Part shown: in pieces, positions 1 to 64,000 of the stretch | Layout of the letters: every line of letters begins with the position of its first letter | Numbering within the stretch: the stretch's first letter is position 1 | Assembly: GCF_003050935.1 (NCBI RefSeq) | Contig: NZ_QAOX01000003.1 | Coordinates: 1-64,000 of the forward strand | From: Luteibacter sp. OK325 | GTDB lineage: Bacteria; Pseudomonadota; Gammaproteobacteria; Xanthomonadales; Rhodanobacteraceae | Length of the DNA stretch: 64,000 nucleotides | Reading direction: 5' to 3' | Position numbers and translations under genes: made by a program | Notes under the pieces: model-generated | Seen by the model: only the letters and a program-made list of their open reading frames with translations | Database searches by the model: none | Told to the model about the DNA's origin: nothing

Positions 1-35
1 CGCTTGAGCGCCGGGTCGATCGGTCGATATCCCAT
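1..35 (-). CDS. 5' tip of an unidentified gene running off the left edge
   Basis: Reading the minus strand, an ATG at 35 follows a good ribosome-binding sequence (GAGGTG, 5 bases upstream) and opens a frame MGYRPIDPALK that leaves the window. Only 11 residues are visible, so no family can be named. It runs in the same direction as the GT9 gene upstream, about 70 bases away, and may be a further cell-envelope gene; that is inference only. It could also be a chance start. Confidence 0.4.
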   Translation of the reverse strand, partial: MGYRPIDPALK

Positions 36-94
36 GGGTCACCTCGGTAGGGATTTTGCTCCTACATGGGTGTCCAGGAAAATTAGACCACTGC

Positions 95-112
95 AAAGCG
101 GCTCCTACAGTT
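95..112 (-). repeat. degenerate half REP palindrome
   Basis: On the minus strand this reads CTGTAGGAGCCGCTTTGC, matching one arm of the REP-like palindrome found at many other sites in the window (GTRGGAGCCGCTTCA...). The second arm is lost. Its TAG is the stop codon of the GT9 gene. Confidence 0.5.
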
Positions 113-1211
113 TCGTGCCACATCGCACCAGATGTGCAGCCGTCCTTAACGCAGCACTTCGAGGGCACCCGTCGTCAGAGGCAATCGCAACATTGTTCCG
201 CCCGTACGGCGCATAACGCGCCGGATCGGTCGGACCGAAAATGCCCACCGTGGTCGCCATGGTCGCCGCGGCAAGATGCATTACACCGCAATCGGCACTT
301 ATATAAGTCCCCGCGGCTTCGATGAACGCCGCGAGCTTGCGCGGATCGCTCGTGTAATACGTCGGATAGCCGCCACCCAATCGCGACTGACCATCGGCGG
401 ACACCAGTTCGACGATGCATACATCGCCGATCCGGGTGAGTAGCTCGTTCGTGAAGTCGCTCCACCAGTCGGCAGCCAGACGCTTGGAGCCGGTCGCGTT
501 GGGAAAGATCGCCATCACCGGCAACCCTCGCTCGTTCGCATCGCGCAGCACCCGTATAAGTGCGTCGCGCCCGCCGCGGCGTTCCACGTCGGTCAGCCGC
601 ACGTCCAGAAGCGGCACGTCCGCTTCGGCAGGTGCGCCGATCGCCCAACGCAGCGCCTGGACAGGTCGCGCCGCCAGGTGCGTGGTGAGCCCGTCTGTCG
701 GCATCGCGTCCGTGCGCAGCTGGAAGCGGGCTTTCGTCATGGCACTGGCGATGCGCCCCGACGACGAGCCGGCCGCCGCGTCGATCACCAGGTCGTAGCG
801 ACGCGAACGCAACTTGCGCAGCGCCCCGATCGTCGCGAACGGGCGGCGTGCCGCACGACGGTCAAGGGTGATGCAGTCACCGACGATGTCGAAGCCACGA
901 AATACCGCGTGCGCGGCCGGTCCCGCTGCAAGAAGGTCCACTTCCGCGCCAGGGAAACGTCGCTCGATCTCGACCAGCAACGGTGTCAGCAGCAGCGTGT
1001 TTCCCAGTCGATGGTTGGGGCGGCAGACCAGAATGCGTTGTATGCCCGATGCAGGCAGTTGGCCCGCACCGAGCAGATTCTTCGCCGGGGCGATGAGGCG
1101 TTGTGCCAACCACGCCGCCGCACGTCGGCGCCAGAGCGCGCCGTTGCCGTGCATGGGGGTACGGGCGGTTTCGCTCGACGAGCTGGGGGACACCGACGCG
1201 ACAGGAGACAT
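105..1211 (-). CDS. glycosyltransferase family 9 (heptosyltransferase-like)
   Basis: A 368-residue protein of the GT9 / ADP-heptose:LPS heptosyltransferase family, cytoplasmic enzymes that usually add sugars to the lipopolysaccharide inner core at the inner membrane. Visible hallmarks: the N-terminal nucleotide-fold start 'RILVCRPNHRLGNTLLLTPLL' region (about residues 60-80), and near the C-terminus the GT9 signature with 'SADCGVMHLAAA' followed by 'GIFGPTDPARYAPYG'. A long, low-complexity Ser/Ala-rich N-terminus (residues 1-40) is not part of the fold; a later start at Met20 is possible, but neither start has a strong ribosome-binding site. The exact acceptor cannot be told from sequence. 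The stop codon lies in a decayed REP element. The divergence from classic WaaC/WaaF suggests a surface-polysaccharide role; this is inference. Confidence 0.85.
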   Translation of the reverse strand: MSPVASVSPSSSSETARTPMHGNGALWRRRAAAWLAQRLIAPAKNLLGAGQLPASGIQRILVCRPNHRLGNTLLLTPLLVEIERRFPGAEVDLLAAGPAAHAVFRGFDIVGDCITLDRRAARRPFATIGALRKLRSRRYDLVIDAAAGSSSGRIASAMTKARFQLRTDAMPTDGLTTHLAARPVQALRWAIGAPAEADVPLLDVRLTDVERRGGRDALIRVLRDANERGLPVMAIFPNATGSKRLAADWWSDFTNELLTRIGDVCIVELVSADGQSRLGGGYPTYYTSDPRKLAAFIEAAGTYISADCGVMHLAAATMATTVGIFGPTDPARYAPYGRNNVAIASDDGCPRSAALRTAAHLVRCGTKL

Positions 1212-1244
1212 GGAGGGCTCTCGGAAAGTCTGCCGCTACGATGC

Positions 1245-1298
1245 CGTAGTTACCTTATGCCTTGCTGTCCGCTGGATGACGATTCGACGTCGGTGACC
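1245..1298 (-). pseudogene. 54-bp remnant of an RND-pump gene 3' end
   Basis: This stretch matches the last 14 codons, stop codon and following bases of the RND permease gene (copy at 2407-2460) with six mismatches in 54 bases. It would read RSPTSNRHPADSKA-stop against RSRKLNRHLADSKP-stop. Similarity ends abruptly at about 1298. It lies between the 5' end of the GT9 gene and the 3' end of the beta-propeller gene, so the propeller gene is bracketed by two copies of the same tail. The differences are not confined to third codon positions, in line with loss of coding constraint. Confidence 0.75.
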
Positions 1299-1314
1299 AC
1301 CGCCGGTCTCAACA

Positions 1315-2316
1315 TCACTTTGCAACCGGAGAGGCAACGAGCACTCCAAAACCCCGTACGGACTGGCCTTTCACGGCCGACTGCGCGAATGGCAGGTAGA
1401 CCTGATGTGTCGCGGCGTCGAGGGCTAATGTGCGCGCGGTGGCCCGCGTCATCGCGGTGGGCAGAACGTCGTAGACGTCGGCGCCGCGTTGTTTGAACAC
1501 ACTGAGGGTTCCGTCGCGATTGGAACTGAGAACCATGTGCGTCGCCGGATCGTAAACAACTGCGTCGGGACCACTACCCATGGGCAGCCTGGCAACCTGG
1601 TGACCGTCGTCGGCATCGGTCACCACCATCCAGCGGTTGCCGCACACGGAAAACACGCGTCGCGAAGCCTTGTCGAACGCCAGGCCGGAGGGGGCTTCGC
1701 ACGGAGCGAGGGTCCAGACCGCGGCGACCTTGGCGGCCTTGAGGTCCACGCGCACGAGCTTGCTGACGTCCTCGAGATTCACCCATAGATTGCCGCGCTC
1801 ATCCACCGCGGCAAATTCCGGCTTGCCCGGCAGGTCAACGGATGCAGTGACCTTGCCTGCCATGGGATCGATGATGCTGATGGAGTTGCTACCGCCATTC
1901 ATCGTGATGAGGCGGTGTAGCGTCTCGTCATAGACGATGGCGTCGGGGTTTTTCGCCGCCACCGGGAATCGCCTCTCCAGTTCCAGCGTCTTCAGGTCGA
2001 CCACGCCGACGTCGCCGCTGTCGCCGTTGCTGACGAACGCCTTGCCTAACGAGGTCGAAATCGCGATGCCGTGTGCGCGGTGCATACCCGTAATTTCATC
2101 CAGGAGCTTCCCGGTGCGCGTGTCGACGACCATAACGCGATCGTTGCGGGCGATGAAAAGCCGATGTGTGGCGGCATCGACGGCGGCGTAATCCCAGCTG
2201 CCTTCGCCTCCGAAGATCCAGGTGTCGGTTATGGCATACGGAGAAGGCGGTTGAGCGACAGCAGCAACCGCCACGGCGAGCAGCGGAGCGCCGAAGAGAA
2301 GCGCAAGCGATTTCAT
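1315..2316 (-). CDS. YncE-like seven-bladed beta-propeller, exported
   Basis: A 333-residue protein with an N-terminal signal peptide (cleavage likely after AVAQ, near residue 22) followed by repeating blades with YVTN/YncE-style motifs such as 'VMVVDTRTGKLLDEI', 'VGVVDLKTLELERRF', 'ISIIDPMAGKVTASV' and 'LVRVDLKAAKV'. Such proteins are periplasmic or secreted propellers of mostly unknown ligand; some sit with PQQ-dependent or metal-handling systems. The start has GGAG about 10 bases upstream. It follows the RND efflux genes in the same direction with a 90-base gap, so it may be cotranscribed, but the duplicated RND tail on both sides suggests it was placed here by recombination. Confidence 0.8.
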   Translation of the reverse strand: MKSLALLFGAPLLAVAVAAVAQPPSPYAITDTWIFGGEGSWDYAAVDAATHRLFIARNDRVMVVDTRTGKLLDEITGMHRAHGIAISTSLGKAFVSNGDSGDVGVVDLKTLELERRFPVAAKNPDAIVYDETLHRLITMNGGSNSISIIDPMAGKVTASVDLPGKPEFAAVDERGNLWVNLEDVSKLVRVDLKAAKVAAVWTLAPCEAPSGLAFDKASRRVFSVCGNRWMVVTDADDGHQVARLPMGSGPDAVVYDPATHMVLSSNRDGTLSVFKQRGADVYDVLPTAMTRATARTLALDAATHQVYLPFAQSAVKGQSVRGFGVLVASPVAK

Positions 2317-2406
2317 GAACTCAAGACTCCATTGGTTCTGAATACGGTAGGACGAGGGTCGACCATCCGGGCACGAACGGGCTCGTTTGACGTAGGGGAA
2401 TAAGGA

Positions 2407-2460
2407 CGTAGTTACCTTATGGCTTGCTGTCCGCCAGATGACGATTCAACTTCCGTGACC
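2407..2460 (-). repeat. intact copy of the duplicated RND 3' tail
   Basis: Direct-repeat partner of the remnant at 1245-1298 (48 of 54 bases identical). Here the repeat spans the true C-terminus and stop of the RND permease gene plus about ten bases downstream. The two copies are in the same orientation, 1.16 kb apart. Confidence 0.8.
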
Positions 2461-5400
2461 GCCAGCGCTCCACGGCACCGATCGCGACAGGCAGTCCCAG
2501 CAGGACCAACGGATACTGCACGAGCAGGCCGCCGATGATGGCAATGGCCAGTGGCTGCTGGATGCCCGAGCCACGGCCGAGCGCGAGCGCCAGCGGCAAC
2601 AGGGTCAGGATCGCGGCGAACGTGGTCATGCTGATCGGGCGGACGCGCAGCCGCACCGCACGCCGTAGCGCCGCGAGGGGCGTGGCGGAACGCCGACGGG
2701 CAACGTATTCGGAAACCAGGAAGATCGCCATCTCGGTCCCGATGCCTACGACCATCGTCAGTCCCATCATGGCAGTGACATTCAGATCCACACCGGTGAG
2801 CCACAAGGCAAGGAACACACCGGACGCCGAGAACAGCGATCCCGCGATAACGATTCCCGACAACCACATGCTCCGATAAAGGAGCATCAGCAAGAGGAAC
2901 TCGGCGAGGATCGCTGCCGCGAAGACCTTACGCAGGCCGGCAAAGGCCACCTGCTGCTGCGCGTAGAGACCGCCCAGTTCATAGCGCGTCCCGGCCGGCA
3001 GTAACCCGGGTTCGGCCAGCGCGGCGCGCACCTTCAATACCGCGGCATCCATGCCACCGTGATCGATACGCGCCGTCACCGGCACCATCGTCTGGAGATC
3101 TTCGCGAGTGATCTGGGCCTGACCGGTGACCGGTGTCAGCGTCGCCACGCGGCGCAGCGGGAAGACGTGACCGTCGGGCGCACGTAACGGCATGTCGGCC
3201 AGATCGGCGATACGCCACCGCCGCGCGTCGGGCATCGACACGCGCACTCCGACGGCGCGTGTGGCCATCGGCAGACTGGTGGCGACGACACCATCCAGCG
3301 CGCCGCTCACGGTTCGTGCCACGAGGTCCGCCGTCACATCTTCGGCGGCTGCCGCGTCGTGATCGAGACGGATGTCCAGCGCGTCACCGGCGATACGCAC
3401 GCCGTTCTGTACTTCCGCCAGGCCATCGATCTGCGCAAGCTTGTCGGCGACCTGCTTCGCGGTCGCGCGCAATGCCGCCTTGTTGTCACCGTAAAGCTTC
3501 ACTTCAATCGGTTGCGGAACAGCGGTCAGGTCGCCGATGAGATCCTCCATCAGCTGGGCCGTCTCGACCTCCACGCCCGGCACGTTGCGCAAGATGCCGT
3601 CGCGTACGTCGCCCATGATGTCGCGCGTTGACTGGTCATGATCGGGAACCAGGCGGACGAAGATGTCACCGTGATGCGACTGGCCGAGGTCGCCACCGAG
3701 GCCTGTGCCGAGCCGGCGCGAGAATGTCTCGACGTCACCACGGCCGCGAAGGATGGATTCGATCTGGCCGACCTGCCGCTCGCTCTCGGTCAGCGATGTT
3801 CCTGGCGCGGTGTAGTAGTCGAGCACGAAGCCGCTTTCGTCGGCGTCGGGCATGAATCCGGTAGGCACCTGCGAAGCCGCAAAGGCCCCGGCCGTCACCA
3901 GCAGGAGCACGGCGATCGCGGGTATCCAGGGTCGGCGTACGGCAGCCCCATAGGCGACCCCGTGCCAGCGCGCCAGTCCACGGGCGTGACCGGCACCCGG
4001 ATCGCTCCAGCGGGACAGATCGAGCCAGCGTGCCGCCAGGTAGGGCACGACGAAGGCCGTCATGGCCCAGGAGACCGTGAGCGCGCAGGCCATGGTGATG
4101 GAAAGCGCGCGCGAGAAAGCGCCGGTGACACCATCAAGGTAGGCCAGCGGGACGAAGACGATGAGGGTCGCGGCGCTCGAACCCGACAGCGGTGGCAGGA
4201 ACTCGCGAGCAGCCTTGAAGAGACCTTGCTGAGCGCCACCCGCCTCGCCGGTGTCGACCACGCGCGCTGCGCGGCGGGCGATGTGCTCGACCATCACCAT
4301 GACGTCATCGATGACCAGGCCCACGGCGGCCGCCATGCCGCCAAGCGTCATGATATTGAAGCTCATGTTCATCGCGCGGAGCAGCAGTACCGTCACGGCG
4401 AGCGTCGCGGGTACGACAATGAGGGCAATCGCCACGATGCGCCCGTTGCGAAGGAACGCCCACAACACCACCGCGGCGAGCAGCAAGCCAATGGCGATGG
4501 CGTCGCGCACGCTGGCCGCCGCTTCGGTCACCAGTTCGCTCTGGTCGTACCACTTGCGCAGGGTGACGCCTTGCGGAAGCGTCAGTTTCGCCAGGCGCGC
4601 CCTGACATTGGCGGCGATCGCGACCGCGTTACCGTCGGGTTGTTCGTAAACGTTGAACAGCACGGCGGGGCGACCGTCTTCCGCGACACGCGTCCACTGC
4701 GGCTCGACACCCATGCGTACCGTGGCCACGTCGGAGACATGGATCCAGCCCGCGTCCGTGCGACGCACGACGATGCCGCCGATATCACGTGTGCCACGCA
4801 TCGGTTGATCGACCAGGGTGAGGAAGAGCTTGTTGCGATCCTGCACCCTCCCCACCGCACGAACCACATTGGCTCCGCCAATCGCGCTGACAAGATCGTC
4901 GAGCGCGAGACCGTGCGCCGCCAGCTGTCGCGGATCGGCCTCCACCTCTATCTCGGGCGTATCGCCACCTTGCACGTCCACACGTGAGAGTCCCGGCACC
5001 GAGGCCAGCGACGGCGCAATGCGGAACTCCGCGAGGTCGCGCAACCGGGCGGAGGAGACTATGTCCGAGCGCAGCGCGTACGACGCGATGGGAAAGACGG
5101 TCGGGTCCATCCGCCGTACTTCGTACGTGACCCCTGCCGGTAATGCCGGCACGACGCGCGCGATCGCCGCGTCGACCAACAGGGTCGAGGCGATCATGTC
5201 GCGTCCCCAGCCGAAATCGACCGACACCTGTGCCTCGCCGCGCGAGGTCTCCGAACGCACGCCCTCCACGCCGGGGACGGTTCGGATCGCCTCTTCGACA
5301 GGCCGCGTAACCAGTAGCGCCATGGTGCTGGCCGGGCGATCCCCCGCGTCGAGATCGACGACGATGCGTGGAAACGCGACCTGAGGAAATAGCCCCACGG

Positions 5401-5497
5401 GAAGCGACCACACCGCTACCGCCCCGGCGATGGCCAGGGTAAGGGCGAGCAGGAGAAACGTCCGCGCGTGGCGGAACAGGAAGGGTTCATCGCTCAC
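2417..5497 (-). CDS. RND efflux pump permease subunit
   Basis: A proton-driven inner-membrane transporter of the RND superfamily (AcrB/HAE type), 1026 residues from a GTG start at 5497 that overlaps the TGA of the adaptor gene; an open frame continues upstream in the adaptor gene but codes for nothing RND-like. The protein opens 'SDEPFLFRHARTF', has TM1 with the typical 'VWSLPVGLFPQV', and in TM4 'GLVIDDVMVMVEH', where the paired Asp residues are the usual proton relay (metal-type HME pumps usually differ here). Two large periplasmic loops and twelve membrane segments are visible. It works with the adaptor and TolC-like protein encoded just upstream. The substrate is unknown. The last codons are duplicated 1.2 kb downstream. 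Confidence 0.9.
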   Translation of the reverse strand: MSDEPFLFRHARTFLLLALTLAIAGAVAVWSLPVGLFPQVAFPRIVVDLDAGDRPASTMALLVTRPVEEAIRTVPGVEGVRSETSRGEAQVSVDFGWGRDMIASTLLVDAAIARVVPALPAGVTYEVRRMDPTVFPIASYALRSDIVSSARLRDLAEFRIAPSLASVPGLSRVDVQGGDTPEIEVEADPRQLAAHGLALDDLVSAIGGANVVRAVGRVQDRNKLFLTLVDQPMRGTRDIGGIVVRRTDAGWIHVSDVATVRMGVEPQWTRVAEDGRPAVLFNVYEQPDGNAVAIAANVRARLAKLTLPQGVTLRKWYDQSELVTEAAASVRDAIAIGLLLAAVVLWAFLRNGRIVAIALIVVPATLAVTVLLLRAMNMSFNIMTLGGMAAAVGLVIDDVMVMVEHIARRAARVVDTGEAGGAQQGLFKAAREFLPPLSGSSAATLIVFVPLAYLDGVTGAFSRALSITMACALTVSWAMTAFVVPYLAARWLDLSRWSDPGAGHARGLARWHGVAYGAAVRRPWIPAIAVLLLVTAGAFAASQVPTGFMPDADESGFVLDYYTAPGTSLTESERQVGQIESILRGRGDVETFSRRLGTGLGGDLGQSHHGDIFVRLVPDHDQSTRDIMGDVRDGILRNVPGVEVETAQLMEDLIGDLTAVPQPIEVKLYGDNKAALRATAKQVADKLAQIDGLAEVQNGVRIAGDALDIRLDHDAAAAEDVTADLVARTVSGALDGVVATSLPMATRAVGVRVSMPDARRWRIADLADMPLRAPDGHVFPLRRVATLTPVTGQAQITREDLQTMVPVTARIDHGGMDAAVLKVRAALAEPGLLPAGTRYELGGLYAQQQVAFAGLRKVFAAAILAEFLLLMLLYRSMWLSGIVIAGSLFSASGVFLALWLTGVDLNVTAMMGLTMVVGIGTEMAIFLVSEYVARRRSATPLAALRRAVRLRVRPISMTTFAAILTLLPLALALGRGSGIQQPLAIAIIGGLLVQYPLVLLGLPVAIGAVERWRSRKLNRHLADSKP

Positions 5498-6522
5498 TTC
5501 GAGTCCATCGGGCGCACCTGCATTCCTTCGTCCAGTTGGGCTGCACCGATCGTCGCCAGCGGCTGCGACGCGTCGATCGCGCCATCGACAAGCGCCTGGT
5601 CGCCGCGTTGTACGACCACCCTCACGACCACGCGGTGCGCCTTGCCCCGGGCTACCTGCCAGACGGCTCGTGCGCCTTCGTCGCCGATCACGGCATCCAC
5701 GGGTATGCGCCACCCCGTGAGCGCGCCCACCACGATCTCAGCGCGGTAGGCCGCACCCTGGATCGCCGGCGCCGTCGTCGCGACCTTGACGTCGATCAAC
5801 CGGGACACGGGGTCGACGCTACCGGCGACCGCACTGACACGTCCTGCCAATGCTTCGCCACCCGACAGCGACCGGAGGGAGACGCTATCTCCCACGTGCA
5901 CCCGTGACATGTCGACGGGTTCGATGCCGCCAGCGAAGCCCATCCGGTCGCCTTCGACAAAGGTCATCAAGGTCGCGCCATTGGCGACCAGTGCATCGCG
6001 CTGCGCGTCGACGCTGAGTACCGTCCCGTCCGCTGGCGCACGCAAAACATCGCCCGGCGTGTCCTGCGCAGCGAGCGTCGCTTCGGCGTCGCGCAAGGCC
6101 TTTTCGGCCTGGCCCAGCTGGTCGTTCGTTGCAAGGTGGTCGCCGAGCAGGCGCGCGACGCGGTCACGCTGATCGCGCGCCACGGTCACGCTGGAATGCG
6201 CCGCGACCCGCGCAGCGAGCGCCGCCTTGCTCGGTACAAAGAGGGCGAGCCGTTGTCCGCGCTGGACGTGCTGGCCGGCGACGACGTCCACTTCCGTAAG
6301 CGTCACCTCGAGCGGAAGCGCCAGCACGCGCAAACCACCGCGCCCCACGGCGCCCTGTCCATAGGCGACGACGAGGTCGTCGAACGTGCCGCGGATGGGC
6401 ATTTCCTCGCGAATGACAGCGCTCGAAGTCGTACCCGCGCCACCGGAGTCGGCACCGGCGTCGCAGCCGCCCAAGGCAAGGCAGATCGCCAGGGTGGTAA
6501 CAAGGTGAAGTGTCCGGCTCAT
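5494..6522 (-). CDS. periplasmic adaptor (membrane fusion) lipoprotein of RND pump
   Basis: A 342-residue HlyD/AcrA-family adaptor linking the RND pump to the outer-membrane channel. It has a lipoprotein signal with lipobox LGGC (Cys20), a biotinyl-lipoyl-like segment ('LEVTLTEVDVVAGQHVQRGQRLALFVP', first half), a short helical hairpin (about residues 105-155), the second lipoyl half ('LRAPADGTVLSVDAQ') and beta-barrel domains to the C-terminus. The start codon overlaps the TolC gene stop (ATGA), and its own stop overlaps the GTG of the pump, so translation of the three is probably coupled. Confidence 0.9.
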   Translation of the reverse strand: MSRTLHLVTTLAICLALGGCDAGADSGGAGTTSSAVIREEMPIRGTFDDLVVAYGQGAVGRGGLRVLALPLEVTLTEVDVVAGQHVQRGQRLALFVPSKAALAARVAAHSSVTVARDQRDRVARLLGDHLATNDQLGQAEKALRDAEATLAAQDTPGDVLRAPADGTVLSVDAQRDALVANGATLMTFVEGDRMGFAGGIEPVDMSRVHVGDSVSLRSLSGGEALAGRVSAVAGSVDPVSRLIDVKVATTAPAIQGAAYRAEIVVGALTGWRIPVDAVIGDEGARAVWQVARGKAHRVVVRVVVQRGDQALVDGAIDASQPLATIGAAQLDEGMQVRPMDSK

Positions 6523-7847
6523 GGATTCATCCGTGGTGGCAGCAAGTCAGGCAGCCCTGCGCCCGTCAGTGCGTCGAGAGCGATGATCTGCTCCCTACGG
6601 TAAAGATCCCGGGTGACATCGTTGGCGGCCTGTCCCAGTGTCGCCACGCTGAGATCGCCGTAGACGGCCGCATCGATATCGCCCCTGGCGAAGGCGCGGT
6701 TCGCGGCATCGAGTGCCGCGACATCCGTCACGCCGCGAGAGGCTTCGCGTTCGTTGATGACGATGGCCGAGATCAACACCCGGGCATCGGCCGTCGCCGC
6801 ATCGATCCGCGCGGTGTATTCGTCATGCAACTGCTCTCGGGTTGCATCGGCGATGGCGATCTTGCCTTGTTGGCGGTCGAACACTGGCAGGTCGGATGAC
6901 ACCGAAGGCCCGACGTTGAGGACCCTGTCGCTGTCGCGCGATGCGTCGACGCCGATGGAAAGCGGTGCAAACCGGCTGAGGATCGCGCCGCGCAGGCGCG
7001 CCTCCTGCGCCGCATAACCAAAGCGCAGCGCTGCCAGGTCCGGACGGTGTTCGCCCATCGACGCGACGGACGACGTTGCCCGGGCAAGATCAAGGGGCGG
7101 CAACGCCGGTAACGGCGCCAGTGGCAGAGGCGCATCGGGGTCGAGGCGCAGCAGCGTGGCCAGCTCCGCACGTTGGCCACGGAGCGTGTGACGCGCCTCT
7201 TCGCAGGTGGCCCGGGCATCGCTGGCCGCGACGAAAATCGCGTTCGCCGAGCCGGCCTCCTCATCGCCGCGGGCCAGCGCCGCGTGCAGCGATGATGCCC
7301 GCGCCTCCAGCAGGCTGGCCGAACTTTCCTGCAGCGCGAGGCGGCGTTCACCGTCGACGACATCGACTACGAGCTGTCGCGCTCGCGATAGGGTGACCCA
7401 CGACTCCCACACCAGCTGCGCGTCGATCGCCGACGCCGTGGCATGGGCCTCCTGACGACGTGCGCCCCGCGTGACCAAGCCCTGCAGGCTCTGCGCGAAG
7501 CCGGCCGACCACGCGGGTACATCGCCTCCGCCGGAGATCAGGAAGCCGAGATTGGCCTGCACTGAGGGATTGGGCAGTACGGATGCGTCGAGCTCCCCGG
7601 CGCGGGCGATACCGCGTTGCGTGCGCGAGGCGGCCAGTGCGGGATTGTTGAGCAGCACCAGGTGCATGACCGCCGTTTCATCGAGCGGCATGCGGACGTC
7701 CCCGGCGCCTTGCAAGTCTTCGACGCGGGTGGCGAGGTCGGGATGCGAGACGAGCGGCAACGGGCGATAGGACGCGCACCCGCCGAGGGCGACGGCAAGA
7801 ATGAGAGCGAACACGCGGCCATGGGCTGGCTTCGCGAGGTCATGCAT
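6519..7847 (-). CDS. TolC-family outer-membrane efflux lipoprotein
   Basis: An outer-membrane channel of the OMF/TolC family, 442 residues from the ATG at 7847. That start was chosen because it gives a clean lipoprotein signal ending LGGC (Cys24); the frame is open further upstream but the extra residues look non-coding. Typical TolC repeats are visible: long Ala/Arg/Glu-rich helices with 'NNPALAASRTQRGIARAGELDASVLPNPSV' and 'EHRPDLAALRFGYAAQEARL' regions, and a Pro-rich end. First structural gene of the tripartite efflux operon, 103 bases downstream of the response regulator. Confidence 0.88.
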   Translation of the reverse strand: MHDLAKPAHGRVFALILAVALGGCASYRPLPLVSHPDLATRVEDLQGAGDVRMPLDETAVMHLVLLNNPALAASRTQRGIARAGELDASVLPNPSVQANLGFLISGGGDVPAWSAGFAQSLQGLVTRGARRQEAHATASAIDAQLVWESWVTLSRARQLVVDVVDGERRLALQESSASLLEARASSLHAALARGDEEAGSANAIFVAASDARATCEEARHTLRGQRAELATLLRLDPDAPLPLAPLPALPPLDLARATSSVASMGEHRPDLAALRFGYAAQEARLRGAILSRFAPLSIGVDASRDSDRVLNVGPSVSSDLPVFDRQQGKIAIADATREQLHDEYTARIDAATADARVLISAIVINEREASRGVTDVAALDAANRAFARGDIDAAVYGDLSVATLGQAANDVTRDLYRREQIIALDALTGAGLPDLLPPRMNP

Positions 7848-7950
7848 GGAGGTCCATCCCAAGACGATCAGTATTCCGCAGGGTAGGCATCGTGCCTTAG
7901 CGCAAACTTTGCCGGACGCCGGAGCGTGCCGCGCGCCGATGCTGGCGGAT

Positions 7951-8616
7951 TCATGCGATGTCCCGCGGCACCATGTAGCCGAAGCCGCGAACGGTCTGGA
8001 TGGCGTCCGGGCTGAGCTTCCGTCGCAGTGAATGGACAAGTACCTCGAGCGCGTTCGGGCTCACCTCGGATTCCATCCCGTACACCGAGCCCTCGATCGA
8101 CTCGCGGCGGACGATCTTGCCCTGACGCTCCATCAGCAGGCGCAGCAGCGCGAATTCGCGCCGGGTCAACTCGACGCGACGCTCCTGGTACATGACCTCG
8201 AGCGAACTCAGGTTGAGCGACAGCGAGCCTGATTCCAGCTGATTGTCCGCCAGGCCCTGGGCACGACGGGCCAGCGAGCGGATACGCGCCGCGAGTTCAT
8301 CGAGGTGAAACGGCTTGGTCATGTAGTCGTCCGCGCCGGCATCGAGCCCTTGCACGCGGGATTCGACGCTGTCGCGTGCCGTCATGACCAGGATCGGCGT
8401 CTTGACCTTCAGCCGGCGGGCTTCAGTGATCACCTCGATGCCGTCCTTGCCGGGCAGTCCCAGATCCAGGAGGACGAGGTCGACGGACTGGCCACGGAGA
8501 GCCTCGAGCCCTTCCGCGCCGGTACGCAGCCAGGTGACCGTATAGGCAAGATGTTCCAACGCGCGCTTGATGGCGGCGCCTAGCCGGATGTCGTCCTCGA
8601 CTACGATGATGTTCAC
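7951..8616 (-). CDS. OmpR-family response regulator (QseB/PmrA-like), no linked kinase
   Basis: A 221-residue DNA-binding regulator: receiver domain (residues 1-120) with acidic pocket Glu7/Asp8/Asp9, phosphoacceptor Asp51 in 'VLLDLGLPGKDG' and Lys101 in 'MTKPF'; then a winged-helix domain with 'LTRREFALLRLLMERQGKIV' and 'VHSLRRKL...TVRGFGYM'. Close in style to QseB/PmrA. Usually such genes are followed by a histidine kinase; here the next gene is the TolC-like channel and no kinase occurs in the window. It probably controls the efflux operon from its own promoter. A direct repeat at 8714-8730 is a candidate binding site. Confidence 0.92.
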   Translation of the reverse strand: MNIIVVEDDIRLGAAIKRALEHLAYTVTWLRTGAEGLEALRGQSVDLVLLDLGLPGKDGIEVITEARRLKVKTPILVMTARDSVESRVQGLDAGADDYMTKPFHLDELAARIRSLARRAQGLADNQLESGSLSLNLSSLEVMYQERRVELTRREFALLRLLMERQGKIVRRESIEGSVYGMESEVSPNALEVLVHSLRRKLSPDAIQTVRGFGYMVPRDIA

Positions 8617-8713
8617 GGTCCACGTCCTCGGTATCGCACGGAAGCTTGCCCATCCGGAGCGGCAGGCTGGGCAATTATCCGAGTATCGGCCTTAGGTCAT
8701 GCTGAGCGCTGTT

Positions 8714-8730
8714 GTAAGCGTGCGGTAAGC
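8714..8730. promoter_or_regulatory. candidate response-regulator operator (direct repeat)
   Basis: GTAAGC occurs twice with an 11-base centre-to-centre step (GTAAGC-GTGCG-GTAAGC), the geometry that OmpR-family dimers bind head to tail. It lies in the divergent region between the regulator gene and fetA, about 100 bases upstream of the regulator start. Autoregulation of the efflux operon is the simplest reading; an effect on fetA is also possible. Confidence 0.45.
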
Positions 8731-8771
8731 CCGGCGTTGCAGCCTGTCGTCGCCACCATGCGGAACTGATC

Positions 8772-9371
8772 ATGACCCTTTTCGTTGAAGGACTGCGCAA
8801 TACCCTGGCAGGCCCCTTCACCTTCACGGTGGCCGCCGGCCAATGCCTGGCGATCACGGGCGCGTCCGGATCGGGCAAGACGGTCCTGCTGCGGATGATC
8901 GCCGACCTCGATTCCCATGAAGGAAGGGTCACCTTCGGGGGCGTCGACCGCGCATCCCTTCGTGCCCCGGAATGGCGTCGCCTGGCCAGTCTAGTCCCGG
9001 CGCGCAGTGGCTGGTGGGCGGAGACGGTGCGCGAACACTTTCCGCCTAACCTCGAGGCCGCCCGGCGGTCGCTTGCTACCGCGTTGCTCATTCCGGAAAC
9101 CCTTTTTGGGCGTTCTATCGAGGAAGCCTCCACCGGCGAACGCCAGCGGCTCGCGCTGGTTAGGGCCTTGATCGCTGAGCCCCGCCTGCTCCTGCTCGAC
9201 GAGCCGACGGCTTCGCTCGATCCAGTGTCCACGCAGGCCGTCGAGATGGCGATCGCCCAACGGCTCGCTGCCGGTATCACGGTCGTCTGGGTCACCCACG
9301 ATGCGGCCCAGGCTGAACGCATGGGCGACGTGGCGCTTCACATGAATTCAGGCGGAGTGCTCGCCGCATGA
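8772..9371 (+). CDS. fetA: FetA iron-export ABC transporter ATPase
   Basis: A 199-residue ABC ATPase with Walker A GASGSGKT (residues 30-37), signature 'STGERQR', Walker B 'LLLLDEPT' and switch His in 'VWVTHD'. Its small size and pairing with a UPF0014 permease match FetA (YbbL), the ATPase of the FetAB exporter that lowers cytosolic iron and helps against oxidative stress in E. coli. The stop overlaps the fetB start (ATGA). It sits directly upstream of a Fur-box-controlled siderophore receptor, which fits a role in iron balance. Confidence 0.88.
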   Translation: MTLFVEGLRNTLAGPFTFTVAAGQCLAITGASGSGKTVLLRMIADLDSHEGRVTFGGVDRASLRAPEWRRLASLVPARSGWWAETVREHFPPNLEAARRSLATALLIPETLFGRSIEEASTGERQRLALVRALIAEPRLLLLDEPTASLDPVSTQAVEMAIAQRLAAGITVVWVTHDAAQAERMGDVALHMNSGGVLAA

Positions 9372-10156
9372 CGCCCCTATCCCTGCACGCCGGCGATATT
9401 GCCATCGCCGCCATCCTCCTCGTGGTCGACGCCGCGCTGTCGATCGGACTGCGCCTGCGTTTTCATCGCGCGCTCTTGATTGCCTCGGTGCGCATGGTGG
9501 TCCAGCTGGTGGCCGTGGGCTATCTGCTCCGCTATGTATTCGCCGGACACTCGCCCTGGCTGACTGCCGTCCTCGTGCTGGCCATGTCGCTGATCGCCGT
9601 CCGCGAAGTCGCCGTCCGTCCCGTGCGACGACTGGTTGGCGGTAATGCCATGGTGGCTTTGCCCAACGTGGTCGGCGTTGTCCTGCTCACCGCTTGCTTC
9701 GCGCTGTTGACCGCCATCCGCCCGCACCCGTGGTACGACGCCCGCTACGCGATTCCCCTGGTCGGCATCCTGCTCGGCAGCATCCTCAACGCGGCGAGCA
9801 TCGCGCTGACGGGCGTGCTCGACAACGTGCGCCTGCAACGCGACGCGATCGAGGCCCAACTGATGCTGGGCGCGACGTTCCGAACGGCCACGGCACCGTT
9901 GGTCCGCCGTTCGATCCGCACCGCGATGGTGCCGGTGATAAACCAGATGGCTGCCGCTGGCGTGATTACCCTGCCCGGAACCATGACCGGCCAGCTCCTG
10001 GCCGGTGCGGATCCCGTCGACGCAGTGAAGTACCAGATCCTGCTTCTGATCCTGCTGACCGGGGCAAGCTGTCTGGCCGCGGTGGGCACCGCCTACGGCG
10101 CCATGTCCAGGCTTCGCGACGATCGCGAGCGGCTCCGACTCGATCGCCTGAGGTAA
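9368..10156 (+). CDS. fetB: FetB iron-export ABC transporter permease
   Basis: A 262-residue inner-membrane protein of the UPF0014/FetB family. Seven or so hydrophobic segments are visible, with the conserved 'SIGLRLRFHRALLIASVRMVVQLVAVGYLL' start region, 'NVVGVVLL', 'PLVGILLGSILNAASIAL', and the cytoplasmic loop 'ALQRDAIEAQLMLGAT'-type coupling segment followed by 'GVITLPGTMTGQLLAGADP'. It forms the exporter with FetA. The gene ends 14 bases before the Fur box of the next unit. Confidence 0.9.
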   Translation: MTPLSLHAGDIAIAAILLVVDAALSIGLRLRFHRALLIASVRMVVQLVAVGYLLRYVFAGHSPWLTAVLVLAMSLIAVREVAVRPVRRLVGGNAMVALPNVVGVVLLTACFALLTAIRPHPWYDARYAIPLVGILLGSILNAASIALTGVLDNVRLQRDAIEAQLMLGATFRTATAPLVRRSIRTAMVPVINQMAAAGVITLPGTMTGQLLAGADPVDAVKYQILLLILLTGASCLAAVGTAYGAMSRLRDDRERLRLDRLR

Positions 10157-10170
10157 CCCTCGCTTTAGAT

Positions 10171-10185
10171 TGCGAATCATTCTCA
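10171..10185. promoter_or_regulatory. Fur box upstream of fiu
   Basis: TGCGAATCATTCTCA matches the 7-1-7 Fur consensus TGATAATNATTATCA at 12 of 14 defined positions. It lies in the 195-base gap between fetB and the fiu receptor gene, as expected for iron-repressed siderophore uptake. Confidence 0.75.
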
Positions 10186-10351
10186 TTACCCTTACGATAT
10201 GCGTCACATCGGGTTAACGCCCGCGCATCGCCTCGTCATTTCAGGGCACCAACGAAGTCCACCCACGTGAGCCAGCGGCCCGCGTCGGGCGAGTTCGTGT
10301 CCGATCCGGCCTGCCGACCGTTTTGTTCATTGCCTCGTAAGGGAATCACCC

Positions 10352-12661
10352 ATGGCCTTCATCAAGAGCCGCAAGCACGCCGCTCCTGCCGCGCGCACCG
10401 TCGGTGCCGCCGTCCTTCTGACTTTCGCCCACGCCGCCGTCGCCAGCAATACCGTCGACGCGCCGCCGCAGCAGGCCAAGACCAGCGACGTCCAGGCGCT
10501 GCCGGGCATGCAGGTGGATGCGGACCGCTCCAGCGATTTTCGTGTCGAGAAGGTTTCTTCACCCAAGTTCACCCAGTCCCTGCTGGATACCACGCAGACG
10601 ATCCAGGTCATCGGCAAGGAACTGATGAAGCAGCAGGGCGCGACCACCCTGACCGAAGCGCTGCGCAACAGCCCTGGCGTCGGCACGTTCTACGTGGGTG
10701 AGAACGGTGCGACCAGCACGGGCGACTCCATCAACATGCGTGGCTTCGATACGTCGAGCAGCATCTTCGTCGACGGCGTGCGCGACGTCGGCACGGTATC
10801 GCGCGACGTGTTCAATATCGAGCAGGTCGAAGTCACCAAGGGTCCGGATGGCACCGAGTACGGCCGCACCGCGCCGACCGGCGCGATCAACCTGGTGACC
10901 AAGCAGCCGGTGCTGGGCAATGGCGAATCCGGTTCGCTCCAGGGCGGCAGCGGCCAGCGCCGCCGCGGCACGGCTGATATCAACCAGCAGCTCGATGCCA
11001 CCACGGCGGTCCGCCTCAACGTGATGGACCAGAAGAGTGGCGTGTACGGTCGCGACAAGATCGAAAACAACCGTTGGGGCGTCGCACCGTCGCTGGCTTT
11101 CGGTCTTGGCACACCCACTCGCGTGTACATCGACTACCTGCACATCAAGCAGAACAACGTGCCCGACGGCGGCGTGCCGACGATCGGCCTGCCGGGCTAC
11201 AGCAGCCCGGACAAGCGCGCCTTCCTCAACGATGCGGCGCCGGTCGACCCGAACAACTACTACGGCACGAACCAGGACCATGACCACGTCACCCAGGACA
11301 TGCTCACGGTCATCCTCGAGCATGATTTCAGCGACAAGGTGGCCCTGCACAACACCGCGCGCTGGGGTCGCACCACGCAGGATTACCTGCTGACTTCGTT
11401 CATGGGTGCGACAGCGAACCTGGCCACGCCGAACCCGACGGATCCGTCGACCTGGACGATTACGCGCAGCAATCCGACCTTCAAGCACCAGTCCAACCGC
11501 ATCGCCACGAACCAGACCAACCTGACCGCGACGATCGAAGCGGGTGGCTTCACGCAGGACATCAGCGCCGGCATCGAGCTGACCTCCGAGGAAGCACGCG
11601 CCATCGGTATGGGTCCGCTCAATGGCAGCACCTGGCCGGTAGCGAACCTGTACCACCCGAACTCCGATGTCGGCGGCCTGGTCTACGGCGAGACCGGTGC
11701 GCTCAGCAACGGCAAGACCAACACCGCAGGCGCGTATTTCTTCGACACGCTGAAGTTCGGTGAGCACTGGCAGGTGAACGCCGGTGTGCGCCTGGACCAT
11801 TACAAGACCGACTTCACCAGCCTCGTCGCCTGCGGTGCGCGTAACGGCCCGGTCTGCGGCACCCTTCCCACCGGCAGCATCGTGCAGGGTGTGGACACCA
11901 GCACCAGCGACAACCTGAAGAGCTACAAGATCGGCGTGCTGTACAAGCCAGCGGCTAACGGCAGCATCTACGTCAACTTCGCGCAGTCGCAGCAACCCCC
12001 GGGTGGCAACACGCTCACCCTCTCCTCGGCAGCGAACAGCGCCGACAATCCCAATTTCGACCCGCAGAAGGCCCGCACGGCCGAGCTCGGCACGAAATGG
12101 GACCTGCTCGACTCGAAGCTCTTGCTGACCGGCGCGCTGTACCGCACGACGGTGACCAACGATCTGGTGCAGGATCCGACGGACCAGCTGTACTACCAGG
12201 TGGGCAAGAAGCGCGTACAGGGTGTGGAAGTGACGGCGGTCGGCAAGCTGACCGACGACCTCGCCATCAGCGCCGGCTTCACCACCATGAATGCCACCGT
12301 CAAGAACGGCCCCGGCGTCACCGCCAACGGCTCGGACGACCTGGCCTACACGCCCAAGAAAGCATTCACCTCCTGGGTCACGTATCACCTGCCGTTCGAC
12401 CTGACCATCGGTGGCGGCGGCCGCTACTCCGGTGCACTCGAGCGCGGCACCGACGGTGCCGTGGGCACACCTGCTTCCACCCGCGCCTACTGGGTGTTCG
12501 ACGCCATGGCCAGCTACCCGATCAACCGCAACTTCGACCTTCAGCTCAACGTGTACAACCTGTTCGACAAGGACTACGTGTCCGCGATCAACAAGAGCGG
12601 CTATCGTTACACTCCGTCCACGCCGCGCTCGGCCATGCTGACCGCGAACGTCCGCTTCTGA
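10352..12661 (+). CDS. fiu: TonB-dependent catecholate siderophore receptor Fiu
   Basis: A 769-residue outer-membrane receptor close to E. coli Fiu throughout. Order: signal peptide (to about residue 32), plug domain with 'DTTQTIQVIGKELMKQQGATTLTEALRNSPGVGTF' region and 'MRGFDTSSSIFVDGVRD', then the 22-strand barrel with Fiu-like 'GRDKIENNRWGVAPS', 'NVPDGGVPTIGLPGYS', 'FAQSQQPPGGNT' and the C-terminal 'QLNVYNLFDKDYV' and terminal Phe. Fiu imports monomeric catechol-iron complexes. The start has AAGGGA upstream. Expression is probably repressed by Fur through the box at 10171; piuC follows 20 bases later, as in E. coli (fiu-ybiX). Confidence 0.95.
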   Translation: MAFIKSRKHAAPAARTVGAAVLLTFAHAAVASNTVDAPPQQAKTSDVQALPGMQVDADRSSDFRVEKVSSPKFTQSLLDTTQTIQVIGKELMKQQGATTLTEALRNSPGVGTFYVGENGATSTGDSINMRGFDTSSSIFVDGVRDVGTVSRDVFNIEQVEVTKGPDGTEYGRTAPTGAINLVTKQPVLGNGESGSLQGGSGQRRRGTADINQQLDATTAVRLNVMDQKSGVYGRDKIENNRWGVAPSLAFGLGTPTRVYIDYLHIKQNNVPDGGVPTIGLPGYSSPDKRAFLNDAAPVDPNNYYGTNQDHDHVTQDMLTVILEHDFSDKVALHNTARWGRTTQDYLLTSFMGATANLATPNPTDPSTWTITRSNPTFKHQSNRIATNQTNLTATIEAGGFTQDISAGIELTSEEARAIGMGPLNGSTWPVANLYHPNSDVGGLVYGETGALSNGKTNTAGAYFFDTLKFGEHWQVNAGVRLDHYKTDFTSLVACGARNGPVCGTLPTGSIVQGVDTSTSDNLKSYKIGVLYKPAANGSIYVNFAQSQQPPGGNTLTLSSAANSADNPNFDPQKARTAELGTKWDLLDSKLLLTGALYRTTVTNDLVQDPTDQLYYQVGKKRVQGVEVTAVGKLTDDLAISAGFTTMNATVKNGPGVTANGSDDLAYTPKKAFTSWVTYHLPFDLTIGGGGRYSGALERGTDGAVGTPASTRAYWVFDAMASYPINRNFDLQLNVYNLFDKDYVSAINKSGYRYTPSTPRSAMLTANVRF

Positions 12662-12681
12662 TCCACTGAAGGAACACCGCC

Positions 12682-13362
12682 ATGCTGCTGCACATCCCCG
12701 AGGTCCTGAGCAAGGAACAGGTCGCCGGGATGCGCCGCGCCATGGAGGCTGCCGAATGGACCGACGGTCGGCAGACCGTCGGTCCGCAGGGTGCGAAGGT
12801 CAAGCGCAACCAGCAACTGCCCGATGCATCGCCGCTGCGTCATGAACTGGGTGACATCGTGGTGGCGGCGCTCGCCCGCCATCCGCTGTATCACGCGGCA
12901 GCCCTCCCCCTGCGCACGCTGTCGCCCCGCTTCAATCGCTATGAAGGCGGTGGCGAATATGGCTTCCATATCGACGGCGCCGTCATGGCCACCGGCACCA
13001 GCGACGTCCAGGTACGCAGCGACATCTCGTGCACGCTATTCCTCAGCGAGCCCGACGAGTACGACGGCGGCGAACTCGTCGTCAGCGACACCTACGGCGA
13101 GCACGAAGTGAAACTGCCCGCCGGCGATGCCATCGTCTATCCCTCTTCCAGCCTGCACAAGGTCACGCCGGTGACGCGCGGAGCGCGCATCGCTTCGTTT
13201 TTCTGGGTGCAGAGCCTGGTCCGCGACGACAGCGCGAGGAGGCTGTTGCTGGAACTGGACACGGCCGTCCGCAACCTCTCCGCCAGCGCCGCCGACCAGG
13301 CATCGATCCTGCAATTGACAGGCGTCTACCACAACCTGTTACGGCGTTGGGCGGAAACCTGA
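12682..13362 (+). CDS. piuC: PKHD-type Fe(II)/2-oxoglutarate hydroxylase PiuC/YbiX
   Basis: A 226-residue cytosolic non-heme iron dioxygenase. The prolyl-4-hydroxylase-type core is clear: iron ligands in '[10 protein letters not shown]' (His-x-Asp) and the distal His in '[17 protein letters not shown]', where Arg binds 2-oxoglutarate. The C-terminal '[21 protein letters not shown]' matches the PiuC/YbiX family. The gene nearly always follows a Fiu/PiuA receptor and is iron-regulated; its substrate in siderophore handling is still unsettled. A GAAGGA sequence precedes the start, and it is presumably cotranscribed with fiu. Confidence 0.93.
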
Positions 13363-13379
13363 GGTAAAACAAAGGTAGG

Positions 13380-13417
13380 CAGGGGCGCCCTCGGGGGCGG
13401 ATAATTGGCGCCCCCTG
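13380..13417 (+). promoter_or_regulatory. inverted repeat enclosing a -10-like box next to rapA start
   Basis: CAGGGGCGCC (13380-13389) and its complement GGCGCCCCCTG (13407-13417, one extra C) flank GATAAT (13400-13405), a good -10 hexamer. The right arm touches the rapA ATG. A start point about 7 bases after the -10 box would give an almost leaderless mRNA, which fits the lack of any Shine-Dalgarno sequence. Alternatively the hairpin could end fiu-piuC transcription. Confidence 0.4.
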
Positions 13418-16270
13418 ATGTCCTTGGCTTCCCACCGCATGTTCCAACCTGGTCAACGCTGGATCTCCACCGCCGAACCCGAGCTCGGCCTCGGCACCAT
13501 TCTTCGCGTCGAAGGTCGCGGCGTGCAGGTCCTGTTCGCCAAGGCGGGCGTGCTGCGCCCCTACGCCACCGACAGCGCGCCGCTGATCCGCGCCGAGTTC
13601 CGCGCCGGCCAGCGCGTTTCGGGCAAGGGCCTGGCCTTCCTCGTCGAACGCATCGAAGAGCGCGAAGGCCTCTTCGTTTATCGCGGTGAAGGGCGTGAGC
13701 TGGAAGAAGGCCAGCTCGACGACGAGCAGGCGCTTTCGCAAGCCGATGACCGCCTCATAGGCGGTCGCACCGATACCAACGAAAGCTTCGACCTGCGCCT
13801 GGACGCCCTGCGTCGTCGCGCCGACACGCGCCGTTCCGCAGCGTGGGGTCTGGAGTCGGCCCGCATCGGCCTGGTTCCGCATCAGTTGCGCGTGGCCGGC
13901 ATTGCCGCCGCACGCCGCCCGCCACGGGTGCTGCTCGCCGACGAAGTGGGCCTGGGCAAGACCATCGAGGCTGGCATGATCCTGGCTCGGCAGCTCGCCG
14001 CGGGTCGCGCGGGCCGCGTACTGGTGCTGCTGCCGGAGACCCTGGTGTACCAGTGGTTCGTTGAATTGCTGCGCCGTTTCAACCTGTCGTTCGCCATCTT
14101 CGACGAAGAGCGCTGCGAAGCCATCGAGCAGTCCAACGACGGACGTAATCCGTTCGAAGACGACCAGCTGGTGATCGCCGACTTCGCCTTTCTCGAATCC
14201 GCGCCGAAACGTGCGCGCCAGCTGGCCGAAGCCGGCTGGGACCTGATGGTGGTCGACGAGGCGCATCACCTGGAGTGGACGCCCGAAGCCGCCAGCCCGC
14301 GTTACCGCCTGGTCGAGGAACTGGCCACGGCAACACCCGGTGTCATCCTGCTCACCGCCACACCGGAGCAGTTGGGCCGCGCCGGGCATTTCGCCCGCCT
14401 GCGCCTGCTCGATCCACAACGTTACAGCGATCTCGACGCCTATCTTGCCGAATCCGCGGAGTACGGCGAACTCTCCGAGGTCGCCAATGCGCTCGCCGAC
14501 GGCAAGCCGCTCTCCGCGGAGCACCGCGCCCTGCTGACCACCCGCTTCAAGGGAGATCGCGAGCTCGCCGGCCTCCTGATGCGCGACGACGCGCACGCCG
14601 AACTGCTTGCCGCACTGATCGACCGCCACGGCACCGGCCGCGCGATGTTCCGCAACCGCCGCGCCGGTATCGGTGGTTTCCCGCGTCGCACGCCGGAGAT
14701 CCTCGCGATCGATCCGGACACGCTCGACGCCGGTCGCCGCGATGCCCTGCTCGCCGAATTCCGTGCGGATATCCAGAGCGCGCCAGCTCACCTCGAATTC
14801 GACTACAACGACGACCCGCGCCTCGAAGCACTGATCGACCTGCTCGACGCCCACCCGTCCGACAAGTTCCTGCTCATCTGCCGTAGCCAGGCCAAGGTGC
14901 TGGCGATCGAAGATGCCCTGCGCACGAAGAGTGGCGTGGGCGTTGCCCGTTTCCACGAAGGCCTCGGCATCGTGCAGCGCGATCGCAACGCGGCGTTCTT
15001 CGCCCAGCCGGACGGTGCCCGCCTGCTGCTGTGTTCCGAGATCGGTTCGGAAGGTCGTAACTTCCAGTTCGCCCACCGCCTGGTGATGTGGGACCTGCCG
15101 CTGGACCCTGACCTGCTCGAACAGCGCATCGGTCGTCTTGACCGCATCGGCCAACGCCACGATATCGTCGTGCACGTGCCCGTGGTCGAACAGAGTGCCC
15201 AGCACGTGCTGGCCCGCTGGTACGACGAAGGCCTGGACGCATTCCGCTCGAGCCCGGCCGATGGCCGCGAACTGCTGCGCCGCTTCGGTGAACTACTCGC
15301 CAACCTCGCCGACGAACACGCCCGCGAAGACGATTCACGCGACCAGGAACTCGACGCGCTCATCGCGGAAACCCGGGGTGCGCACGAGGAACTCTCCGCC
15401 CTGATCCACGCCGGTCGCGACCACCTGCTCGAACTGGCGGCCAGCCGCGATCCGCACGCCGGCGATCTCGCGGCCAGCTTCGCCCGCGAAGACCAGGACC
15501 CGGCGCGCGACGCCTTCATCCAGCGCCTGTTCGAAACCTATGGTGTGCACACGGAAGAACTCGCACCCGACATCGTGCTGCTCGACCCGCAATATCTCTC
15601 CACGGACGGCTTGCCCGGTTTCGCCGATGGTCCGCTCTCGGTGACCTTCTCGCGCGATGTCGCCCTCGCCCGTGAAGACCTGCCCCTGCTGCGCATGGAC
15701 CATCCGATGGTCTACGCGGCCGTGGACCTGCTGGTCAGTGGTGAAACCGGCAACGCGGCCTTCCTTGTCGATGATGCCCTGCCCGTACGCACCGCCCTGC
15801 TGCAGACGGTTTACGTGCTCGAGATCATCGCCGATCGCTCGCTCGACGCCGGGCGTTTCCTGCCGACGACACCGCTCGTCGTCGCGGTGGACACCAAGCT
15901 ATCGGAACGCCCGGGCTTCCGCCCGAGCGATATCGCCCTGCGCAAGGCGACAGATCGCAATATCGAAGTGGCGCGCTTTCGCAAGTTCCTTTCCAAGCTT
16001 GTGCCGCCCATGCTCGAGCACGCGCTCGACCTCGCCGAGGGCCGGGCAGAACTGCTCAAATACGAAGCGATCGACGCCGCGAAACTCGAGCTGGATGCAG
16101 AGCACGCACGCCTCGTTGCCCTGCGCGCGGTCAATCCTTCCATCGCAGCGGCGGAAGTCGATGCCATCGCCGCGGAACGCGATGCCCTGCTCGCGGCCAT
16201 CCCCAACGCGCGCCTGCGCCTGGACGCCGTGCGCTTCGTCGTCAGCCCGGACTTCCTCTCCCTGCGCTAA
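13418..16270 (+). CDS. rapA: RNA polymerase-associated ATPase RapA
   Basis: A 950-residue Swi2/Snf2-family ATPase that rides on core RNA polymerase and promotes its recycling. N-terminal Tudor-like domain begins 'FQPGQRWISTAEPELGLGTI', as in E. coli RapA (968 residues). Motif I 'DEVGLGKTIEAG' is near residue 175, motif II 'VVDEAHH' near 280, motif III 'LLTATPEQLG' near 312, and the helicase C half ends in 'LEQRIGRLDRIGQ'. The C-terminal RapA-specific region follows. Starts at 13418 and 13439 are both possible; neither has a clear ribosome-binding site. It ends 4 bases from the convergent rhomboid gene. Confidence 0.95.
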   Translation: MSLASHRMFQPGQRWISTAEPELGLGTILRVEGRGVQVLFAKAGVLRPYATDSAPLIRAEFRAGQRVSGKGLAFLVERIEEREGLFVYRGEGRELEEGQLDDEQALSQADDRLIGGRTDTNESFDLRLDALRRRADTRRSAAWGLESARIGLVPHQLRVAGIAAARRPPRVLLADEVGLGKTIEAGMILARQLAAGRAGRVLVLLPETLVYQWFVELLRRFNLSFAIFDEERCEAIEQSNDGRNPFEDDQLVIADFAFLESAPKRARQLAEAGWDLMVVDEAHHLEWTPEAASPRYRLVEELATATPGVILLTATPEQLGRAGHFARLRLLDPQRYSDLDAYLAESAEYGELSEVANALADGKPLSAEHRALLTTRFKGDRELAGLLMRDDAHAELLAALIDRHGTGRAMFRNRRAGIGGFPRRTPEILAIDPDTLDAGRRDALLAEFRADIQSAPAHLEFDYNDDPRLEALIDLLDAHPSDKFLLICRSQAKVLAIEDALRTKSGVGVARFHEGLGIVQRDRNAAFFAQPDGARLLLCSEIGSEGRNFQFAHRLVMWDLPLDPDLLEQRIGRLDRIGQRHDIVVHVPVVEQSAQHVLARWYDEGLDAFRSSPADGRELLRRFGELLANLADEHAREDDSRDQELDALIAETRGAHEELSALIHAGRDHLLELAASRDPHAGDLAASFAREDQDPARDAFIQRLFETYGVHTEELAPDIVLLDPQYLSTDGLPGFADGPLSVTFSRDVALAREDLPLLRMDHPMVYAAVDLLVSGETGNAAFLVDDALPVRTALLQTVYVLEIIADRSLDAGRFLPTTPLVVAVDTKLSERPGFRPSDIALRKATDRNIEVARFRKFLSKLVPPMLEHALDLAEGRAELLKYEAIDAAKLELDAEHARLVALRAVNPSIAAAEVDAIAAERDALLAAIPNARLRLDAVRFVVSPDFLSLR

Positions 16271-16274
16271 AGGG

Positions 16275-16931
16275 TCAGGACCAACGGCGTGGTGGCGGTC
16301 GTACGCCCCACGCCCAGAGCAACAACAAGCCCGCGAACAGCCCACCCAGGTGGGCGAAATGGGCCACACCCGCCAACGTACCCGTGACACCGAAGAACAG
16401 TTCGGCGAGGCCGTAGAGGGTGACAAACAGCCATGCGGGAATCCCGATGGGAATCGGGATCATCATCAGCTTCTCGCGCGGGAACAGCATCGCGAAAGCA
16501 CCCAGCAGGCCGAAGATCGCACCCGACGCACCCACCGTCGGGTAGATGCGATCCGGCTCGAACGAATACATGATGGCCAGCTGGGCGAGCGATGCCGCGA
16601 CCAGGCAGGTGAAGTAGTAGATGATGAAACGGCGCTGGCCCATCACCCGCTCGATCAGTCCGCCGAACATGTACAACGCATACATGTTCAACAGGATGTG
16701 CATGACCGATCCATGCATGAAGCCGTAGGTGATCAGCTGCCACGGACGGAAGCCGACGCCGGCGATGTTGCCATTGCCAAGGTCCACCGCGATGTCATGG
16801 CCGACGGGCCACAGCGCAAACCATTTCGTAAGCGCAAGCGTGGTGTCGTCCTGCAGCAGGAGCTGAAGAACGAACACGAGCACGTTGGCGATGAGCAGGT
16901 TGCGCGTCACCGGAGGCAGGTTGGTCGGCAT
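16275..16931 (-). CDS. rhomboid-family intramembrane serine protease
   Basis: A 218-residue membrane protein (start at 16931; the frame is open upstream but that region lies over gloA). Six membrane segments. The family hallmarks are present: 'HGSVMHILLNMYAL' (His78, Asn82), catalytic Ser136 in 'GASGAIFG', and catalytic His194 in 'HFAHLGG'. Rhomboids cleave membrane proteins within the bilayer; the substrate is not known. It sits 14 bases downstream of gloA on the same strand, probably cotranscribed. Confidence 0.9.
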   Translation of the reverse strand: MPTNLPPVTRNLLIANVLVFVLQLLLQDDTTLALTKWFALWPVGHDIAVDLGNGNIAGVGFRPWQLITYGFMHGSVMHILLNMYALYMFGGLIERVMGQRRFIIYYFTCLVAASLAQLAIMYSFEPDRIYPTVGASGAIFGLLGAFAMLFPREKLMMIPIPIGIPAWLFVTLYGLAELFFGVTGTLAGVAHFAHLGGLFAGLLLLWAWGVRPPPRRWS

Positions 16932-16945
16932 CGTCGTGTCCGGTC

Positions 16946-17476
16946 TCAGCTGATCAGCGGTGTCGGCTGAAGGATCTCGATCCAGTACTGGTCGGGATCG
17001 CGAATGAATGCGATATGGCGCATGCGGCCATCGCTCAACTTTTTCTGGAATGTCACGCCGAGTTCTTCGAAGCGTGCGCAGGCCACGTTGACGTCCGGCA
17101 CGCTCACGCACAGATGCCCGAAGCCGCGCGGCTCGCTGTTGCCATTGTGATACGCGAAGTCGGCATCCTTCTCGGTGCCGTGGTTGTGCGTCAGCTCGAG
17201 CACGCCCGGCTGCGCCAGCGCCCAGCGCTTGCGCGCCTCGTCGTCATCAGGGATGAGGCTGCGGTCGCCGACCAGGACCAGGTAGACGATGGTGAACTTC
17301 GCCTCGTCGTATACGTGCTTGTAGACCGGCGTGAAGCCGAGCACGCGCGTGTAGAAGTCCAGCGAGACCTCGAGGTCGCGCACGCGGATCATGGTGTGGT
17401 TGAACACGAAGCCGTGGGTCGCGGCATCCGGTGTGGCAGTCACACCGGGTAGTGATGTGAGGTCGGCGAGGGACAT
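16946..17476 (-). CDS. gloA: lactoylglutathione lyase (glyoxalase I)
   Basis: A 176-residue glyoxalase I that converts the hemithioacetal of methylglyoxal and glutathione to S-lactoylglutathione in the cytosol. It is the longer, eukaryote-like form also seen in Pseudomonas and Xanthomonas. Metal ligands are visible: His in 'NHTMIRVRD', Glu in 'VLELTHN', His in 'GFGHLCVSV' and Glu in 'YWIEILQP'. The start at 17476 (MSLADL) is preferred to one nine codons upstream because AAGGA stands eight bases before it. Confidence 0.93.
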   Translation of the reverse strand: MSLADLTSLPGVTATPDAATHGFVFNHTMIRVRDLEVSLDFYTRVLGFTPVYKHVYDEAKFTIVYLVLVGDRSLIPDDDEARKRWALAQPGVLELTHNHGTEKDADFAYHNGNSEPRGFGHLCVSVPDVNVACARFEELGVTFQKKLSDGRMRHIAFIRDPDQYWIEILQPTPLIS

Positions 17477-17551
17477 GGGGATATTCCTTGGGACAATGCC
17501 CAAGGGTGGCTGCCACGGGGCGGCAATTCAAGCGCTGCGGGCAAGCCCCTT

Positions 17552-17617
17552 GTGGGAGCCGCTTCAGCGGCGATGGCAGGATGCCTCAACCCCATCGCCG
17601 GCATAGCCGGCTCCCAC
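17552..17617. repeat. REP pair (inverted), between gloA and NCS2 permease
   Basis: A C/G-type REP (GTGGGAGCCGCTTCAGCGG...) at 17552-17574 faces a variant inverted copy (loop CATA instead of TTCA context) at 17594-17617. The permease gene ends 12 bases beyond. Pairs of facing REPs can fold into long hairpins and are typical of BIMEs. Confidence 0.8.
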
Positions 17618-17628
17618 ACGAGAGAAAA

Positions 17629-19209
17629 TCACCGCCGCCGAGGCCCTACCGATAGCAGCAGCAACACCGCGGCAAGCGCCGCGTAAGCCGCAACAAACTG
17701 CCAAACCAACGCACGGATAGCGGGTTCGAGCAGCCAAGGCAGGTAAACCGAGCCGATCGGTTCCACTGAGTGAATGACGCCAAAGGCCGTGAGCACGGCG
17801 CCGATCGCGACGATGCCGGCGGCATTGCGCACCTGGCCGTCGATCATCGCGACCACGAAGCTGGCCCAGACCATCGAGGTGATGATGAAGCCGTTGCCGA
17901 GGATGACGATGACTGCCATCGCGGAGATACCGTGGGTGGCATCGCCATATAGCGCGGCGAAGTGCGCCGGATCGACGATGGACGGATCGCCCAGCTTGAT
18001 CGCCAGCATCCGCGCGATCGCCGGGAAGAAGCTGAAAACCACCGCGGCGGCATAGCGCAACGGCGTCGCCTCGAAGGCCTGCGTGGTGATGCTGATCGAG
18101 ATGAACACAAGGATCGGCGCCAATACGGCTACCGGCAGCAACTCGACCAGGTTAGCCAGGTAACCGAAGACACCACCCAGTCCGATGACCAGGCCGGTGA
18201 CCAGTGTGTAGCCCGTACGAGCGCCCATGGCCTTGTACGCAGGTTGCCCGATATACGGCGTTGTCTGTGCGACGCCACCGCACATGCCTGCGACCAGGGT
18301 GGCCAGGGCCTCGACCAGGAGGATGTCCCGGGTCGGGTAGTCGTCTCCGGCGGCCCGCGCACTCTCCGTCACATTGATGCCACCGACGACCATCAACAGG
18401 CCGAAAGGCAGGATCAGCGGCAGGTAGGGCACGGTGGCAGGCAAGCCGTCGATGAAACCGAGCGTCGGCAGCGGGAAGCCGAGACGCCACTGCCACGCGC
18501 CGGGGGCGTGATATCCGCTACCGAGGAACCCCGATGGCCCAAGCCCGTAGTAAAGGGCCACGCCGACGATAAACGCACCGAGCACGCCGGGCAGTCCAAA
18601 CGGCAGGCGACGCTTCGCCACCAGGGCGTAAAGCACCACACCCAGGCCAGCGAAGCCCACGACCGGCACGCGAAGTATCTCCACCAGCGGCAGGAAGCCC
18701 ATCAGCACGAGGGCGATACCGGCAATCGAACCGAGCAGACCGGCCCGCGGTACGGAGCGTTGCACCCACGCGCCAAAGAACGACAGGATGAACTTCAACA
18801 CGCCCATGACGACCAGCGAAGCCATGCCCAGGTGCCAGGTGGCCTCCCCTGCCGCGACGGGATCCATGCCGCCCTGGCGATAGCCCGCGAACGCGGGGCC
18901 GAGGACCAGCAAGGCCATGCCGATGGTGGTCGGTGCGTCGATGCCCAGCGGCATCGCCGTGACGTCCTGGCGCCCCGTGCGCGCCGCCAGCCGGTGCGCC
19001 ATCCAGGTATAGGCGAGGTTGCCGAGCAGTACACCGAGCGCCGTGCCCGGGAACATACGCCGGAAGACGATGTCCGCCGGCATGCCGAAGATGCCGATCA
19101 GGGCCGTGGCCATGAAGGCCAGCAGTGAAAGATTGTCGACGACCAGGCCAAGCACGCCGTTGAGGTCGCCGCCGCTAAAACGGCGACGGCGCGTCAGGCT
19201 CGCGGCCAT
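17629..19209 (-). CDS. NCS2/AzgA-like permease, substrate unknown
   Basis: A 526-residue polytopic inner-membrane protein from the ATG at 19209. It has 12-14 hydrophobic segments and motifs of the nucleobase-cation symporter 2 / AzgA group: 'QDVTAMPLGIDAPTT', 'GGINVTESARAAGDDY', 'GGVAQTTPYIGQPAYKAMGAR' and 'PILVFISISI'. These differ from the classical purine permease signatures, so purine or pyrimidine uptake is only a guess. Its ATG overlaps the stop of the upstream lipoprotein gene (ATGA), so the two are one transcription unit. The start further upstream is unlikely because it would run deep into that gene. Confidence 0.7.
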   Translation of the reverse strand: MAASLTRRRRFSGGDLNGVLGLVVDNLSLLAFMATALIGIFGMPADIVFRRMFPGTALGVLLGNLAYTWMAHRLAARTGRQDVTAMPLGIDAPTTIGMALLVLGPAFAGYRQGGMDPVAAGEATWHLGMASLVVMGVLKFILSFFGAWVQRSVPRAGLLGSIAGIALVLMGFLPLVEILRVPVVGFAGLGVVLYALVAKRRLPFGLPGVLGAFIVGVALYYGLGPSGFLGSGYHAPGAWQWRLGFPLPTLGFIDGLPATVPYLPLILPFGLLMVVGGINVTESARAAGDDYPTRDILLVEALATLVAGMCGGVAQTTPYIGQPAYKAMGARTGYTLVTGLVIGLGGVFGYLANLVELLPVAVLAPILVFISISITTQAFEATPLRYAAAVVFSFFPAIARMLAIKLGDPSIVDPAHFAALYGDATHGISAMAVIVILGNGFIITSMVWASFVVAMIDGQVRNAAGIVAIGAVLTAFGVIHSVEPIGSVYLPWLLEPAIRALVWQFVAAYAALAAVLLLLSVGPRRR

Positions 19210-19652
19210 CAGAACGACACCTGCGCAGGTTGGGTGACGCGAAGGACGGACTGGTCGCCGGTCTTCGCCTTCCACGCGGCGCGAATCGCGTCGATTGCCT
19301 CACGCTGCGCGGGAGCATCCGCATGGAGGAGCACGACAATCTTCGAGCGCAGGCGTTCGGGCGCGGGCTGCTTGCTGCCCTGCCACTGGCCATAGGCGTC
19401 GATGACCGTAAGACCACTGGGGAAGCGCGGCGTCACTTCCTTGTCCAGGAAGGCGCGCCAGTCGACCTCGCTGACCCCGTCGGCATGGCCCGCTGTACCC
19501 AGGCCAAAATACAGTTCGGTGCGCATCCAGCCCGCGGTCGTGGCGGGATGGGCGGCATCACCGGCTAACGTCGGCGATGTGGTCGGCATGTGCGTCGTGC
19601 AGCCGGCGCAGGCCAGCATCATGCCGAGGACGACCCCTGCCATCGCTTTCAT
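19209..19652 (-). CDS. DUF3574-type lipoprotein
   Basis: A 147-residue exported protein with a lipoprotein-like signal peptide (Cys15 or Cys18 as the lipidation site, in 'LACAGC'). The mature part holds 'WMRTELYFGLG' and 'FLDKEVTPRFPSGLTVIDAYGQW', which fit the uncharacterised DUF3574 family. The start at 19652 follows AAGGGG; upstream codons fall in non-coding DNA. It is translationally coupled to the permease gene, suggesting a common but unknown job. Confidence 0.65.
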   Translation of the reverse strand: MKAMAGVVLGMMLACAGCTTHMPTTSPTLAGDAAHPATTAGWMRTELYFGLGTAGHADGVSEVDWRAFLDKEVTPRFPSGLTVIDAYGQWQGSKQPAPERLRSKIVVLLHADAPAQREAIDAIRAAWKAKTGDQSVLRVTQPAQVSF

Positions 19653-19802
19653 GCAAAGCCCCTTTGGACGTCCGTACGTCCAGACGCCCTGAGCGTACAG
19701 GCCTGGCGAGGGAACGGAAACAGCGAGGGGTGAGGCGACCGGAATTCCGCGGACGTCGCTGCGGACGTGGACGTAGCAGCGCAGAGCGTGACGTCGCGGC
19801 GC

Positions 19803-19945
19803 AGAGCCTTCGGTGCCCACCCTCGCTGCTCAGACAGTCCTCCGCGTTTCGTACCGGAAAGGCCGCTGCGCGGCCCGTGTTCTCACTGGCCTACGGCCGC
19901 TCCACTTGTGCGGAACTCGCCTCGAGGGTGGGCACCGAAGGCTCT
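19803..19945 (+). repeat. unit L of composite element copy 1
   Basis: 143 bases bounded by a perfect 23-base terminal inverted repeat (AGAGCCTTCGG... and its complement). Its interior is nearly the reverse complement of unit R: a 30-base block around CTCAGACAGTCCTCCGC and a 45-base block around CACTTGTGCGGAACTCGCC are shared almost without change. Confidence 0.88.
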
Positions 19946-19998
19946 CCCGAGCCCTGAGGTTCGTGTGGGTCGAGCCAAAGCGTGTGGCAGCATCGTCC

Positions 19999-20038
19999 GC
20001 AGGCACGCAGGCACGCAGGCACGCCGGCACGCCGGCAA
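19999..20038 (+). repeat. five 8-base tandem repeats in the spacer
   Basis: GCAGGCAC three times, then GCCGGCAC and GCCGGCAA. The matching place in copy 2 of the element (about 52528-52560) has only degenerate traces, so the spacer centre is fast-changing while its edges are conserved. Confidence 0.8.
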
Positions 20039-20168
20039 AGGCGCGGGGGAACGTGATCGGCACGGGTACCAGCCATCGCTTTCGCATGGGCCAGGAGTTC
20101 CGCGAGCGACCGGGGCCGACGACGGCACCACGCAACGGCTCGCCTTTCACTCGACCGTATCGTCGTGA

Positions 20169-20308
20169 GAGGCCTTGGTGTCCACCCTCGAGGCGAGTTC
20201 CGCACAAGTGAGCGGCCGTAGGCCAAATAGACACATGGGCCGCGTGAGCGGCCTTCCGATCCGAACGCGGAGGACTGTCTGAGCAGCGAGGGTGGACACC
20301 AAGGCCTC
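20169..20308 (-). repeat. unit R of composite element copy 1
   Basis: 140 bases, inverted relative to unit L. Its own 22-base terminal inverted repeat is perfect (GAGGCCTTGGTGTCC... and complement) yet differs from that of unit L at several positions on both ends, so each unit has kept its ends able to pair. Confidence 0.88.
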
Positions 20309-20437
20309 CCCCGCGAGACGCCCAAGTGTAGAGAGCGATGGCGAAGCCGAGCCATGCGCGAGGTGCGAGGTGCGAGGTGCGAAAGAATGCACGGCCTGAA
20401 AGCTGAGCGCCCGGCCCCGGTAATCCGCGAAGAACCT

Positions 20438-20469
20438 AAAAAAAAGAGCCCGGCTTTCGCCGGGCTCCT
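20438..20469 (-). terminator. intrinsic terminator of the OmpA-family gene
   Basis: On the minus strand GAGCCCGGC-GAAA-GCCGGGCTC is followed by a run of eight T. It begins 27 bases after the stop codon of the gene at 20497. Confidence 0.92.
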
Positions 20470-20496
20470 TTCGTGCAACTACCGATCTTTAACGGA

Positions 20497-21591
20497 TTAC
20501 TGCTGAACCTGCAGTTCCGTACGACGGTTACGAGCGCGGCCTTCGGCCGTGTCGTTCGTGTCGATCGGGTTGTTCTCGCCGTGACCGATCGGGCCTTCCA
20601 GACGGTCGGCACCGATGCCGTGAGCCGTGAGGTAGTCGAACACGATCTTGGCGCGACGCTCGGACAGACCCTGGTTGTAAGCGTCCTTACCGACGCTATC
20701 CGTGTAACCGGCAACCGTGACCTTGACGGTCGGGTAACGCTGCAGCGTATCGACAGCCTGGTCGAGGACGCCCAGCGATTCGCTGGTCGGCTCCTGCAGG
20801 GTCGGGCCGATGTTCGTCTCGCCCTTCTTCGGACGGTCGAACTTGAAGTTGACGCCGCGCAGGTCGATGACGACCTTCTGCGGGCAACCATCCGGACCGA
20901 CGATCGTGCCAGCCGGCGTGGCCGGGCACTTGTCGTCGCAATCGTTCACGCCATCGCCATCGCTGTCGAGGGTGGAGCAATCCGGAGCGGCCGGGGCCGG
21001 TGCAACGGCCGGAGCCGGAGCTGCCGGCGGCTCGCCGAAGCGCGAGACGATCGAGAAGCCGAGGAACCAGTCGCCGTAGCCGTTCTCGCTACGAATGGTC
21101 TTGTCGTCCCAGTCGTAACGGTAGCCGGCTTCCACGCGGAAGTCGGAGCTGTCGGTGATGGTCTTGGACACGCCGACGCCGAGCTCGGCGGCCGGGGCCC
21201 AACCCTTGTCTTCCGGGTTGTGGTGGTAAGCACCCATCACACCGGCGAGCAGGTACGGACGCCAGCTGTCCCACGCACCAGCGTAGAAGCGGGCGGCAAC
21301 GCCGTAGCTGTTGCTCGACCAATGACCGTTCGCATCGTTGTCGCGCTTGGTGCGGTCGGCAAAGATGTCGATCGAGGCGTTGTTCGAAATGAACTTGCCA
21401 ACGCCCAGACCATAGTAGGCCTGACGCGAGTTGGTGTTGCGGTCGGTATCGTTGTAGTAACCGCCAACCGTCGGGGCGACGTACCAGCGGCCGTCATAGC
21501 CGTTACCCGCGTCAGCGGATTCCTGCGCGTGAACGGCACCCACGCCGCCCAGGGCCAAGCCGATCAGCAAAAACAAGCCCTTACGTTTCAT
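20497..21591 (-). CDS. OmpA-family outer-membrane protein
   Basis: A 364-residue protein with a signal peptide (cleavage after VHAQ), an N-terminal 8-strand barrel-type region (residues 25-190; '[17 protein letters not shown]', '[16 protein letters not shown]'), an Ala/Pro linker, one calcium-binding thrombospondin-3-like repeat '[15 protein letters not shown]', and the OmpA peptidoglycan-binding domain (about 250-364; '[19 protein letters not shown]', '[22 protein letters not shown]'). Such proteins anchor the outer membrane to the wall. The start follows AGGAGA. A strong terminator lies downstream and a composite repeat element beyond it. Confidence 0.92.
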
Positions 21592-21787
21592 CGGTGTCTC
21601 CTCATTATTGGTATTCGCGTCCGCGCTCCACCCCAGACGGAAATCGCGCGTAGAAACTCTTATCGAATCCGGGGACTTCTGCCGTCCCTCGCTTTAAACC
21701 CCTTCAACGGGCGGCGGCAGTTTAGCAAAAATCAAACAATTGAACACGTGCTAAAAACCGCCGTTCATACTTGAGTCACAGCCATTA

Positions 21788-23239
21788 TCAAGCCGTGAAG
21801 AGTGTCATGAACTCGTGAATGGGCATGGCATCGAGCGTTTCCGGCGAAGAAGTGACCGCAAGAACCTTCTCGACCCGCTCTGCAGGCCACTCTGCGCGCA
21901 GGGCCGCCTCGAATTTCTTGAGCAGGACCGGGATGCCTTCGGCACGCCTCTTGCGGTGGCCGATCGGGAAATCGATCGAGACTTTTTCGGTTTTCGACCC
22001 GTCCTTGAAGAAAACCTGCACCGAATTGCCGATGTAGCGCTTTTCCGGATCGAAGTAATCCTTGGTGAATTGCGGATTCTCGACCACGGTCATTTTGTCT
22101 CGGAGGGCGTCGATACGCGGATCCGAAGCGATCGAGTCATTGTAATCATCCGCTGTCAGGCGGCCGAAAATCAGCGGCACGGCGACCATGTACTGGATGC
22201 AGTGGTCCCGGTCGGCGTAGTTGGCCAGGGGGCCGGTCTTGTCGATGATGCGGACGCCGGCTTCCTGGGTCTCGATGACGATCTTCTCGATCTGGTCGAC
22301 CCGGTCGGCGACCTGGCCGTGCAGGGCCATGGCGCATTCCACCGCGGTCTGGGCGTGGAATTCGGCCGGGAAGCTGATCTTGAACAGCACGTTTTCCATC
22401 ACGTAGCTGCCGAACGGGCGCTCGAACTCGAAGGCGTTGCCCTTGAAGGCCACGTCGTAGAAGCCCCAGGTCTTGGCCGTGAGCGCCGAGGGGTAGCCCA
22501 CCACGTTACGGTAGACGGCGTTGATGGCATGGGTGACGGCGCGACGGCAGGCATCGCCGGCGGCCCAGCTCTTGCGCGGGCCGGTGTTCGGGGCATGGCG
22601 GTAGGTGCGCAGGGCGCCGTTGTCGATCCAGCTGTGCGAGACGGCGGTGGTGATCTGCTCCTTGCCGCCGCCGAGCATGGCGGTGGTCACCGCCGTCGAG
22701 GCCAGGCGGACGAGGATCACGTGGTCCTGGCCGACGCGGTTGAAGCTGTTTTTCAGGGCGTAGCAGCCCTGGATCTCGTGGGCCTTGATGGCATAGCCGA
22801 GCACGTCGCGCACGGTCAGCGGCTGGCCACCTTCTTTCTGCGCCTTGCGCGAAAGGTAGTCGGCCACGGCGAGGATCGCGCCCAGGTTGTCCGACGGGTG
22901 GCCCCACTCGGCGGCCAGCCAGGTGTCGTTGAAGTCGAGGTAGCGGATCTGGGTGCCGATGGCGAAGGCGGCCTGGACCGGGTCCAGCTCGTGTGAGGTG
23001 AACGGCACGCGGGTGCCGCCCTGCATCACGGCGCCCGGAACCAGCGGACCGAGGTGCTTGACGCAGTCCGGGAACTTCATCGCCAGGGCCGAGCAGGCCA
23101 GCGAGTCGAGGAGCATGTAGCGCGCGGTGTCGTACGCCTCTTTCGAGTCGATCTGGTAATCGGCCACGTAGTTGGCGATGTCCACCAGCGGCTGGTCCGG
23201 ATCGGGACGCGTGGCGGAACGGATGTCGTGTGCGCTCAT
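21788..23239 (-). CDS. prpD: 2-methylcitrate dehydratase PrpD
   Basis: A 483-residue MmgE/PrpD-family enzyme, the same length as E. coli PrpD, that dehydrates 2-methylcitrate to 2-methyl-cis-aconitate in propionate breakdown. Typical segments: 'YMLLDSLACSALAM', 'IRYLDFNDTWLAAEWGHPSDN', 'KNSFNRVGQDHVILVRLAS' and 'WAAGDACRRAVTHA'. The start at 23239 was chosen as the family's normal N-terminus (MSAHDIRS); codons upstream lie in the divergent regulatory region. It is separated from prpE-prpB-prpC by about 9 kb. No acnD or prpF gene is present, so this PrpD probably serves alone. Confidence 0.94.
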   Translation of the reverse strand: MSAHDIRSATRPDPDQPLVDIANYVADYQIDSKEAYDTARYMLLDSLACSALAMKFPDCVKHLGPLVPGAVMQGGTRVPFTSHELDPVQAAFAIGTQIRYLDFNDTWLAAEWGHPSDNLGAILAVADYLSRKAQKEGGQPLTVRDVLGYAIKAHEIQGCYALKNSFNRVGQDHVILVRLASTAVTTAMLGGGKEQITTAVSHSWIDNGALRTYRHAPNTGPRKSWAAGDACRRAVTHAINAVYRNVVGYPSALTAKTWGFYDVAFKGNAFEFERPFGSYVMENVLFKISFPAEFHAQTAVECAMALHGQVADRVDQIEKIVIETQEAGVRIIDKTGPLANYADRDHCIQYMVAVPLIFGRLTADDYNDSIASDPRIDALRDKMTVVENPQFTKDYFDPEKRYIGNSVQVFFKDGSKTEKVSIDFPIGHRKRRAEGIPVLLKKFEAALRAEWPAERVEKVLAVTSSPETLDAMPIHEFMTLFTA

Positions 23240-23339
23240 GGACTTCACTCGTGGAGGGTGGGAAACCGTCGATTTTAACCGGTCGACCCCCGGGTATGTC
23301 TTGCCGCGGTGCATCCCAACCCCCACAATGCCGACGACT

Positions 23340-23462
23340 ACCACCCAAGAGGGAGTAGTTCCGCGAAGCCCTCGGGCTTCGTGCGCGACGATCGTCAATA
23401 CGGACGCCACACGCGTCCCGGGCGTCGCGGCGGCTTCGCGCCGGGAACGAGACTTTTGTGGT
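23340..23462 (+). ncRNA. yybP-ykoY manganese riboswitch upstream of terC
   Basis: The leader of the terC gene holds the conserved blocks of the yybP-ykoY aptamer in order: GAGGGAGTAG near the 5' end (23349-23358), a P2-like hairpin (CGAAGCCCTCGGGCTTCG), CGTCAATACGG (23393-23403), a GC-rich hairpin and then ACGAGACTTTTG before the closing strand. ACCAC (23340-23344) can pair with GTGGT (23458-23462) to close P1. This class senses Mn2+ and commonly precedes TerC/Alx- and MntP-type exporters. The assignment comes from pattern memory, not from a covariance-model run. Confidence 0.78.
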
Positions 23463-23464
23463 GA

Positions 23465-23486
23465 CGACGGGTGCGCGTACCCGTCG
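23465..23486 (+). promoter_or_regulatory. hairpin of the likely riboswitch expression platform
   Basis: CGACGGGT and ACCCGTCG form a perfect 8-bp stem with a 6-base loop directly after the aptamer. There is no T run, and the terC ribosome-binding site (AAGGA) is 27 bases further on, so translational control is more likely than termination. Confidence 0.5.
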
Positions 23487-23526
23487 CCGCCGCATTCGAT
23501 CTCACAACGCGCGAAGGACCCGCTCC

Positions 23527-24234
23527 ATGGATTTCCTCACCCCCGAATTCTTCTCCGGCCTGGCGGCGATCATCCTGCTCGACCTGGTGCTGGCCGGCGA
23601 CAACGCCATCGTCATCGCCCTCGCCGCCCGCACCCTCCCCCGCGACCTGCAGAAGAAGGCGGTGTTCTGGGGCACCTTCGGCGCCATCGCGCTGCGCATC
23701 GTGCTTACCTTCGCGGTCATCTGGCTGCTCAAGCTGCCCGGCCTGATGCTGGTTGGCGGCGCCCTGCTCATTCCCATTGCCTGGAAACTACTCAAGCATG
23801 AGGAGCACGACCCCTCCATAACGCCCGCTGCGAGCTTCTGGGCGGCGATCCGCACCATCGTAGTGGCCGACGCGCTGATGGGCCTGGACAACGTCCTGGC
23901 GATTGCTGGCGCCGCCAAAGGGCACATGGGCCTGGTCGTCCTCGGCCTGGCGATCAGCGTGCCGCTGGTTGTGTGGGGTTCGACCCTCATCCTCAAGCTG
24001 ATCGAGCGCTTCCCCATCGTGGTCTACATCGGTGCCGCGGCCATCGCCTGGACGGCCGCCCGCATGATCGCCCACGACCATCTGGTCGCCCCGTGGTTCG
24101 ACGCCAACCCATGGGCGCCGTGGACTCTCGACGCCATCCTCGTCATCGGCATCTGCGCGGGTGGCTGGTGGCGTGCACGTGTTGCGCAACGAGCCAATAC
24201 TGCGTCGCGGCTTGCTGCGCAGAAGGTCCGCTGA
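23527..24234 (+). CDS. TerC-family membrane protein, probable Mn2+ exporter
   Basis: A 235-residue inner-membrane protein of the TerC/Alx (YjbE-like) family with seven hydrophobic segments. Acidic intramembrane motifs are visible: 'VLAGDNAIVIALAA' (Asp25-Asn26) and 'ADALMGLDNVLAIAGAA'. The start at 23527 follows GCGAAGGA. Members of this family export manganese or load it into exoenzymes; the manganese riboswitch in front supports an Mn-responsive role here. The C-terminal Arg-rich tail is cytoplasmic. Upstream the region is shared with the divergent prpD promoter. Confidence 0.88.
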   Translation: MDFLTPEFFSGLAAIILLDLVLAGDNAIVIALAARTLPRDLQKKAVFWGTFGAIALRIVLTFAVIWLLKLPGLMLVGGALLIPIAWKLLKHEEHDPSITPAASFWAAIRTIVVADALMGLDNVLAIAGAAKGHMGLVVLGLAISVPLVVWGSTLILKLIERFPIVVYIGAAAIAWTAARMIAHDHLVAPWFDANPWAPWTLDAILVIGICAGGWWRARVAQRANTASRLAAQKVR

Positions 24235-24243
24235 AGTAGCTAA

Positions 24244-24493
24244 GGCTCGCCTTCGGCATCGCGTTTGCGCTCGCGCCGCGTGGCGTCGCAAGAGCCGGCG
24301 GGTGCCACCCTCGGGGCCGGTAGCGCAGGCGAGGGCTTCGACTGGACAAGGCCCGTCAGGGGGCCGGCCAGGGATGGCCGGCCGCTTTTGGGCGGCCCTT
24401 CCTGTTCGGGTCGCCGCAGTCGTGGCCCCGAGGGTGGCACCCGCCGGCTCTTGCGACGCACCGCGAGCCCAAACGCAATGCCGTAGGCGAGCC
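24244..24493. repeat. long inverted repeat between terC and an outer-membrane protein gene
   Basis: Arms at 24244-24318 and 24424-24493 are reverse complements over about 70 bases; the inner 34 bases match perfectly (including CGCAAGAGCCGGCGGG). The 105-base loop contains a further 8-bp palindrome pair, GGCCGGCC-N6-GGCCGGCC (24362-24383). It lies at the convergent junction of two genes, just outside the terminator at 24523. Inner ends carry CCACCCTCGGGG / CCCCGAGGGTGG, faintly like the ends of the composite element at 19770, but it is otherwise different. No gene is seen in 24235-24600. Confidence 0.85.
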
Positions 24494-24522
24494 CACCCCC
24501 GTCAGGGGGCAGGAAGAACCAT

Positions 24523-24548
24523 AAAAAAAGGCCGCCCGAAGGCGGCCC
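24523..24548 (-). terminator. intrinsic terminator of the outer-membrane protein gene
   Basis: On the minus strand GGCCGCC-TTCG-GGCGGCC is followed by seven T. It serves the gene ending at 24601. Confidence 0.9.
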
Positions 24549-24600
24549 CAGGATTCCCCCCGGCTAGGCGACCGGCACGAACCGTTCGCCAACCAGACGA

Positions 24601-25455
24601 TCAGAAGCGGAAGCGGACGTACGCAGCCGGTCCGTTGAGCTTCATGTCGAGGTCGAGGTCGTACTGCCGCTTGTCCTGGTTGAGCTTGATCTTCGTATAC
24701 GCGTATTCCGCGCCGAAGCCCACGTTCTGCCATGGGAACCACTCGACACCCAGCGCGGCGTCGAAGATGTGGCCATTCAGCGTGCCGCCGTTCTTCTTCA
24801 CGCCGGAGGCATTGAAATACATGCGCCACTGCTCATTGAACGCATGGCGCCAGCCGATCTGCAGGTTGGGCGCCCAGGCGCTGGTGTTCGTGCTCGCGCC
24901 CTGGGAGACCGTGTTGCCGTTGACCGTCGCATCGCCGTAAATGCTGGCGTGCACCTTGTAGTAAGCCGCACCCAGGCCCACGCCGAACACGTCGTCGCCC
25001 GTGCCGAACCACCACTTGTAAGCAGCGCTGCCAAAGGTGAACTTCAGGTCGCCCTTCACGAGCGCGGTGGCGTCGATCGGCTGGCCGAGGAAGTCGATCG
25101 ACTCATCGAGCGTCTTCGACTGCGACCGGTTCACCTCGTAATAGTCGAAGGTGAAGCCCTGATGCTCGCCGATCAGGAAGTCCAGGCGTGCGCGCGGAAC
25201 GGTCTTGTGCTTCTTGAAGTCGAGATCGTTCTCGAGGTTCACGTTGCCGCTGCTGTTGAGAATGGGCGTCTTCGCGCCGATATTGGTGTCGTTGCTGGTG
25301 TAGTAACCACCGAGCCAGAGGCTGATGTTGTCCAGTGCCGGCGACTGGGATTTCTTGTTGCTGTCCTGCGCATGCGCGGTGGCACCGAAGACAGCGAGTG
25401 TGGCGATTGCGAGGCCCGCGGTGGCCTTGCCGAAACGATAATGACGGTTGCGCAT
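24601..25455 (-). CDS. outer-membrane beta-barrel protein of unknown function
   Basis: A 284-residue exported protein from the ATG at 25455 (GGGAG upstream). Signal peptide ends near AHAQ (residue 30). The rest is alternating amphipathic strands rich in Tyr, Trp and Gly and ends in '...AAYVRFRF' with a terminal Phe, the usual signal for barrel insertion. Segments such as 'LSIWLGGYYTSNDTNIG'-style strand 1 and 'FGSAAYKWWFGTGDDVFGVGLGAAYYKVHAS' point to an 8-12-strand barrel. No family is recognised with certainty. It has its own terminator and a 140-base gap from the Fap-like operon upstream, so it is probably a separate unit. Confidence 0.7.
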   Translation of the reverse strand: MRNRHYRFGKATAGLAIATLAVFGATAHAQDSNKKSQSPALDNISLWLGGYYTSNDTNIGAKTPILNSSGNVNLENDLDFKKHKTVPRARLDFLIGEHQGFTFDYYEVNRSQSKTLDESIDFLGQPIDATALVKGDLKFTFGSAAYKWWFGTGDDVFGVGLGAAYYKVHASIYGDATVNGNTVSQGASTNTSAWAPNLQIGWRHAFNEQWRMYFNASGVKKNGGTLNGHIFDAALGVEWFPWQNVGFGAEYAYTKIKLNQDKRQYDLDLDMKLNGPAAYVRFRF

Positions 25456-25596
25456 GTGCGTGAAACTCCCTGCCAAGGTTTTTTGTTTTTGATCGAACCC
25501 CCATCGAAAGGTTAACGAACGAACATGTGTGCATCGCGTGCACGCAAAATCGCGCGTGTTTGAAACGCGTTCAGCGTAGTGAATGAATTGTGTGCG

Positions 25597-27003
25597 TCAG
25601 AGCGTGATCGGTACACGCACCGTAATCGTCGTATCCGGCGTGTCGCGAGTGACACCAACACCGAGCGTCACATTCAACGTTTCTTTTTCGTTGAAGCGAT
25701 ACGAACCGCCGATCAGCAATTGCCCCAGCGTCGAACGCGCGGACCCCGGCAGCGAATCGCCATTCTGTGACGTGCGTCCGACGAAAGCCTGGTCGTAGCC
25801 GATGCTGATCGACGCCTTTTCGTTGAGCGAAAGGCCCATGCCGATACTGATATCGGCAATGTCACCGGCCTTGATGTCGCCGAGGAACTGCTTGCCGGCA
25901 CCCAATACGTTACGACTGACATTCTTGCGTTCAAAGTTATGCAGATAGCTCAGGTTGCCGAAGAAAACGACGGGGTCCGACGGATACAACCAGGTCACGC
26001 CCGCCTGTGCCGAGTAAAAACCGGTACCGGTCGGGCTCTGCAATGGCAGGCCGGTGCCGGTGAAGTTCTCAAGGCAGCGAGTGACGCAATCGCTGGTGAC
26101 TTCGAACGGATCGCGACCCGTCCGCGATTTGGCACGGAACCAGCCGACGTAATAGGGCTTGTCCGCGCCGCCGTCGTTGAGCTGGTAGCGCAACGTGGCT
26201 TCGACGTCGCCGATACCCTTGCCGCTGGTGGTGAACAGATTGTCCTGTGCGGTGCCGGTGAAGATTTCGCGACTGATGGTGTCGGTATGGTTGCTGACAT
26301 ACGGAACACGGATTTCGAGTTCCATCCGATTGGTCAGGCCATAGCGGAACGCCAGTGCGCCGGTCTGCGTCGTCGTCTTCACCTGTCGCACGTCGACAAG
26401 GCCGATCAGGATGGCCGGGATCACCGTGTAGCCAACGAGCGCCACGCGGTCACTCGACGAATAGCCGTACTGGTAGGACGGCTCGATAATGAGCTTGCCT
26501 TTGGGCGTGAGCACGCCAGGCTGGTCGAAGATCGGTGCGACTTCCGGCGGACGGTCGTCCTGCTCGGGCCGCTTGCCGACCGGCCGCGTGGCGACCACGG
26601 GTTGCGATGCCTGTGCCGGTGGCGCGCCCGGCGCCGGTGTACCCGGGGTTTCGTCCTGTGGTGGCGCCGTTTGCGTACCGGCTACGGCCGCGGAGCCGCC
26701 GCGAGCCTCCTCCAGCGCATTCATGCCGATGGCCTTGCGCAGGTCGTTGTACTGCACTTCCTGCGACGCAAGCTCGCGCTTCATCTGCTCGAGCTCGGCG
26801 AGCTGTTCGGCCATCTTGCTGCGCATCGCGTCGATTCGTCGTCCCTGCGCCTCGATTTTCTCGCGTATGGCCGGATCGACCGTGCTACTGCTCGCCGCGC
26901 TGGCATCCTGCGCCAGGCACGCCCCGATCCACATGGGGAGCGTCGCCAGCGCAAGTGCACCCGCACACGTTCTTGCCTGCATCACCCTGCCGTTGCGATA
27001 CAT
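25597..27003 (-). CDS. fapF: FapF-like outer-membrane channel
   Basis: A 468-residue outer-membrane protein. It has a signal peptide (to about residue 32), a coiled-coil segment (about 44-95, 'IREKIEAQGRRIDAMRSKM' onward), a Pro/Ala linker (about 105-155), and then a barrel beginning 'GVLTPKGKLIIEPSYQYGYSSSDRVALVGYT'-type strands and ending 'TITVRVPITL'. This order, with helix plug then barrel and the 'LTPKG...EPS.QY' block, matches FapF, the trimeric channel that secretes amyloid subunits in Pseudomonas. It is last in a five-gene operon and starts 2 bases after the preceding stop. The family is often labelled simply 'transporter'. Confidence 0.78.
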   Translation of the reverse strand: MYRNGRVMQARTCAGALALATLPMWIGACLAQDASAASSSTVDPAIREKIEAQGRRIDAMRSKMAEQLAELEQMKRELASQEVQYNDLRKAIGMNALEEARGGSAAVAGTQTAPPQDETPGTPAPGAPPAQASQPVVATRPVGKRPEQDDRPPEVAPIFDQPGVLTPKGKLIIEPSYQYGYSSSDRVALVGYTVIPAILIGLVDVRQVKTTTQTGALAFRYGLTNRMELEIRVPYVSNHTDTISREIFTGTAQDNLFTTSGKGIGDVEATLRYQLNDGGADKPYYVGWFRAKSRTGRDPFEVTSDCVTRCLENFTGTGLPLQSPTGTGFYSAQAGVTWLYPSDPVVFFGNLSYLHNFERKNVSRNVLGAGKQFLGDIKAGDIADISIGMGLSLNEKASISIGYDQAFVGRTSQNGDSLPGSARSTLGQLLIGGSYRFNEKETLNVTLGVGVTRDTPDTTITVRVPITL

Positions 27004-27005
27004 GC

Positions 27006-27602
27006 TTAATTCCCCCGGAACTGGACCACCGCGTCGTTAACCGATTCCGCAACTCGCATGTTCTGAAGCATGCGTGCCGTATTCACTGACGCGTCGATCG
27101 TGGTGGTGGCCGTGATGGCCTGGTTGTCTAACGAGTTCTGGATGACCAGACCCGGTGTGATCGAGGCGGGCAAACTGACCGACGCCGCGCTTTGCGCAGC
27201 CTGTGCGGGCCCACTCATGGCCGGCACCGACGCGGCGGACTGCGCCGTTGCGCCTGCCTGCGCCACGTTGGTCGGTGCCAGCGCCGCCGCGTTGACCGTG
27301 TTGTTGCCTACGTTGATCACGGTGGTCTGCAACGCGCTCTGCAGCTGCGCCGCCTGCTGGGCCGTGATGTTGGCGATGTCGGGTACCGAAATGGTGGTCC
27401 GCATCGCCTCCATGCCGTTGATCAACACCGTTCGCTCCAGGGCGAACGAGGCGCGCAGGTTGTCACCGAAGTCGTAGCCGCCGCGGATCTTGTCCAGCTG
27501 GGCGTCGGGTACCGCGTGATTGATCGGAAAGTCGGCCGCGTGGGCAGCGGCACAGGCGCCGCTGGCGATCACGGCGGCAAGAAGGATGGGGCGGGTTTTC
27601 AT
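27006..27602 (-). CDS. FapE-like exported protein with double-glycine motif
   Basis: A 198-residue protein with a Sec signal peptide (cleavage near HAAD, residue 22-23). Next comes 'VPDAQLDKIRGG' (Gly41-Gly42), very like the leader ends that C39 peptidases cut, then 'YDFGDNLRASFALERTVLINGMEAM' and an Ala/Gln/Asn-rich remainder with 'PGLVIQNSLDNQAITATTTIDASVN'. It holds the FapE position between the C39 peptidase and the channel and overlaps both neighbours closely (ATGA with fapD). FapE in Pseudomonas is a minor fibre component; the match here rests on gene order and composition more than on strong sequence identity. Confidence 0.6.
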   Translation of the reverse strand: MKTRPILLAAVIASGACAAAHAADFPINHAVPDAQLDKIRGGYDFGDNLRASFALERTVLINGMEAMRTTISVPDIANITAQQAAQLQSALQTTVINVGNNTVNAAALAPTNVAQAGATAQSAASVPAMSGPAQAAQSAASVSLPASITPGLVIQNSLDNQAITATTTIDASVNTARMLQNMRVAESVNDAVVQFRGN

Positions 27603-28282
27603 ATGTCCCCCGGTCCGCGCTTGGGCATGACGATCGGCCCGAGCCCATTACGCTCGATGCCTTCGGTGATCGGTGCCGCAGGAGCAACCGCCCAGTCGCG
27701 CGGACTGTTGAAAATGGCGCGGTCTCGCTCGTTGTGGATGACGAAGACGACGTGGTTGTTCCACATCGCATCAAAACGGCGCTTCGACATCGAACGGGTG
27801 CCCCGTGCAGGGTCGCCGACCAGCACACGGCCATTCTTGTAGCCCTTGATCACCACGAAATGGTGGTAGCCACGCTCATTGATCAACACGATGGCGGGAA
27901 TGCCTTCGTCGTCGAGCTTTTCCAGCGGCACGTCGAAGCCGTCGGCATCGAAGCCGCGCGATGCAAGGAACCGCTTGATGTCGAGCAGGGAAAAACCTTC
28001 CTTGCCGATCTTGGCGCGGTCGCCGTTGGTGAACATCACGTCGAATGCCGCCTGCTCGTCGATCGGGTAGCCGTACTGGTAGGTGAGCAGCGTGGCCACC
28101 GCGGCGGAGCCGCAGCTGAAATCGTACTTCTGTCGAATCGTGTTACGAAACCGCGCTTCCTTGAGGCTCGTCAGGTGTATCGGGTACGACGTACCCGGGC
28201 TGGTCTGCACCTCCGCCTTCATGGCGATCGCCGGCGTGGCGGCAAGCGCGAAAAGCAGGGCGGCGGCGCAGGCGAACCTCAC
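27599..28282 (-). CDS. fapD: FapD-like C39-family cysteine peptidase
   Basis: A 227-residue protein with an N-terminal signal peptide (cleavage near AIAM, residue 20) and a single C39 peptidase domain. Catalytic residues: Gln51 (oxyanion) and Cys57 in 'QKYDFSCGSA', His140/141 in 'RGYHHFVVIKGY' and Asp157 in 'VGDPARG'. There is no ABC transporter domain, so unlike bacteriocin exporters it should act in the periplasm. This is the FapD arrangement. Its ATG overlaps the stop of the upstream small gene, and its stop overlaps the next start, so all are translationally coupled. Likely substrates are the two neighbouring proteins with double-glycine motifs. Confidence 0.85.
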   Translation of the reverse strand: MRFACAAALLFALAATPAIAMKAEVQTSPGTSYPIHLTSLKEARFRNTIRQKYDFSCGSAAVATLLTYQYGYPIDEQAAFDVMFTNGDRAKIGKEGFSLLDIKRFLASRGFDADGFDVPLEKLDDEGIPAIVLINERGYHHFVVIKGYKNGRVLVGDPARGTRSMSKRRFDAMWNNHVVFVIHNERDRAIFNSPRDWAVAPAAPITEGIERNGLGPIVMPKRGPGDI

Positions 28283-28644
28283 GGATTCATCCTGATGTTG
28301 ACGATTGTCGCGTTCTGGATGAGCACGTTGTTGCCGGAATTCTGGATGACCGTCGGCAAGCCGGCGGAACTTCCGAACGCGCTACCGGAAACGATGTTGT
28401 TGCCGCTGAGATTGTCCTTCGCCTCGGTGTCGGACATCGTGCCGTTGAGGGTCTGGTTGTTGACGTTGTTGGTCGTGTTGGTACCGCCGCTCATGTCCTG
28501 CAACTGCTCGGATGGGGTCGCCACGCCGAACGATGGCGGAGGCGGTTCCTGTCCAGGGGGCGTGGCGTACGCGGCGGTGCTTACGCAAGCGGTGAAGATC
28601 GCCGCCAGCGCAACATGCGTACGGTGAATCCGGTGGTTCGGCAT
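28279..28644 (-). CDS. FapA-like small exported protein with double-glycine motif
   Basis: A 121-residue protein with a signal peptide (cleavage near AYAT, residue 27), a Pro-rich stretch, 'TPSEQLQDMSGG' (Gly53-Gly54; leader-like) and an Asn-rich C-terminal half, 'NNVNNQTLNGTMSDTEA' to 'GLPTVIQNSGNNVLIQNATIVNI'. The C-terminal block resembles that of FapA and echoes the C-terminus of the glycine-rich protein encoded upstream ('GISTFAQNSGAASLIQQGVNVQANL' region). The start at 28644 follows TGGAGAA; an upstream in-frame start would add residues without a signal peptide. It is probably an amyloid subunit or chaperone of the system. Confidence 0.62.
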   Translation of the reverse strand: MPNHRIHRTHVALAAIFTACVSTAAYATPPGQEPPPPSFGVATPSEQLQDMSGGTNTTNNVNNQTLNGTMSDTEAKDNLSGNNIVSGSAFGSSAGLPTVIQNSGNNVLIQNATIVNIRMNP

Positions 28645-28735
28645 GGGTGTTCTCCAGCAAGGACATTCGTTCCTTATGGATGTCCACGGAGCGCACAAGG
28701 CGCTCCGTGGTTCCCGTCGCTTTGTGTCGTTTGCT

Positions 28736-29680
28736 TTACGGAGCGCCGCCCACGCTGAGGTTGGCCTGGACGTTCACGCCCTGCTGGATCAACGATGCCG
28801 CACCACTGTTCTGCGCGAAGGTGCTGATACCAGCTGCTCCACCGGCCGCGCTGCCCATGTTGTTGGACATGTCGAACGAACCCGCGTTGACGGAGTTCGC
28901 GCCGCCTGCACCGCCGGCACCACCGCCAGCACCCGTGCCCGCGCCGCCCGTGCCGTCGCCACCCGCCGCACCTGCTCCGCCTGCGCCGCCCGATGCAAGG
29001 GCTTCGCCGCCCGCGCCACCGGTAGAAGCACCGCCAGTCGCTGTCGCGGTCGCATCACCGGATGTGCCGGCGCCGCCCGTGCTGGCGCTTGCGCCACCCG
29101 TGCTGGCCGTCGAGCCTCCGGTCGGAGCACCACCACCGGCACCACGCGACCTGGCGTTGCCGCCGTCGCCCGAGGCGTCGCCGCCGTTGCCGTGCGCGCT
29201 GCCACCGGCCGATGCGGTCAGGGACCCGGCGCTACCGCTGTCTGAGTTGGCGTCGCCACCGACAGCACCACGAGCACGCGCGTTGCCGCCATCACCACCG
29301 GATCCGCCTTTGCCGCCAGATCCTTTGGCGCCGTAGCCATCGCCACCCGAGCCGCCTTTACCGCCATTGGAGTTGCCCCAGTTCGAGGCGACGTTGCCGT
29401 TACCGTATGTCGTGACGCCGCTCACCGTTCCGTTCAGGACGTTATTGGCGATGGCGTTGGTGGTGTTGAACGATCCGGACGTGGTTTTCGAATGAGTCGA
29501 GCTGTCGGCCCAGGAATGGGTCGAGCTGTCTGCATAACTCGAGCTGTCTGAGTACTGCACGGCAATCGATTTACGTTGGGCCGATGCGCCTGACGATCCC
29601 GTCTGGGTATCGTCGGCCATGGCCGGCAGTGCGAATCCGATAGCGAGGCAGATCGCCGTGGCGATAAGAGTCTTACGCAT
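28736..29680 (-). CDS. glycine-rich exported protein, putative fibre subunit of the Fap-like system
   Basis: A 314-residue protein from the ATG at 29680 (AGGAGA upstream). Signal peptide to about residue 22 (ALPAMADD). Residues 30-100 are Ser/Asn/Thr-rich ('YADSSTHSWADSSTHSK', 'GSFNTTNAIANNVLNGTVSG'); about 105-265 are a low-complexity run of GG, GGA and GGDG blocks; the end (about 268-314) has 'GSFDMSNNMGS' and 'ISTFAQNSGAASLIQQ'. The two GSF(N/D) segments form an imperfect repeat bracketing the Gly-rich core. It is the first gene of the operon and takes the place of FapB/FapC, although the Gly-rich core is unlike their Asn/Gln-rich repeats. Fibre formation is inference. Confidence 0.6.
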   Translation of the reverse strand: MRKTLIATAICLAIGFALPAMADDTQTGSSGASAQRKSIAVQYSDSSSYADSSTHSWADSSTHSKTTSGSFNTTNAIANNVLNGTVSGVTTYGNGNVASNWGNSNGGKGGSGGDGYGAKGSGGKGGSGGDGGNARARGAVGGDANSDSGSAGSLTASAGGSAHGNGGDASGDGGNARSRGAGGGAPTGGSTASTGGASASTGGAGTSGDATATATGGASTGGAGGEALASGGAGGAGAAGGDGTGGAGTGAGGGAGGAGGANSVNAGSFDMSNNMGSAAGGAAGISTFAQNSGAASLIQQGVNVQANLSVGGAP

Positions 29681-29697
29681 GGGAGAGTCTCCTGTGA

Positions 29698-31995
<2,298 letters not shown>

Positions 31996-32007
31996 CCCCT
32001 GCTTTGT

Positions 32008-32124
32008 GTGGGAGCCGATTCATCGGCGATTGGCCTCCCGGCCTTGTGTGGGAGCCGATTCATCGGCGATTGGCCTCCCGGTCATACCGCTCCGTTGGCT
32101 TTTCGCCGATGAATCGGCTCCCAC
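32008..32124. repeat. REP cluster (two direct, one inverted) between fadH and prpC
   Basis: A/T-type REPs (GTGGGAGCCGATTCATCGG...) at 32008-32030 and 32048-32070 lie in a 40-base tandem duplication (32001-32080, one mismatch), with an inverted copy at 32104-32124. Both flanking genes converge here, so the cluster may serve as a transcription barrier; no other terminator is visible. Confidence 0.85.
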
Positions 32125-32135
32125 ATTTCCTTATA

Positions 32136-33290
32136 TCAGCGCTTTTCGATCGGCACGTAAGTCTGGTCTTCCGGACCCGTGTAGTTCGCGCTCGGGCGGA
32201 TGATCTTGCCGTCCTGGCGTTGCTCGATCACGTGCGCGCTCCAGCCCGACGTGCGCGCAATGACGAACAGCGGCGTGAACATCGCCGTCGGCACGCCCAT
32301 CATGTGGTACGCCGACGCCGAGTACCAGTCGAGGTTCGGGAACATCTTCTTCAGCTCCCACATCAGCTTCTCGATCTTCTCCGACACTTCGAACAAGCGC
32401 GGGTTGCCGCCGTCGGTGCAGAGCTTGCGCGCGATTTCCTTGATGATCTCGTTACGCGGATCGGACACGGTATACACCGGGTGGCCGAAGCCGATGATGA
32501 TTTCCTTGCGCTCCACGCGTGCGCGGATGTCCGCCTCGGCTTCGGCGGCATCGCGGTAGCGCGCGATGATTTCCATTGCCACTTCGTTCGCGCCGCCGTG
32601 CTTCGGGCCACGCAGCGCGCCGATCGCGCCGGTGATGGCCGAATACATGTCCGAACCGGTACCCGCGATGACACGCGCGGCGAACGTGCTGGCATTGAAC
32701 TCGTGCTCGGCATAAAGCACCAGGGAGCGGTCGAGCGCGTGCGAGTGCAGGTCGCTCGGCTTGCGCCCATGCAGCAAGTGCAGGAAGTGCCCGGCGATCG
32801 ACTCGTCTTCGGTTTCCGTCTCGATGCGCTTGCCGTTGTGGCTGAAGTGATACCAGTACAGCAGCATCGAGCCGAAGCAGGCCATCAGGCGATCGGCGAT
32901 GTCGCGCGCACCGGTGATGTTGTGGTCGTCCTTCTCCGGCAGCACGGTGCCGAGCACGGAGGCACCGGTGCGCATCACGTCCATCGGGTGCGTCGCGGCC
33001 GGCAGCAGCTCGAGCGCGGCCTTCACCGGCGCCGGCAGGCCGCGCAGGCGCTTGAGCTTGGCGCGATAGGCGTTGAGCTCCATCCAGTTCGGCAGCACGC
33101 CGTGGACGAGCAGGTAAGCGACTTCCTCGAAGGAGCCCTTGGCGGCAAGGTCGTGGATGTCGTAGCCGCGATAGTGCAGGTCGTTGCCGCTACGGCCGAC
33201 CGTGCAAAGCGCGGTGTTGCCCGCCGCGACGCCGGAGAGGGCGACGGACTTCTTTGCCTTCGGCTGGGGAGTGGTGGTGGTGTCGCTCAT
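32136..33290 (-). CDS. prpC: 2-methylcitrate synthase PrpC
   Basis: A 384-residue citrate-synthase-fold enzyme that joins propionyl-CoA and oxaloacetate to 2-methylcitrate. Typical PrpC blocks: '[16 protein letters not shown]'-like start, '[12 protein letters not shown]', active-site His in '[11 protein letters not shown]' region, '[17 protein letters not shown]', 'GFGHPVY' and 'SANYTGP' near the end. The length and 'LHYRGYD' favour methylcitrate synthase over citrate synthase. AGGAGAG precedes the ATG. It follows prpB by 12 bases and is surely in its operon. Confidence 0.94.
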
Positions 33291-33302
33291 GCGTGACTCT
33301 CC

Positions 33303-34190
33303 TTAACCCTTCTTGGAAAACAGAGCGTCGAGGTGACGCTCGTATTCGTGATAGCCGATGCGGTCGTACAGCTCCTCACGCGTCTGCATCGTGTCGATGA
33401 CATTGCGCTGGTGACCGTCGCGGCGAATGGCGGTGTAGACGTTCTCGGCGGCCTTGTTCATGGCGCGGAACGCGGAAAGCGGATAAAGCACGATGCCCAC
33501 GCCGACGCTGCCGAGTTCCTCCGTGCTGAACAGCGGGGTCTGGCCGAACTCCGTGATGTTCGCCAGCACGGGAACGTCCAGTGCATCGACAAAACGCTTG
33601 TAGGTCGGCAGATCGTACGCTGCCTCGGCGAAGATGGCGTCGGCGCCGGCTTCCTGGCACGCGATAGCGCGCTCGATGGCGGCGTCCACGCCGAGGACGG
33701 CGATGGCATCGGTGCGGGCGATGAGGAAGAAGTCCGGGTCGGTCTTCGCGTCGGCGGCGGCCTTGACGCGGTCGGCCATTTCTTCGGTGGTGACGATTTC
33801 CTTGCCCGGGCGATGACCGCAGCGCTTGGCGCCGACCTGGTCTTCGATGTGACAGGCGGCGGCGCCGAACTTGATCAGGCTTTTCACGGTGCGCGCGATA
33901 TTGAATGCGCTAGGCCCGAAGCCGGTGTCGATATCGACCATGAGCGGCAGGTCGCACACGTCGGTGATGCGGCGGACGTCGGTGAGCACGTCGTCCAGGG
34001 TATTGATACCGAGGTCCGGCAGACCCAGCGAGCCGGCTGCGACGCCGCCACCGGACAGGTAAATGGCACGGAAGCCCGCGCGCCTGGCCAGCAGGGCATG
34101 ATTGGCGTTGATCGCGCCGATCACCTGCAGCGGCTGTTCGGCCGCCAGTGCGGCGCGGAAGCGACCGCCAGCCGAGGGAAGCTGTGCCAT
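33303..34190 (-). CDS. prpB: 2-methylisocitrate lyase PrpB
   Basis: A 295-residue enzyme of the isocitrate lyase/PEP mutase superfamily that splits 2-methylisocitrate into pyruvate and succinate. Visible: '[19 protein letters not shown]', '[11 protein letters not shown]' with the metal-binding Asp residues, and the catalytic Cys in '[11 protein letters not shown]' (KRCGH in place of the commoner KKCGH). GGAGAG precedes the ATG. First gene of the prpB-prpC pair; prpE lies 153 bases upstream with a REP pair between them. Confidence 0.95.
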
Positions 34191-34263
34191 GGAACTCTCC
34201 GGGTAAAGAATCCCATTTTAGCGCGAACCGGGGTTCGGGCTTTGTTGCGTCGCGGGAGACAGC

Positions 34264-34327
34264 ATCGCCGATGAATCGGCTCCCACAGTCGCCGCTGGTC
34301 TTGTGTGGGAGCCGATTCATCGGCGAC
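34264..34327. repeat. REP pair (inverted) between prpE and prpB
   Basis: A/T-type REPs: an inverted copy at 34264-34286 and a direct copy at 34305-34327, facing each other across 18 bases. On the minus strand this lies in the leader region of prpB, between its ATG and the prpE stop. Confidence 0.85.
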
Positions 34328-34343
34328 GGGTGCTCGCCGCCGC

Positions 34344-36251
34344 CTAGCCCGCCCCGCGACCCCCACACTGTGGCCCGCGGGCGATCGCCTTGCGAATCTC
34401 TTCCAGCGACGCCGGATCATCGAGCGTAGACAGATCCCCGGGATCCAGCCCCTCCATCAGCGCCTGGATCGCCCGGCGCAGCAGTTTCCCCGAGCGGGTC
34501 TTCGGCAACGCACCGACCACATACACGCAACCAGGCCGCGCCACGCCACCGAGCAACTCGACCACCCGCCGCTCCATCGCCTGGGCCACATCGCGTGGAT
34601 CGTCAGTGACGCCCTGCTTCAGGGTGGCGAAGACGGCCGGCAACTGGCCTTTCAGCTCGTCGCCGATACCGACCACGGCGACTTCCGCCACCGCGCCAAG
34701 CGTGGCCACCGACTCCTCGATCTCGCGCGTGCCCAGGCGGTGGCCGGCCACGTTGATGACATCGTCCGTGCGGCCGAGGATGAAGAGGTACCCGTCCGCG
34801 TCCTGTACCGCCCAGTCCAGCGAGCTGTAGAGCAATTCCGTGAAGTGCCCGAAGTAACTGCGCACGTAGCGCTCATCGTCGCGCCAGATCGTGCTCAGGC
34901 AGCCGGGCGGCAAGGGCGGCTCGATGACGAGCACCCCTTTTTCGCCTGCCGGCTTTTCATCGCCCGTCGCCTCGTCGATCACCCGCATGCGAAAACCGAA
35001 GGTGGGCAAACCCGGCGAACCGGGCCTGACCGGCTTGAGGTCGAGGCCCGGCATCAGCGACACCGCGGGCCAGCCGGTTTCGGTCTGCCAGTAGTTGTCG
35101 ACGACAAGCTTGCCGGTGCCCGTCGACAACCACTCGTATGTCGTCTGATCCAACGGTTCGCCTGCGCAGAAGATGTACTTCAGCGCGGAGAGGTCGGACG
35201 TCGACAGCCAGGCGGGATCCTGTTTCTTCAGTACACGGATGGCCGTCGGCGAGGAGAACATGGTCCGTACCCGGTACTTCTCGCAAAGCCGCCACCAGAT
35301 GCCCGGATCGGGCGCTGTCGGCAGGCCCTCGTAGAGGATGGCGGTGCAACCGCCGATCAGCGGTCCGTACACGTTGTAAGAATGGCCGACCGCCCAGCCG
35401 ACATCCGAGGTGCAAAGGATGGTTTGCCCGGGATGCAAATCGAAGATCGTCGTCATCGATAGCGCCAGCGCCACCGCATAGCCACCGACATCGCGCTGAA
35501 CGCCCTTCGGTTTACCCGTGGTGCCGGACGTATAGAGCAGGTAACTGGGCTCGTTGGATTCGAGCCAGGCCACCGGGACGTGCGCGCCAGCGTGCTGGTG
35601 GCGCCGTTCGTTGTAGTCGACGTCGCGACCGGCCACCCGATCCATCGCAGCGTCGAGGCCGCGATCGACGATCAGCACATGCGGTGGCGGCGCCCTCGTT
35701 TCGCGCAGCGCGGCGTCGATGAGCGGTTTGTATGGAATCACCTTGCCCCCGCGCATACCGGCGTCGGCGCAGATCAGCAGCGCCGGCTCCGCATCGTCGA
35801 TGCGTAATGCGAGGTTGTGTGCGGCGAAGCCACCGAAGACCACCGAATGGATCGCACCGATGCGGGCACAGGCCAGCATCGCGAAGACGGCCTCGGCGAT
35901 GTTCGGCATGTAGATGACGACGCGATCCCCCTTGCCCACCCCGAGTTCGATCAGGACCGCGGCGAAGGTATTCACTTCGCGATGCAGTTCGCGATAAGTG
36001 ATCTCGCGGGTGGTATCGGTCTCGGTGGACACGGCGATGAGAGCAAACTGGTCGCCACGCTCGTCGAGGTGGCGGTCGATCGCGTTGTGGCACAGGTTGG
36101 TCGTGCCGCCGACGAACCAGCGGCGGAAGGGAGGCCGGGACTCGTCGAGAATGCGCTGCGGTGGTGTTTCCCAATGGATCAACCGCGCCTGCTCCGCCCA
36201 GAACAGTTCGGGTTCGTCGACCGAGCGCCGCCAGAGGTCTTCGTAGCTCAT
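34344..36251 (-). CDS. prpE: propionyl-CoA synthetase PrpE
   Basis: A 635-residue ACS-type acyl-CoA synthetase activating propionate. ANL motifs: 'YTSGTTGKPKGV' (P-loop), 'WQTETGWP' and the C-terminal catalytic Lys in 'LPKTRSGKLLRR', the site acetylated in relatives. The N-terminus 'SYEDLWRRSVDEPELFWAEQA' and 'LCHNAIDRHLDERGDQ' fit PrpE. The ATG at 36251 is used; a GTG five codons upstream is possible. Same direction as prpB-prpC, feeding propionyl-CoA into the methylcitrate cycle. A REP pair lies just upstream where its promoter should be. Confidence 0.92.
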   Translation of the reverse strand: MSYEDLWRRSVDEPELFWAEQARLIHWETPPQRILDESRPPFRRWFVGGTTNLCHNAIDRHLDERGDQFALIAVSTETDTTREITYRELHREVNTFAAVLIELGVGKGDRVVIYMPNIAEAVFAMLACARIGAIHSVVFGGFAAHNLALRIDDAEPALLICADAGMRGGKVIPYKPLIDAALRETRAPPPHVLIVDRGLDAAMDRVAGRDVDYNERRHQHAGAHVPVAWLESNEPSYLLYTSGTTGKPKGVQRDVGGYAVALALSMTTIFDLHPGQTILCTSDVGWAVGHSYNVYGPLIGGCTAILYEGLPTAPDPGIWWRLCEKYRVRTMFSSPTAIRVLKKQDPAWLSTSDLSALKYIFCAGEPLDQTTYEWLSTGTGKLVVDNYWQTETGWPAVSLMPGLDLKPVRPGSPGLPTFGFRMRVIDEATGDEKPAGEKGVLVIEPPLPPGCLSTIWRDDERYVRSYFGHFTELLYSSLDWAVQDADGYLFILGRTDDVINVAGHRLGTREIEESVATLGAVAEVAVVGIGDELKGQLPAVFATLKQGVTDDPRDVAQAMERRVVELLGGVARPGCVYVVGALPKTRSGKLLRRAIQALMEGLDPGDLSTLDDPASLEEIRKAIARGPQCGGRGAG

Positions 36252-36281
36252 GCCTTGCCTCGTCACTGTTGACCCGAACCT

Positions 36282-36367
36282 GTGGGAGCCGCTTCAGCGG
36301 CGATGGGTTTTTACGGCGGCGATGGGCCATACAGCGAGCACTCATTCGCCGCTGAAGCGGCTCCCAC
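36282..36367. repeat. REP pair (inverted) between esterase gene and prpE
   Basis: C/G-type REPs: direct at 36282-36304 and inverted at 36347-36367, 42 bases apart, filling most of the 123-base gap. The esterase gene ends 8 bases beyond the right copy. Confidence 0.85.
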
Positions 36368-36374
36368 AGTATTT

Positions 36375-37991
36375 TTACGGAGCCTTACCCTGCCCCGGTC
36401 TTGCCACGCCGTACATCTCCCACGCGATCTTCTTCAGCATCGCATTACGGTCGTCGCCTTCGGCGTAGAGATCGAAATGCGTCCTGCCCGGAAGGAAACG
36501 GATGTCACTCTTCGCGTGCAGGCCATCGAGGGTGTCTTTGAGAAGTTTCGCAGAGCCGTCGAGATAGAACGTGTCCGCGGTGCCCACGATCAGGTGGATC
36601 TTGCCGTCGAGGTCCGGCTTGAGTTCCGGCCAGTGCGTGCGCAGGCGCTGCGCGATGTCGTAATGGTCGTGCCAATAGGCGACGACGGCAGGGTCGATGG
36701 CACCCGTGTCGCGGTTGAACATCGGCTGCGGGCGACCGTCCTGACCGCGCGGCGAGAACACCCAGTCGAACGAAGCCAGCTGGCCGCCGTAAGCGCCAAG
36801 CACGCGTTCCAGGTGGGCAAAGGTCTCGAAGGTGGCGATCACCTGGCCCTTGTCGCGGATCAGCGGATAGGCCGCACCATCGGCGCGCTTGTAGGCATTG
36901 GCATTCGCCGCATACAGGTTGATGCCGGTGAAATCATGGAAGTCGCTGGGATCGGGCGAGGTGGACCACGTGCCGCCGAACACCTTCGGGTATCGCGTCT
37001 GCAGCCACAGGGTGGCCCAGCCGCCCGAGGAATGGCCATTGAGGAACCGGCCGCCCACTTTGGCGTCCATCTTGTAGCGGCCTTCCAGCCAGGGAATGTA
37101 TTCGGTGGTCAGCGCCTGGCCCCAGGGACCATTGTTCACCGAGTCGGCGAATTCATGCGTGCCGGTGGGACCGGATTCGTCGAGCAGCACCCAGATCATC
37201 GGGGGCATGGTCTTGTTGGACATCGCGGTCCATACGTAGGCGATCGTGCCGGCGAAGCGGTCGAAGCCGCCTCCGAAACCATGGGTGACGAAGACGGTCG
37301 GATAACGCGTCTTGCCGTTCGGGTCGTAGCCCGGCGGCGTCACTACCCAGGCGCGGATCGACAGCGGGTGGCCCGCGAATGCCGTCAGCGAGGTGCTCTG
37401 CAACACTTCGGCATGCGCATGCTGGCGTGCCTCGGGCAGCGCGTCACGCACCGCCTGCGGCATGGTCGGCGGCAACAGCCACGGATCCCTGACCGGCACG
37501 GTCCGGGTCAATTTCAATACCGGCAGGGAGCCACCAGCGGTGAGCCTGACCGGGGTCACCTCGCTGATCAGGTCGCCGCCACGGCGGCCGCCGTAGTTGT
37601 AATCGTGGCCGACGTCGAGCACGGCCTGAACCATATAGTCACCTGGCGGAAGGCTGGAGAAGCCCGCCGGGAACGCTTCGCCGTCAGTATCGAGATCGAC
37701 CGACTGGCCGGGCGCGATCCAGTTCACTTCACGCGCCGCGACGGACACCGCCTTGGGCTGGAAAGGATTGGTATCGACCTCCTCCACTTTTCCGTCCTTC
37801 GCTGCCTCGCGGGCGACGGCGGCAGGCGCGGCGAACAGGAGCAGCCGGCCAGACGTGCCGTTGTCGGACGCCCCGTCGAGGGTGACCCGGACGATCCGGT
37901 GCGCCAGAGGTGCTTCATCGGCTTGCGCGGTGAACGAACCGGCGGCAAGGAACGCGAGCGCCAGGAGGGCGCGGGCGGGCAAGATCTTCAT
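36375..37991 (-). CDS. secreted esterase D/feruloyl-esterase-like hydrolase
   Basis: A 538-residue alpha/beta hydrolase with a signal peptide (cleavage near AQAD, residue 24). An N-terminal beta-rich region (to about 200) precedes the hydrolase domain: 'RYPTVFVTHGFGGGFDRF', nucleophile Ser in 'NGHSSGGW', and a later acid/His pair ('GTADTFYLDGS', 'PGRTHFDLY'). This is the putative-esterase (Esterase_PHB/EstD) class that includes feruloyl and S-formylglutathione esterases; the substrate is unknown. The start at 37991 was chosen for its signal peptide. Divergent from the PAP2 gene across 80 bases. Confidence 0.8.
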   Translation of the reverse strand: MKILPARALLALAFLAAGSFTAQADEAPLAHRIVRVTLDGASDNGTSGRLLLFAAPAAVAREAAKDGKVEEVDTNPFQPKAVSVAAREVNWIAPGQSVDLDTDGEAFPAGFSSLPPGDYMVQAVLDVGHDYNYGGRRGGDLISEVTPVRLTAGGSLPVLKLTRTVPVRDPWLLPPTMPQAVRDALPEARQHAHAEVLQSTSLTAFAGHPLSIRAWVVTPPGYDPNGKTRYPTVFVTHGFGGGFDRFAGTIAYVWTAMSNKTMPPMIWVLLDESGPTGTHEFADSVNNGPWGQALTTEYIPWLEGRYKMDAKVGGRFLNGHSSGGWATLWLQTRYPKVFGGTWSTSPDPSDFHDFTGINLYAANANAYKRADGAAYPLIRDKGQVIATFETFAHLERVLGAYGGQLASFDWVFSPRGQDGRPQPMFNRDTGAIDPAVVAYWHDHYDIAQRLRTHWPELKPDLDGKIHLIVGTADTFYLDGSAKLLKDTLDGLHAKSDIRFLPGRTHFDLYAEGDDRNAMLKKIAWEMYGVARPGQGKAP

Positions 37992-38071
37992 CGTGTGCTT
38001 TCCCCTTCTCGCCGCGGAGGCGCGGCATGGCAACATGACCGATCCTGCCACGAGACGAGGACCTTGAGGAA

Positions 38072-38851
38072 ATGGACGCGGAATGGATCAGCCAGCACGC
38101 GATAACGATCTGGGCGATCCTGCTCGCCGTAGCCTTGCTCGGCGCCGACGTGGGCTGGCGACGGGCCGTGCGTCGACGTGAAGGACTGGATCCGGCCGCA
38201 CGCAGTTTCCTGCGGCCGACCACCGCCATCGCCGTCATCGTGGCGACCCTGCTTATCGCCACGGCCATCGCCGTGGAAGTCCGCGAGCAGGCGGGCCTGA
38301 CCGTCTTCGATGCTTCCCTTGCCAGCGATCTTCGCTCGAATATGCCCCGGCCGGTGCTTCACGTCGTGGCCCTGCTCTCGCGCACGGGAAACTCGGCGGT
38401 GCTCGGCACGGTCGCGATACTCGTCTTCGTCGCGCTCCTTTGGCGGCGGCACTGGCGGCTGGCCAGCGCGTGGATCGTCACGCTGGTCGGCACCGTCGTG
38501 ATCAACAGCCTGCTCAAGGCATGGTTCCAGCGTGAGCGTCCCCTGCACGACCACGGCTTCATCATCGAGAAAAGTTACAGTTTCCCCAGCGGCCACGCCT
38601 CTGGCTCGATGGTGTTCTACGGCATGCTCGCCTATGTGCTCCTGGTGCTCACCCCACCGCGGTTTCATCGGCCCATCGTTATTGTCGCGGTGGCGATGAC
38701 CACCCTCATCGGGATCAGCCGCATCCTGCTGCAGGTGCATTATTTCAGTGACGTGATGGCCGGCTATGCCACGGGCCTCGCCTGGCTGACGCTCTGCGTG
38801 GGCAGTGCCGAATACATCCGCATGCGCCAAGGGCGCAACGCGATCACCTGA
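38072..38851 (+). CDS. PAP2-family membrane phosphatase
   Basis: A 259-residue inner-membrane protein with about six hydrophobic segments and the three-part PAP2 signature: 'KAWFQRERP', 'SFPSGHASG' and 'SRILLQVHYFSDVMAG' (catalytic His residues in the last two). Family members dephosphorylate undecaprenyl diphosphate or phosphatidic acid/phosphatidylglycerol phosphate on the periplasmic face. Which lipid it uses cannot be told. It ends 6 bases from the convergent SDR gene. Confidence 0.88.
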   Translation: MDAEWISQHAITIWAILLAVALLGADVGWRRAVRRREGLDPAARSFLRPTTAIAVIVATLLIATAIAVEVREQAGLTVFDASLASDLRSNMPRPVLHVVALLSRTGNSAVLGTVAILVFVALLWRRHWRLASAWIVTLVGTVVINSLLKAWFQRERPLHDHGFIIEKSYSFPSGHASGSMVFYGMLAYVLLVLTPPRFHRPIVIVAVAMTTLIGISRILLQVHYFSDVMAGYATGLAWLTLCVGSAEYIRMRQGRNAIT

Positions 38852-38857
38852 ATACGC

Positions 38858-39664
38858 TTACACGTAGTGCATCTTGCGGGCGACACCACCATCCACCGTG
38901 AAATTCTCCCCGGTGATGAAACCCGCCTGGGAGGACAACAGGAACACCGCCAGCGCCGCGATATCCGGCGGCACGCCCGCCCGTCCCACGGGGTGCTGTG
39001 CATGGTCGGCCGCGGACAGCTTCGGCTTGCGCCTGGCTGAGGGTTTCTTCCAGTCGTCCACGACGATCCAGCCGGGGTTGATCGCATTCACGCGCACCGG
39101 ACCGGCGCTGATCGCCAGTGCATGGGTGAAGGCGACGATGCCACCCTTGCTCGCCGCATAGGCTTCGCTGTCCGGCTCGGACTGGTGCGCGCGCGACGAG
39201 GCAATGTTGACGATCGCACCATTGGATTTCTTCAACGAAGGCAGCGCGTGCTTGCTACACAGGAAGGTGCCGCCAAGGTTGGTATCGATGCGGTGCTTCC
39301 ATTCCGTCCAGTCGAGCTTCTCGAGGGGCCCCGTGTGCGCGCTGGCGATTCCCGCGTTATTGACCAGCCCGTCGATGCGCCCGAACCGGCGCAGGGCCGT
39401 CGCGACGAAGCGCTTGACGCTCGCCTCCTTCGCCACATCGAGCACGAGGAAGGCGGCGCGGTCGCCGACGGCCCAGGCGTCGATGCAGGCCTTACCCGCT
39501 TCCGCATCGAGATCGCCGATGACGACACGGCCACCCGCGGCAAGAACGCCCTCGGCGATGCCACGGCCGATACCCTGCGCACCGCCGGTCACGAGGACGA
39601 CCTTGTCGGGCCATTCGCTGATGGCCGACGACGGCACGGGAGCGGCATGTTTTGGCGTGGCCAT
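38858..39664 (-). CDS. short-chain dehydrogenase/reductase
   Basis: A 268-residue classical SDR oxidoreductase: cofactor motif 'VTGGAQGIGRG' (about 30-40), an Asp at the end of strand 2 ('VVIGDLDAE', favouring NAD(H)), 'NNAGIA', catalytic Ser in 'VNIASSRA', and 'YAASK' (Tyr, Lys). The C-terminal 'ITGENFTVDGGVARKMHYV' matches a common clade of uncharacterised SDRs. The start at 39664 has GAAGGAG six bases upstream, better than the ATG five codons earlier. The substrate is unknown. Confidence 0.88.
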   Translation of the reverse strand: MATPKHAAPVPSSAISEWPDKVVLVTGGAQGIGRGIAEGVLAAGGRVVIGDLDAEAGKACIDAWAVGDRAAFLVLDVAKEASVKRFVATALRRFGRIDGLVNNAGIASAHTGPLEKLDWTEWKHRIDTNLGGTFLCSKHALPSLKKSNGAIVNIASSRAHQSEPDSEAYAASKGGIVAFTHALAISAGPVRVNAINPGWIVVDDWKKPSARRKPKLSAADHAQHPVGRAGVPPDIAALAVFLLSSQAGFITGENFTVDGGVARKMHYV

Positions 39665-39755
39665 GGCGGTCTCCTTCAATGAAGGTCTCGACTTTAAACG
39701 AAACGGTCAGGCGGCCCGCGTTAGTCTTGGGCGCATGTCCATCCCAGGAGCGACC

Positions 39756-40787
39756 ATGCAACCGATCTGCACCGGCCTCATCGGCTACGGCACGGCAGGC
39801 GCCTTCTTCCATGCGCCCCTGATCGCCGCCGCCGAGGGCCTACGCCTTTCCGCCATCGGCAGTCGCCGCACCGACGAAATCCGCCGGGATTTCCCCGAGG
39901 CCGTGGCGTACGGGGATCCCCAGGCCCTGTTGGCCGATCCCTCCATCGAGCTGGTCGTCATCGCGACCCCCAACGAGACCCATGCCCCGCTGGCCCGCGC
40001 GGCGCTCGAAGCGGGCAAGCATGTTGTCGTCGACAAGCCATTCACGCTCAACGCCGCCGAGGCCGAGGCGCTCATCGGCCTTGCCGATCAGGTCGGGCGC
40101 AAGCTGTCCGTCTTCCAGAACCGGCGCTGGGACAACGACTTCCTGACCGTTCGCCGCCTCGTCGACGACGGCCGGCTCGGCGAGGTCGTCTATTTCGAGG
40201 CCCATTTCGATCGTTTCCGACCGGAGATCAAGCAGGGCTGGCGAGAAACCGAGGTGCCCGGCGCCGGGCTGCTCTACGACCTGGGCGCGCATCTGATCGA
40301 CCAGGCACTCGTACTCTTCGGCATGCCGAAGGCCATCACGGCCGACGTAACCCGGCAACGGTCCGCTGCCAGGGCCGACGACTATTTCCATCTGGTGCTC
40401 GACTACGGGCATCGCCGCGCGGTGCTGCACGCCTCCGTGCTGGTACGCGATCCCGGCCCCCGCTATCTCGTGCACGGCGATGGCGGAAGCTTCGTGAAAT
40501 ATGGCATCGACGGGCAGGAAGCCGCGCTGCGCGAAGGCCGTCGGCCCGGCGGCGAGGGCTGGGGCAGCGATGACCCTACCCTGTTCGGCCGCTTCACCGA
40601 CGCCGATGGCACGGCGACGTTGATCGACACCCTACCGGGACGCTACACGGCGTTCTATGACGGCGTGGCGACGGCGATCCGCGACAACGTGCCCATGCCG
40701 GTGGAAGCGCATTCGGCGCGCGATGTGATCCGGGTGATCGAGGCGGCGCAGATCAGTGCGCGGGAGCGTCGTAGCGTTTCGCTGTGA
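39756..40787 (+). CDS. Gfo/Idh/MocA-family oxidoreductase
   Basis: A 343-residue NAD(P)-dependent oxidoreductase: Rossmann motif 'GLIGYGTAGAFFHAPLI', 'ATPNETHAPLARAALEAGKHV' and the catalytic Lys of 'VDKPFTLN', then 'PGAGLLYDLGAHLIDQAL' in the C-terminal domain. It resembles E. coli YdgJ/YhhX-type enzymes, probably acting on a sugar or inositol; the substrate is not known. The start at 39756 has AGGAG at the right distance; a start seven codons earlier is possible. A REP cluster follows directly. Confidence 0.9.
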   Translation: MQPICTGLIGYGTAGAFFHAPLIAAAEGLRLSAIGSRRTDEIRRDFPEAVAYGDPQALLADPSIELVVIATPNETHAPLARAALEAGKHVVVDKPFTLNAAEAEALIGLADQVGRKLSVFQNRRWDNDFLTVRRLVDDGRLGEVVYFEAHFDRFRPEIKQGWRETEVPGAGLLYDLGAHLIDQALVLFGMPKAITADVTRQRSAARADDYFHLVLDYGHRRAVLHASVLVRDPGPRYLVHGDGGSFVKYGIDGQEAALREGRRPGGEGWGSDDPTLFGRFTDADGTATLIDTLPGRYTAFYDGVATAIRDNVPMPVEAHSARDVIRVIEAAQISARERRSVSL

Positions 40788-40792
40788 TCCCG

Positions 40793-40887
40793 ATCGCCGA
40801 TGAATCGGCTCCTACAAGAGCGAGGCGGTTCCCTGTGGGAGCCGATTCATCGGCGATGCTTTCTGTGGGAGCCGATTCATCGGCGAT
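40793..40887. repeat. REP cluster (one inverted, two direct) between Gfo/Idh/MocA and sulfurtransferase genes
   Basis: A/T-type REPs at 40793-40815 (inverted, with CCTAC for CCCAC), 40835-40857 and 40865-40887 (direct, 30-base period). The cluster occupies the whole gap between two convergent genes, starting 5 bases after one stop and ending 6 bases before the other. Confidence 0.87.
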
Positions 40888-40893
40888 GCTTTT

Positions 40894-41754
40894 CTACGCA
40901 TCACCCAACGCAACACCCCGCGACCGGTCACTAACCCACCCACTCCACGACGGCGCATAAAGACGCGAGCCACACAGCCCCGCGTACTCCATCGCCAACA
41001 GGTTATGGCAAGCGGTGACGCCCGACCCACACATGTGCACCACATCGTCAGCAGAGTGCGCGCCAAGCATCGCCTTGAACGCCCGATTCAACTCCTCCGG
41101 CAAGCGGAACCGGCCGTGGATATCGAGGTTGTCGGCGAACGGATGATTCCTTGCGCCGGGCACATGGCCCGCGACCGGATCCAGCGGTTCGACCTCGCCG
41201 CGATAACGCGGCGTGGCTCGCGCATCCATTAGCAGGAAGTGACCACTCGCCACTCCTTCAGCCAGTTCATCGGCGCCGACAGTACCGGCGGCGTCGAATA
41301 CCACATGAGCCGATGTCGGCTCGCGCTGCACCACCGCACCATCGACGGGAAGCTTCGCCTCGATCCACGCCGACCAACCGCCGTCGAGCACCGCGACATT
41401 GTCGATGCCGGCAAGACGGGCCAGCCACCAGAACCGCGCCGCCGCCAGCGCACCGCCGGCGCCGTCATAGGCAACCACCTGCAGATCGGGACGCCATCCG
41501 GCACGCGACAGCCACGCGGCAAACAATGCCGCCTCCGGCAGGGGGTGGCGACCACGTCCGTTCGACGGCGTGACCATGTCTGCAAGGTCACGATCGAGAT
41601 CGGCGCGTACCGCGCCAACGATATGAGCGGCCACGTAATCGCGATCGCCCTTGCCGGCGTCGGCGAGGTCGAAGCGACAGTCGACGAAGAGAACATCGTC
41701 GGCGGGCAGCTGCGCGGCGGTCACCGCGTCTATCAGCGTGCGTGAGATCAGCAT
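40894..41754 (-). CDS. sseA: 3-mercaptopyruvate/thiosulfate sulfurtransferase
   Basis: A 286-residue two-domain rhodanese. The catalytic loop 'MCGSGVTACH' is the CGSGVT form typical of mercaptopyruvate sulfurtransferases, and the N-terminal domain holds 'VFVDCRFDL'-type and 'YDGAGGALAAARFWWL' segments. Enzymes of this type move sulfur to thiol or cyanide acceptors in the cytosol. The first 7 bases overlap the end of the Nudix gene, so they are coupled. The stop is 6 bases from the last REP. Confidence 0.88.
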   Translation of the reverse strand: MLISRTLIDAVTAAQLPADDVLFVDCRFDLADAGKGDRDYVAAHIVGAVRADLDRDLADMVTPSNGRGRHPLPEAALFAAWLSRAGWRPDLQVVAYDGAGGALAAARFWWLARLAGIDNVAVLDGGWSAWIEAKLPVDGAVVQREPTSAHVVFDAAGTVGADELAEGVASGHFLLMDARATPRYRGEVEPLDPVAGHVPGARNHPFADNLDIHGRFRLPEELNRAFKAMLGAHSADDVVHMCGSGVTACHNLLAMEYAGLCGSRLYAPSWSGWVSDRSRGVALGDA

Positions 41755-42353
41755 GGATGACCCATCCGCTTGAGGAGGTTGTAGATGATCGCGGCGGTGA
41801 CGCCCCAGATACGGTAACCCGCGTGGAGGAACTCGACCATGTCGCGCCGATGACCCCGAAAATCCATCGTATACCGACGCAGGTTGGCCGGCTCGAGGAA
41901 GAAGGCAAAGGGCACTTCGAAGACTTCCGCCACCTCACCCGGGTCCGGTTTCAACACGGCGTTCGCGGCGATGCGCGCGACCACCGGTGTCACCGAATAG
42001 CCGCTGATCGTCTCGAAGGCTTCGAGGAAGCCAAGCGGCGTGACCATGCCGGTATCCAGACCGATTTCCTCCTCGCTTTCACGAAGCGCCGTGGCAACGA
42101 CGTCCGCGTCATCGGGCTCGACACGCCCGCCAGGAAAAGCGACCTGCCCCGCATGCTGCTGCAAGGTATCCGTGCGCACGGTGAGCACGACCCGTTGCTC
42201 GCGGTCGTCGCGGATGCCGATAAGCACCGCCGCGGGCCGACGCGGCGTATTGCCGATCAGTTCGGCCATATCGTCGTGATTCCAGCCACGCGGACCCGGA
42301 GGAGCCTCCAGGGGAAGCAGCGCGCCGCGCAATCTCGCCAGCAGGTCGTCCAT
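41748..42353 (-). CDS. Nudix hydrolase, CoA pyrophosphatase type
   Basis: A 201-residue protein of the NudL/YeaB subfamily that cleaves CoA into 4'-phosphopantetheine and 3',5'-ADP. The Nudix box runs 'GGRVEPDDADVVATALRE' then 'SEEEIGL' with its Glu metal ligands, preceded by 'LTVRTDTLQQHAGQVAFPGG', which contains the CoA-type 'HAGQVAFPGG' motif. Its ATG overlaps the stop of the DUF1289 gene (ATGA), and its 3' end overlaps sseA. Confidence 0.9.
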   Translation of the reverse strand: MDDLLARLRGALLPLEAPPGPRGWNHDDMAELIGNTPRRPAAVLIGIRDDREQRVVLTVRTDTLQQHAGQVAFPGGRVEPDDADVVATALRESEEEIGLDTGMVTPLGFLEAFETISGYSVTPVVARIAANAVLKPDPGEVAEVFEVPFAFFLEPANLRRYTMDFRGHRRDMVEFLHAGYRIWGVTAAIIYNLLKRMGHPC

Positions 42354-42550
42354 CAGCCAGCCTGCCGGTGAGGCAGTACCTCGTCCATGATCCAGAGCTT
42401 CTGCACGTCGTCCATCGTGGACCAGCGGGCGATCTCGTCACCTGTGCGCAGACAGCCCTCGCACAGGCCACGCGTGTCGAGGCGACACACGCCGGTGCAG
42501 GGAGTCAGGGGGAGCGTTGACGAGGGGACGATGGCCATACCGTCGGCCAT
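42353..42550 (-). CDS. DUF1289 small cysteine protein
   Basis: A 65-residue protein with four cysteines in 'PCTGVCRLDTRGLCEGCLRT', the DUF1289 pattern (CxxxC...CxxC), which probably binds a metal or iron-sulfur centre. The start is either at 42550 or four codons later; neither has a clear ribosome-binding site. It is the first gene of a coupled set with the Nudix and sulfurtransferase genes. Its function is not known. Confidence 0.82.
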   Translation of the reverse strand: MADGMAIVPSSTLPLTPCTGVCRLDTRGLCEGCLRTGDEIARWSTMDDVQKLWIMDEVLPHRQAG

Positions 42551-42568
42551 TCTAGCGCCCCGACCGGG

Positions 42569-43282
42569 TTACTGCTGGATGTCGACCAGTTCGATATCGA
42601 AGACGAGGGCTTCGTTCGGTCCGATGCGTGGCAGTTCGCCCCGCTCGCCATAGGCCAGGGCCGGCGGAATCACCACCTTCCACTTGTCGCCAACGTGCAT
42701 GCGTGGGATCACGTCCTGCCAGCCGGCAATGACGCGATTCACGGTGAACGTCACCGGCTTGCCATGCGCGTAGGAACTGTCGAACTCGGTGCCGTCGATC
42801 AGTGCGCCACGGTAGTTCACCACCACCGTGCTGGTCATCTGCGCCTGGGCGCCACGACCCTTGGTAAGTACCGAATACTGGATGCCCGAGGGCAAGGTCA
42901 CCACACCCGGACGCGTTCGGTTACGGGCGAGGAAGTCGGCGCTGCGCTGGGCGTTCGCCGTAGCGACGCGACGGAACTCGACGACGGAGTCGCGCTGCAC
43001 CTTCGCATCGAAGTTGACCAGTTGCTGCTGCATCACGTCGATCGGCACACCCGGCGCACGCTTTGCATAACCATCCTGCAGAGCCTTCACCAGTACGGAA
43101 ATGTCGACGTCGGGCTGTGCGCTGTTGGCGAACTGGGTACCGATCTGGTAGCCGATGGCGTAGGACAGCTTGGTCTTGTCGATCGCCGGCGCACCGGAGG
43201 CCGGAGCGGTCGGTGCCGACTGTGCAAGCGCCGCACCACTGAGCAGTGACAAGGCGATGACCAGGAAACGCAAGGGTGACAT
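42569..43282 (-). CDS. FKBP-type peptidyl-prolyl isomerase, periplasmic (FkpA/Mip-like)
   Basis: A 237-residue exported isomerase: signal peptide (cleavage near LAQS, residue 21), an N-terminal helical dimerisation domain (about 35-130; 'KLSYAIGYQIGTQF'), and a C-terminal FKBP domain (about 140-237; 'VVVNYRGALIDGTEFDSSY', 'VIAGWQDVIPRMHVGDKW', 'IPPALAYGERG'). It assists folding of envelope proteins. The start at 43282 gives the signal peptide and has GGAG upstream; it is 18 bases upstream of the DUF1289 gene. Confidence 0.92.
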   Translation of the reverse strand: MSPLRFLVIALSLLSGAALAQSAPTAPASGAPAIDKTKLSYAIGYQIGTQFANSAQPDVDISVLVKALQDGYAKRAPGVPIDVMQQQLVNFDAKVQRDSVVEFRRVATANAQRSADFLARNRTRPGVVTLPSGIQYSVLTKGRGAQAQMTSTVVVNYRGALIDGTEFDSSYAHGKPVTFTVNRVIAGWQDVIPRMHVGDKWKVVIPPALAYGERGELPRIGPNEALVFDIELVDIQQ

Positions 43283-43429
43283 CCCGTTCTCCGTGAACCC
43301 GGAACTTTGAGCGTGCGTGGAGGATAGTCCATCAGCCACGAGGCCGCCCGTTCGCCATCAGACGCCTCCAAGGGGGTAAAGGTTCCCCTGCTACCATCCG
43401 CCTTTCTCTTCGCCTTGCCAGGAATCGCC

Positions 43430-44212
43430 ATGGCTTTCCGCAACCTGACCACCGCGGACCGCGCCGCCGTCCGCACGATTACCGTCAACCGCCCCGACAA
43501 ACTCAATGCGCTCAACCAGGAAACCATCGCCGAGCTGACGCTGGCGTTTCGTCAGGCCGCACAGGACGATGCCGTTCGCGTGGTAGTCCTCGCCGGTGCC
43601 GGCGAAAAGGCCTTCGTGGCCGGCGCGGACATCTCCGAGATGACCGCATGGGCACCGGTAAGAGCGCAGGCCGCATCGCGCGCCGGGCAGGACCTGATGT
43701 TGGCCGTGGAGCGCCTTGGCAAACCGGTCATCGCGAAGGTCCAGGGCTATGCCCTCGGCGGCGGCATGGAGCTGGCCATGGCCTGCCATATCCGCGTAGC
43801 CAGTGAAAAAGCAAAGTTCGGCCAGCCCGAGATCGGCCTTGGGCTCATCCCGGGTTTCGGCGGCACCCAGCGGCTGACCCGCCTCGCCGGCCGCGGTGCG
43901 GCGCTGGAGCTCTGCCTGCTCGGTCAGCAGATCGACGCCGCGCGCGCCGAACGGCTCGGCATCGTGGCCCGCGTGGTGTCCGCCGAGGATCTCGACGCGA
44001 CCGTGGACGCCATGGCTGACCAGCTCGCCGCCGCGGCGCCCTTGGCGCTCAAGGGCATTCTCGAAGCCGTGATCGAAGGCGGCGAATGCGCCATCGACCA
44101 GGGCCTGGCTTTCGAAACCCAGGGCTTCGCGATCGCCTTTTCCACCGACGACATGCGTGAGGGCACGAGTGCTTTTCTTGAACGCCGGAAGGCTTCGTTC
44201 AAGGGCAGCTGA
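43430..44212 (+). CDS. enoyl-CoA hydratase/isomerase family protein
   Basis: A 260-residue crotonase-fold enzyme. Oxyanion-hole segments 'FVAGADISEM' and 'GGGMELAMACH', and catalytic Glu residues in 'QPEIGLGLIPGFGGTQRL', fit short-chain enoyl-CoA hydratases. The start at 43430 follows AGGA; an ATG five codons upstream is less likely. It may serve fatty-acid oxidation or amino-acid breakdown. It is followed by a REP cluster at the convergent junction. Confidence 0.88.
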   Translation: MAFRNLTTADRAAVRTITVNRPDKLNALNQETIAELTLAFRQAAQDDAVRVVVLAGAGEKAFVAGADISEMTAWAPVRAQAASRAGQDLMLAVERLGKPVIAKVQGYALGGGMELAMACHIRVASEKAKFGQPEIGLGLIPGFGGTQRLTRLAGRGAALELCLLGQQIDAARAERLGIVARVVSAEDLDATVDAMADQLAAAAPLALKGILEAVIEGGECAIDQGLAFETQGFAIAFSTDDMREGTSAFLERRKASFKGS

Positions 44213-44252
44213 GGTCCAGATCAGGACTCTTTGAAGGTTATCGCCGAAAGCT

Positions 44253-44361
44253 ATCGCCGCTGAAGCGGCTCCCACACCCAGCCGCCGATTGTGGGAGCCG
44301 CTTCAGCGGCGATTGTGGGAGCCGCTTCAGCGGTGATTGTGGGAGCCGCTTCAGCGGCGAT
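44253..44361. repeat. REP cluster (one inverted, three tandem direct) overlapping the DUF1684 gene end
   Basis: C/G-type REPs: inverted at 44253-44275, then direct copies at 44291-44313, 44315-44337 (one base changed, CGGTGAT) and 44339-44361 in perfect 24-base register. The last copy codes for the final residues and the stop codon of the DUF1684 gene on the other strand. Confidence 0.9.
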
Positions 44362-45250
44362 GCTCTTCGCCACCGGCGTACTTCTTCTCGCCGGCCGTCA
44401 CCCGCACATCAAGCCGATTCTCCGGCGGTGCCAGTGGACAGGTAGCGTACGGCGTGAAAGCGCACGGCGGGTTACGAGCCTCGTTGAAATCAAGGATCAG
44501 CTTGCCGTCCTTCGCCAATGCGGTGTCGAGAAAACGCGCCGCCCCGTAGGTTTCCTTGCCACTGGTCCGGTCGGCGAAGACGAAGAACAGCGAATCCGGT
44601 TCTTCCTGGATCGGATACAGCTCGAAGGTGTGCCCGTCACGGACGAACACGGCCTTGCCTGGCACCTTCTCCTTGTCGATGCCTCCAAGCACGTTGCCGA
44701 TTTCCAGCTCGTGCGGCGGATCGAACGGCACCCAGTCGGCGACCACGCGCCATGATGGGTCGATGGCGAAATAATCCAGGCCGGCAAAGTGCGCCCGTGA
44801 ATCGGCGTTCTCATCCTTCACCCGCAACGCCTTCTTGCCCTCGCGGGCGATAACGAAGAAATTGGCCGAGCCGAAGCGCACCTCCGTCGCCTTGCGCCCC
44901 GTGCCGCCATCATCCACCAGCGTGGCGCGCTGTACCTCGCGACCGTCGACCAGCGCGCCGCTGCCCCTGGCCAGCTCGATCGTCGCCGAGCCGGTGTCAT
45001 CGAGCGTGATGGTCCCCAGGTGTGCCGGGCCGGCCTTCAGCACGATGTCGTTGTCCGCGGCGCTACCGATGCGGTTGACGCCCTGCTGCAGCCACTCCAG
45101 GCCGATGAGGCTGAGCCAGCCCGCAGGCGCCTTCAGCGCTTGCAGGCGCTCGGCGCGGACTTTCTCGACGGAAGCGGTGTAGTCGTCTCCGGCGAGGGCG
45201 CTTCCCGTGGCCACGGCGAACACGGAAGCGAAGGCGAGCGAGCGGATCAT
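44351..45250 (-). CDS. DUF1684 exported protein
   Basis: A 299-residue protein with a signal peptide (cleavage near ALAG, residue 20). The conserved DUF1684 blocks are present: 'GWLSLIGLEWLQQGVNRIGS', 'GLDYFAIDPSWRVVADWVPF' region, 'DRTSGKETYGAARFLDTAL', 'ILDFNEARNPPCAFTPYATCP' segments and 'LAPPENRLDV'. Function is unknown. The start has GAGGT six bases upstream. The C-terminus beyond 'LDVRVTAGEKKYAGG' is made of REP sequence, which also provides the TGA stop; the original ending was probably lost by REP insertion or recombination. Confidence 0.87.
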   Translation of the reverse strand: MIRSLAFASVFAVATGSALAGDDYTASVEKVRAERLQALKAPAGWLSLIGLEWLQQGVNRIGSAADNDIVLKAGPAHLGTITLDDTGSATIELARGSGALVDGREVQRATLVDDGGTGRKATEVRFGSANFFVIAREGKKALRVKDENADSRAHFAGLDYFAIDPSWRVVADWVPFDPPHELEIGNVLGGIDKEKVPGKAVFVRDGHTFELYPIQEEPDSLFFVFADRTSGKETYGAARFLDTALAKDGKLILDFNEARNPPCAFTPYATCPLAPPENRLDVRVTAGEKKYAGGEEHRR

Positions 45251-45320
45251 GGCGATACCTCGTTTGGACGTCTATCCGTCCAGCATAGCGCTAAAGAAAG
45301 ATTCGTGAGTTTCCGGGGCT

Positions 45321-45343
45321 ATCGCCGCTGAAGCGGCTCCCAC
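45321..45343 (-). repeat. single REP between mutL and the DUF1684 gene
   Basis: One C/G-type REP in inverted orientation, ending one base from the mutL stop codon (45345-45347). Confidence 0.85.
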
Positions 45344-45344
45344 A

Positions 45345-47189
45345 TCAGCGGCCGCGAAGGAACAGGCGATCCAGCTCACCGAGCGATAACTGTACCCAGG
45401 TTGGACGGCCGTGGTTGCATTGCCCCGATCGCTCGGTGGCTTCCATTTCCCGCAGCAGCGCATTCATCTCGGGAATACCCAGGCGGCGGCCAGCCCTTAC
45501 CGAACCATGGCAGGCCATGGTCGAGAGCAATTCGTTTTCCAGCTCTTCGAGGCGGCGCGAGCTACCGTGCTGGGCCAGTTCGCCGAGCACATCGCGGGTG
45601 AGCTGGGCCACGTCGGCACCTTCCAGCAGCGACGGAATACGACGCACCACAACCCCTGACGGCCCGCTGCGCGACAGCTCCAGACCCCATGCCGCGAGCG
45701 CATCGGCATGCTCTTCCGCCGCCGCCGCTTCGCGGGCGCTGACGGCGATCGACAGGGGCACGAGCATCATCTGCGAACGCAGGCTGGCGGTGACGCGGCC
45801 GTTCTTCAGCTTTTCGTAGGTAATGCGTTCGTGCGCCGCGTGCATGTCGACCAGCACCAGGCCGTGCTCGTTCTCGGCGAGCACGTAGATGTTCTTGAGT
45901 TGGGCGATCGCATAACCCAGTGGCGGCACGTCGCTGCCGGCGTCCGGGTCGGCACCGACAGGCGCAGACCATGTGCCGGACGGGCGCGGCGCAGTGGAGG
46001 AGCCGAACAGCGTCGCGTAACCGGCCAGCGGCTCGTCGCGTACACCCAGGCTCAACCGTGACTGGCTGGCCGACTGCGGCCATGAGGTCGTGACGGGAGA
46101 CATCGATGAGGCTGCCACCGGATAAGCGCCACTGGCACTGGCACTGGCCATGGGAAACGCGGAGTCGACGGCGGGCGACGCAGCACCGGCGCGGGTCTGC
46201 GCCAGCGCCTCGTGCAGGGTGCGGAACAGGAAGTCATGGATCAGGCGCTGCTCGCGAAAACGTACTTCGCTCTTCGCCGGATGCACGTTCACGTCGACGC
46301 CGACGGGGTCGAGCTGAAGGAACAGGACGAACACCGGATGGCGACCATGGAACAAGACGTCCGAGTAAGCCTGGCGAACGGCATGCGCGACGATGCGATC
46401 GCGCACCAGGCGCCCGTTGACGTAGAAATACTGCTGGTCGGCCTGCGACCGCGACGCGGTCGGAAGTCCGACCCAGCCCGAAAGGCGCAAGCCGGCGGCT
46501 TCGTGCTCGACGCGCAGGGACTGCCCCGGAAAGTCGGGGCCAAGCACCTCGGCGACGCGAGCCAGCGCGGCGTTCTCGTCGCGTGCCGGCTTCAGCAGGC
46601 GCACGGGTTTGCCGTTGTGGGTAAGGCGGATGTCGACGCCCTCGCGAGCCAGCGCCAGCGACTTGAGCAGGTCGTCGATGTGCGCGAACTCGGTGCGCTC
46701 CGCGCGAAGGAATTTGCGCCGGGCCGGTACGTTGTAGAACAGGTCGCGCACTTCGATCGTGGTGCCGGGCGGATGCTGCGCCGGACGCGCCTCCTGGAGG
46801 CGACCGCCATCGACCTCGATGCGCCATGCCGCGTCCTCGCCCTGGTGCCTCGAGGTCAACGAAAAGCGTGCCACTGACGATACCGACGCCAGTGCCTCGC
46901 CACGAAAACCCATGCTGGCCACGCGCTCGAGGTCGTCGAAGCTACCGATCTTGCTCGTCGCGTGCGAAGCCACGGCCAGGGCGAGTTCGTCGCGCGGAAT
47001 GCCGCCACCGTCGTCGCGCACGCGTATCAATCGGGTGCCGCCCTGCTCGATGTCCACCTCGATACGGCGGGCACCGGCGTCGATGCTGTTCTCGACGAGC
47101 TCCTTCACCACGGAGGCGGGACGCTCGATCACTTCGCCGGCGGCGATCTGGTTGATCAGCTCGGGCGGCAGGGGACGAATGCTGGGCAT
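45345..47189 (-). CDS. mutL: DNA mismatch repair protein MutL
   Basis: A 614-residue GHKL ATPase that links MutS mismatch recognition to strand incision. N-terminal motifs: '[21 protein letters not shown]', 'DDGGGI', 'SHATSKI' and 'GFRGEAL' (ATP lid). A variable Ser/Ala/Pro-rich linker (about 340-425) leads to the C-terminal dimerisation domain, ending '[23 protein letters not shown]'. The start at 47189 gives the canonical '[19 protein letters not shown]'-type N-terminus. It is downstream of the amidase gene by 70 bases, the common amiC-mutL order in gammaproteobacteria. Confidence 0.96.
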
Positions 47190-47259
47190 GGGCGGTACGA
47201 CCTGACGTGCTTTCAGGTCGAAAGGATAGCCCAAGGCCTCGCCAACTGCCGAACCACGC

Positions 47260-48903
47260 TCAGCCCGACGGAATCACCATGACCGCGCCGATGCGGACGT
47301 TGTCGTCATTCATCTTGTTGGCCATCTTCAGCGCGCCGACCGAAACGCCGTACTGGCTGGCGATGCCGGTAAGCGTCTCACCGCGATTGACCCGGTGAAG
47401 GTCGCGGACGTTGTCGTCGGCGCGACCGCTCGAGACCTTCGCCGACGGTGACGTTGCCGGCGTATCGGCCTTGGCGAGGGTCTTTTTCGGCGGCGGGACG
47501 CGGGTAGCGGCCTTTACCGCGTCCGGGGCGACCGCACTCGAATCGCTTGCCGCGGCAGGCGCCGCCGATGCGGAAGCAGCCGTGCTGGCCAGCGAGGTAC
47601 CGTTTCGGCGGGCGGCCTGGGCGGCAAACCACGTGCCCGGCGGCGGCATGGACTCGAAATAGTTGCGCACGCCACCCAGCACGGCGATAGCCAGTTCACG
47701 GCGGTGCCCGTCGTCGCGCAGGCGGGTTTCTTCCGCCGGATTGGTGATGAACGCCGTCTCGACCAGGATCGAGGGTACGTCCGGCGAACGCAGCACGACG
47801 AAGTTGGCGCGCTCGACATAGCCGCGATGGGTCGGACCCAGGCGGCCGAGGGCCTTGAGCACGTTACCGGCGATGGATTCACTGGCCTGCATGGCATAGC
47901 CCTGCTGCAGGTCCAACAGGACTGCAGCCAGGCTGTCGTCCTTGTCGTCGAGCGACACGCCACCGACCAGATCGGCGCGGTTTTCGCGATCGGCCAGCCA
48001 GCGCGAGGCCTCGCTGGTCTTCCCTCGCGGCGACAGGACCCAGACGGAGGAACCCTTGGCATCGCCGTTCTTGAAGGCATCGGCATGAATGGAAACGAAC
48101 ATGTCCGCGTTGTGCTCGCGGGCGATCTCGTAGCGCCGCTTCAACGGAATGAAGTAGTCGCCGTTGCGCGTGAGCACGGCCTGCATACCGGGCTGGCGAT
48201 TGATCTGGTCGGCCAGCTCGCGGGCCACCTGGAGGGTGACGTCCTTCTCGCGCAGACCGGTCGCACCTCTCGCGCCAGGATCTTCACCGCCGTGACCGGC
48301 GTCGATGGCGACGACCACCTTGCGCTCGCCCGTCGGCAGCATGGGCGGCTTTCCGGCCGGCACGGACTTGCCGCGCGAACCCCGGGACCCGCGGGTCGGC
48401 GCCGGTATCGGCGCCTCGGTTTCCGCGTCTGCAGCGGCCACAGCCATCGAAGGTGAATCGTTGTCGGTGGACGGTGGCGGATTGTCGCCCGGGTCGCTCT
48501 GTCCGCCCGGATAAAGATCCAGCACCAGTCGGTAGCCGTAATCGCCGGCAGGCTTGAGCAGGAAGCTCTTCGGCTTGGCCTTCGGATCGACTGTCGCGAC
48601 CATGCGCGCCGAGCCGCCCTGCTTGCTCACGGTCATCGACTTGAACAGGCCCTGCCCGCCCGGCGCCGCGAAATCACCTGTCACCGAGCTGCTCGCGATG
48701 TCCAGCACGACACTACCGGGCACGTCGCCCTGCGACATCTTGTAGGAGGCCGGCCCGGAAAGATCGAACACCACGCGCGTGTATTCAGGCCCCGCCCAGG
48801 CGCGGGCCGCTTTCACGTCGGCGGCCGAGGCGGAGGCAGCAGTGAACGTCGCGACGGCGGTCACGCACGCAAGGAGGCCAAGTTTGATAGTCATTCCCCT
48901 CAT
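47260..48903 (-). CDS. N-acetylmuramoyl-L-alanine amidase (AmiC/AmiB type) with LysM
   Basis: A 547-residue periplasmic murein hydrolase for daughter-cell separation. Signal peptide (to about residue 27), AMIN domain (about 28-130), Pro/Ser linker, amidase_3 catalytic domain (about 190-415) with zinc ligands in '[13 protein letters not shown]', '[19 protein letters not shown]' and Glu in '[10 protein letters not shown]', then an Ala/Ser-rich linker and a C-terminal LysM ('[19 protein letters not shown]'). Starts at 48903 and 48894 are both plausible. It lies downstream of nothing obvious: a 181-base non-coding gap separates it from tsaE. Confidence 0.93.
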
Positions 48904-49084
48904 ACGGCCCGGATTGAACTGCAAGCGCCCGACGAATGCAAGATGTTTTCCCTTGTTAATCCATAACCTGCGAACACTTCGTCAACTGACGTACAGGAAT
49001 GTGATGCAACCGACGGCCGCGCGGGCGAAGAATCACCCGTATTTTCAGGGGCGAACCGCGTCACAAGGGGGAATGGGAGGCCGT

Positions 49085-49564
49085 TTACAGCTGCCGCGAT
49101 GGGCCAGCGGCAAGGGAGGCCACGACGCGTTCGCCAAGTGGCGATTTCGGCGCCAGCCGAACGGCCCTGCCCGATTTTTCGTGGCGAAAGCTCAGCGCCA
49201 TATCCACGGGCGGCAAGGCGCCCGCCCCCCGTTCCGGCCACTCTACCAGGACGATCGCCCCCGGCTCGGCAAGGCTGTCCAGGCCCAGCCACTCCAGCTC
49301 GCCCGGGTCGGCGATGCGATAGAGGTCCAGATGGAAGGCCTGGCGTTCACCAATCTCGTAGCCCTCGACAAGGCTGTACGTCGGGCTCTTGACCCGTTCA
49401 CCAACCCCGAGAGCTTGAAGAAAGGCCCGGGCGAACGTGGTCTTGCCCGCGCCGAGGTCGCCGTAGAGAAACGCCACCAGCCCATTGGGCAGGGCCTTGG
49501 CAAGGCGACGGCCCAGCGCCATGGTGGCTTCCTCGTCCGCGAGGAACAGCTCGATGTCGTTCAT
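49085..49564 (-). CDS. tsaE: tRNA threonylcarbamoyladenosine ATPase TsaE
   Basis: A 159-residue P-loop ATPase needed for the t6A37 modification of ANN-decoding tRNAs, acting with TsaB, TsaC and TsaD. Walker A 'YGDLGAGKTTFARAFLQALG', 'VKSPTYSLVEGYE', and 'FHLDLYRIADPGELEWLGLD' are the standard TsaE blocks. The start overlaps the nnrDE stop (ATGA), the usual neighbourhood (nnr-tsaE-ami-mutL). Confidence 0.95.
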   Translation of the reverse strand: MNDIELFLADEEATMALGRRLAKALPNGLVAFLYGDLGAGKTTFARAFLQALGVGERVKSPTYSLVEGYEIGERQAFHLDLYRIADPGELEWLGLDSLAEPGAIVLVEWPERGAGALPPVDMALSFRHEKSGRAVRLAPKSPLGERVVASLAAGPSRQL

Positions 49565-51033
49565 GCGTCGAGCCCATTGACGAGACGACGAAGCGGCTCG
49601 AGCAGGTCACCGGCAAGCAGCCCGCGCTCGCCGTCCCGCGCAGCGACATCGCCAGCACGCGCGTGCAACCCCACACCAAGGCACGCTGCCTCGTAGGCAT
49701 CGCAGCCCTGGCCCAGCAGTGCAGCGATGATGCCCGTCAGCGTATCGCCCATACCGCCGCTGGCCATGCCCGGATTGCCCCAGGGGCAGACGGCGACCTC
49801 GCCCGCAGGCGACGCGATCAGGCTGCCATTGCCTTTGAGCACCACGACCGCCTGAAAGCGCCGGGCCATGTCGCGCACGGCGGCGAAGCGGTCTGCCTGC
49901 ACCGCCTTTGTGTCGATACCGAGCAGGCGCCCTGCCTCGCCCGGATGCGGCGTGAGCACGATCGTCCCGGGCAACGCGCGCTCCTGGGTATGCAGCAGGT
50001 TGAGGCCGTCGGCGTCGAGCACGGTCGGCAGGCCGGCATCGAGCGCCGTCGTCCACAGGGCATGGCCCCAGGCGGCCTGCCCGAGACCGGGACCCAGGGC
50101 GACCACCGATGCCTTTTCCAGCATGGGCTGCAAGGCCTGCGGGCCATTCACGCCATGCGCCATCAGTTCCGGGCGCGCCGCATTCATCGCCAGCACGTTC
50201 TCCTCGCGCGTGGCCACGCTGACCAATCCCGCGCCTGTACGCAGCGCGGCTTCGGCGGCCATGCGTACGGCGCCACCGGTGCCATGATCGCCGCCGATGG
50301 CGAGCACGTGGCCATTCGTGCCCTTGTTCGACTCGCGCGGCCGGGACGGCAGGTGCCCGGCAAGCAACAGGTGCGCGTCGGGGGTGTCGAATAGCGAATC
50401 CGGCAGTCCGAGGCTGTGGAGTTCGATATCGCCGGCAACTTCGCAGTGAAACGTGTGCAGGCCGCGCTTGTTCACGATGAAGGTCGCTGTCGCTGTGGCG
50501 CGTACGGCCACGCCGGGCGTCGCACCCGTGTCGGCGGACAGCCCCGAGGGAATATCGAGCGCGAGGATCGGTGCTCCGGCGGCGTTCATGGCCTCGATCG
50601 CGTCACGCGCCTGGCCATCGGGCGCCCGGTTCAGACCAGTGCCATAGATCGCGTCGACGATGACGTCCGGCGGGAGAAGCCTGGTCCCATCGGCGAGGGA
50701 GCTCAGCGTGCCACCGGCGGCAAGGAAGGCGTCGCGAGCCTGCGAGGCGTCGCTGCCATGGGGCTCGCCCAGGGCGATCAGGTCGACGGACAGCCCGGCC
50801 ACGAGTGCGTCGCGGGCAACCAGGTAGCCATCGCCGCCGTTGTTGCCGGCACCGCAGACCACCCGCACCCGCCCGGCTCCGGGCCAGCGTCGGCGGAGCA
50901 TGGCGAAGGCCGCCGCAGCCGCACGTGTCATCAGCTCGAAGCCGGGGATGCCAAGTTCCGCGGTCGCGCGCTGGTCGATGGCCCGGGCCTGTGCCGACGT
51001 GAAGAGAGCGATGCCGAGATGGGGTGCGGTCAT
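49561..51033 (-). CDS. nnr: bifunctional NAD(P)H-hydrate epimerase/dehydratase
   Basis: A 490-residue repair enzyme for hydrated NAD(P)H. The N-terminal epimerase domain (about 1-215) holds 'VVCGAGNNGGDGYLVARDAL'; the C-terminal ADP-dependent dehydratase domain (about 225-490) holds 'IGGDHGTGGAVRMAAEAALR', 'ALGPGLGQAAWG', 'TPHPGEAGRLLG' and 'NPGMASGGMGDTLTGIIAALL'. The start at 51033 was chosen because upstream codons overlap the divergent promoter region; the ribosome-binding site is weak. Divergent from queG across 35 bases. Confidence 0.95.
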   Translation of the reverse strand: MTAPHLGIALFTSAQARAIDQRATAELGIPGFELMTRAAAAAFAMLRRRWPGAGRVRVVCGAGNNGGDGYLVARDALVAGLSVDLIALGEPHGSDASQARDAFLAAGGTLSSLADGTRLLPPDVIVDAIYGTGLNRAPDGQARDAIEAMNAAGAPILALDIPSGLSADTGATPGVAVRATATATFIVNKRGLHTFHCEVAGDIELHSLGLPDSLFDTPDAHLLLAGHLPSRPRESNKGTNGHVLAIGGDHGTGGAVRMAAEAALRTGAGLVSVATREENVLAMNAARPELMAHGVNGPQALQPMLEKASVVALGPGLGQAAWGHALWTTALDAGLPTVLDADGLNLLHTQERALPGTIVLTPHPGEAGRLLGIDTKAVQADRFAAVRDMARRFQAVVVLKGNGSLIASPAGEVAVCPWGNPGMASGGMGDTLTGIIAALLGQGCDAYEAACLGVGLHARAGDVAARDGERGLLAGDLLEPLRRLVNGLDA

Positions 51034-51068
51034 CGGGGGATTATAGAAGGGGCAAGTAGAATGCACGT

Positions 51069-52145
51069 ATGTCCGCTTCTCCCGCCATCGACTACGTCGC
51101 CCTCGCCATCGATATCAAAGGGTGGGCGCGCGAACTCGGCTTCGCCGACGTCGGCATCTCCGGCACCGATCTTGGTCACGACGAGGCCTACCTGGAGCGC
51201 TGGCTGGCAGACGGCCATCACGGCGAAATGGAATACATGGCCCGTCACGGCACACGCCGCAGCCGCCCCGCCGAACTCGAACCCGGCACGCTGCGCGTCG
51301 TCTCCGTACGCATGGACTACATTCCCCCCGGCACCGCGAATGCATGGGACGTGATCAACGACGGTGATAAGGCTTATGTGGCGCGTTACGCCCTCGGTCG
51401 CGACTATCACAAGGTCATGCGCCATCGGCTGCAGAAGCTGGCGGAAAAGATAGGCGAGCGCATAGGCGACTTCGGCTACCGCGCCTATGTCGACTCCGCA
51501 CCGGTGCTCGAAAAGGCCCTGGCGCGTAACGCCGGCCTCGGGTGGATCGGCAAACATACCGTCGTGATCAACAAGCGCGCCGGCTCATATTTCTTCCTCG
51601 GCGAGCTCTATACGGATCTTCCCCTGCCGGTGGACCAGCCCGCTACGGCGCACTGCGGCAGCTGCCGCCGGTGCATCGACATCTGCCCGACACAGGCGAT
51701 CGTCGCGCCTTACCGCCTCGACGCGCGCAAGTGCATCGCCTACCTCACCATCGAGCTCAAGGGCAGCATCCCCGAAGAACTGCGCGCACCTATCGGCAAC
51801 CGGGTCTTCGGCTGCGACGACTGCCAGCTGATCTGTCCCTGGAACAAATTCGCCCAGGAAGCTACCGAACCCGACTTCGCCCCACGCCACAGCCTCGATG
51901 GCCCGAAGCTCGTGGACCTCTTCGCGTGGAGCGAAGCGGAATTCCTCTCCCGTACCGAGGGCATGGCGATCCGCCGCACAGGATACGAAGGCTGGCTGCG
52001 CAATCTCGCCGTGGGTTTGGGTAACGCGCCGACGAGTGACGAAATCCTCGCTGCGCTGGAAGCACGCGCGGATGATCCGTCGGAGGTCGTGCGCGAACAC
52101 GTGGCGTGGGCTCGCGCGCAACATGCGACACGACTTGTTCCTTGA
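51069..52145 (+). CDS. queG: epoxyqueuosine reductase QueG
   Basis: A 358-residue cobalamin-dependent iron-sulfur enzyme for the last step of queuosine formation in tRNA. Two [4Fe-4S] motifs are visible: 'CGSCRRCIDICPTQAI' and 'CDDCQLICPWNKFA'. Upstream are 'LGFADVGISG', 'YALGRDYHKVMRHRL' and 'GWIGKHTVVINKRAGSYFFLGE', all typical. The C-terminal HEAT-like part is short. The start at 51069 has only a weak ribosome-binding site. A composite repeat element follows. Confidence 0.95.
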   Translation: MSASPAIDYVALAIDIKGWARELGFADVGISGTDLGHDEAYLERWLADGHHGEMEYMARHGTRRSRPAELEPGTLRVVSVRMDYIPPGTANAWDVINDGDKAYVARYALGRDYHKVMRHRLQKLAEKIGERIGDFGYRAYVDSAPVLEKALARNAGLGWIGKHTVVINKRAGSYFFLGELYTDLPLPVDQPATAHCGSCRRCIDICPTQAIVAPYRLDARKCIAYLTIELKGSIPEELRAPIGNRVFGCDDCQLICPWNKFAQEATEPDFAPRHSLDGPKLVDLFAWSEAEFLSRTEGMAIRRTGYEGWLRNLAVGLGNAPTSDEILAALEARADDPSEVVREHVAWARAQHATRLVP

Positions 52146-52220
52146 TCCGCGCCTGCGGGGCAAAAAATGGTTCATCGCGGAGTCCCGGGGACGCCGAAGG
52201 CTTACGCCACGGCGAGCGCG

Positions 52221-52345
52221 GACGTAGCGGCGCAGAGTCTTCGGTGACGTAGCGGCGCAGAGCCTTCGGTGACGTAGCAGCGCAGAGCCTTCGGTGACGT
52301 AGCAGCGCAGAGCCTTCGGTGACGTAGCAGCGCAGAGCCTTCGGT
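52221..52345 (+). repeat. five 25-base tandem repeats at the left edge of copy 2
   Basis: Five head-to-tail units beginning GACGTAGC(A/G)GCGCAGAG and ending TTCGGT, differing at one or two bases. The last twelve bases of each unit are the outer end of unit L, so the array looks like expansion of the element's edge. Copy 1 has only one full and one shortened unit. Confidence 0.9.
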
Positions 52346-52476
52346 GCCCACCCTCGCTGCTCAGACAGTCCTCCGCGTTTCGTATCGGAAAGTCCGCTGC
52401 GCGGACCATGTTCTGTGTGGCCTACGGCCGCTCCACTTGTGCGGAACTCGCCTCGAGGGTGGGCACCGAAGGCTCT
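52334..52476 (+). repeat. unit L of composite element copy 2
   Basis: 143 bases with the same perfect 23-base terminal inverted repeat as unit L of copy 1 and a small number of internal changes. Confidence 0.88.
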
Positions 52477-52684
52477 CCCGAGCCCTGAGGTTCGCGTGGG
52501 TCGAGCCAAAGCGCGCGGCAGCATCGTCGGCCGGCACATCGGCACGCTGGCACAGGCGCGAGGAAGGTGTTCGGCAACCGGGTGCTAGCAACCGCGTCCG
52601 CATCGCCCCGGTGTTCCGGAAGCGGCCGGGGCCGACGACGGCACCATGCCACGGCTCGCCTTCCACCCAACCGTATCGTCGTGA

Positions 52685-52824
52685 GAGACCTTGGTGTCCA
52701 CCCTCGAGGCGAGTTCCGCACAAGTGGAGCGGCCGTAGGCCAAATAGATACATGGGCCGCGAAGCGGCCTTCCGATCCGAACGCGGAGGACTGTCTGAGC
52801 AGCGAGGGTGGGCACCAAGGTCTC
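52685..52824 (-). repeat. unit R of composite element copy 2
   Basis: 140 bases. Relative to unit R of copy 1 the outer bases GGCC...GGCC have become GACC...GGTC, a paired change that keeps the ends complementary; one mismatch remains in the 22-base terminal repeat. Confidence 0.88.
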
Positions 52825-52873
52825 CCCCGCGAGACGCCCAAGTGTAGAGAGCGATGGCGAAGCCGAGCCATGC

Positions 52874-52908
52874 GCGAGGTGCGAGGTGCGAGGTGCGAGG
52901 TGCGAGGT
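52874..52908 (+). repeat. five GCGAGGT heptamers
   Basis: Perfect tandem array (35 bases) against three units in copy 1. It lies directly beyond the terminator of the DAHP-synthase gene as read on the minus strand. Confidence 0.92.
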
Positions 52909-52914
52909 GCGAAC

Positions 52915-52942
52915 CAAAAAAAGCCCGGCACGAAGCCGGGCT
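52915..52942 (-). terminator. intrinsic terminator of the DAHP-synthase gene
   Basis: On the minus strand AGCCCGGC-TTCG(T)-GCCGGGCT is followed by seven T, 24 bases after the stop codon. Confidence 0.92.
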
Positions 52943-52965
52943 CGGTTGCAACATGTGAGCACCGA

Positions 52966-54339
<1,374 letters not shown>

Positions 54340-54382
54340 GACGGCGGTGCCTTCGTATATGCGCCTTGCACGGCGCGGGGAA

Positions 54383-54874
54383 TCAACGGACGGTGCGACG
54401 AATGGCCAAGAGAGCCCAGACGGTCAGCACGACGAACCAGAACAGCGTCCAGCCGGGCATGGGAATGCCGAGGACCGGTTCGATCTTCGCGCATTCGCCG
54501 GACCCAGTGAACGCCAGTTTGAGCATCTTCGTAAACGGAAACGCGTCAAACAGGTAGCCGAGGCCCGGCCCACAGGCCGGGACGTCCGCCGCGGGAAGCG
54601 ACTGCAGCCACAGATGCCTGCCTGCCGTAGCGATGCCCCAGAGTCCGCCCAGCGTGATCACGATGGCGTAGACAGCGCGAGCACCCGTCTTGCGAGGCGC
54701 ATGCAGGCCACCGATCAGGAAGAACAGACCCATGGTGCACACCGCGATGCGCTGGAAGATGCACAACGGACACGGATCCAGATGCATGACGTACTGCGCG
54801 TACAGCGCGAATGCCATGAGGGCCACACAGACAACGAAACCGGCAAGGTAGCGACCGCGGAACGAGAGGTTCAT
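54383..54874 (-). CDS. dsbB: disulfide bond formation protein DsbB
   Basis: A 163-residue inner-membrane protein with four hydrophobic segments that reoxidises DsbA and passes electrons to quinone. The cysteine pairs are in place: 'LDPCPLCIFQR' in the first periplasmic loop, and single cysteines in 'VPACGPGLGYL' and 'GSGECAKIEP' in the second. The start at 54874 lacks a strong ribosome-binding site. It lies 43 bases upstream of the DAHP-synthase gene on the same strand. Confidence 0.94.
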   Translation of the reverse strand: MNLSFRGRYLAGFVVCVALMAFALYAQYVMHLDPCPLCIFQRIAVCTMGLFFLIGGLHAPRKTGARAVYAIVITLGGLWGIATAGRHLWLQSLPAADVPACGPGLGYLFDAFPFTKMLKLAFTGSGECAKIEPVLGIPMPGWTLFWFVVLTVWALLAIRRTVR

Positions 54875-55019
54875 AGGGGCGATATGGGGTGGGGAACGCC
54901 CACGTTAACCCTTTGTGCACGTGCTTGTCAGCAACTGTGTAAAGTTTCTTTTGTAACCATGGATCAATGGCTTGCGTAAGAATTACCGCAAATCCCCGGT
55001 CGCCGTCCCGAAACGAAAA

Positions 55020-55047
55020 AACCCCGGCAGGTCGCCCTGCCGGGGTT
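55020..55047 (-). terminator. terminator of the alpha ribosomal operon
   Basis: AACCCCGGCAGG and CCTGCCGGGGTT-type arms with a 3-base loop, flanked by A's on the left (T run on the minus strand). It stands about 37 bases past the rplQ stop and could also work for transcripts from the left. Confidence 0.92.
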
Positions 55048-55083
55048 TCTTCGAATCAGCCCGTTAAGGCTTAATCAGCGTGC

Positions 55084-55470
55084 TTACTCGGCGTCGACCG
55101 CTTCGGTCTTGGCCGGGCGATCCACGAGTTCGACATACGCCATCGGCGCATGATCGCCGGGACGGAAGCCGCACTTGAGGATGCGCAGGTAGCCGCCGGG
55201 ACGCTCGCGGTAGCGAGGACCGAGCTCAACGAAGAGCTTGCCTACAGCCTCTTTGTCGCGCAGACGCGCGAAAGCGAGGCGGCGATTGGCAACGCCATCG
55301 GTCTTGGAGAGCGTGATGAGCGGCTCGGCGACGCGACGGAGTTCCTTCGCCTTCGGAAGGGTGGTGCGGATAAGCTCGTGCTTGATCAGCGACGAAGCCA
55401 TGTTCTTGAACATCGCTTCGCGGTGGCTGCTCGTGCGGTTGAGCTTGCGACCGGATTTCTGGTGGCGCAT
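55084..55470 (-). CDS. rplQ: 50S ribosomal protein L17
   Basis: A 128-residue protein with the L17 start '[23 protein letters not shown]'-type region and '[15 protein letters not shown]' end. It is the last gene of the alpha operon, but lies 208 bases after rpoA, an unusually long gap that holds a strong hairpin. Confidence 0.97.
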
Positions 55471-55645
55471 GGCGTTTACTCTCTAGGTCTATTGTTAGGA
55501 AAAGCCGTCGGAATGAAGCGGCTTCCCGCGGTTGCCCGCTATTCGAGGCTGTCAAAACGCCCCGTTATTAAGAGCACGGTCTCTATGGACCGTTCTGGAC
55601 ATCCGGTGGAAATACGCGAGGTATCCGCCGGTTCTTGCAAAGGAT

Positions 55646-55672
55646 CGGGGCGATCGAAAAGCGATCGCCCCG
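55646..55672 (-). other. strong hairpin between rpoA and rplQ
   Basis: CGGGGCGATCG and CGATCGCCCCG form a perfect 11-bp stem with a 5-base loop, 7 bases after the rpoA stop. No T run follows, so it is more likely a processing or mRNA-stability structure than a full terminator. Confidence 0.7.
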
Positions 55673-55678
55673 TTTGAA

Positions 55679-56677
55679 TCAGCCCAGCTGCATACCGTGG
55701 GAAAGACCCGGCGGCGGCCAGTTTTCGAGCTTCATGCCGAGAGCGAGACCACGCCCGCCCAGCACATCCTTGATTTCCGTCAGCGACTTCTTGCCCAGGT
55801 TCGGCGTCTTCAACAGCTCGACTTCGGTCTTCTGGACCAGGTCGCCGATGTAGTAGATGCTTTCGGCCTTCAGGCAGTTCGCCGAACGGACCGTCAGTTC
55901 GAGATCGTCGATCGGACGCAGCAGGAGCGGATCGAACCCGCCCTTCTCCGCCTTGGTCGAATCGCTCTCGCGGCGCGAGAAATCGCCGAAAACCGACAGC
56001 TGATCGTTGATGATTTCAGCAGCCTTGCGGACAGCGTCTTCAGCACCGATCGTACCGTTCGTCTCGATATCCAGAACGAGCTTGTCGAGGTTGGTGCGCT
56101 GCTCGACACGAGCGGCGTCCACTTCGTAAGCCACGCGCAGGACCGGCGCGAACGATGCGTCGAGCTGCAGACGGCCGATCGGCCGCGTCTCGTCATCCGG
56201 ATGCTGGCGCGCGCTGGCCGGCTGGTAGCCGACGCCGCGACGCACCTTCAGACGCATGTTCAGTGCCACATCCTTGGTGAGGTGGCAGATCACGTGGTCC
56301 GGGTTGACGATTTCTACGGAATGGTCGACCGCGATGTCGCCTGCGGTGACCACGCCCTTGCCCTTCTTCGACAGCGTCAGGGTGACTTCGTCACCGCTGT
56401 GCTGACGGATGGCAACATCCTTGAGGTTGAGCAGGACTTCGATCACGTCCTCCTGCAGACCCTCAAGCGTGGTGTACTCGTGCAGCACGCCGTCGATTTC
56501 GACCTCGACGATGGCGCTGCCCGGGATCGAAGAGAGCAGCACGCGACGCAGCGCGTTGCCCAGGGTGTGACCAAAGCCACGCTCGAGCGGCTCGACCACC
56601 ACCTTAGCGCGGTTCGCTCCAAGCTGCTCGACGCTGAGGCCACGAGGCCGCAGCACACTAGTTGACGAAACTGCCAT
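55679..56677 (-). CDS. rpoA: DNA-directed RNA polymerase subunit alpha
   Basis: A 332-residue alpha subunit: N-terminal assembly domain ('[24 protein letters not shown]') to about residue 235, a linker, and the C-terminal domain ('[22 protein letters not shown]', '[14 protein letters not shown]') that contacts UP elements and activators. The usual length for gammaproteobacteria is about 329-333. Confidence 0.98.
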
Positions 56678-56693
56678 GCAAGGCTCCGGTGAA

Positions 56694-57320
56694 TTACTTC
56701 GAGTAAAGCTCGACGATCAGGGCTTCGTTGATGTCGGCCGGCAGATCACCGCGATCCGGCACAGCCTTGAACGTGCCTGCGAACTTCTTGCTGTCGACCT
56801 CGACCCACGACGGACGAAGGTCCATCGTGTCAAAGACCGTCGCTGCTTCCTGGACGCGCAGCTGGCCGCGAGCCTTTTCGGTCAGCGACACTTCGTCACC
56901 CGGACGGACGTGGTAGGAAGGCACGTTGACCTTCTTGCCATTGACCGTCACGGACTTGTGAGCGACGAGCTGACGAGCCTGGGCGCGGGTAACCGCGAAA
57001 CCCATGCGGAATACGACGTTGTCGAGACGGCTTTCCAGGAGACGCAGCAGGTTTTCACCCGTGTTGCCCTTCTGGGTCGAAGCCTTGGTGTAGTAGTTGC
57101 TGAACTGACGCTCGAGCACACCGTAGATGCGCTTGACCTTCTGCTTTTCACGCAGCTGGACGGCGTAGTCGGACAGACGGGCGCGCTTGTTGGCGCCATG
57201 CTGACCGGGTTTGTTCTCGAGCTTGCACTTGGAATCAAGCGCGCGGGCCGGGCTCTTCAGACCGAGGTCGGCACCTTCACGACGCGCAAGTTTGCAGGTA
57301 GCTCCACGATAACGGGCCAT
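56694..57320 (-). CDS. rpsD: 30S ribosomal protein S4
   Basis: A 208-residue S4, with '[16 protein letters not shown]' start, '[17 protein letters not shown]' and the S4 RNA-binding domain '[22 protein letters not shown]'. It nucleates 30S assembly and, in E. coli, represses its own operon. Placed between rpsK and rpoA as usual. Confidence 0.97.
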
Positions 57321-57331
57321 GGGTATGCTCC

Positions 57332-57718
57332 TTAGACGCGACGCTTCTTGGGGGGACGGCAGCCGTTATGCGGAATCGGCGTGACGTCAATAATGTTGAG
57401 CACTTTGTAGCCCAACGCATTCAGCGAACGCACGGCCGACTCACGGCCCGGGCCTGGGCCCTTGATGCGAACTTCCACGGTCTTCACACCGTAGTCGCCA
57501 GCAGCGCGGCCAGCCTTTTCGGCTGCCACCTGTGCGGCGAACGGGGTCGACTTACGGGAGCCGCGGAAACCCGCGCCGCCTGCAGTCGCCCACGACAGGG
57601 CGTTGCCCTGGCGATCGGTGATCGTGACGATGGTGTTGTTGAAAGAAGCCTGCACGTGGGCCACGGCATCCGTGACAACGCGCTTGATCTTCTTTTTGGT
57701 TTTAACCGGCTTAGCCAT
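57332..57718 (-). CDS. rpsK: 30S ribosomal protein S11
   Basis: A 128-residue S11 with the basic N-terminus '[11 protein letters not shown]', '[19 protein letters not shown]' and the conserved end '[18 protein letters not shown]'. Located 11 bases upstream of rpsD. Confidence 0.97.
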
Positions 57719-57730
57719 AATCGGTATCCG

Positions 57731-58087
57731 TTACTTCTTGATCGGACGACGCGGACCCTTGCGGGTACGGGCGTTGGTACGCGTGCGCTGGCCGCGCACC
57801 GGCAGGCCGCGACGGTGGCGCAGGCCACGATAGCAACCGAGGTCCATCAGGCGCTTGACCGCCATACCGATCTCGCGGCGAAGATCGCCCTCGACCGTGT
57901 ACTTGGCGATTTCGGCACGGATCTTCTCGACCTCACCTTCGCTAAGCGACTTGATGGGAGTGGTCGGAACCACGCCCGAGTCGACGCAAACCTTCTTCGC
58001 CCGCGAACGGCCGATTCCATAAATGCTCTGCAGGCCGACCCAGACATGCTTCTGGACCGGCAAATTGACACCCGCGATGCGCGCCAT
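57731..58087 (-). CDS. rpsM: 30S ribosomal protein S13
   Basis: A 118-residue S13 ('[19 protein letters not shown]', '[21 protein letters not shown]'). First gene of the alpha operon. Upstream there is a 125-base gap to secY; no rpmJ (L36) frame is present in it, unlike E. coli. Confidence 0.97.
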
Positions 58088-58212
58088 GATGTACTGTCTC
58101 CGATGCGTTTCGTGCGCGGTAAACGCGCAATTCTAACCTGAATTAACCTAAACGGGAAGTCCTGCGGCGCTGGGCGCCAAGGCCTCCCCTACTTGGGGAT
58201 CTCCGCTGCGTC

Positions 58213-59532
58213 TCAGCTGCGACGGAGATTGGACTTCTTAAGCAGACTCTCGTACTGGTGGCTGACAAGATGGGCCTGGACCTGAGCCGTAAAGTCCATC
58301 ACCACCACCACCACGATCAGCAGCGAAGTGCCGCCGAAATAGAACGGTACGTGCCAGGCGTTCTGCATGAACGTGGGCACCAGGCAGACCAGGACGATGT
58401 AAACCGCGCCAACACCGGTAAGCCGGGTCATGACGCCATCGATGTAGTCCGCCGTGGCGCGACCCGGACGGATGCCCGGAATCAACGCGCCCGAACGCTT
58501 GAGGTTATCGGCCGTTTCCTGCGAGTTGAACACGATCGCCGTATAGAAGAAGGCGAACCCGATCACCAGCACCGCAAACACGATGTCGTGCACCGGTTCA
58601 CCCGGGCTCAGCGCCGTGGTCAACCACTGCAACCAACGCGACTGGTGGGCAGTGCCGAACCAGGTCGCCGCGGTCGCGGGGAAGAGCAAGAGGCTGGTCG
58701 CGAAGATCGGCGGAATGACACCCGCCATGTTGATCTTCAGCGGCAGGTGCGAAGTCTGGCGCTGGAACTGGCGCTGACTGCCCTGCTTCGCGTAGTTCAC
58801 GGTGATACGCCGTTGGGCGCGCTCCATGAACACCACGAAAGCGGTCACCGCCAGGATCAGCGCGGTCACCATGAGCAGCTTCAGAACCGACAGCTCTCCG
58901 TTGTTCGCCATGGTCAGCGTGTGCGCGATGGCACCCGGGAGACCGGCCACGATACCGGCGAAGATCAGCATCGAAATGCCGTTGCCGATACCACGCTCCG
59001 TGATCTGCTCGCCGAGCCACATCAGGAACATCGTGCCGGCGGTGAGACCGACGACGGATGCCATGACGAAGCCCGCACCGGGCATATAGACCACCGGACC
59101 GCTCGCGCCGACCTGCTTCTGCAGGGCGACCGCGATGCCGAACGCCTGGAATGCCGCCAGGCCAACCGTGCCGAAGCGCGTGTACATGGTCATCTTGCGA
59201 CGACCCGACTCGCCTTCCTTGCGCAGAGCCATGAGCGACGGAATGACCGAGCCCATCATCTGCACCACGATCGACGCCGAGATATACGGCACCACACCGA
59301 GAGCGAACACCGAGAATCGGGAAAGCGAGCCACCCGAGAACATGTTGACCATGTTCAACAGACCGCCGCCACCCTCAACCAGGCTGGTCATCGCCTCGGG
59401 ATTCACGCCCGGAACGGGAATGAACGAACCGAGGCGGAAGACCACCAGCGCACCAATCAAGAAGAAGATGCGCTGACGAAGTTCCGTCAGTTTGCCCAGC
59501 GAGCCGAGCGTTGTGCCCTGCGCTGCTGCCAC
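58213..59532 (-). CDS. secY: preprotein translocase subunit SecY
   Basis: A 439-residue inner-membrane channel subunit of SecYEG with ten membrane segments ('[25 protein letters not shown]', plug region '[25 protein letters not shown]', and '[13 protein letters not shown]'). A GTG start at 59532, with GGAG eight bases upstream, gives the normal N-terminus; the open frame further upstream overlaps rplO and is not coding. Confidence 0.95.
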
Positions 59533-59536
59533 CTGA

Positions 59537-59968
59537 TTACTCCACGCTGCCGCCGGCGGCTTCGATAGCCGCCTTGGCGCCGGCCGTCGCAAGCACGCCC
59601 GTGAGCTTGATCGCACGGGTGATTTCACCCTTGAGGACGATCTTGACCTTCTTCGCGCGGCTGGTCACGAGACCGGCAGCGTGGAGAGCGATCAGATCGA
59701 TCGTGTCGACCTTCAGGGCAGCCAGCTGGTACAGACGCACTTCTTCGGTGTCGCGCTTCTTCAGCGAGCGGAAGCCAACCTTCGGCAGGCGACGCTGCAG
59801 CGGCATCTGGCCGCCTTCGAAACCGTAGCGATGCGTGCCACCGGCACGTGCATGCTGGCCCTTATGGCCGCGGCCGGCCGTCTTGCCGAGGCCGGAGCCG
59901 ATACCGCGCGCGACGCGGGTACGGACCTTGCGAGCGCCCTTACCGGGACGTAGATCGTTAAGACGCAT
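59537..59968 (-). CDS. rplO: 50S ribosomal protein L15
   Basis: A 143-residue L15 with '[14 protein letters not shown]', the Gly-rich '[20 protein letters not shown]' block and '[15 protein letters not shown]'. Lies 4 bases from the secY start. Confidence 0.97.
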
Positions 59969-59973
59969 GATTC

Positions 59974-60177
59974 TTACTCCTCGACCCGAACCAGGTAGTA
60001 GACCTTATTGATAAGGCCACGGACCTGCGGGCTATCCTTCAGTTCGCGCACATCGTTGATGTGGCTCAGGCCCAGGGCCTTCACACTCAGACGATGACGA
60101 CCCTGCACACCGCGCAGGCCCTTGACCAGGCGGACGCGGACGGTACCGCCAGCGGCGGTTTCGGTGTTCTTAGCCAT
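59974..60177 (-). CDS. rpmD: 50S ribosomal protein L30
   Basis: A 67-residue L30 ('[25 protein letters not shown]'). The start at 60177 is used; a start ten codons upstream would lie wholly inside rpsE. It overlaps the end of rpsE by 8 bases. Confidence 0.93.
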
Positions 60178-60679
60178 TGCCGAGGACCTCTTCGATCGTC
60201 TTGCCACGCTTGGCGGCGATGCGCTTCGGCGATGCGACGGCCTGCAGACCCTTGATCGTCGCGCGGACGAGGTTGATCGGGTTACGCGAGCCGACGGCCT
60301 TGGCGAGCACGTCCTTCACGCCGACCACTTCGAGGACAGCGCGCATGGCGCCGCCGGCGATGACGCCGGTACCCTGGGAAGCGGGCTGCATGTAGACGCG
60401 GGCAGCACCGTGGTTGGCCTTGATGGCGTACCACAGCGTGCCCTGGTTCAGTTCAATCGTGACCATGTTGCGACGGGCGCGTTCCATAGCCTTGGAAATG
60501 GCGACCGGCACTTCGCGTGCCTTGCCATAACCAAAACCGACGCGGCCTTCGCCGTCGCCAACAACAGTCAGCGCGGTGAAGCTCATCTGGCGGCCACCCT
60601 TGACGGTCTTGGCCACGCGGTTGACGGCGATAAGCTTTTCAAGCATGCCGTCCGAATTTTCGCGATCTGTCGAGGACAT
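60170..60679 (-). CDS. rpsE: 30S ribosomal protein S5
   Basis: A 169-residue S5 with '[21 protein letters not shown]', '[14 protein letters not shown]' and '[19 protein letters not shown]'. It is separated from rplR by 130 bases, much longer than the usual few bases in this operon. Confidence 0.97.
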
Positions 60680-60767
60680 CTCTTTTCCTGATAGCCCGGA
60701 ATGATAGTTAGCCGGGACTTCTGTTTACGGCTCGGTCGCCGCTTGGAGTTGTAGGAGCTAAATCGGG

Positions 60768-60795
60768 CGACACCGACCCCGAAAGGCCGATGTCG
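60768..60795 (-). other. hairpin in the rplR-rpsE spacer
   Basis: On the minus strand CGACATCGGCC pairs with GGGTCGGTGTCG over 11 positions (counting G-U pairs) around a short T/C-rich loop. It lies in a 130-base spacer inside the spc operon that shows no reading frame. Confidence 0.55.
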
Positions 60796-60809
60796 TTGCC
60801 TGACGCCTC

Positions 60810-61160
60810 TTAGAACTTGAGGCCGGCTTCACGAGCCGCATCGGCCAGAGCCTTGATGCGACCGTGGTAACGGAAACCCGAGCGATCGAACGCGACTGCT
60901 TCGATACCGGCGGCCTTGGCGCGCTCGGCAACGATGCGGCCAACGGTGGTCGCGGCTTCCATGTTCTTCGTACCCTTCAGACCCTCGGCAACCGCGGACT
61001 GTACGGTCGAGGCGGCTGCCACGACGGTACCGTTCGGTGCGAAGACCTGGGCGTAGATGTGCTGACCGGTGCGATGCACGCTCAGGCGATGAACCGCGAG
61101 CTCACGGATGTGAGAGCGGGTCGACTTGGCGCGGCGCAGGCGGGAATCGTTCTTGTTCAT
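60810..61160 (-). CDS. rplR: 50S ribosomal protein L18
   Basis: A 116-residue L18, a 5S rRNA binder ('[19 protein letters not shown]'-type region, '[22 protein letters not shown]'). Standard place between rplF and rpsE. Confidence 0.97.
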
Positions 61161-61189
61161 CGTATTACTCCAGAAAGCGGATAGACCGA

Positions 61190-61717
61190 TTAGGCCTTCT
61201 TGGCTTCCTTCAGGATGATCTTCTCGCCCGCGTAACGGACGCCCTTGCCCTTGTAAGGCTCCGGCGAACGGAAAGCACGGATCTTCGCCGCCGTCTGACC
61301 GACGAGCTGCTTGTCAGCGCCCTTGATCAGGATTTCGGTCTGCGTCGGGACTTCGATCGTGATGCCTTCCGGCGCCTCGAAGACGACCGGGTGCGAGAAG
61401 CCGAGCGACAGGTTGACGGCCTTGCCGGCAAGCTGTGCGCGGTAACCCACGCCGACCAGCTCGAGCTTCTTCTCGAAACCCGCGGTAACGCCCTGGACCA
61501 TGTTGGCGACAACGGCGCGAGCCGTACCACCGAACTTATCGTCGGCGCCCTCGGCGAGAACGACGGTGGCGACGCCATTATCCTGCTGGAACGTAACGCC
61601 CGGCAGTTCGTGGGTCGTCAGCGTGCCCTTCGGGCCCTTGACGGAGACAGTACCGTTGGCGATCGAGATCTCGACGCCCTTCGGCAGATTGATAGGCAAC
61701 TTGGCTACACGTGACAT
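61190..61717 (-). CDS. rplF: 50S ribosomal protein L6
   Basis: A 175-residue L6 from the ATG at 61717 ('[16 protein letters not shown]'), with the C-terminal '[16 protein letters not shown]'. Upstream in-frame codons fall within the rpsH 3' region and are not used. Confidence 0.97.
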
Positions 61718-61727
61718 ACGGGACTCC

Positions 61728-62123
61728 TTACGCCACCTGGCCGATGACTTCGCCGCCAAGACCCTTAGCACGGGCCTGAGCGTCGGTCAGGAGACCGGCG
61801 GAAGTCGAGATGATGGAGATGCCCAGGCCGCCGAGGACCTTCGGCAGCTCGTCCTTGCCGCGGTAGACGCGGAGACCGGAACGGCTGACACGGGAGATGG
61901 TTTCGATGGCCGGGAGGCCTTCGAAGTACTTCAGCTTGATCTCGAGGACCGGCTTGCCCGCTTCATCAGCGGAACGGGCGTCGAGGATATAACCCTCTTT
62001 CTGCAGGAGCTGCGCGAGGGCCAGCTTCATTTTCGACGACGGCATACGTACAACCGCTTTGCCAGATGCCTGGCCATTACGGATGCGCGTAAACAGATCG
62101 GCGATGGGATCAGTCATGCTCAT
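61728..62123 (-). CDS. rpsH: 30S ribosomal protein S8
   Basis: A 131-residue S8 ('[15 protein letters not shown]' start, '[21 protein letters not shown]' end). AAGGG stands seven bases before the ATG at 62123. S8 is the spc-operon repressor in E. coli; the 128-base leader in front of it here carries a perfect hairpin. Confidence 0.97.
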
Positions 62124-62190
62124 AAGAAAACCCTTGAGAGTGCACCGATATCCGAATTACCGGAAATCTTCAAATTGTAAAGCCGACAGA

Positions 62191-62217
62191 CGTCGGTCTG
62201 CGTTGCGCAGACCGACG
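62191..62217. other. perfect 12-bp hairpin in the rpsN-rpsH spacer
   Basis: CGTCGGTCTGCG and CGCAGACCGACG are exact complements around a 3-base loop. It lies in a 128-base spacer between rpsN and rpsH, without a T run. Confidence 0.75.
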
Positions 62218-62251
62218 ACTATAACAGCTTGCCCCGCCAATGGCGAGTTTT

Positions 62252-62557
62252 TTACCAGCTAGCCTTACGCAGGCCCGGCACATCGCCGCGCATGGTGGCT
62301 TCACGAAGCTTGTTGCGACCAAGGCCGAACTTGCTGTAGACGCCACGCGGGCGGCCGGTCAGGGCGCAGCGGTTACGCTGGCGCGCCGGGCTGGCATCAC
62401 GCGGGAGCTTCTGCAGCTTCGTCTGGGCTTCCATCTTTTCCTCATACGAGGCAGTGGAGCTCAGGACGACCGCCTTCAGTTCGGCACGCTTGGTAGCGAA
62501 CTTCTTGACGAGCTTGGTGCGCTTAACATCGCGCTGGATCATCGAGGTCTTAGCCAT
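62252..62557 (-). CDS. rpsN: 30S ribosomal protein S14
   Basis: A 101-residue S14 of the zinc-free (C-) type, with '[20 protein letters not shown]' start and '[24 protein letters not shown]'. Located 13 bases after rplE. Confidence 0.97.
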
Positions 62558-62570
62558 GTTCTACCTGTAA

Positions 62571-63110
62571 TCAGTTGCGGAACGGGAAGCTGAAAGCTTC
62601 CAGCAGCGCCTTGGCTTCTTCGTCGGTCTTGGCGGTGGTGGTGATGGAAATATCCATACCGCGCAGCGCATCAACCTGATCGAAGTCGATTTCCGGGAAA
62701 ATGATCTGTTCCTTGATGCCGAAGTTGTAGTTACCACGGCCATCGAAAGCACGACCCGAGACACCACGGAAGTCGCGCGTACGCGGCAGCGAGATGTTGA
62801 TCAGGCGATCCAGGAATTCCCACATCTGGGCACGACGCAGCGTGACCTTGCAACCGATCGGCCAACCGTCACGGATCTTGAACGAAGCGACCGACACGCG
62901 GGCCTTCGTCGTGATCGGCTTCTGGCCGGCGATCTTGGTCATATCGGCGACCGCGTTCTCGAGGATCTTCTTGTTACCGGCGGCTTCGCCGACGCCCATG
63001 TTGAGCGTGATCTTCGAGATGCGCGGGACTTCCATGACGTTCTGGTAACCGAAGCGCTCAGTGAGCTTCGACATTACCGACTCTTTGTAAAACGTTTCAA
63101 GGCGGGTCAT
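62571..63110 (-). CDS. rplE: 50S ribosomal protein L5
   Basis: A 179-residue L5 that contacts 5S rRNA ('[16 protein letters not shown]', '[19 protein letters not shown]', '[16 protein letters not shown]'). Confidence 0.97.
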
Positions 63111-63122
63111 GACTTCGGTTCC

Positions 63123-63434
63123 TTACGCGTCGACGACTTCGCCAGAACGGAACACGCGCACTTTGCGCCCGTCCTCGAGCGTCTTGGTGCCAGCGCGCTC
63201 GCCCTTGTTCGTGGCGGAGTTGAAGAGCTGTACGTTGGAGATATGGATCGAAGCTTCACGCTCGACGATACCGCCAGGCTGGTTGGCCTGGGGGTTCGGC
63301 TTGGTGTGACGCTTGACGAGGTTGACGTTCGAGACGACAACGCGCTCTCCGTCGACACGCAGCACGTCGCCGCGCTGTCCCTTGTTCTTGCCGGTGGTGA
63401 CTACGACGTTGTCACCCTTGCGGATACGGTTCAT
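63123..63434 (-). CDS. rplX: 50S ribosomal protein L24
   Basis: A 103-residue L24 with the KOW motif '[21 protein letters not shown]' region and '[21 protein letters not shown]'. Confidence 0.97.
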
Positions 63435-63447
63435 GTCTGGCCTCCGC

Positions 63448-63816
63448 TCAGAGCACTTCAGGCGCGAGCGAGACGATCTTCATGAACTTCTCGGTGCGCA
63501 GCTCGCGGGTGACCGGCCCGAAAATACGGGTACCGATCGGCTCGAGCTTATTGTTGAGGAGGACAGCTGCGTTACCGTCGAAACGGATAACGGAGCCATC
63601 GGCGCGGCGAACACCCTTGGCGGTACGAACCACCACGGCATTGTAAACCTCGCCCTTCTTGACCTTACCGCGAGGAATGGCGTCCTTGATGGTCACCTTG
63701 ATGACATCACCAACGCTGGCGTAACGGCGCTTGGAGCCGCCGAGCACCTTGATGCACATCATTTCCTTCGCGCCGCTGTTGTCAGCTGCGGAAAGCGTGC
63801 TCTGTACCTGAATCAT
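63448..63816 (-). CDS. rplN: 50S ribosomal protein L14
   Basis: A 122-residue L14 ('[18 protein letters not shown]', '[21 protein letters not shown]', 'FGPVTRELR'). First gene of the spc operon after rpsQ. Confidence 0.97.
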
Positions 63817-63827
63817 GGCAGCTCTCC

Positions 63828-64000
63828 TTAGACTTCAGCGCGCGTGATGATTTCGACCACGCGGTGATGCTTGGTCTTCGACAGCGGACGGCATTCCGCG
63901 ATGCGCACCAGGTCACCTTCGTTCGCACCGGTCTCGTCATGTGCGTGAAGCTTCGTGGAGCGACGGATGATCTTGCCGAGCAGCCAATGCTGCACCTGGC
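63828..64000 (-). CDS. rpsQ: 30S ribosomal protein S17 (C-terminal part, cut by window edge)
   Basis: The minus-strand frame ending in TAA at 63828-63830 reads ...[20 protein letters not shown] and on to '[23 protein letters not shown]', the typical C-terminal two thirds of S17. The N-terminus lies beyond the window. Its position before rplN is standard. Confidence 0.93.

Follow-up and report, generated by a model that had tools for sequence, protein, structure and literature searches.

Introduction

Group IIC introns insert after terminator hairpins. REP/BIME sequences with RAYT are palindromic intergenic repeats, also found in inverted pairs, with units of 20-60 nt. MITEs, exemplified by QMITE2 in Coxiella and by RUP and BOX in pneumococcus, are short, non-coding and multicopy, have terminal repeats and duplications, and yield transcripts that are predicted to fold (reviewed in PMC10969869).

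The window analyzed here, a 64,000-nucleotide stretch of the genome of Luteibacter sp. OK325, contains two copies of a composite element that has features of these systems. A first-pass annotation, made from the letters of the window, had noted a non-coding block at 19770-20382 recurring at 52221-52912 in the same order and orientation, and had called it MITE- or BIME-like. The element family is previously undescribed. Searches of open-access papers found no description of it in Luteibacter and none of either ISL3-derived MITEs or terminator-targeting ISL3 elements.

Results

As the first-pass annotation described, in both copies a minus-strand unit L is separated by a spacer from a plus-strand unit R, which is an inverted L. 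The recurrence is borne out by three direct repeats between the copies, which show 92% identity over 235 nt, 87% over 148 nt and 99% over 136 nt (window repeat comparison). Both copies were correctly located, but the element is longer than was first indicated. With the outer terminal repeats as limits, copy 1 spans ∼19729-20436, with a decayed left end, and copy 2 spans 52169-52908, with an internal deletion in its right end. Copy 1 starts with a decayed left terminal repeat (19729-19750, plus strand), read from the sequence as GGTGAGGCGACCGGAATTCCGCGG versus the consensus GGTTCATCGCGGAATTCCGGGG; this boundary is approximate, because no left match was found at ≤4 mismatches. It is followed by unit L (19800-19948, sense minus and therefore outward; row L001:1513-1661:- of alignment A1, with a fold of -98.7 kcal/mol and z of -8.0), a variable spacer with the conserved edge CCTGAGGTTCGTGTGGGTCGAGC (19949-20164), unit R (20165-20312, sense plus, again outward; 173.7 bits with covariance model R1, E 6.7e-31, fold z -7.7), a right arm with variable GAGGTGC tandem repeats (20313-20414), and a right terminal inverted repeat with 0 mismatches (GGTTCTTCGCGGATTACCGGGG; 20415-20436, minus strand). 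Next to it is the intrinsic terminator (hairpin and T-tract; 20438-20471, minus strand) of an OmpA-family gene (20497-21591, minus strand), the T-tract of which is the insertion site.

Copy 2 opens with a left terminal inverted repeat with 0 mismatches (GGTTCATCGCGGAGTCCCGGGG, preceded by CAAAAAAT; 52169-52190, plus strand). Next come five tandem 25-bp repeats of the edge of unit L (family D3; 52221-52345, plus strand), which include its outer stem edge. Unit L itself (52331-52479, minus strand; unit row L006 - 1525) is followed by a variable spacer (52480-52680), unit R (52681-52828, plus strand; R1 167.5 bits, E 1.1e-29, fold z -8.3) and an internally deleted right arm (52829-52908), whose GCGAACC end, as read from the sequence, lies at an A-tract. 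This plus-strand A-tract, together with the hairpin GCCCGGCACGAAGCCGGGC, belongs to the terminator (52909-52941, minus strand) of a class-II DAHP synthase gene (52966-54339, minus strand) and is the insertion site of copy 2. Each copy is thus located past the terminator of a gene on the minus strand, as had been remarked.

Other repeats are also present in the window. At approximately 24277-24465 there is a solo unit that belongs to a diverged, long class ("family II"); it was recognized as inverted pair I9 and by its genome matches, and has a 42-bp stem. Separately from the composites, the window contains typical REPs such as TGTGGGAGCCGCTTCAGCGGCGATG. REP-like repeats of the form TGTGGGAGCCG[A/C]TTCA[T/G]CGGCGATG occur at 17541, 31997, 32037, 34294, 36271, 40824, 40854, 44280 and 44328; they are scattered and often in tandem, which is typical of REP/RAYT elements.

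The statement that the element is seen twice is correct for the window, but when copy 1 was used as a query ∼35 composites, most of them complete, were found in the genome (4.94 Mb, 21 contigs). This number is a lower bound because contig ends C1:1, C7:1, C10:96, C4:122 and C1:922856 lie in or near element copies. In a joint search of 41 genomes, matches were found in 16/23 genomes of the same genus and 0/18 genomes from other genera. For G021, a further genome with no match in that search, the unit model gave a single weak match, bringing the total to ∼17/23 in the genus. Covariance model R1 matches 8/117 genomes of the bacterial family, all from the same genus, and a GTDB-wide scan with the spacer-edge motif retrieved 19 stretches, 18 of which are from one Luteibacter species and one of which is a short match in a deltaproteobacterial MAG. 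The element family is genus-specific, with no copy found in the other genera searched. A phage or plasmid origin was ruled out, because phages and viral contigs contain no match to the element, whereas plasmids contain only a 7% tandem-repeat match (40 bp, in two Burkholderia plasmids).

Alignment of the copies together with their flanks showed that conservation continues past the coordinates first reported and ends in terminal inverted repeats of 22 bp with the sequence GGTTC[A/T]TCGCGGANTNCCGGGG. The two ends are distinguishable, the left being mostly GGTTCATCGCGGAATTCCGGGG and the right mostly GGTTCTTCGCGGATTACCGGGG. This terminal repeat has 48 matches in the genome at ≤3 mismatches, compared with 0 for a reversed-pattern control. 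Complete composites with both ends measure 651-711 bp in this genome. Among 27 repeat-to-repeat elements, 16 are flanked by exact direct repeats and four more by direct repeats with one mismatch. These target duplications are mostly 8 bp long and A/T-rich, and those that are not homopolymers include the 8-bp AAAAAAGA (L005), CTTTTTTA (L009) and TTTTTCTT (L034), and the 9-mer AAACAAAAA (L246). The elements therefore have the features that define a MITE: terminal inverted repeats, target duplications, a dispersed multicopy distribution and empty sites in relatives. They have no coding capacity of their own, since length differences in units and spacers are not multiples of three and the fold covaries; the same indels and covarying fold rule out a decayed protein-coding gene. 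The view of the first-pass annotation that this is a MITE-like dispersed mobile family with no linked transposase is upheld by the many genomic copies and by their empty counterparts in sister species.

The elements insert into intrinsic terminators, within the T-tract. In the Luteibacter sp. OK325 genome, 28/43 distinct element ends come directly after a T-run of ≥5. Nearly all of these T-runs are preceded by a GC-rich hairpin, with which they form an intrinsic terminator directed towards the element. A further 11/43 ends follow an A-run, the second copy of the tract duplicated on insertion. As background, 0.19% of window positions have such a T-run in the preceding 12 bases. The terminator hairpin of the OmpA-family gene is present, with near-identical sequence, in 23/23 genomes of the genus, with or without the element; ∼10/23 have the element or an element end at the T-tract, and the others have unrelated sequence there. 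In the sister genome G019, the element at this T-tract is in the opposite orientation to copy 1, suggesting that the two inserted independently. At the copy 2 site, G019 has an intact terminator and, like other species, lacks the composite; a deletion remnant is left in G009, and a long-class unit occupies the site in G003 and G007. Orthologous sites in sister species are therefore either empty, as expected for a mobile family, or filled in opposite orientation. Insertion into the T-tract leaves the terminator of the gene intact, and the insert therefore does little harm.

These findings bear on whether the element is mobile at all. It could instead be a BIME-like topological element, or an element of mRNA 3' ends, fixed by host selection, in keeping with the position of most copies downstream of a terminator at the 3' end of a gene. 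However, this is very improbable: the elements have terminal repeats and duplicate their target, and in sister species a given terminator may be empty or hold the element in the reverse orientation. In addition, an element beyond the terminator is outside the normal 3' UTR. The BIME-like label originally proposed does not suit unit size and ISL3-type ends either. The first-pass annotation had overlooked these ends, the 8-bp duplications and the choice of terminator T-tracts as target.

The ends of the composites are shared with autonomous elements of the ISL3 family (L197, L190 and L059/L082). L197, in G244, encodes within 1.3 kb a 406-aa ISL3 transposase (PF01610, E 1.7e-66, with PF13542 and PF14690), the C-terminal residues of which are encoded by the right repeat, and this right repeat matches that of the composite. 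G177 contains a decayed ISL3 element with ends near-identical to those of the composites of G002, and G013 contains an ISL3 element split across two contigs. The ISL3 elements of G013, G177 and G046 are also in terminator T-tracts. These common ends and target suggest that the composites were probably mobilized in trans by an ISL3-family transposase. No ISL3 transposase was found in the Luteibacter sp. OK325 genome, where the sole PF01610 match scores 23.6 bits; weak matches to this domain occur genus-wide (∼21-29 bits) and were judged generic rather than ISL3. The copies in this genome are therefore probably stranded, the putative trans-acting transposase that moved them now being absent. A mobilizer in the same genome is usual for a MITE, but the definition does not require one. 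The ISL3 explanation does not fully cover the species with no clear GGTTC end. In G001, G010 and G007 there are units without a recognizable GGTTC end, and most sites of the G001 copies do not adjoin T-tracts, so that either the ends of the copies in these three genomes have decayed or there is another mobilizer. In other genera, L175 (at 1501) and L177 (∼1486-1522) contain 37-bp near-perfect palindromes made of only two ISL3-type ends (GGTTCATCGCG...CGCGATGAACC), the one in L175 sitting between A-tracts. They are possibly the smallest ISL3 derivatives.

Across the genus, the units fall into two classes, a short class of ∼148 nt and a long class of ∼250 nt with an extra hairpin. The second family in the Luteibacter sp. 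OK325 genome, which includes the unit at 24277-24465, corresponds to the long class; about seven other composites in the genome belong to it, in which the first unit is followed by the same shared motif. Alignment A1, consisting of 57 non-redundant short units, yields a consensus fold of 39 pairs in four helices, with 98.5% of cells paired. Changes on both sides, i.e. compensatory, are seen at 15/39 pairs, and none of 500 shuffles reaches any of the measures. In a control in which partners were slid, pairing fell to 40-49%. The sense strand shows an asymmetry, with 36 G-U wobbles against 6 A-C mismatches, counted as pair-by-genome events that are not independent, shared descent making the nominal p value too small. 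The excess of G-U over A-C is found whichever chromosome strand carries the unit (36:7 and 19:1), which rules out a chromosome-strand mutation bias as its cause. In addition, the single-stranded bulges and loops GAGGCGAGTTCCGCACAAG and GAACGCGGAGGACNTGTCTGAGCAG are nearly invariant across the genus in A1. No Rfam family scored above its gathering score in the window, and at E ≤5 the units had no match, nearly all matches being to the terminator hairpin. The suggestion of the first-pass annotation that the element might have its own RNA agrees with the wobble bias, but a consensus scan of the element revealed no sigma-70-like promoter. Compensatory changes thus preserve the fold on one strand, and the wobble bias is strand-specific, which suggests selection on a folded single strand, either RNA or ssDNA.

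The order of the units is always (-,+), so that both sense strands read outward from the spacer, and this pair is retained across species although spacers vary from ∼150 to 1500 bp. Some spacers contain foreign IS genes, such as an IS110-family transposase (L232:940-1935) and an IS30-like integrase-core transposase (L236:437-1888), in G001 and G007. These IS genes are unrelated and differ between the spacers. They are therefore later insertions, and a gene between the units as the real element was rejected. In 45 composites, a mean of 0.2 and 0.1 of the 23 outer-stem pairs are broken within a unit, whereas the two units of one element differ from each other at 4.1 of 23, 2.9 of which are compensated on both sides. 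The conserved fold is therefore that of each unit on itself, and the L and R stems are kept distinct in most species. The earlier proposal of a stem of ∼140 bp formed by L with R is not supported, given the compensated L/R differences and intact self-pairing. Solo units arose by recombination between the 14-bp direct repeats with which L and R begin, and two copies have lost unit L at micro-homologies.

Such a pattern could in principle arise with no function for the units. Template-switch correction of DNA hairpins can also produce covariation in palindromes in the absence of selection, and the units could be relics of an old nested insertion in a passive MITE, with compensatory changes produced by this quasipalindrome correction. 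The formation of solo and unit-less copies by deletion at direct repeats or micro-homologies, as for dispensable DNA, and a mobilizer no longer in the genome speak for this explanation, yet we consider it rather unlikely, given the near-invariant single-stranded bulges and loops, the one-strand excess of G-U over A-C on both chromosome strands, and the persistence of the (-,+) pair despite such variable spacers. In particular, the wobble asymmetry makes a template-switch origin less probable. Alternatively, the units could be ssDNA hairpins recognized by another transposase or recombinase (attC-like or REP/RAYT-like), independently of ISL3. Strand-specific conservation of a fold fits ssDNA and RNA equally, and many units are in species without GGTTC ends. 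This proposal is nevertheless distinctly unlikely, since the units occur in inverted pairs inside elements with ISL3-type ends and 8-bp duplications, are not matched in phages or viral contigs (with only the tandem-repeat match in plasmids), and have no attC-type GTTRRRY/RYYYAAC boxes at their ends as assessed by inspection of A1. On the basis of the wobble bias, near-invariant loops and outward polarity, an RNA read outward is the most likely predicted form of the folded strand, and ssDNA during mobilization is less likely.

Discussion

Taken together, our findings make it likely that the window contains two members of a genus-specific, non-autonomous MITE-like family (∼0.65-0.71 kb when complete in this genome) with ISL3 ends and a T-tract target, carrying two outward, self-folding modules under folded-strand selection. 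The mobile part of this explanation, i.e. a MITE-like element with ISL3 ends that targets terminator T-tracts, is well supported. Each element presents two 148-nt modules (250 nt in the longer class), directed outward from a variable spacer, and each module would act as a folded single strand, with outward-read RNA favored over ssDNA formed in mobilization. More tentatively, the divergent units could represent large structured RNAs of a new class (148 and 250 nt) within a terminator-targeted transposon family, in which compensatory changes would keep the L and R stems different and so make each unit pair internally rather than with its partner.

A DNA transposon family with terminator T-tracts as landing sites can spread in a compact genome while leaving both genes and terminators intact. 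Because there are dozens of covarying, strand-specific folds per genome, the idea of a selected RNA in a MITE is directly testable. A selected RNA would represent a multicopy bacterial non-coding RNA of a new kind; otherwise, the units would be a good natural case of palindrome upkeep without function.

The composite resembles several known systems and is identical to none of them. It has in common with group IIC introns the use of terminators as safe landing sites, but it has the ends and duplications of a DNA transposon and no intron or reverse transcriptase. Like REP/BIME with RAYT, it consists of palindromic, intergenic repeats in inverted pairs, but its units of 148-250 nt are far larger. 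With MITEs (PMC10969869) it shares all the features listed above, whereas its two opposed, internally covarying units, variable spacer and strict terminator T-tract target set it apart, and it is longer than is typical. TIMEs (PMC4133298) and SPRITE elements (named in PMC10969869) have a similar mosaic, non-autonomous build and an association with terminator-like sequences, but the composite differs from them in its ends, and its terminator is that of the host gene, which is retained. Finally, the 22-bp terminal repeats and 8-bp A/T-rich duplication are like those of ISL3-family IS (the IS204/IS1001/IS1096/IS1165 group; PF01610, PF13542 and PF14690), and those of related genomes also share the terminator T-tract location. 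Unlike these IS, the composite has no transposase and an unrelated interior, with only the terminal repeats in common.

Follow-up and report, generated by a model that had tools for sequence, protein, structure and literature searches.

Which proteins does a periplasmic C39 peptidase act on, and at which residue? The question is raised by an operon of Luteibacter sp. OK325 in which a FapD-like C39 peptidase with its own signal peptide is encoded between two other exported proteins. FapD is essential for export of the Pseudomonas biofilm amyloid and has no agreed target. It was recognized as C39-like in 2013 (PMC3684753), and changing its active-site Cys in Pseudomonas blocks secretion of FapC (Rouse and colleagues 2017, PMC5557850). 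In mass spectrometry, FapE alone lacked N-terminal peptides, FapA to FapD being covered throughout (PMC5557850). That FapD may process FapE has been put forward in print as a hypothesis (PMC5557850, PMC6173800). Candidate sites of the GG or GA type have been suggested for FapE or FapF, yet the Fap proteins were said to lack a canonical C39 sequence (PMC5557850), and GG motifs in FapF have been pointed out (PMC5557850, PMC5135000). A 2018 review called the FapD substrate undetermined, raised a chaperone role for the protein and noted fapD-fapF pairs in five further phyla (PMC6173800); we found no later paper in the open-access literature that settles the target. In the window analyzed here, meaning the whole stretch of 64,000 nucleotides, a conserved box gives the neighboring periplasmic C39 peptidase a specific candidate target.

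Organization of the Operon

Five genes lie in order on the minus strand, and the last four of them, from the FapA-position gene to the barrel gene, overlap or almost abut. The features are as follows.

28736..29680, minus strand: Gly-rich exported protein, 314 aa, with a C-terminal QNSG element and without leader box
28279..28644, minus strand: FapA-position exported protein, 121 aa, with signal peptide, leader box and QNSG element
28483..28518, minus strand: TPSEQLQDMSGG, the leader box of the FapA-position protein (residues 43-54), with its cut predicted after G54 and GG in 83/96 homologs
27599..28282, minus strand: periplasmic C39 peptidase, FapD-like, 227 aa, GTG start (Pfam PF03412, invariant Q/C/H/D, model compared with C39 structures)
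28112-28114, 27860-27862 and 27812-27814, minus strand: peptidase codons Cys57, His141 and Asp157
27006..27602, minus strand: FapE-like exported protein, 198 aa, with signal peptide, leader box, beta domain and QNSL element; 105 non-redundant homologs beside the peptidase
27477..27512, minus strand: VPDAQLDKIRGG, the leader box of the FapE-like protein (residues 31-42), with a helix predicted at 33-39, a cut predicted after G42 and RGG in 105/105
25597..27003, minus strand: FapF-like outer-membrane barrel with N-terminal coiled coil, 468 aa (NCBIfam FapF 145.7 bits, cut-off 700)
26695..26730, minus strand: possible third leader-like box IGMNALEEARGG, weak, residues 92-103 of the barrel, at the end of the coiled coil

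The Gly-rich protein is a putative fiber or surface subunit. A C-terminal element resembling TVIQNSxxNxxIQxxTxIN is common to the end of this protein (28736-29680), the FapA-position protein (28285-28458) and the FapE-like protein (27012-27584), and may be a shared assembly or fiber element. The barrel gene is closely followed by a gene (24601-25476, minus strand) for a probable outer-membrane protein whose start resembles a signal peptide, and which may or may not belong to the operon.

Named GTDB contigs and whole genomes at family, class and phylum level supplied relatives of the peptidase, whose adjoining genes were then read. Among these relatives the operon is widespread in Xanthomonadales and Burkholderiales and occurs in other Gammaproteobacteria as well. 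Burkholderia cepacia LK29 (locus L128) has an operon of the window type; the B. cepacia complex was reported to be without fap genes (Dueholm 2013, PMC3792158).

A search of the Luteibacter genome for paralogs of the FapE-like protein found none besides the operon copy, the FapE-like profile otherwise touching only the QNSG element of the FapA-position protein (E 0.001). No Pfam or NCBIfam label fits the FapE-like protein; the lantibiotic leader models PF04604 and PF16934 matched single members at E of ~0.1, and these matches were set aside. Fold comparison of the mature protein gave a best Z of only 2.9.

Two Leader Boxes behind Signal Peptides

An earlier note on this DNA had pointed to PSEQLQDMSGG in the protein at 28279-28644 and PDAQLDKIRGG in the protein at 27006-27602 (both minus strand). 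The motifs are present as residues 44-54 and 32-42, respectively, and align without gaps, with P, Q, L, G, G and a hydrophobic residue at position -4 in common. Both lie behind Sec-type signal peptides with likely cuts, by inspection, after AYA27 (FapA-position) and AHA22 (FapE-like), and the C39 protein at 27599-28282 (minus strand) likewise begins with a signal peptide by inspection, as had been claimed. The FapE-like box in the window satisfies all positions of a double-glycine leader (hydrophobic -12, -7 and -4, followed by GG), and the FapA-position box has Thr at -12.

Conservation of the GG, whose absence the earlier note had named as one result that would refute its proposal, was strong for the FapE-like protein and good for the FapA-position protein. 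Loci were counted after peptidases >92% identical had been dropped. The pattern [L/M]-x3-R-G-G was present in 105/105 non-redundant FapE-like homologs, one for every locus of this type that yielded a FapE-like protein, and Phe follows at +1 in 93 of them. By position, V/L/I/M/F occurs at -12 in 94/105 and at -4 in 73/105, L/M at -7 in 105/105 and GG in 105/105. An alignment of 65 FapE-like sequences (321 columns, 26% mean identity) has only five invariant columns, R40, G41, G42, Q155 and N156. FapA-position homologs have L/M-x3-x-G-G in 83/96; all 83 of these boxes have L/M at -7 and 73 have V/L/I/M/F at -12, and the residue before GG (-3) is Arg in 53 and Ser in 26. The exceptions come mainly from distant gammaproteobacteria in which the second Gly is lost (RGR, RAK, SGR).

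The strict box was found in 9/1156 other genes of these loci (0.8%) and in 2/196 of the Sec-like subset (1.0%), these background genes having been called crudely as non-overlapping long ORFs. It was also sought in the Gly-rich neighbor family and found in 0/93 members, although these average ~28 GG dipeptides each; glycine content is therefore no explanation for the box. A chance GG arising from glycine richness was thus ruled out by the Gly-rich family together with the 0.8% background. As judged from sequence, the box is far from chance and is common to two otherwise different proteins of one operon.

The C39 Peptidase and Proposed Leader Recognition

The neighboring enzyme scored 73.8 bits against Pfam PF03412 (cut-off 22). 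Its nucleophile is Cys57, as the earlier note held, and Gln51, His141 and Asp157 are likewise invariant in an alignment of 19 peptidase homologs. The structural model, with pLDDT >90 over the core, matches the structures of PCAT1, ComA and the LahT leader complex (6mpz), and a sequence-profile search with the peptidase returned the same entries. The window protein is therefore a family C39 peptidase with intact catalytic residues, for which proteolysis at a double-Gly site is predicted.

Three further C39 domains occur in the same genome (G000:C8:3316-3702, C2:758915-759292 and C2:401454-401816; loci L001, L002 and L004). They sit in open frames of 733-799 residues, as would suit ABC exporters with a peptidase domain, and the genome thus appears to encode C39 enzymes for both cytosol and periplasm.

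Recognition by exporter C39 peptidases depends on hydrophobic residues at -12, -7 and -4, with the cut falling behind GG, GA or GS (PMC10885120). The ComA leader has been described with Leu-12, Glu-8 and Leu-7, and in the LahT co-crystal leader residues -4 to -11 form a two-turn helix and residues -1 to -3 are extended (PMC6363468). The AlphaFold model of the window FapE-like protein, which is moderate evidence at a mean pLDDT of 71, has a helix at residues 33-39 (-10 to -4), a low-confidence linker after the GG (residues 41-50, mean pLDDT 58) and a beta domain from residue 51. The spacing of the box (-12, -7, -4, GG) and its predicted helix equal those of the LahT-bound leader. The FapE-like family thus has the hydrophobic -12, -7 and -4 residues and the GG of a double-glycine leader. 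Its placement is not the classical one, at the extreme N-terminus and cut in the cytosol by the exporter's C39 domain, because the box lies behind a signal peptide and the C39 protein is stand-alone with a signal peptide of its own.

Relation to Fap and Fil

The labels FapA-like and FapE-like used in the earlier note proved loose. The window C39 protein scored 138.5 bits against NCBIfam FapD (cut-off 330) and the barrel 145.7 bits against NCBIfam FapF (cut-off 700), and the FapE-like protein had no NCBIfam FapE match, whereas a Pseudomonas control locus (L171) passed the cut-offs with 420 for FapD, 345 for FapE and 763 for FapF. One and the same script counted the FapB/FapC repeat G-x4-N-x3-G-x6-N 0 times in the window proteins and three times in each of Pseudomonas FapB and FapC. 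With no FapB/FapC repeats and scores far under the Fap cut-offs, the window operon is a sister system to Fap and not Fap in the strict sense.

A homologous box is present in genuine FapE; that of locus L171 reads LKDSEMAELRGRY. Pattern scanning of 43 loci, nine of which gave no box, yielded 29 distinct boxes in genuine FapE (NCBIfam FapE model) from Pseudomonas and relatives. All 29 are hydrophobic at -12, -7 and -4, 23/29 have Glu at -8, and all 29 end R-G-[R/K]-[Y/F], never GG. In profile-profile alignment the two FapE types matched over the leader box and the following strand (P-value 8e-06, probability 84%), and with the box removed nothing significant was left. In the Pseudomonas Fap operon that was read, the homologous box occurs in FapE but in none of FapA, FapB and FapC, a pattern that agrees with the published loss of N-terminal peptides from FapE only, recorded in a different strain.

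The GG and R/K box types split cleanly on a tree of 67 peptidases, in which a single branch (99/92) separates 43/43 of the RGG-type enzymes tested from the Fap and Fil enzymes. The peptidases of loci L194 and L195 were placed among the Fap peptidases. Against NCBIfam FilB, the window C39 protein scored 135.2 bits (cut-off 475). Genomes of the Pseudomonas family and other gammaproteobacteria (loci L190, L191, L192 and L193) have a second C39 peptidase that forms its own clade; no FapE-like protein was seen beside it in the loci inspected, and in L192 a FilC-like barrel follows directly. Two tandem Fap-type C39 genes occur at L188:3967-10423, each followed by its own FapE, and the small protein encoded between the tandem C39 genes (8001-8444) is also boxed, LEDGDLASIRGRF.

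Proposed Maturation and Alternatives

We propose that, after Sec cleavage, the FapD-like enzyme removes a propeptide of 20-27 residues at RGG or SGG, and give this a probability of about 0.7. Each substrate would cross the inner membrane by Sec and lose its signal peptide, leaving a propeptide of ~20 residues on the FapE-like protein and ~27 residues on the FapA-position protein. The short helix of the propeptide (hydrophobic -12, -7 and often -4) would dock in the groove of the free periplasmic C39 peptidase and bring the Gly-Gly into the active site, where Cys57 would cut after the second Gly. The mature protein would then be freed for assembly at, or export through, the FapF-like barrel, and the cut most likely licenses subunits for secretion or assembly. 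Of the two-step maturation suggested in the earlier note, the recognition half has gained ground: the box fits recognition as a C39 leader in its conservation, its spacing and its predicted helix, and so does the fold of the peptidase. The cleavage itself is predicted.

Several observations sit uneasily with a cut at GG. Genuine FapE has R or K at -1 in 29/29 distinct boxes, which the canonical C39 site disallows, so either the cut differs there, being shifted by one residue in either direction, or what is conserved is R-G-x-[F/Y] and not GG. In the FapE-like proteins +1 Phe (93/105) and -3 Arg (105/105) are stricter than a leader requires, -4 is hydrophobic in only 73/105, and the second Gly is lost in the FapA-position proteins of distant gammaproteobacteria. 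The published missing stretch of FapE, ~70 residues, is also longer than the proposed propeptide (PMC5557850). Some of these features would suit a box that is a docking or secretion signal, bound uncut by the C39 protein or by the barrel coiled coil in the manner of the inactive C39-like domains of some type I exporters. Fap-type FapE retains the entire box except the -1 Gly, both FapE types have the R-3 and aromatic +1 that lie outside the canonical requirement, and a chaperone role for FapD has been raised (PMC6173800). We consider this unlikely, since every aligned peptidase retains the Cys, His, Asp and Gln, the active-site Cys of Pseudomonas FapD is required for secretion (PMC5557850), and both Gly residues are strictly kept in the window-type FapE-like protein.

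It is less probable still that R-G-G-F is a structural element of the mature protein, a helix cap and turn before the first strand, with the peptidase cutting elsewhere. The +1 Phe and the subsequent G-x-x-x-SFG-I-x-R strand are conserved too, and the profile alignment of the two FapE types spans box and strand together; but the same box recurs in the unrelated FapA-position protein without such a strand after it, and the lowered pLDDT right after the GG suits a linker, not a core. The barrel is a very improbable main substrate, cut at the end of its coiled coil to alter the pore, with the other two boxes secondary. The window barrel does have IGMNALEEARGG, a copy that the earlier note missed and that is weaker than the other two; L-x3-R-[G/A] occurs in 45/60 barrels, and GG motifs in FapF have been noted (PMC5557850, PMC5135000). 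Yet RGG is present in only 14/60 barrels, -4 is hydrophobic in 9/45 boxes, the box is absent where the coiled coil is absent (L157, L159 and L166), and conservation is far below that of the FapE-like protein. As coiled-coil periodicity may produce the barrel box, we retain it as a weak lead only.

The proposal of propeptide removal has a wider form, which we hold at even odds: that a leader helix of the double-glycine type directs FapE-type proteins throughout Pseudomonadota, Pseudomonas FapE included, to FapD-type peptidases as their periplasmic substrates, and that the cut-site residue changed between Gly and Arg/Lys when the peptidase family divided, which would keep two parallel systems of one cell apart. 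That FapD processes FapE is not a wholly new idea; what is new is the box in genuine FapE, ending R-G-[R/K]. The Fap proteins had been described as having no canonical C39 site; the comparison nonetheless reveals a leader-like helix in Pseudomonas FapE. It also names an exact candidate site in FapE and predicts a second substrate, the FapA-position protein, in the sister system; no report of the cut site, the second substrate or the GG versus R/K split was found in the open-access literature. If the proposal is true, double-glycine maturation would reach beyond cytosolic ABC exporters to a step in the periplasm that follows Sec.

Comparison with Known Systems

The window system shares with the leaders of PCAT/AMS exporters (ComA, LahT, PCAT1) the hydrophobic -12, -7 and -4 residues, the cut-site GG, a helical leader, and the C39 fold and catalytic residues. 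It differs in that the peptidase is not fused to an ABC exporter and is proposed to act after Sec, and in that the box lies behind a signal peptide, with -3 a fixed Arg (FapE-like) or mostly Arg/Ser (FapA-position). PoyH, a stand-alone C1A leader protease, recognizes LDQAAGG at -7 to -1 (PMC10885120), a site near the L-D-x-x-R-G-G of the window FapE-like protein, but it belongs to another protease family and matures natural-product peptides.

With the putative pilus system FilB/FilC the operon has a C39 protein and a FapF-like barrel in common. The FilC-like Pseudomonas loci have their own peptidase clade, and in L192 the barrel gene comes directly after that for the peptidase with no FapE-like gene between. 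The likeness to Pseudomonas Fap (FapA-F) comprises a Sec-exported C39 peptidase, a FapE-like protein directly after it, a FapF-like coiled-coil barrel nearby, and a homologous box at the same place in FapE. The window system is set apart from Fap by a box ending in GG and not R/K, by a FapA-position protein that is boxed too, and by a separate peptidase clade.
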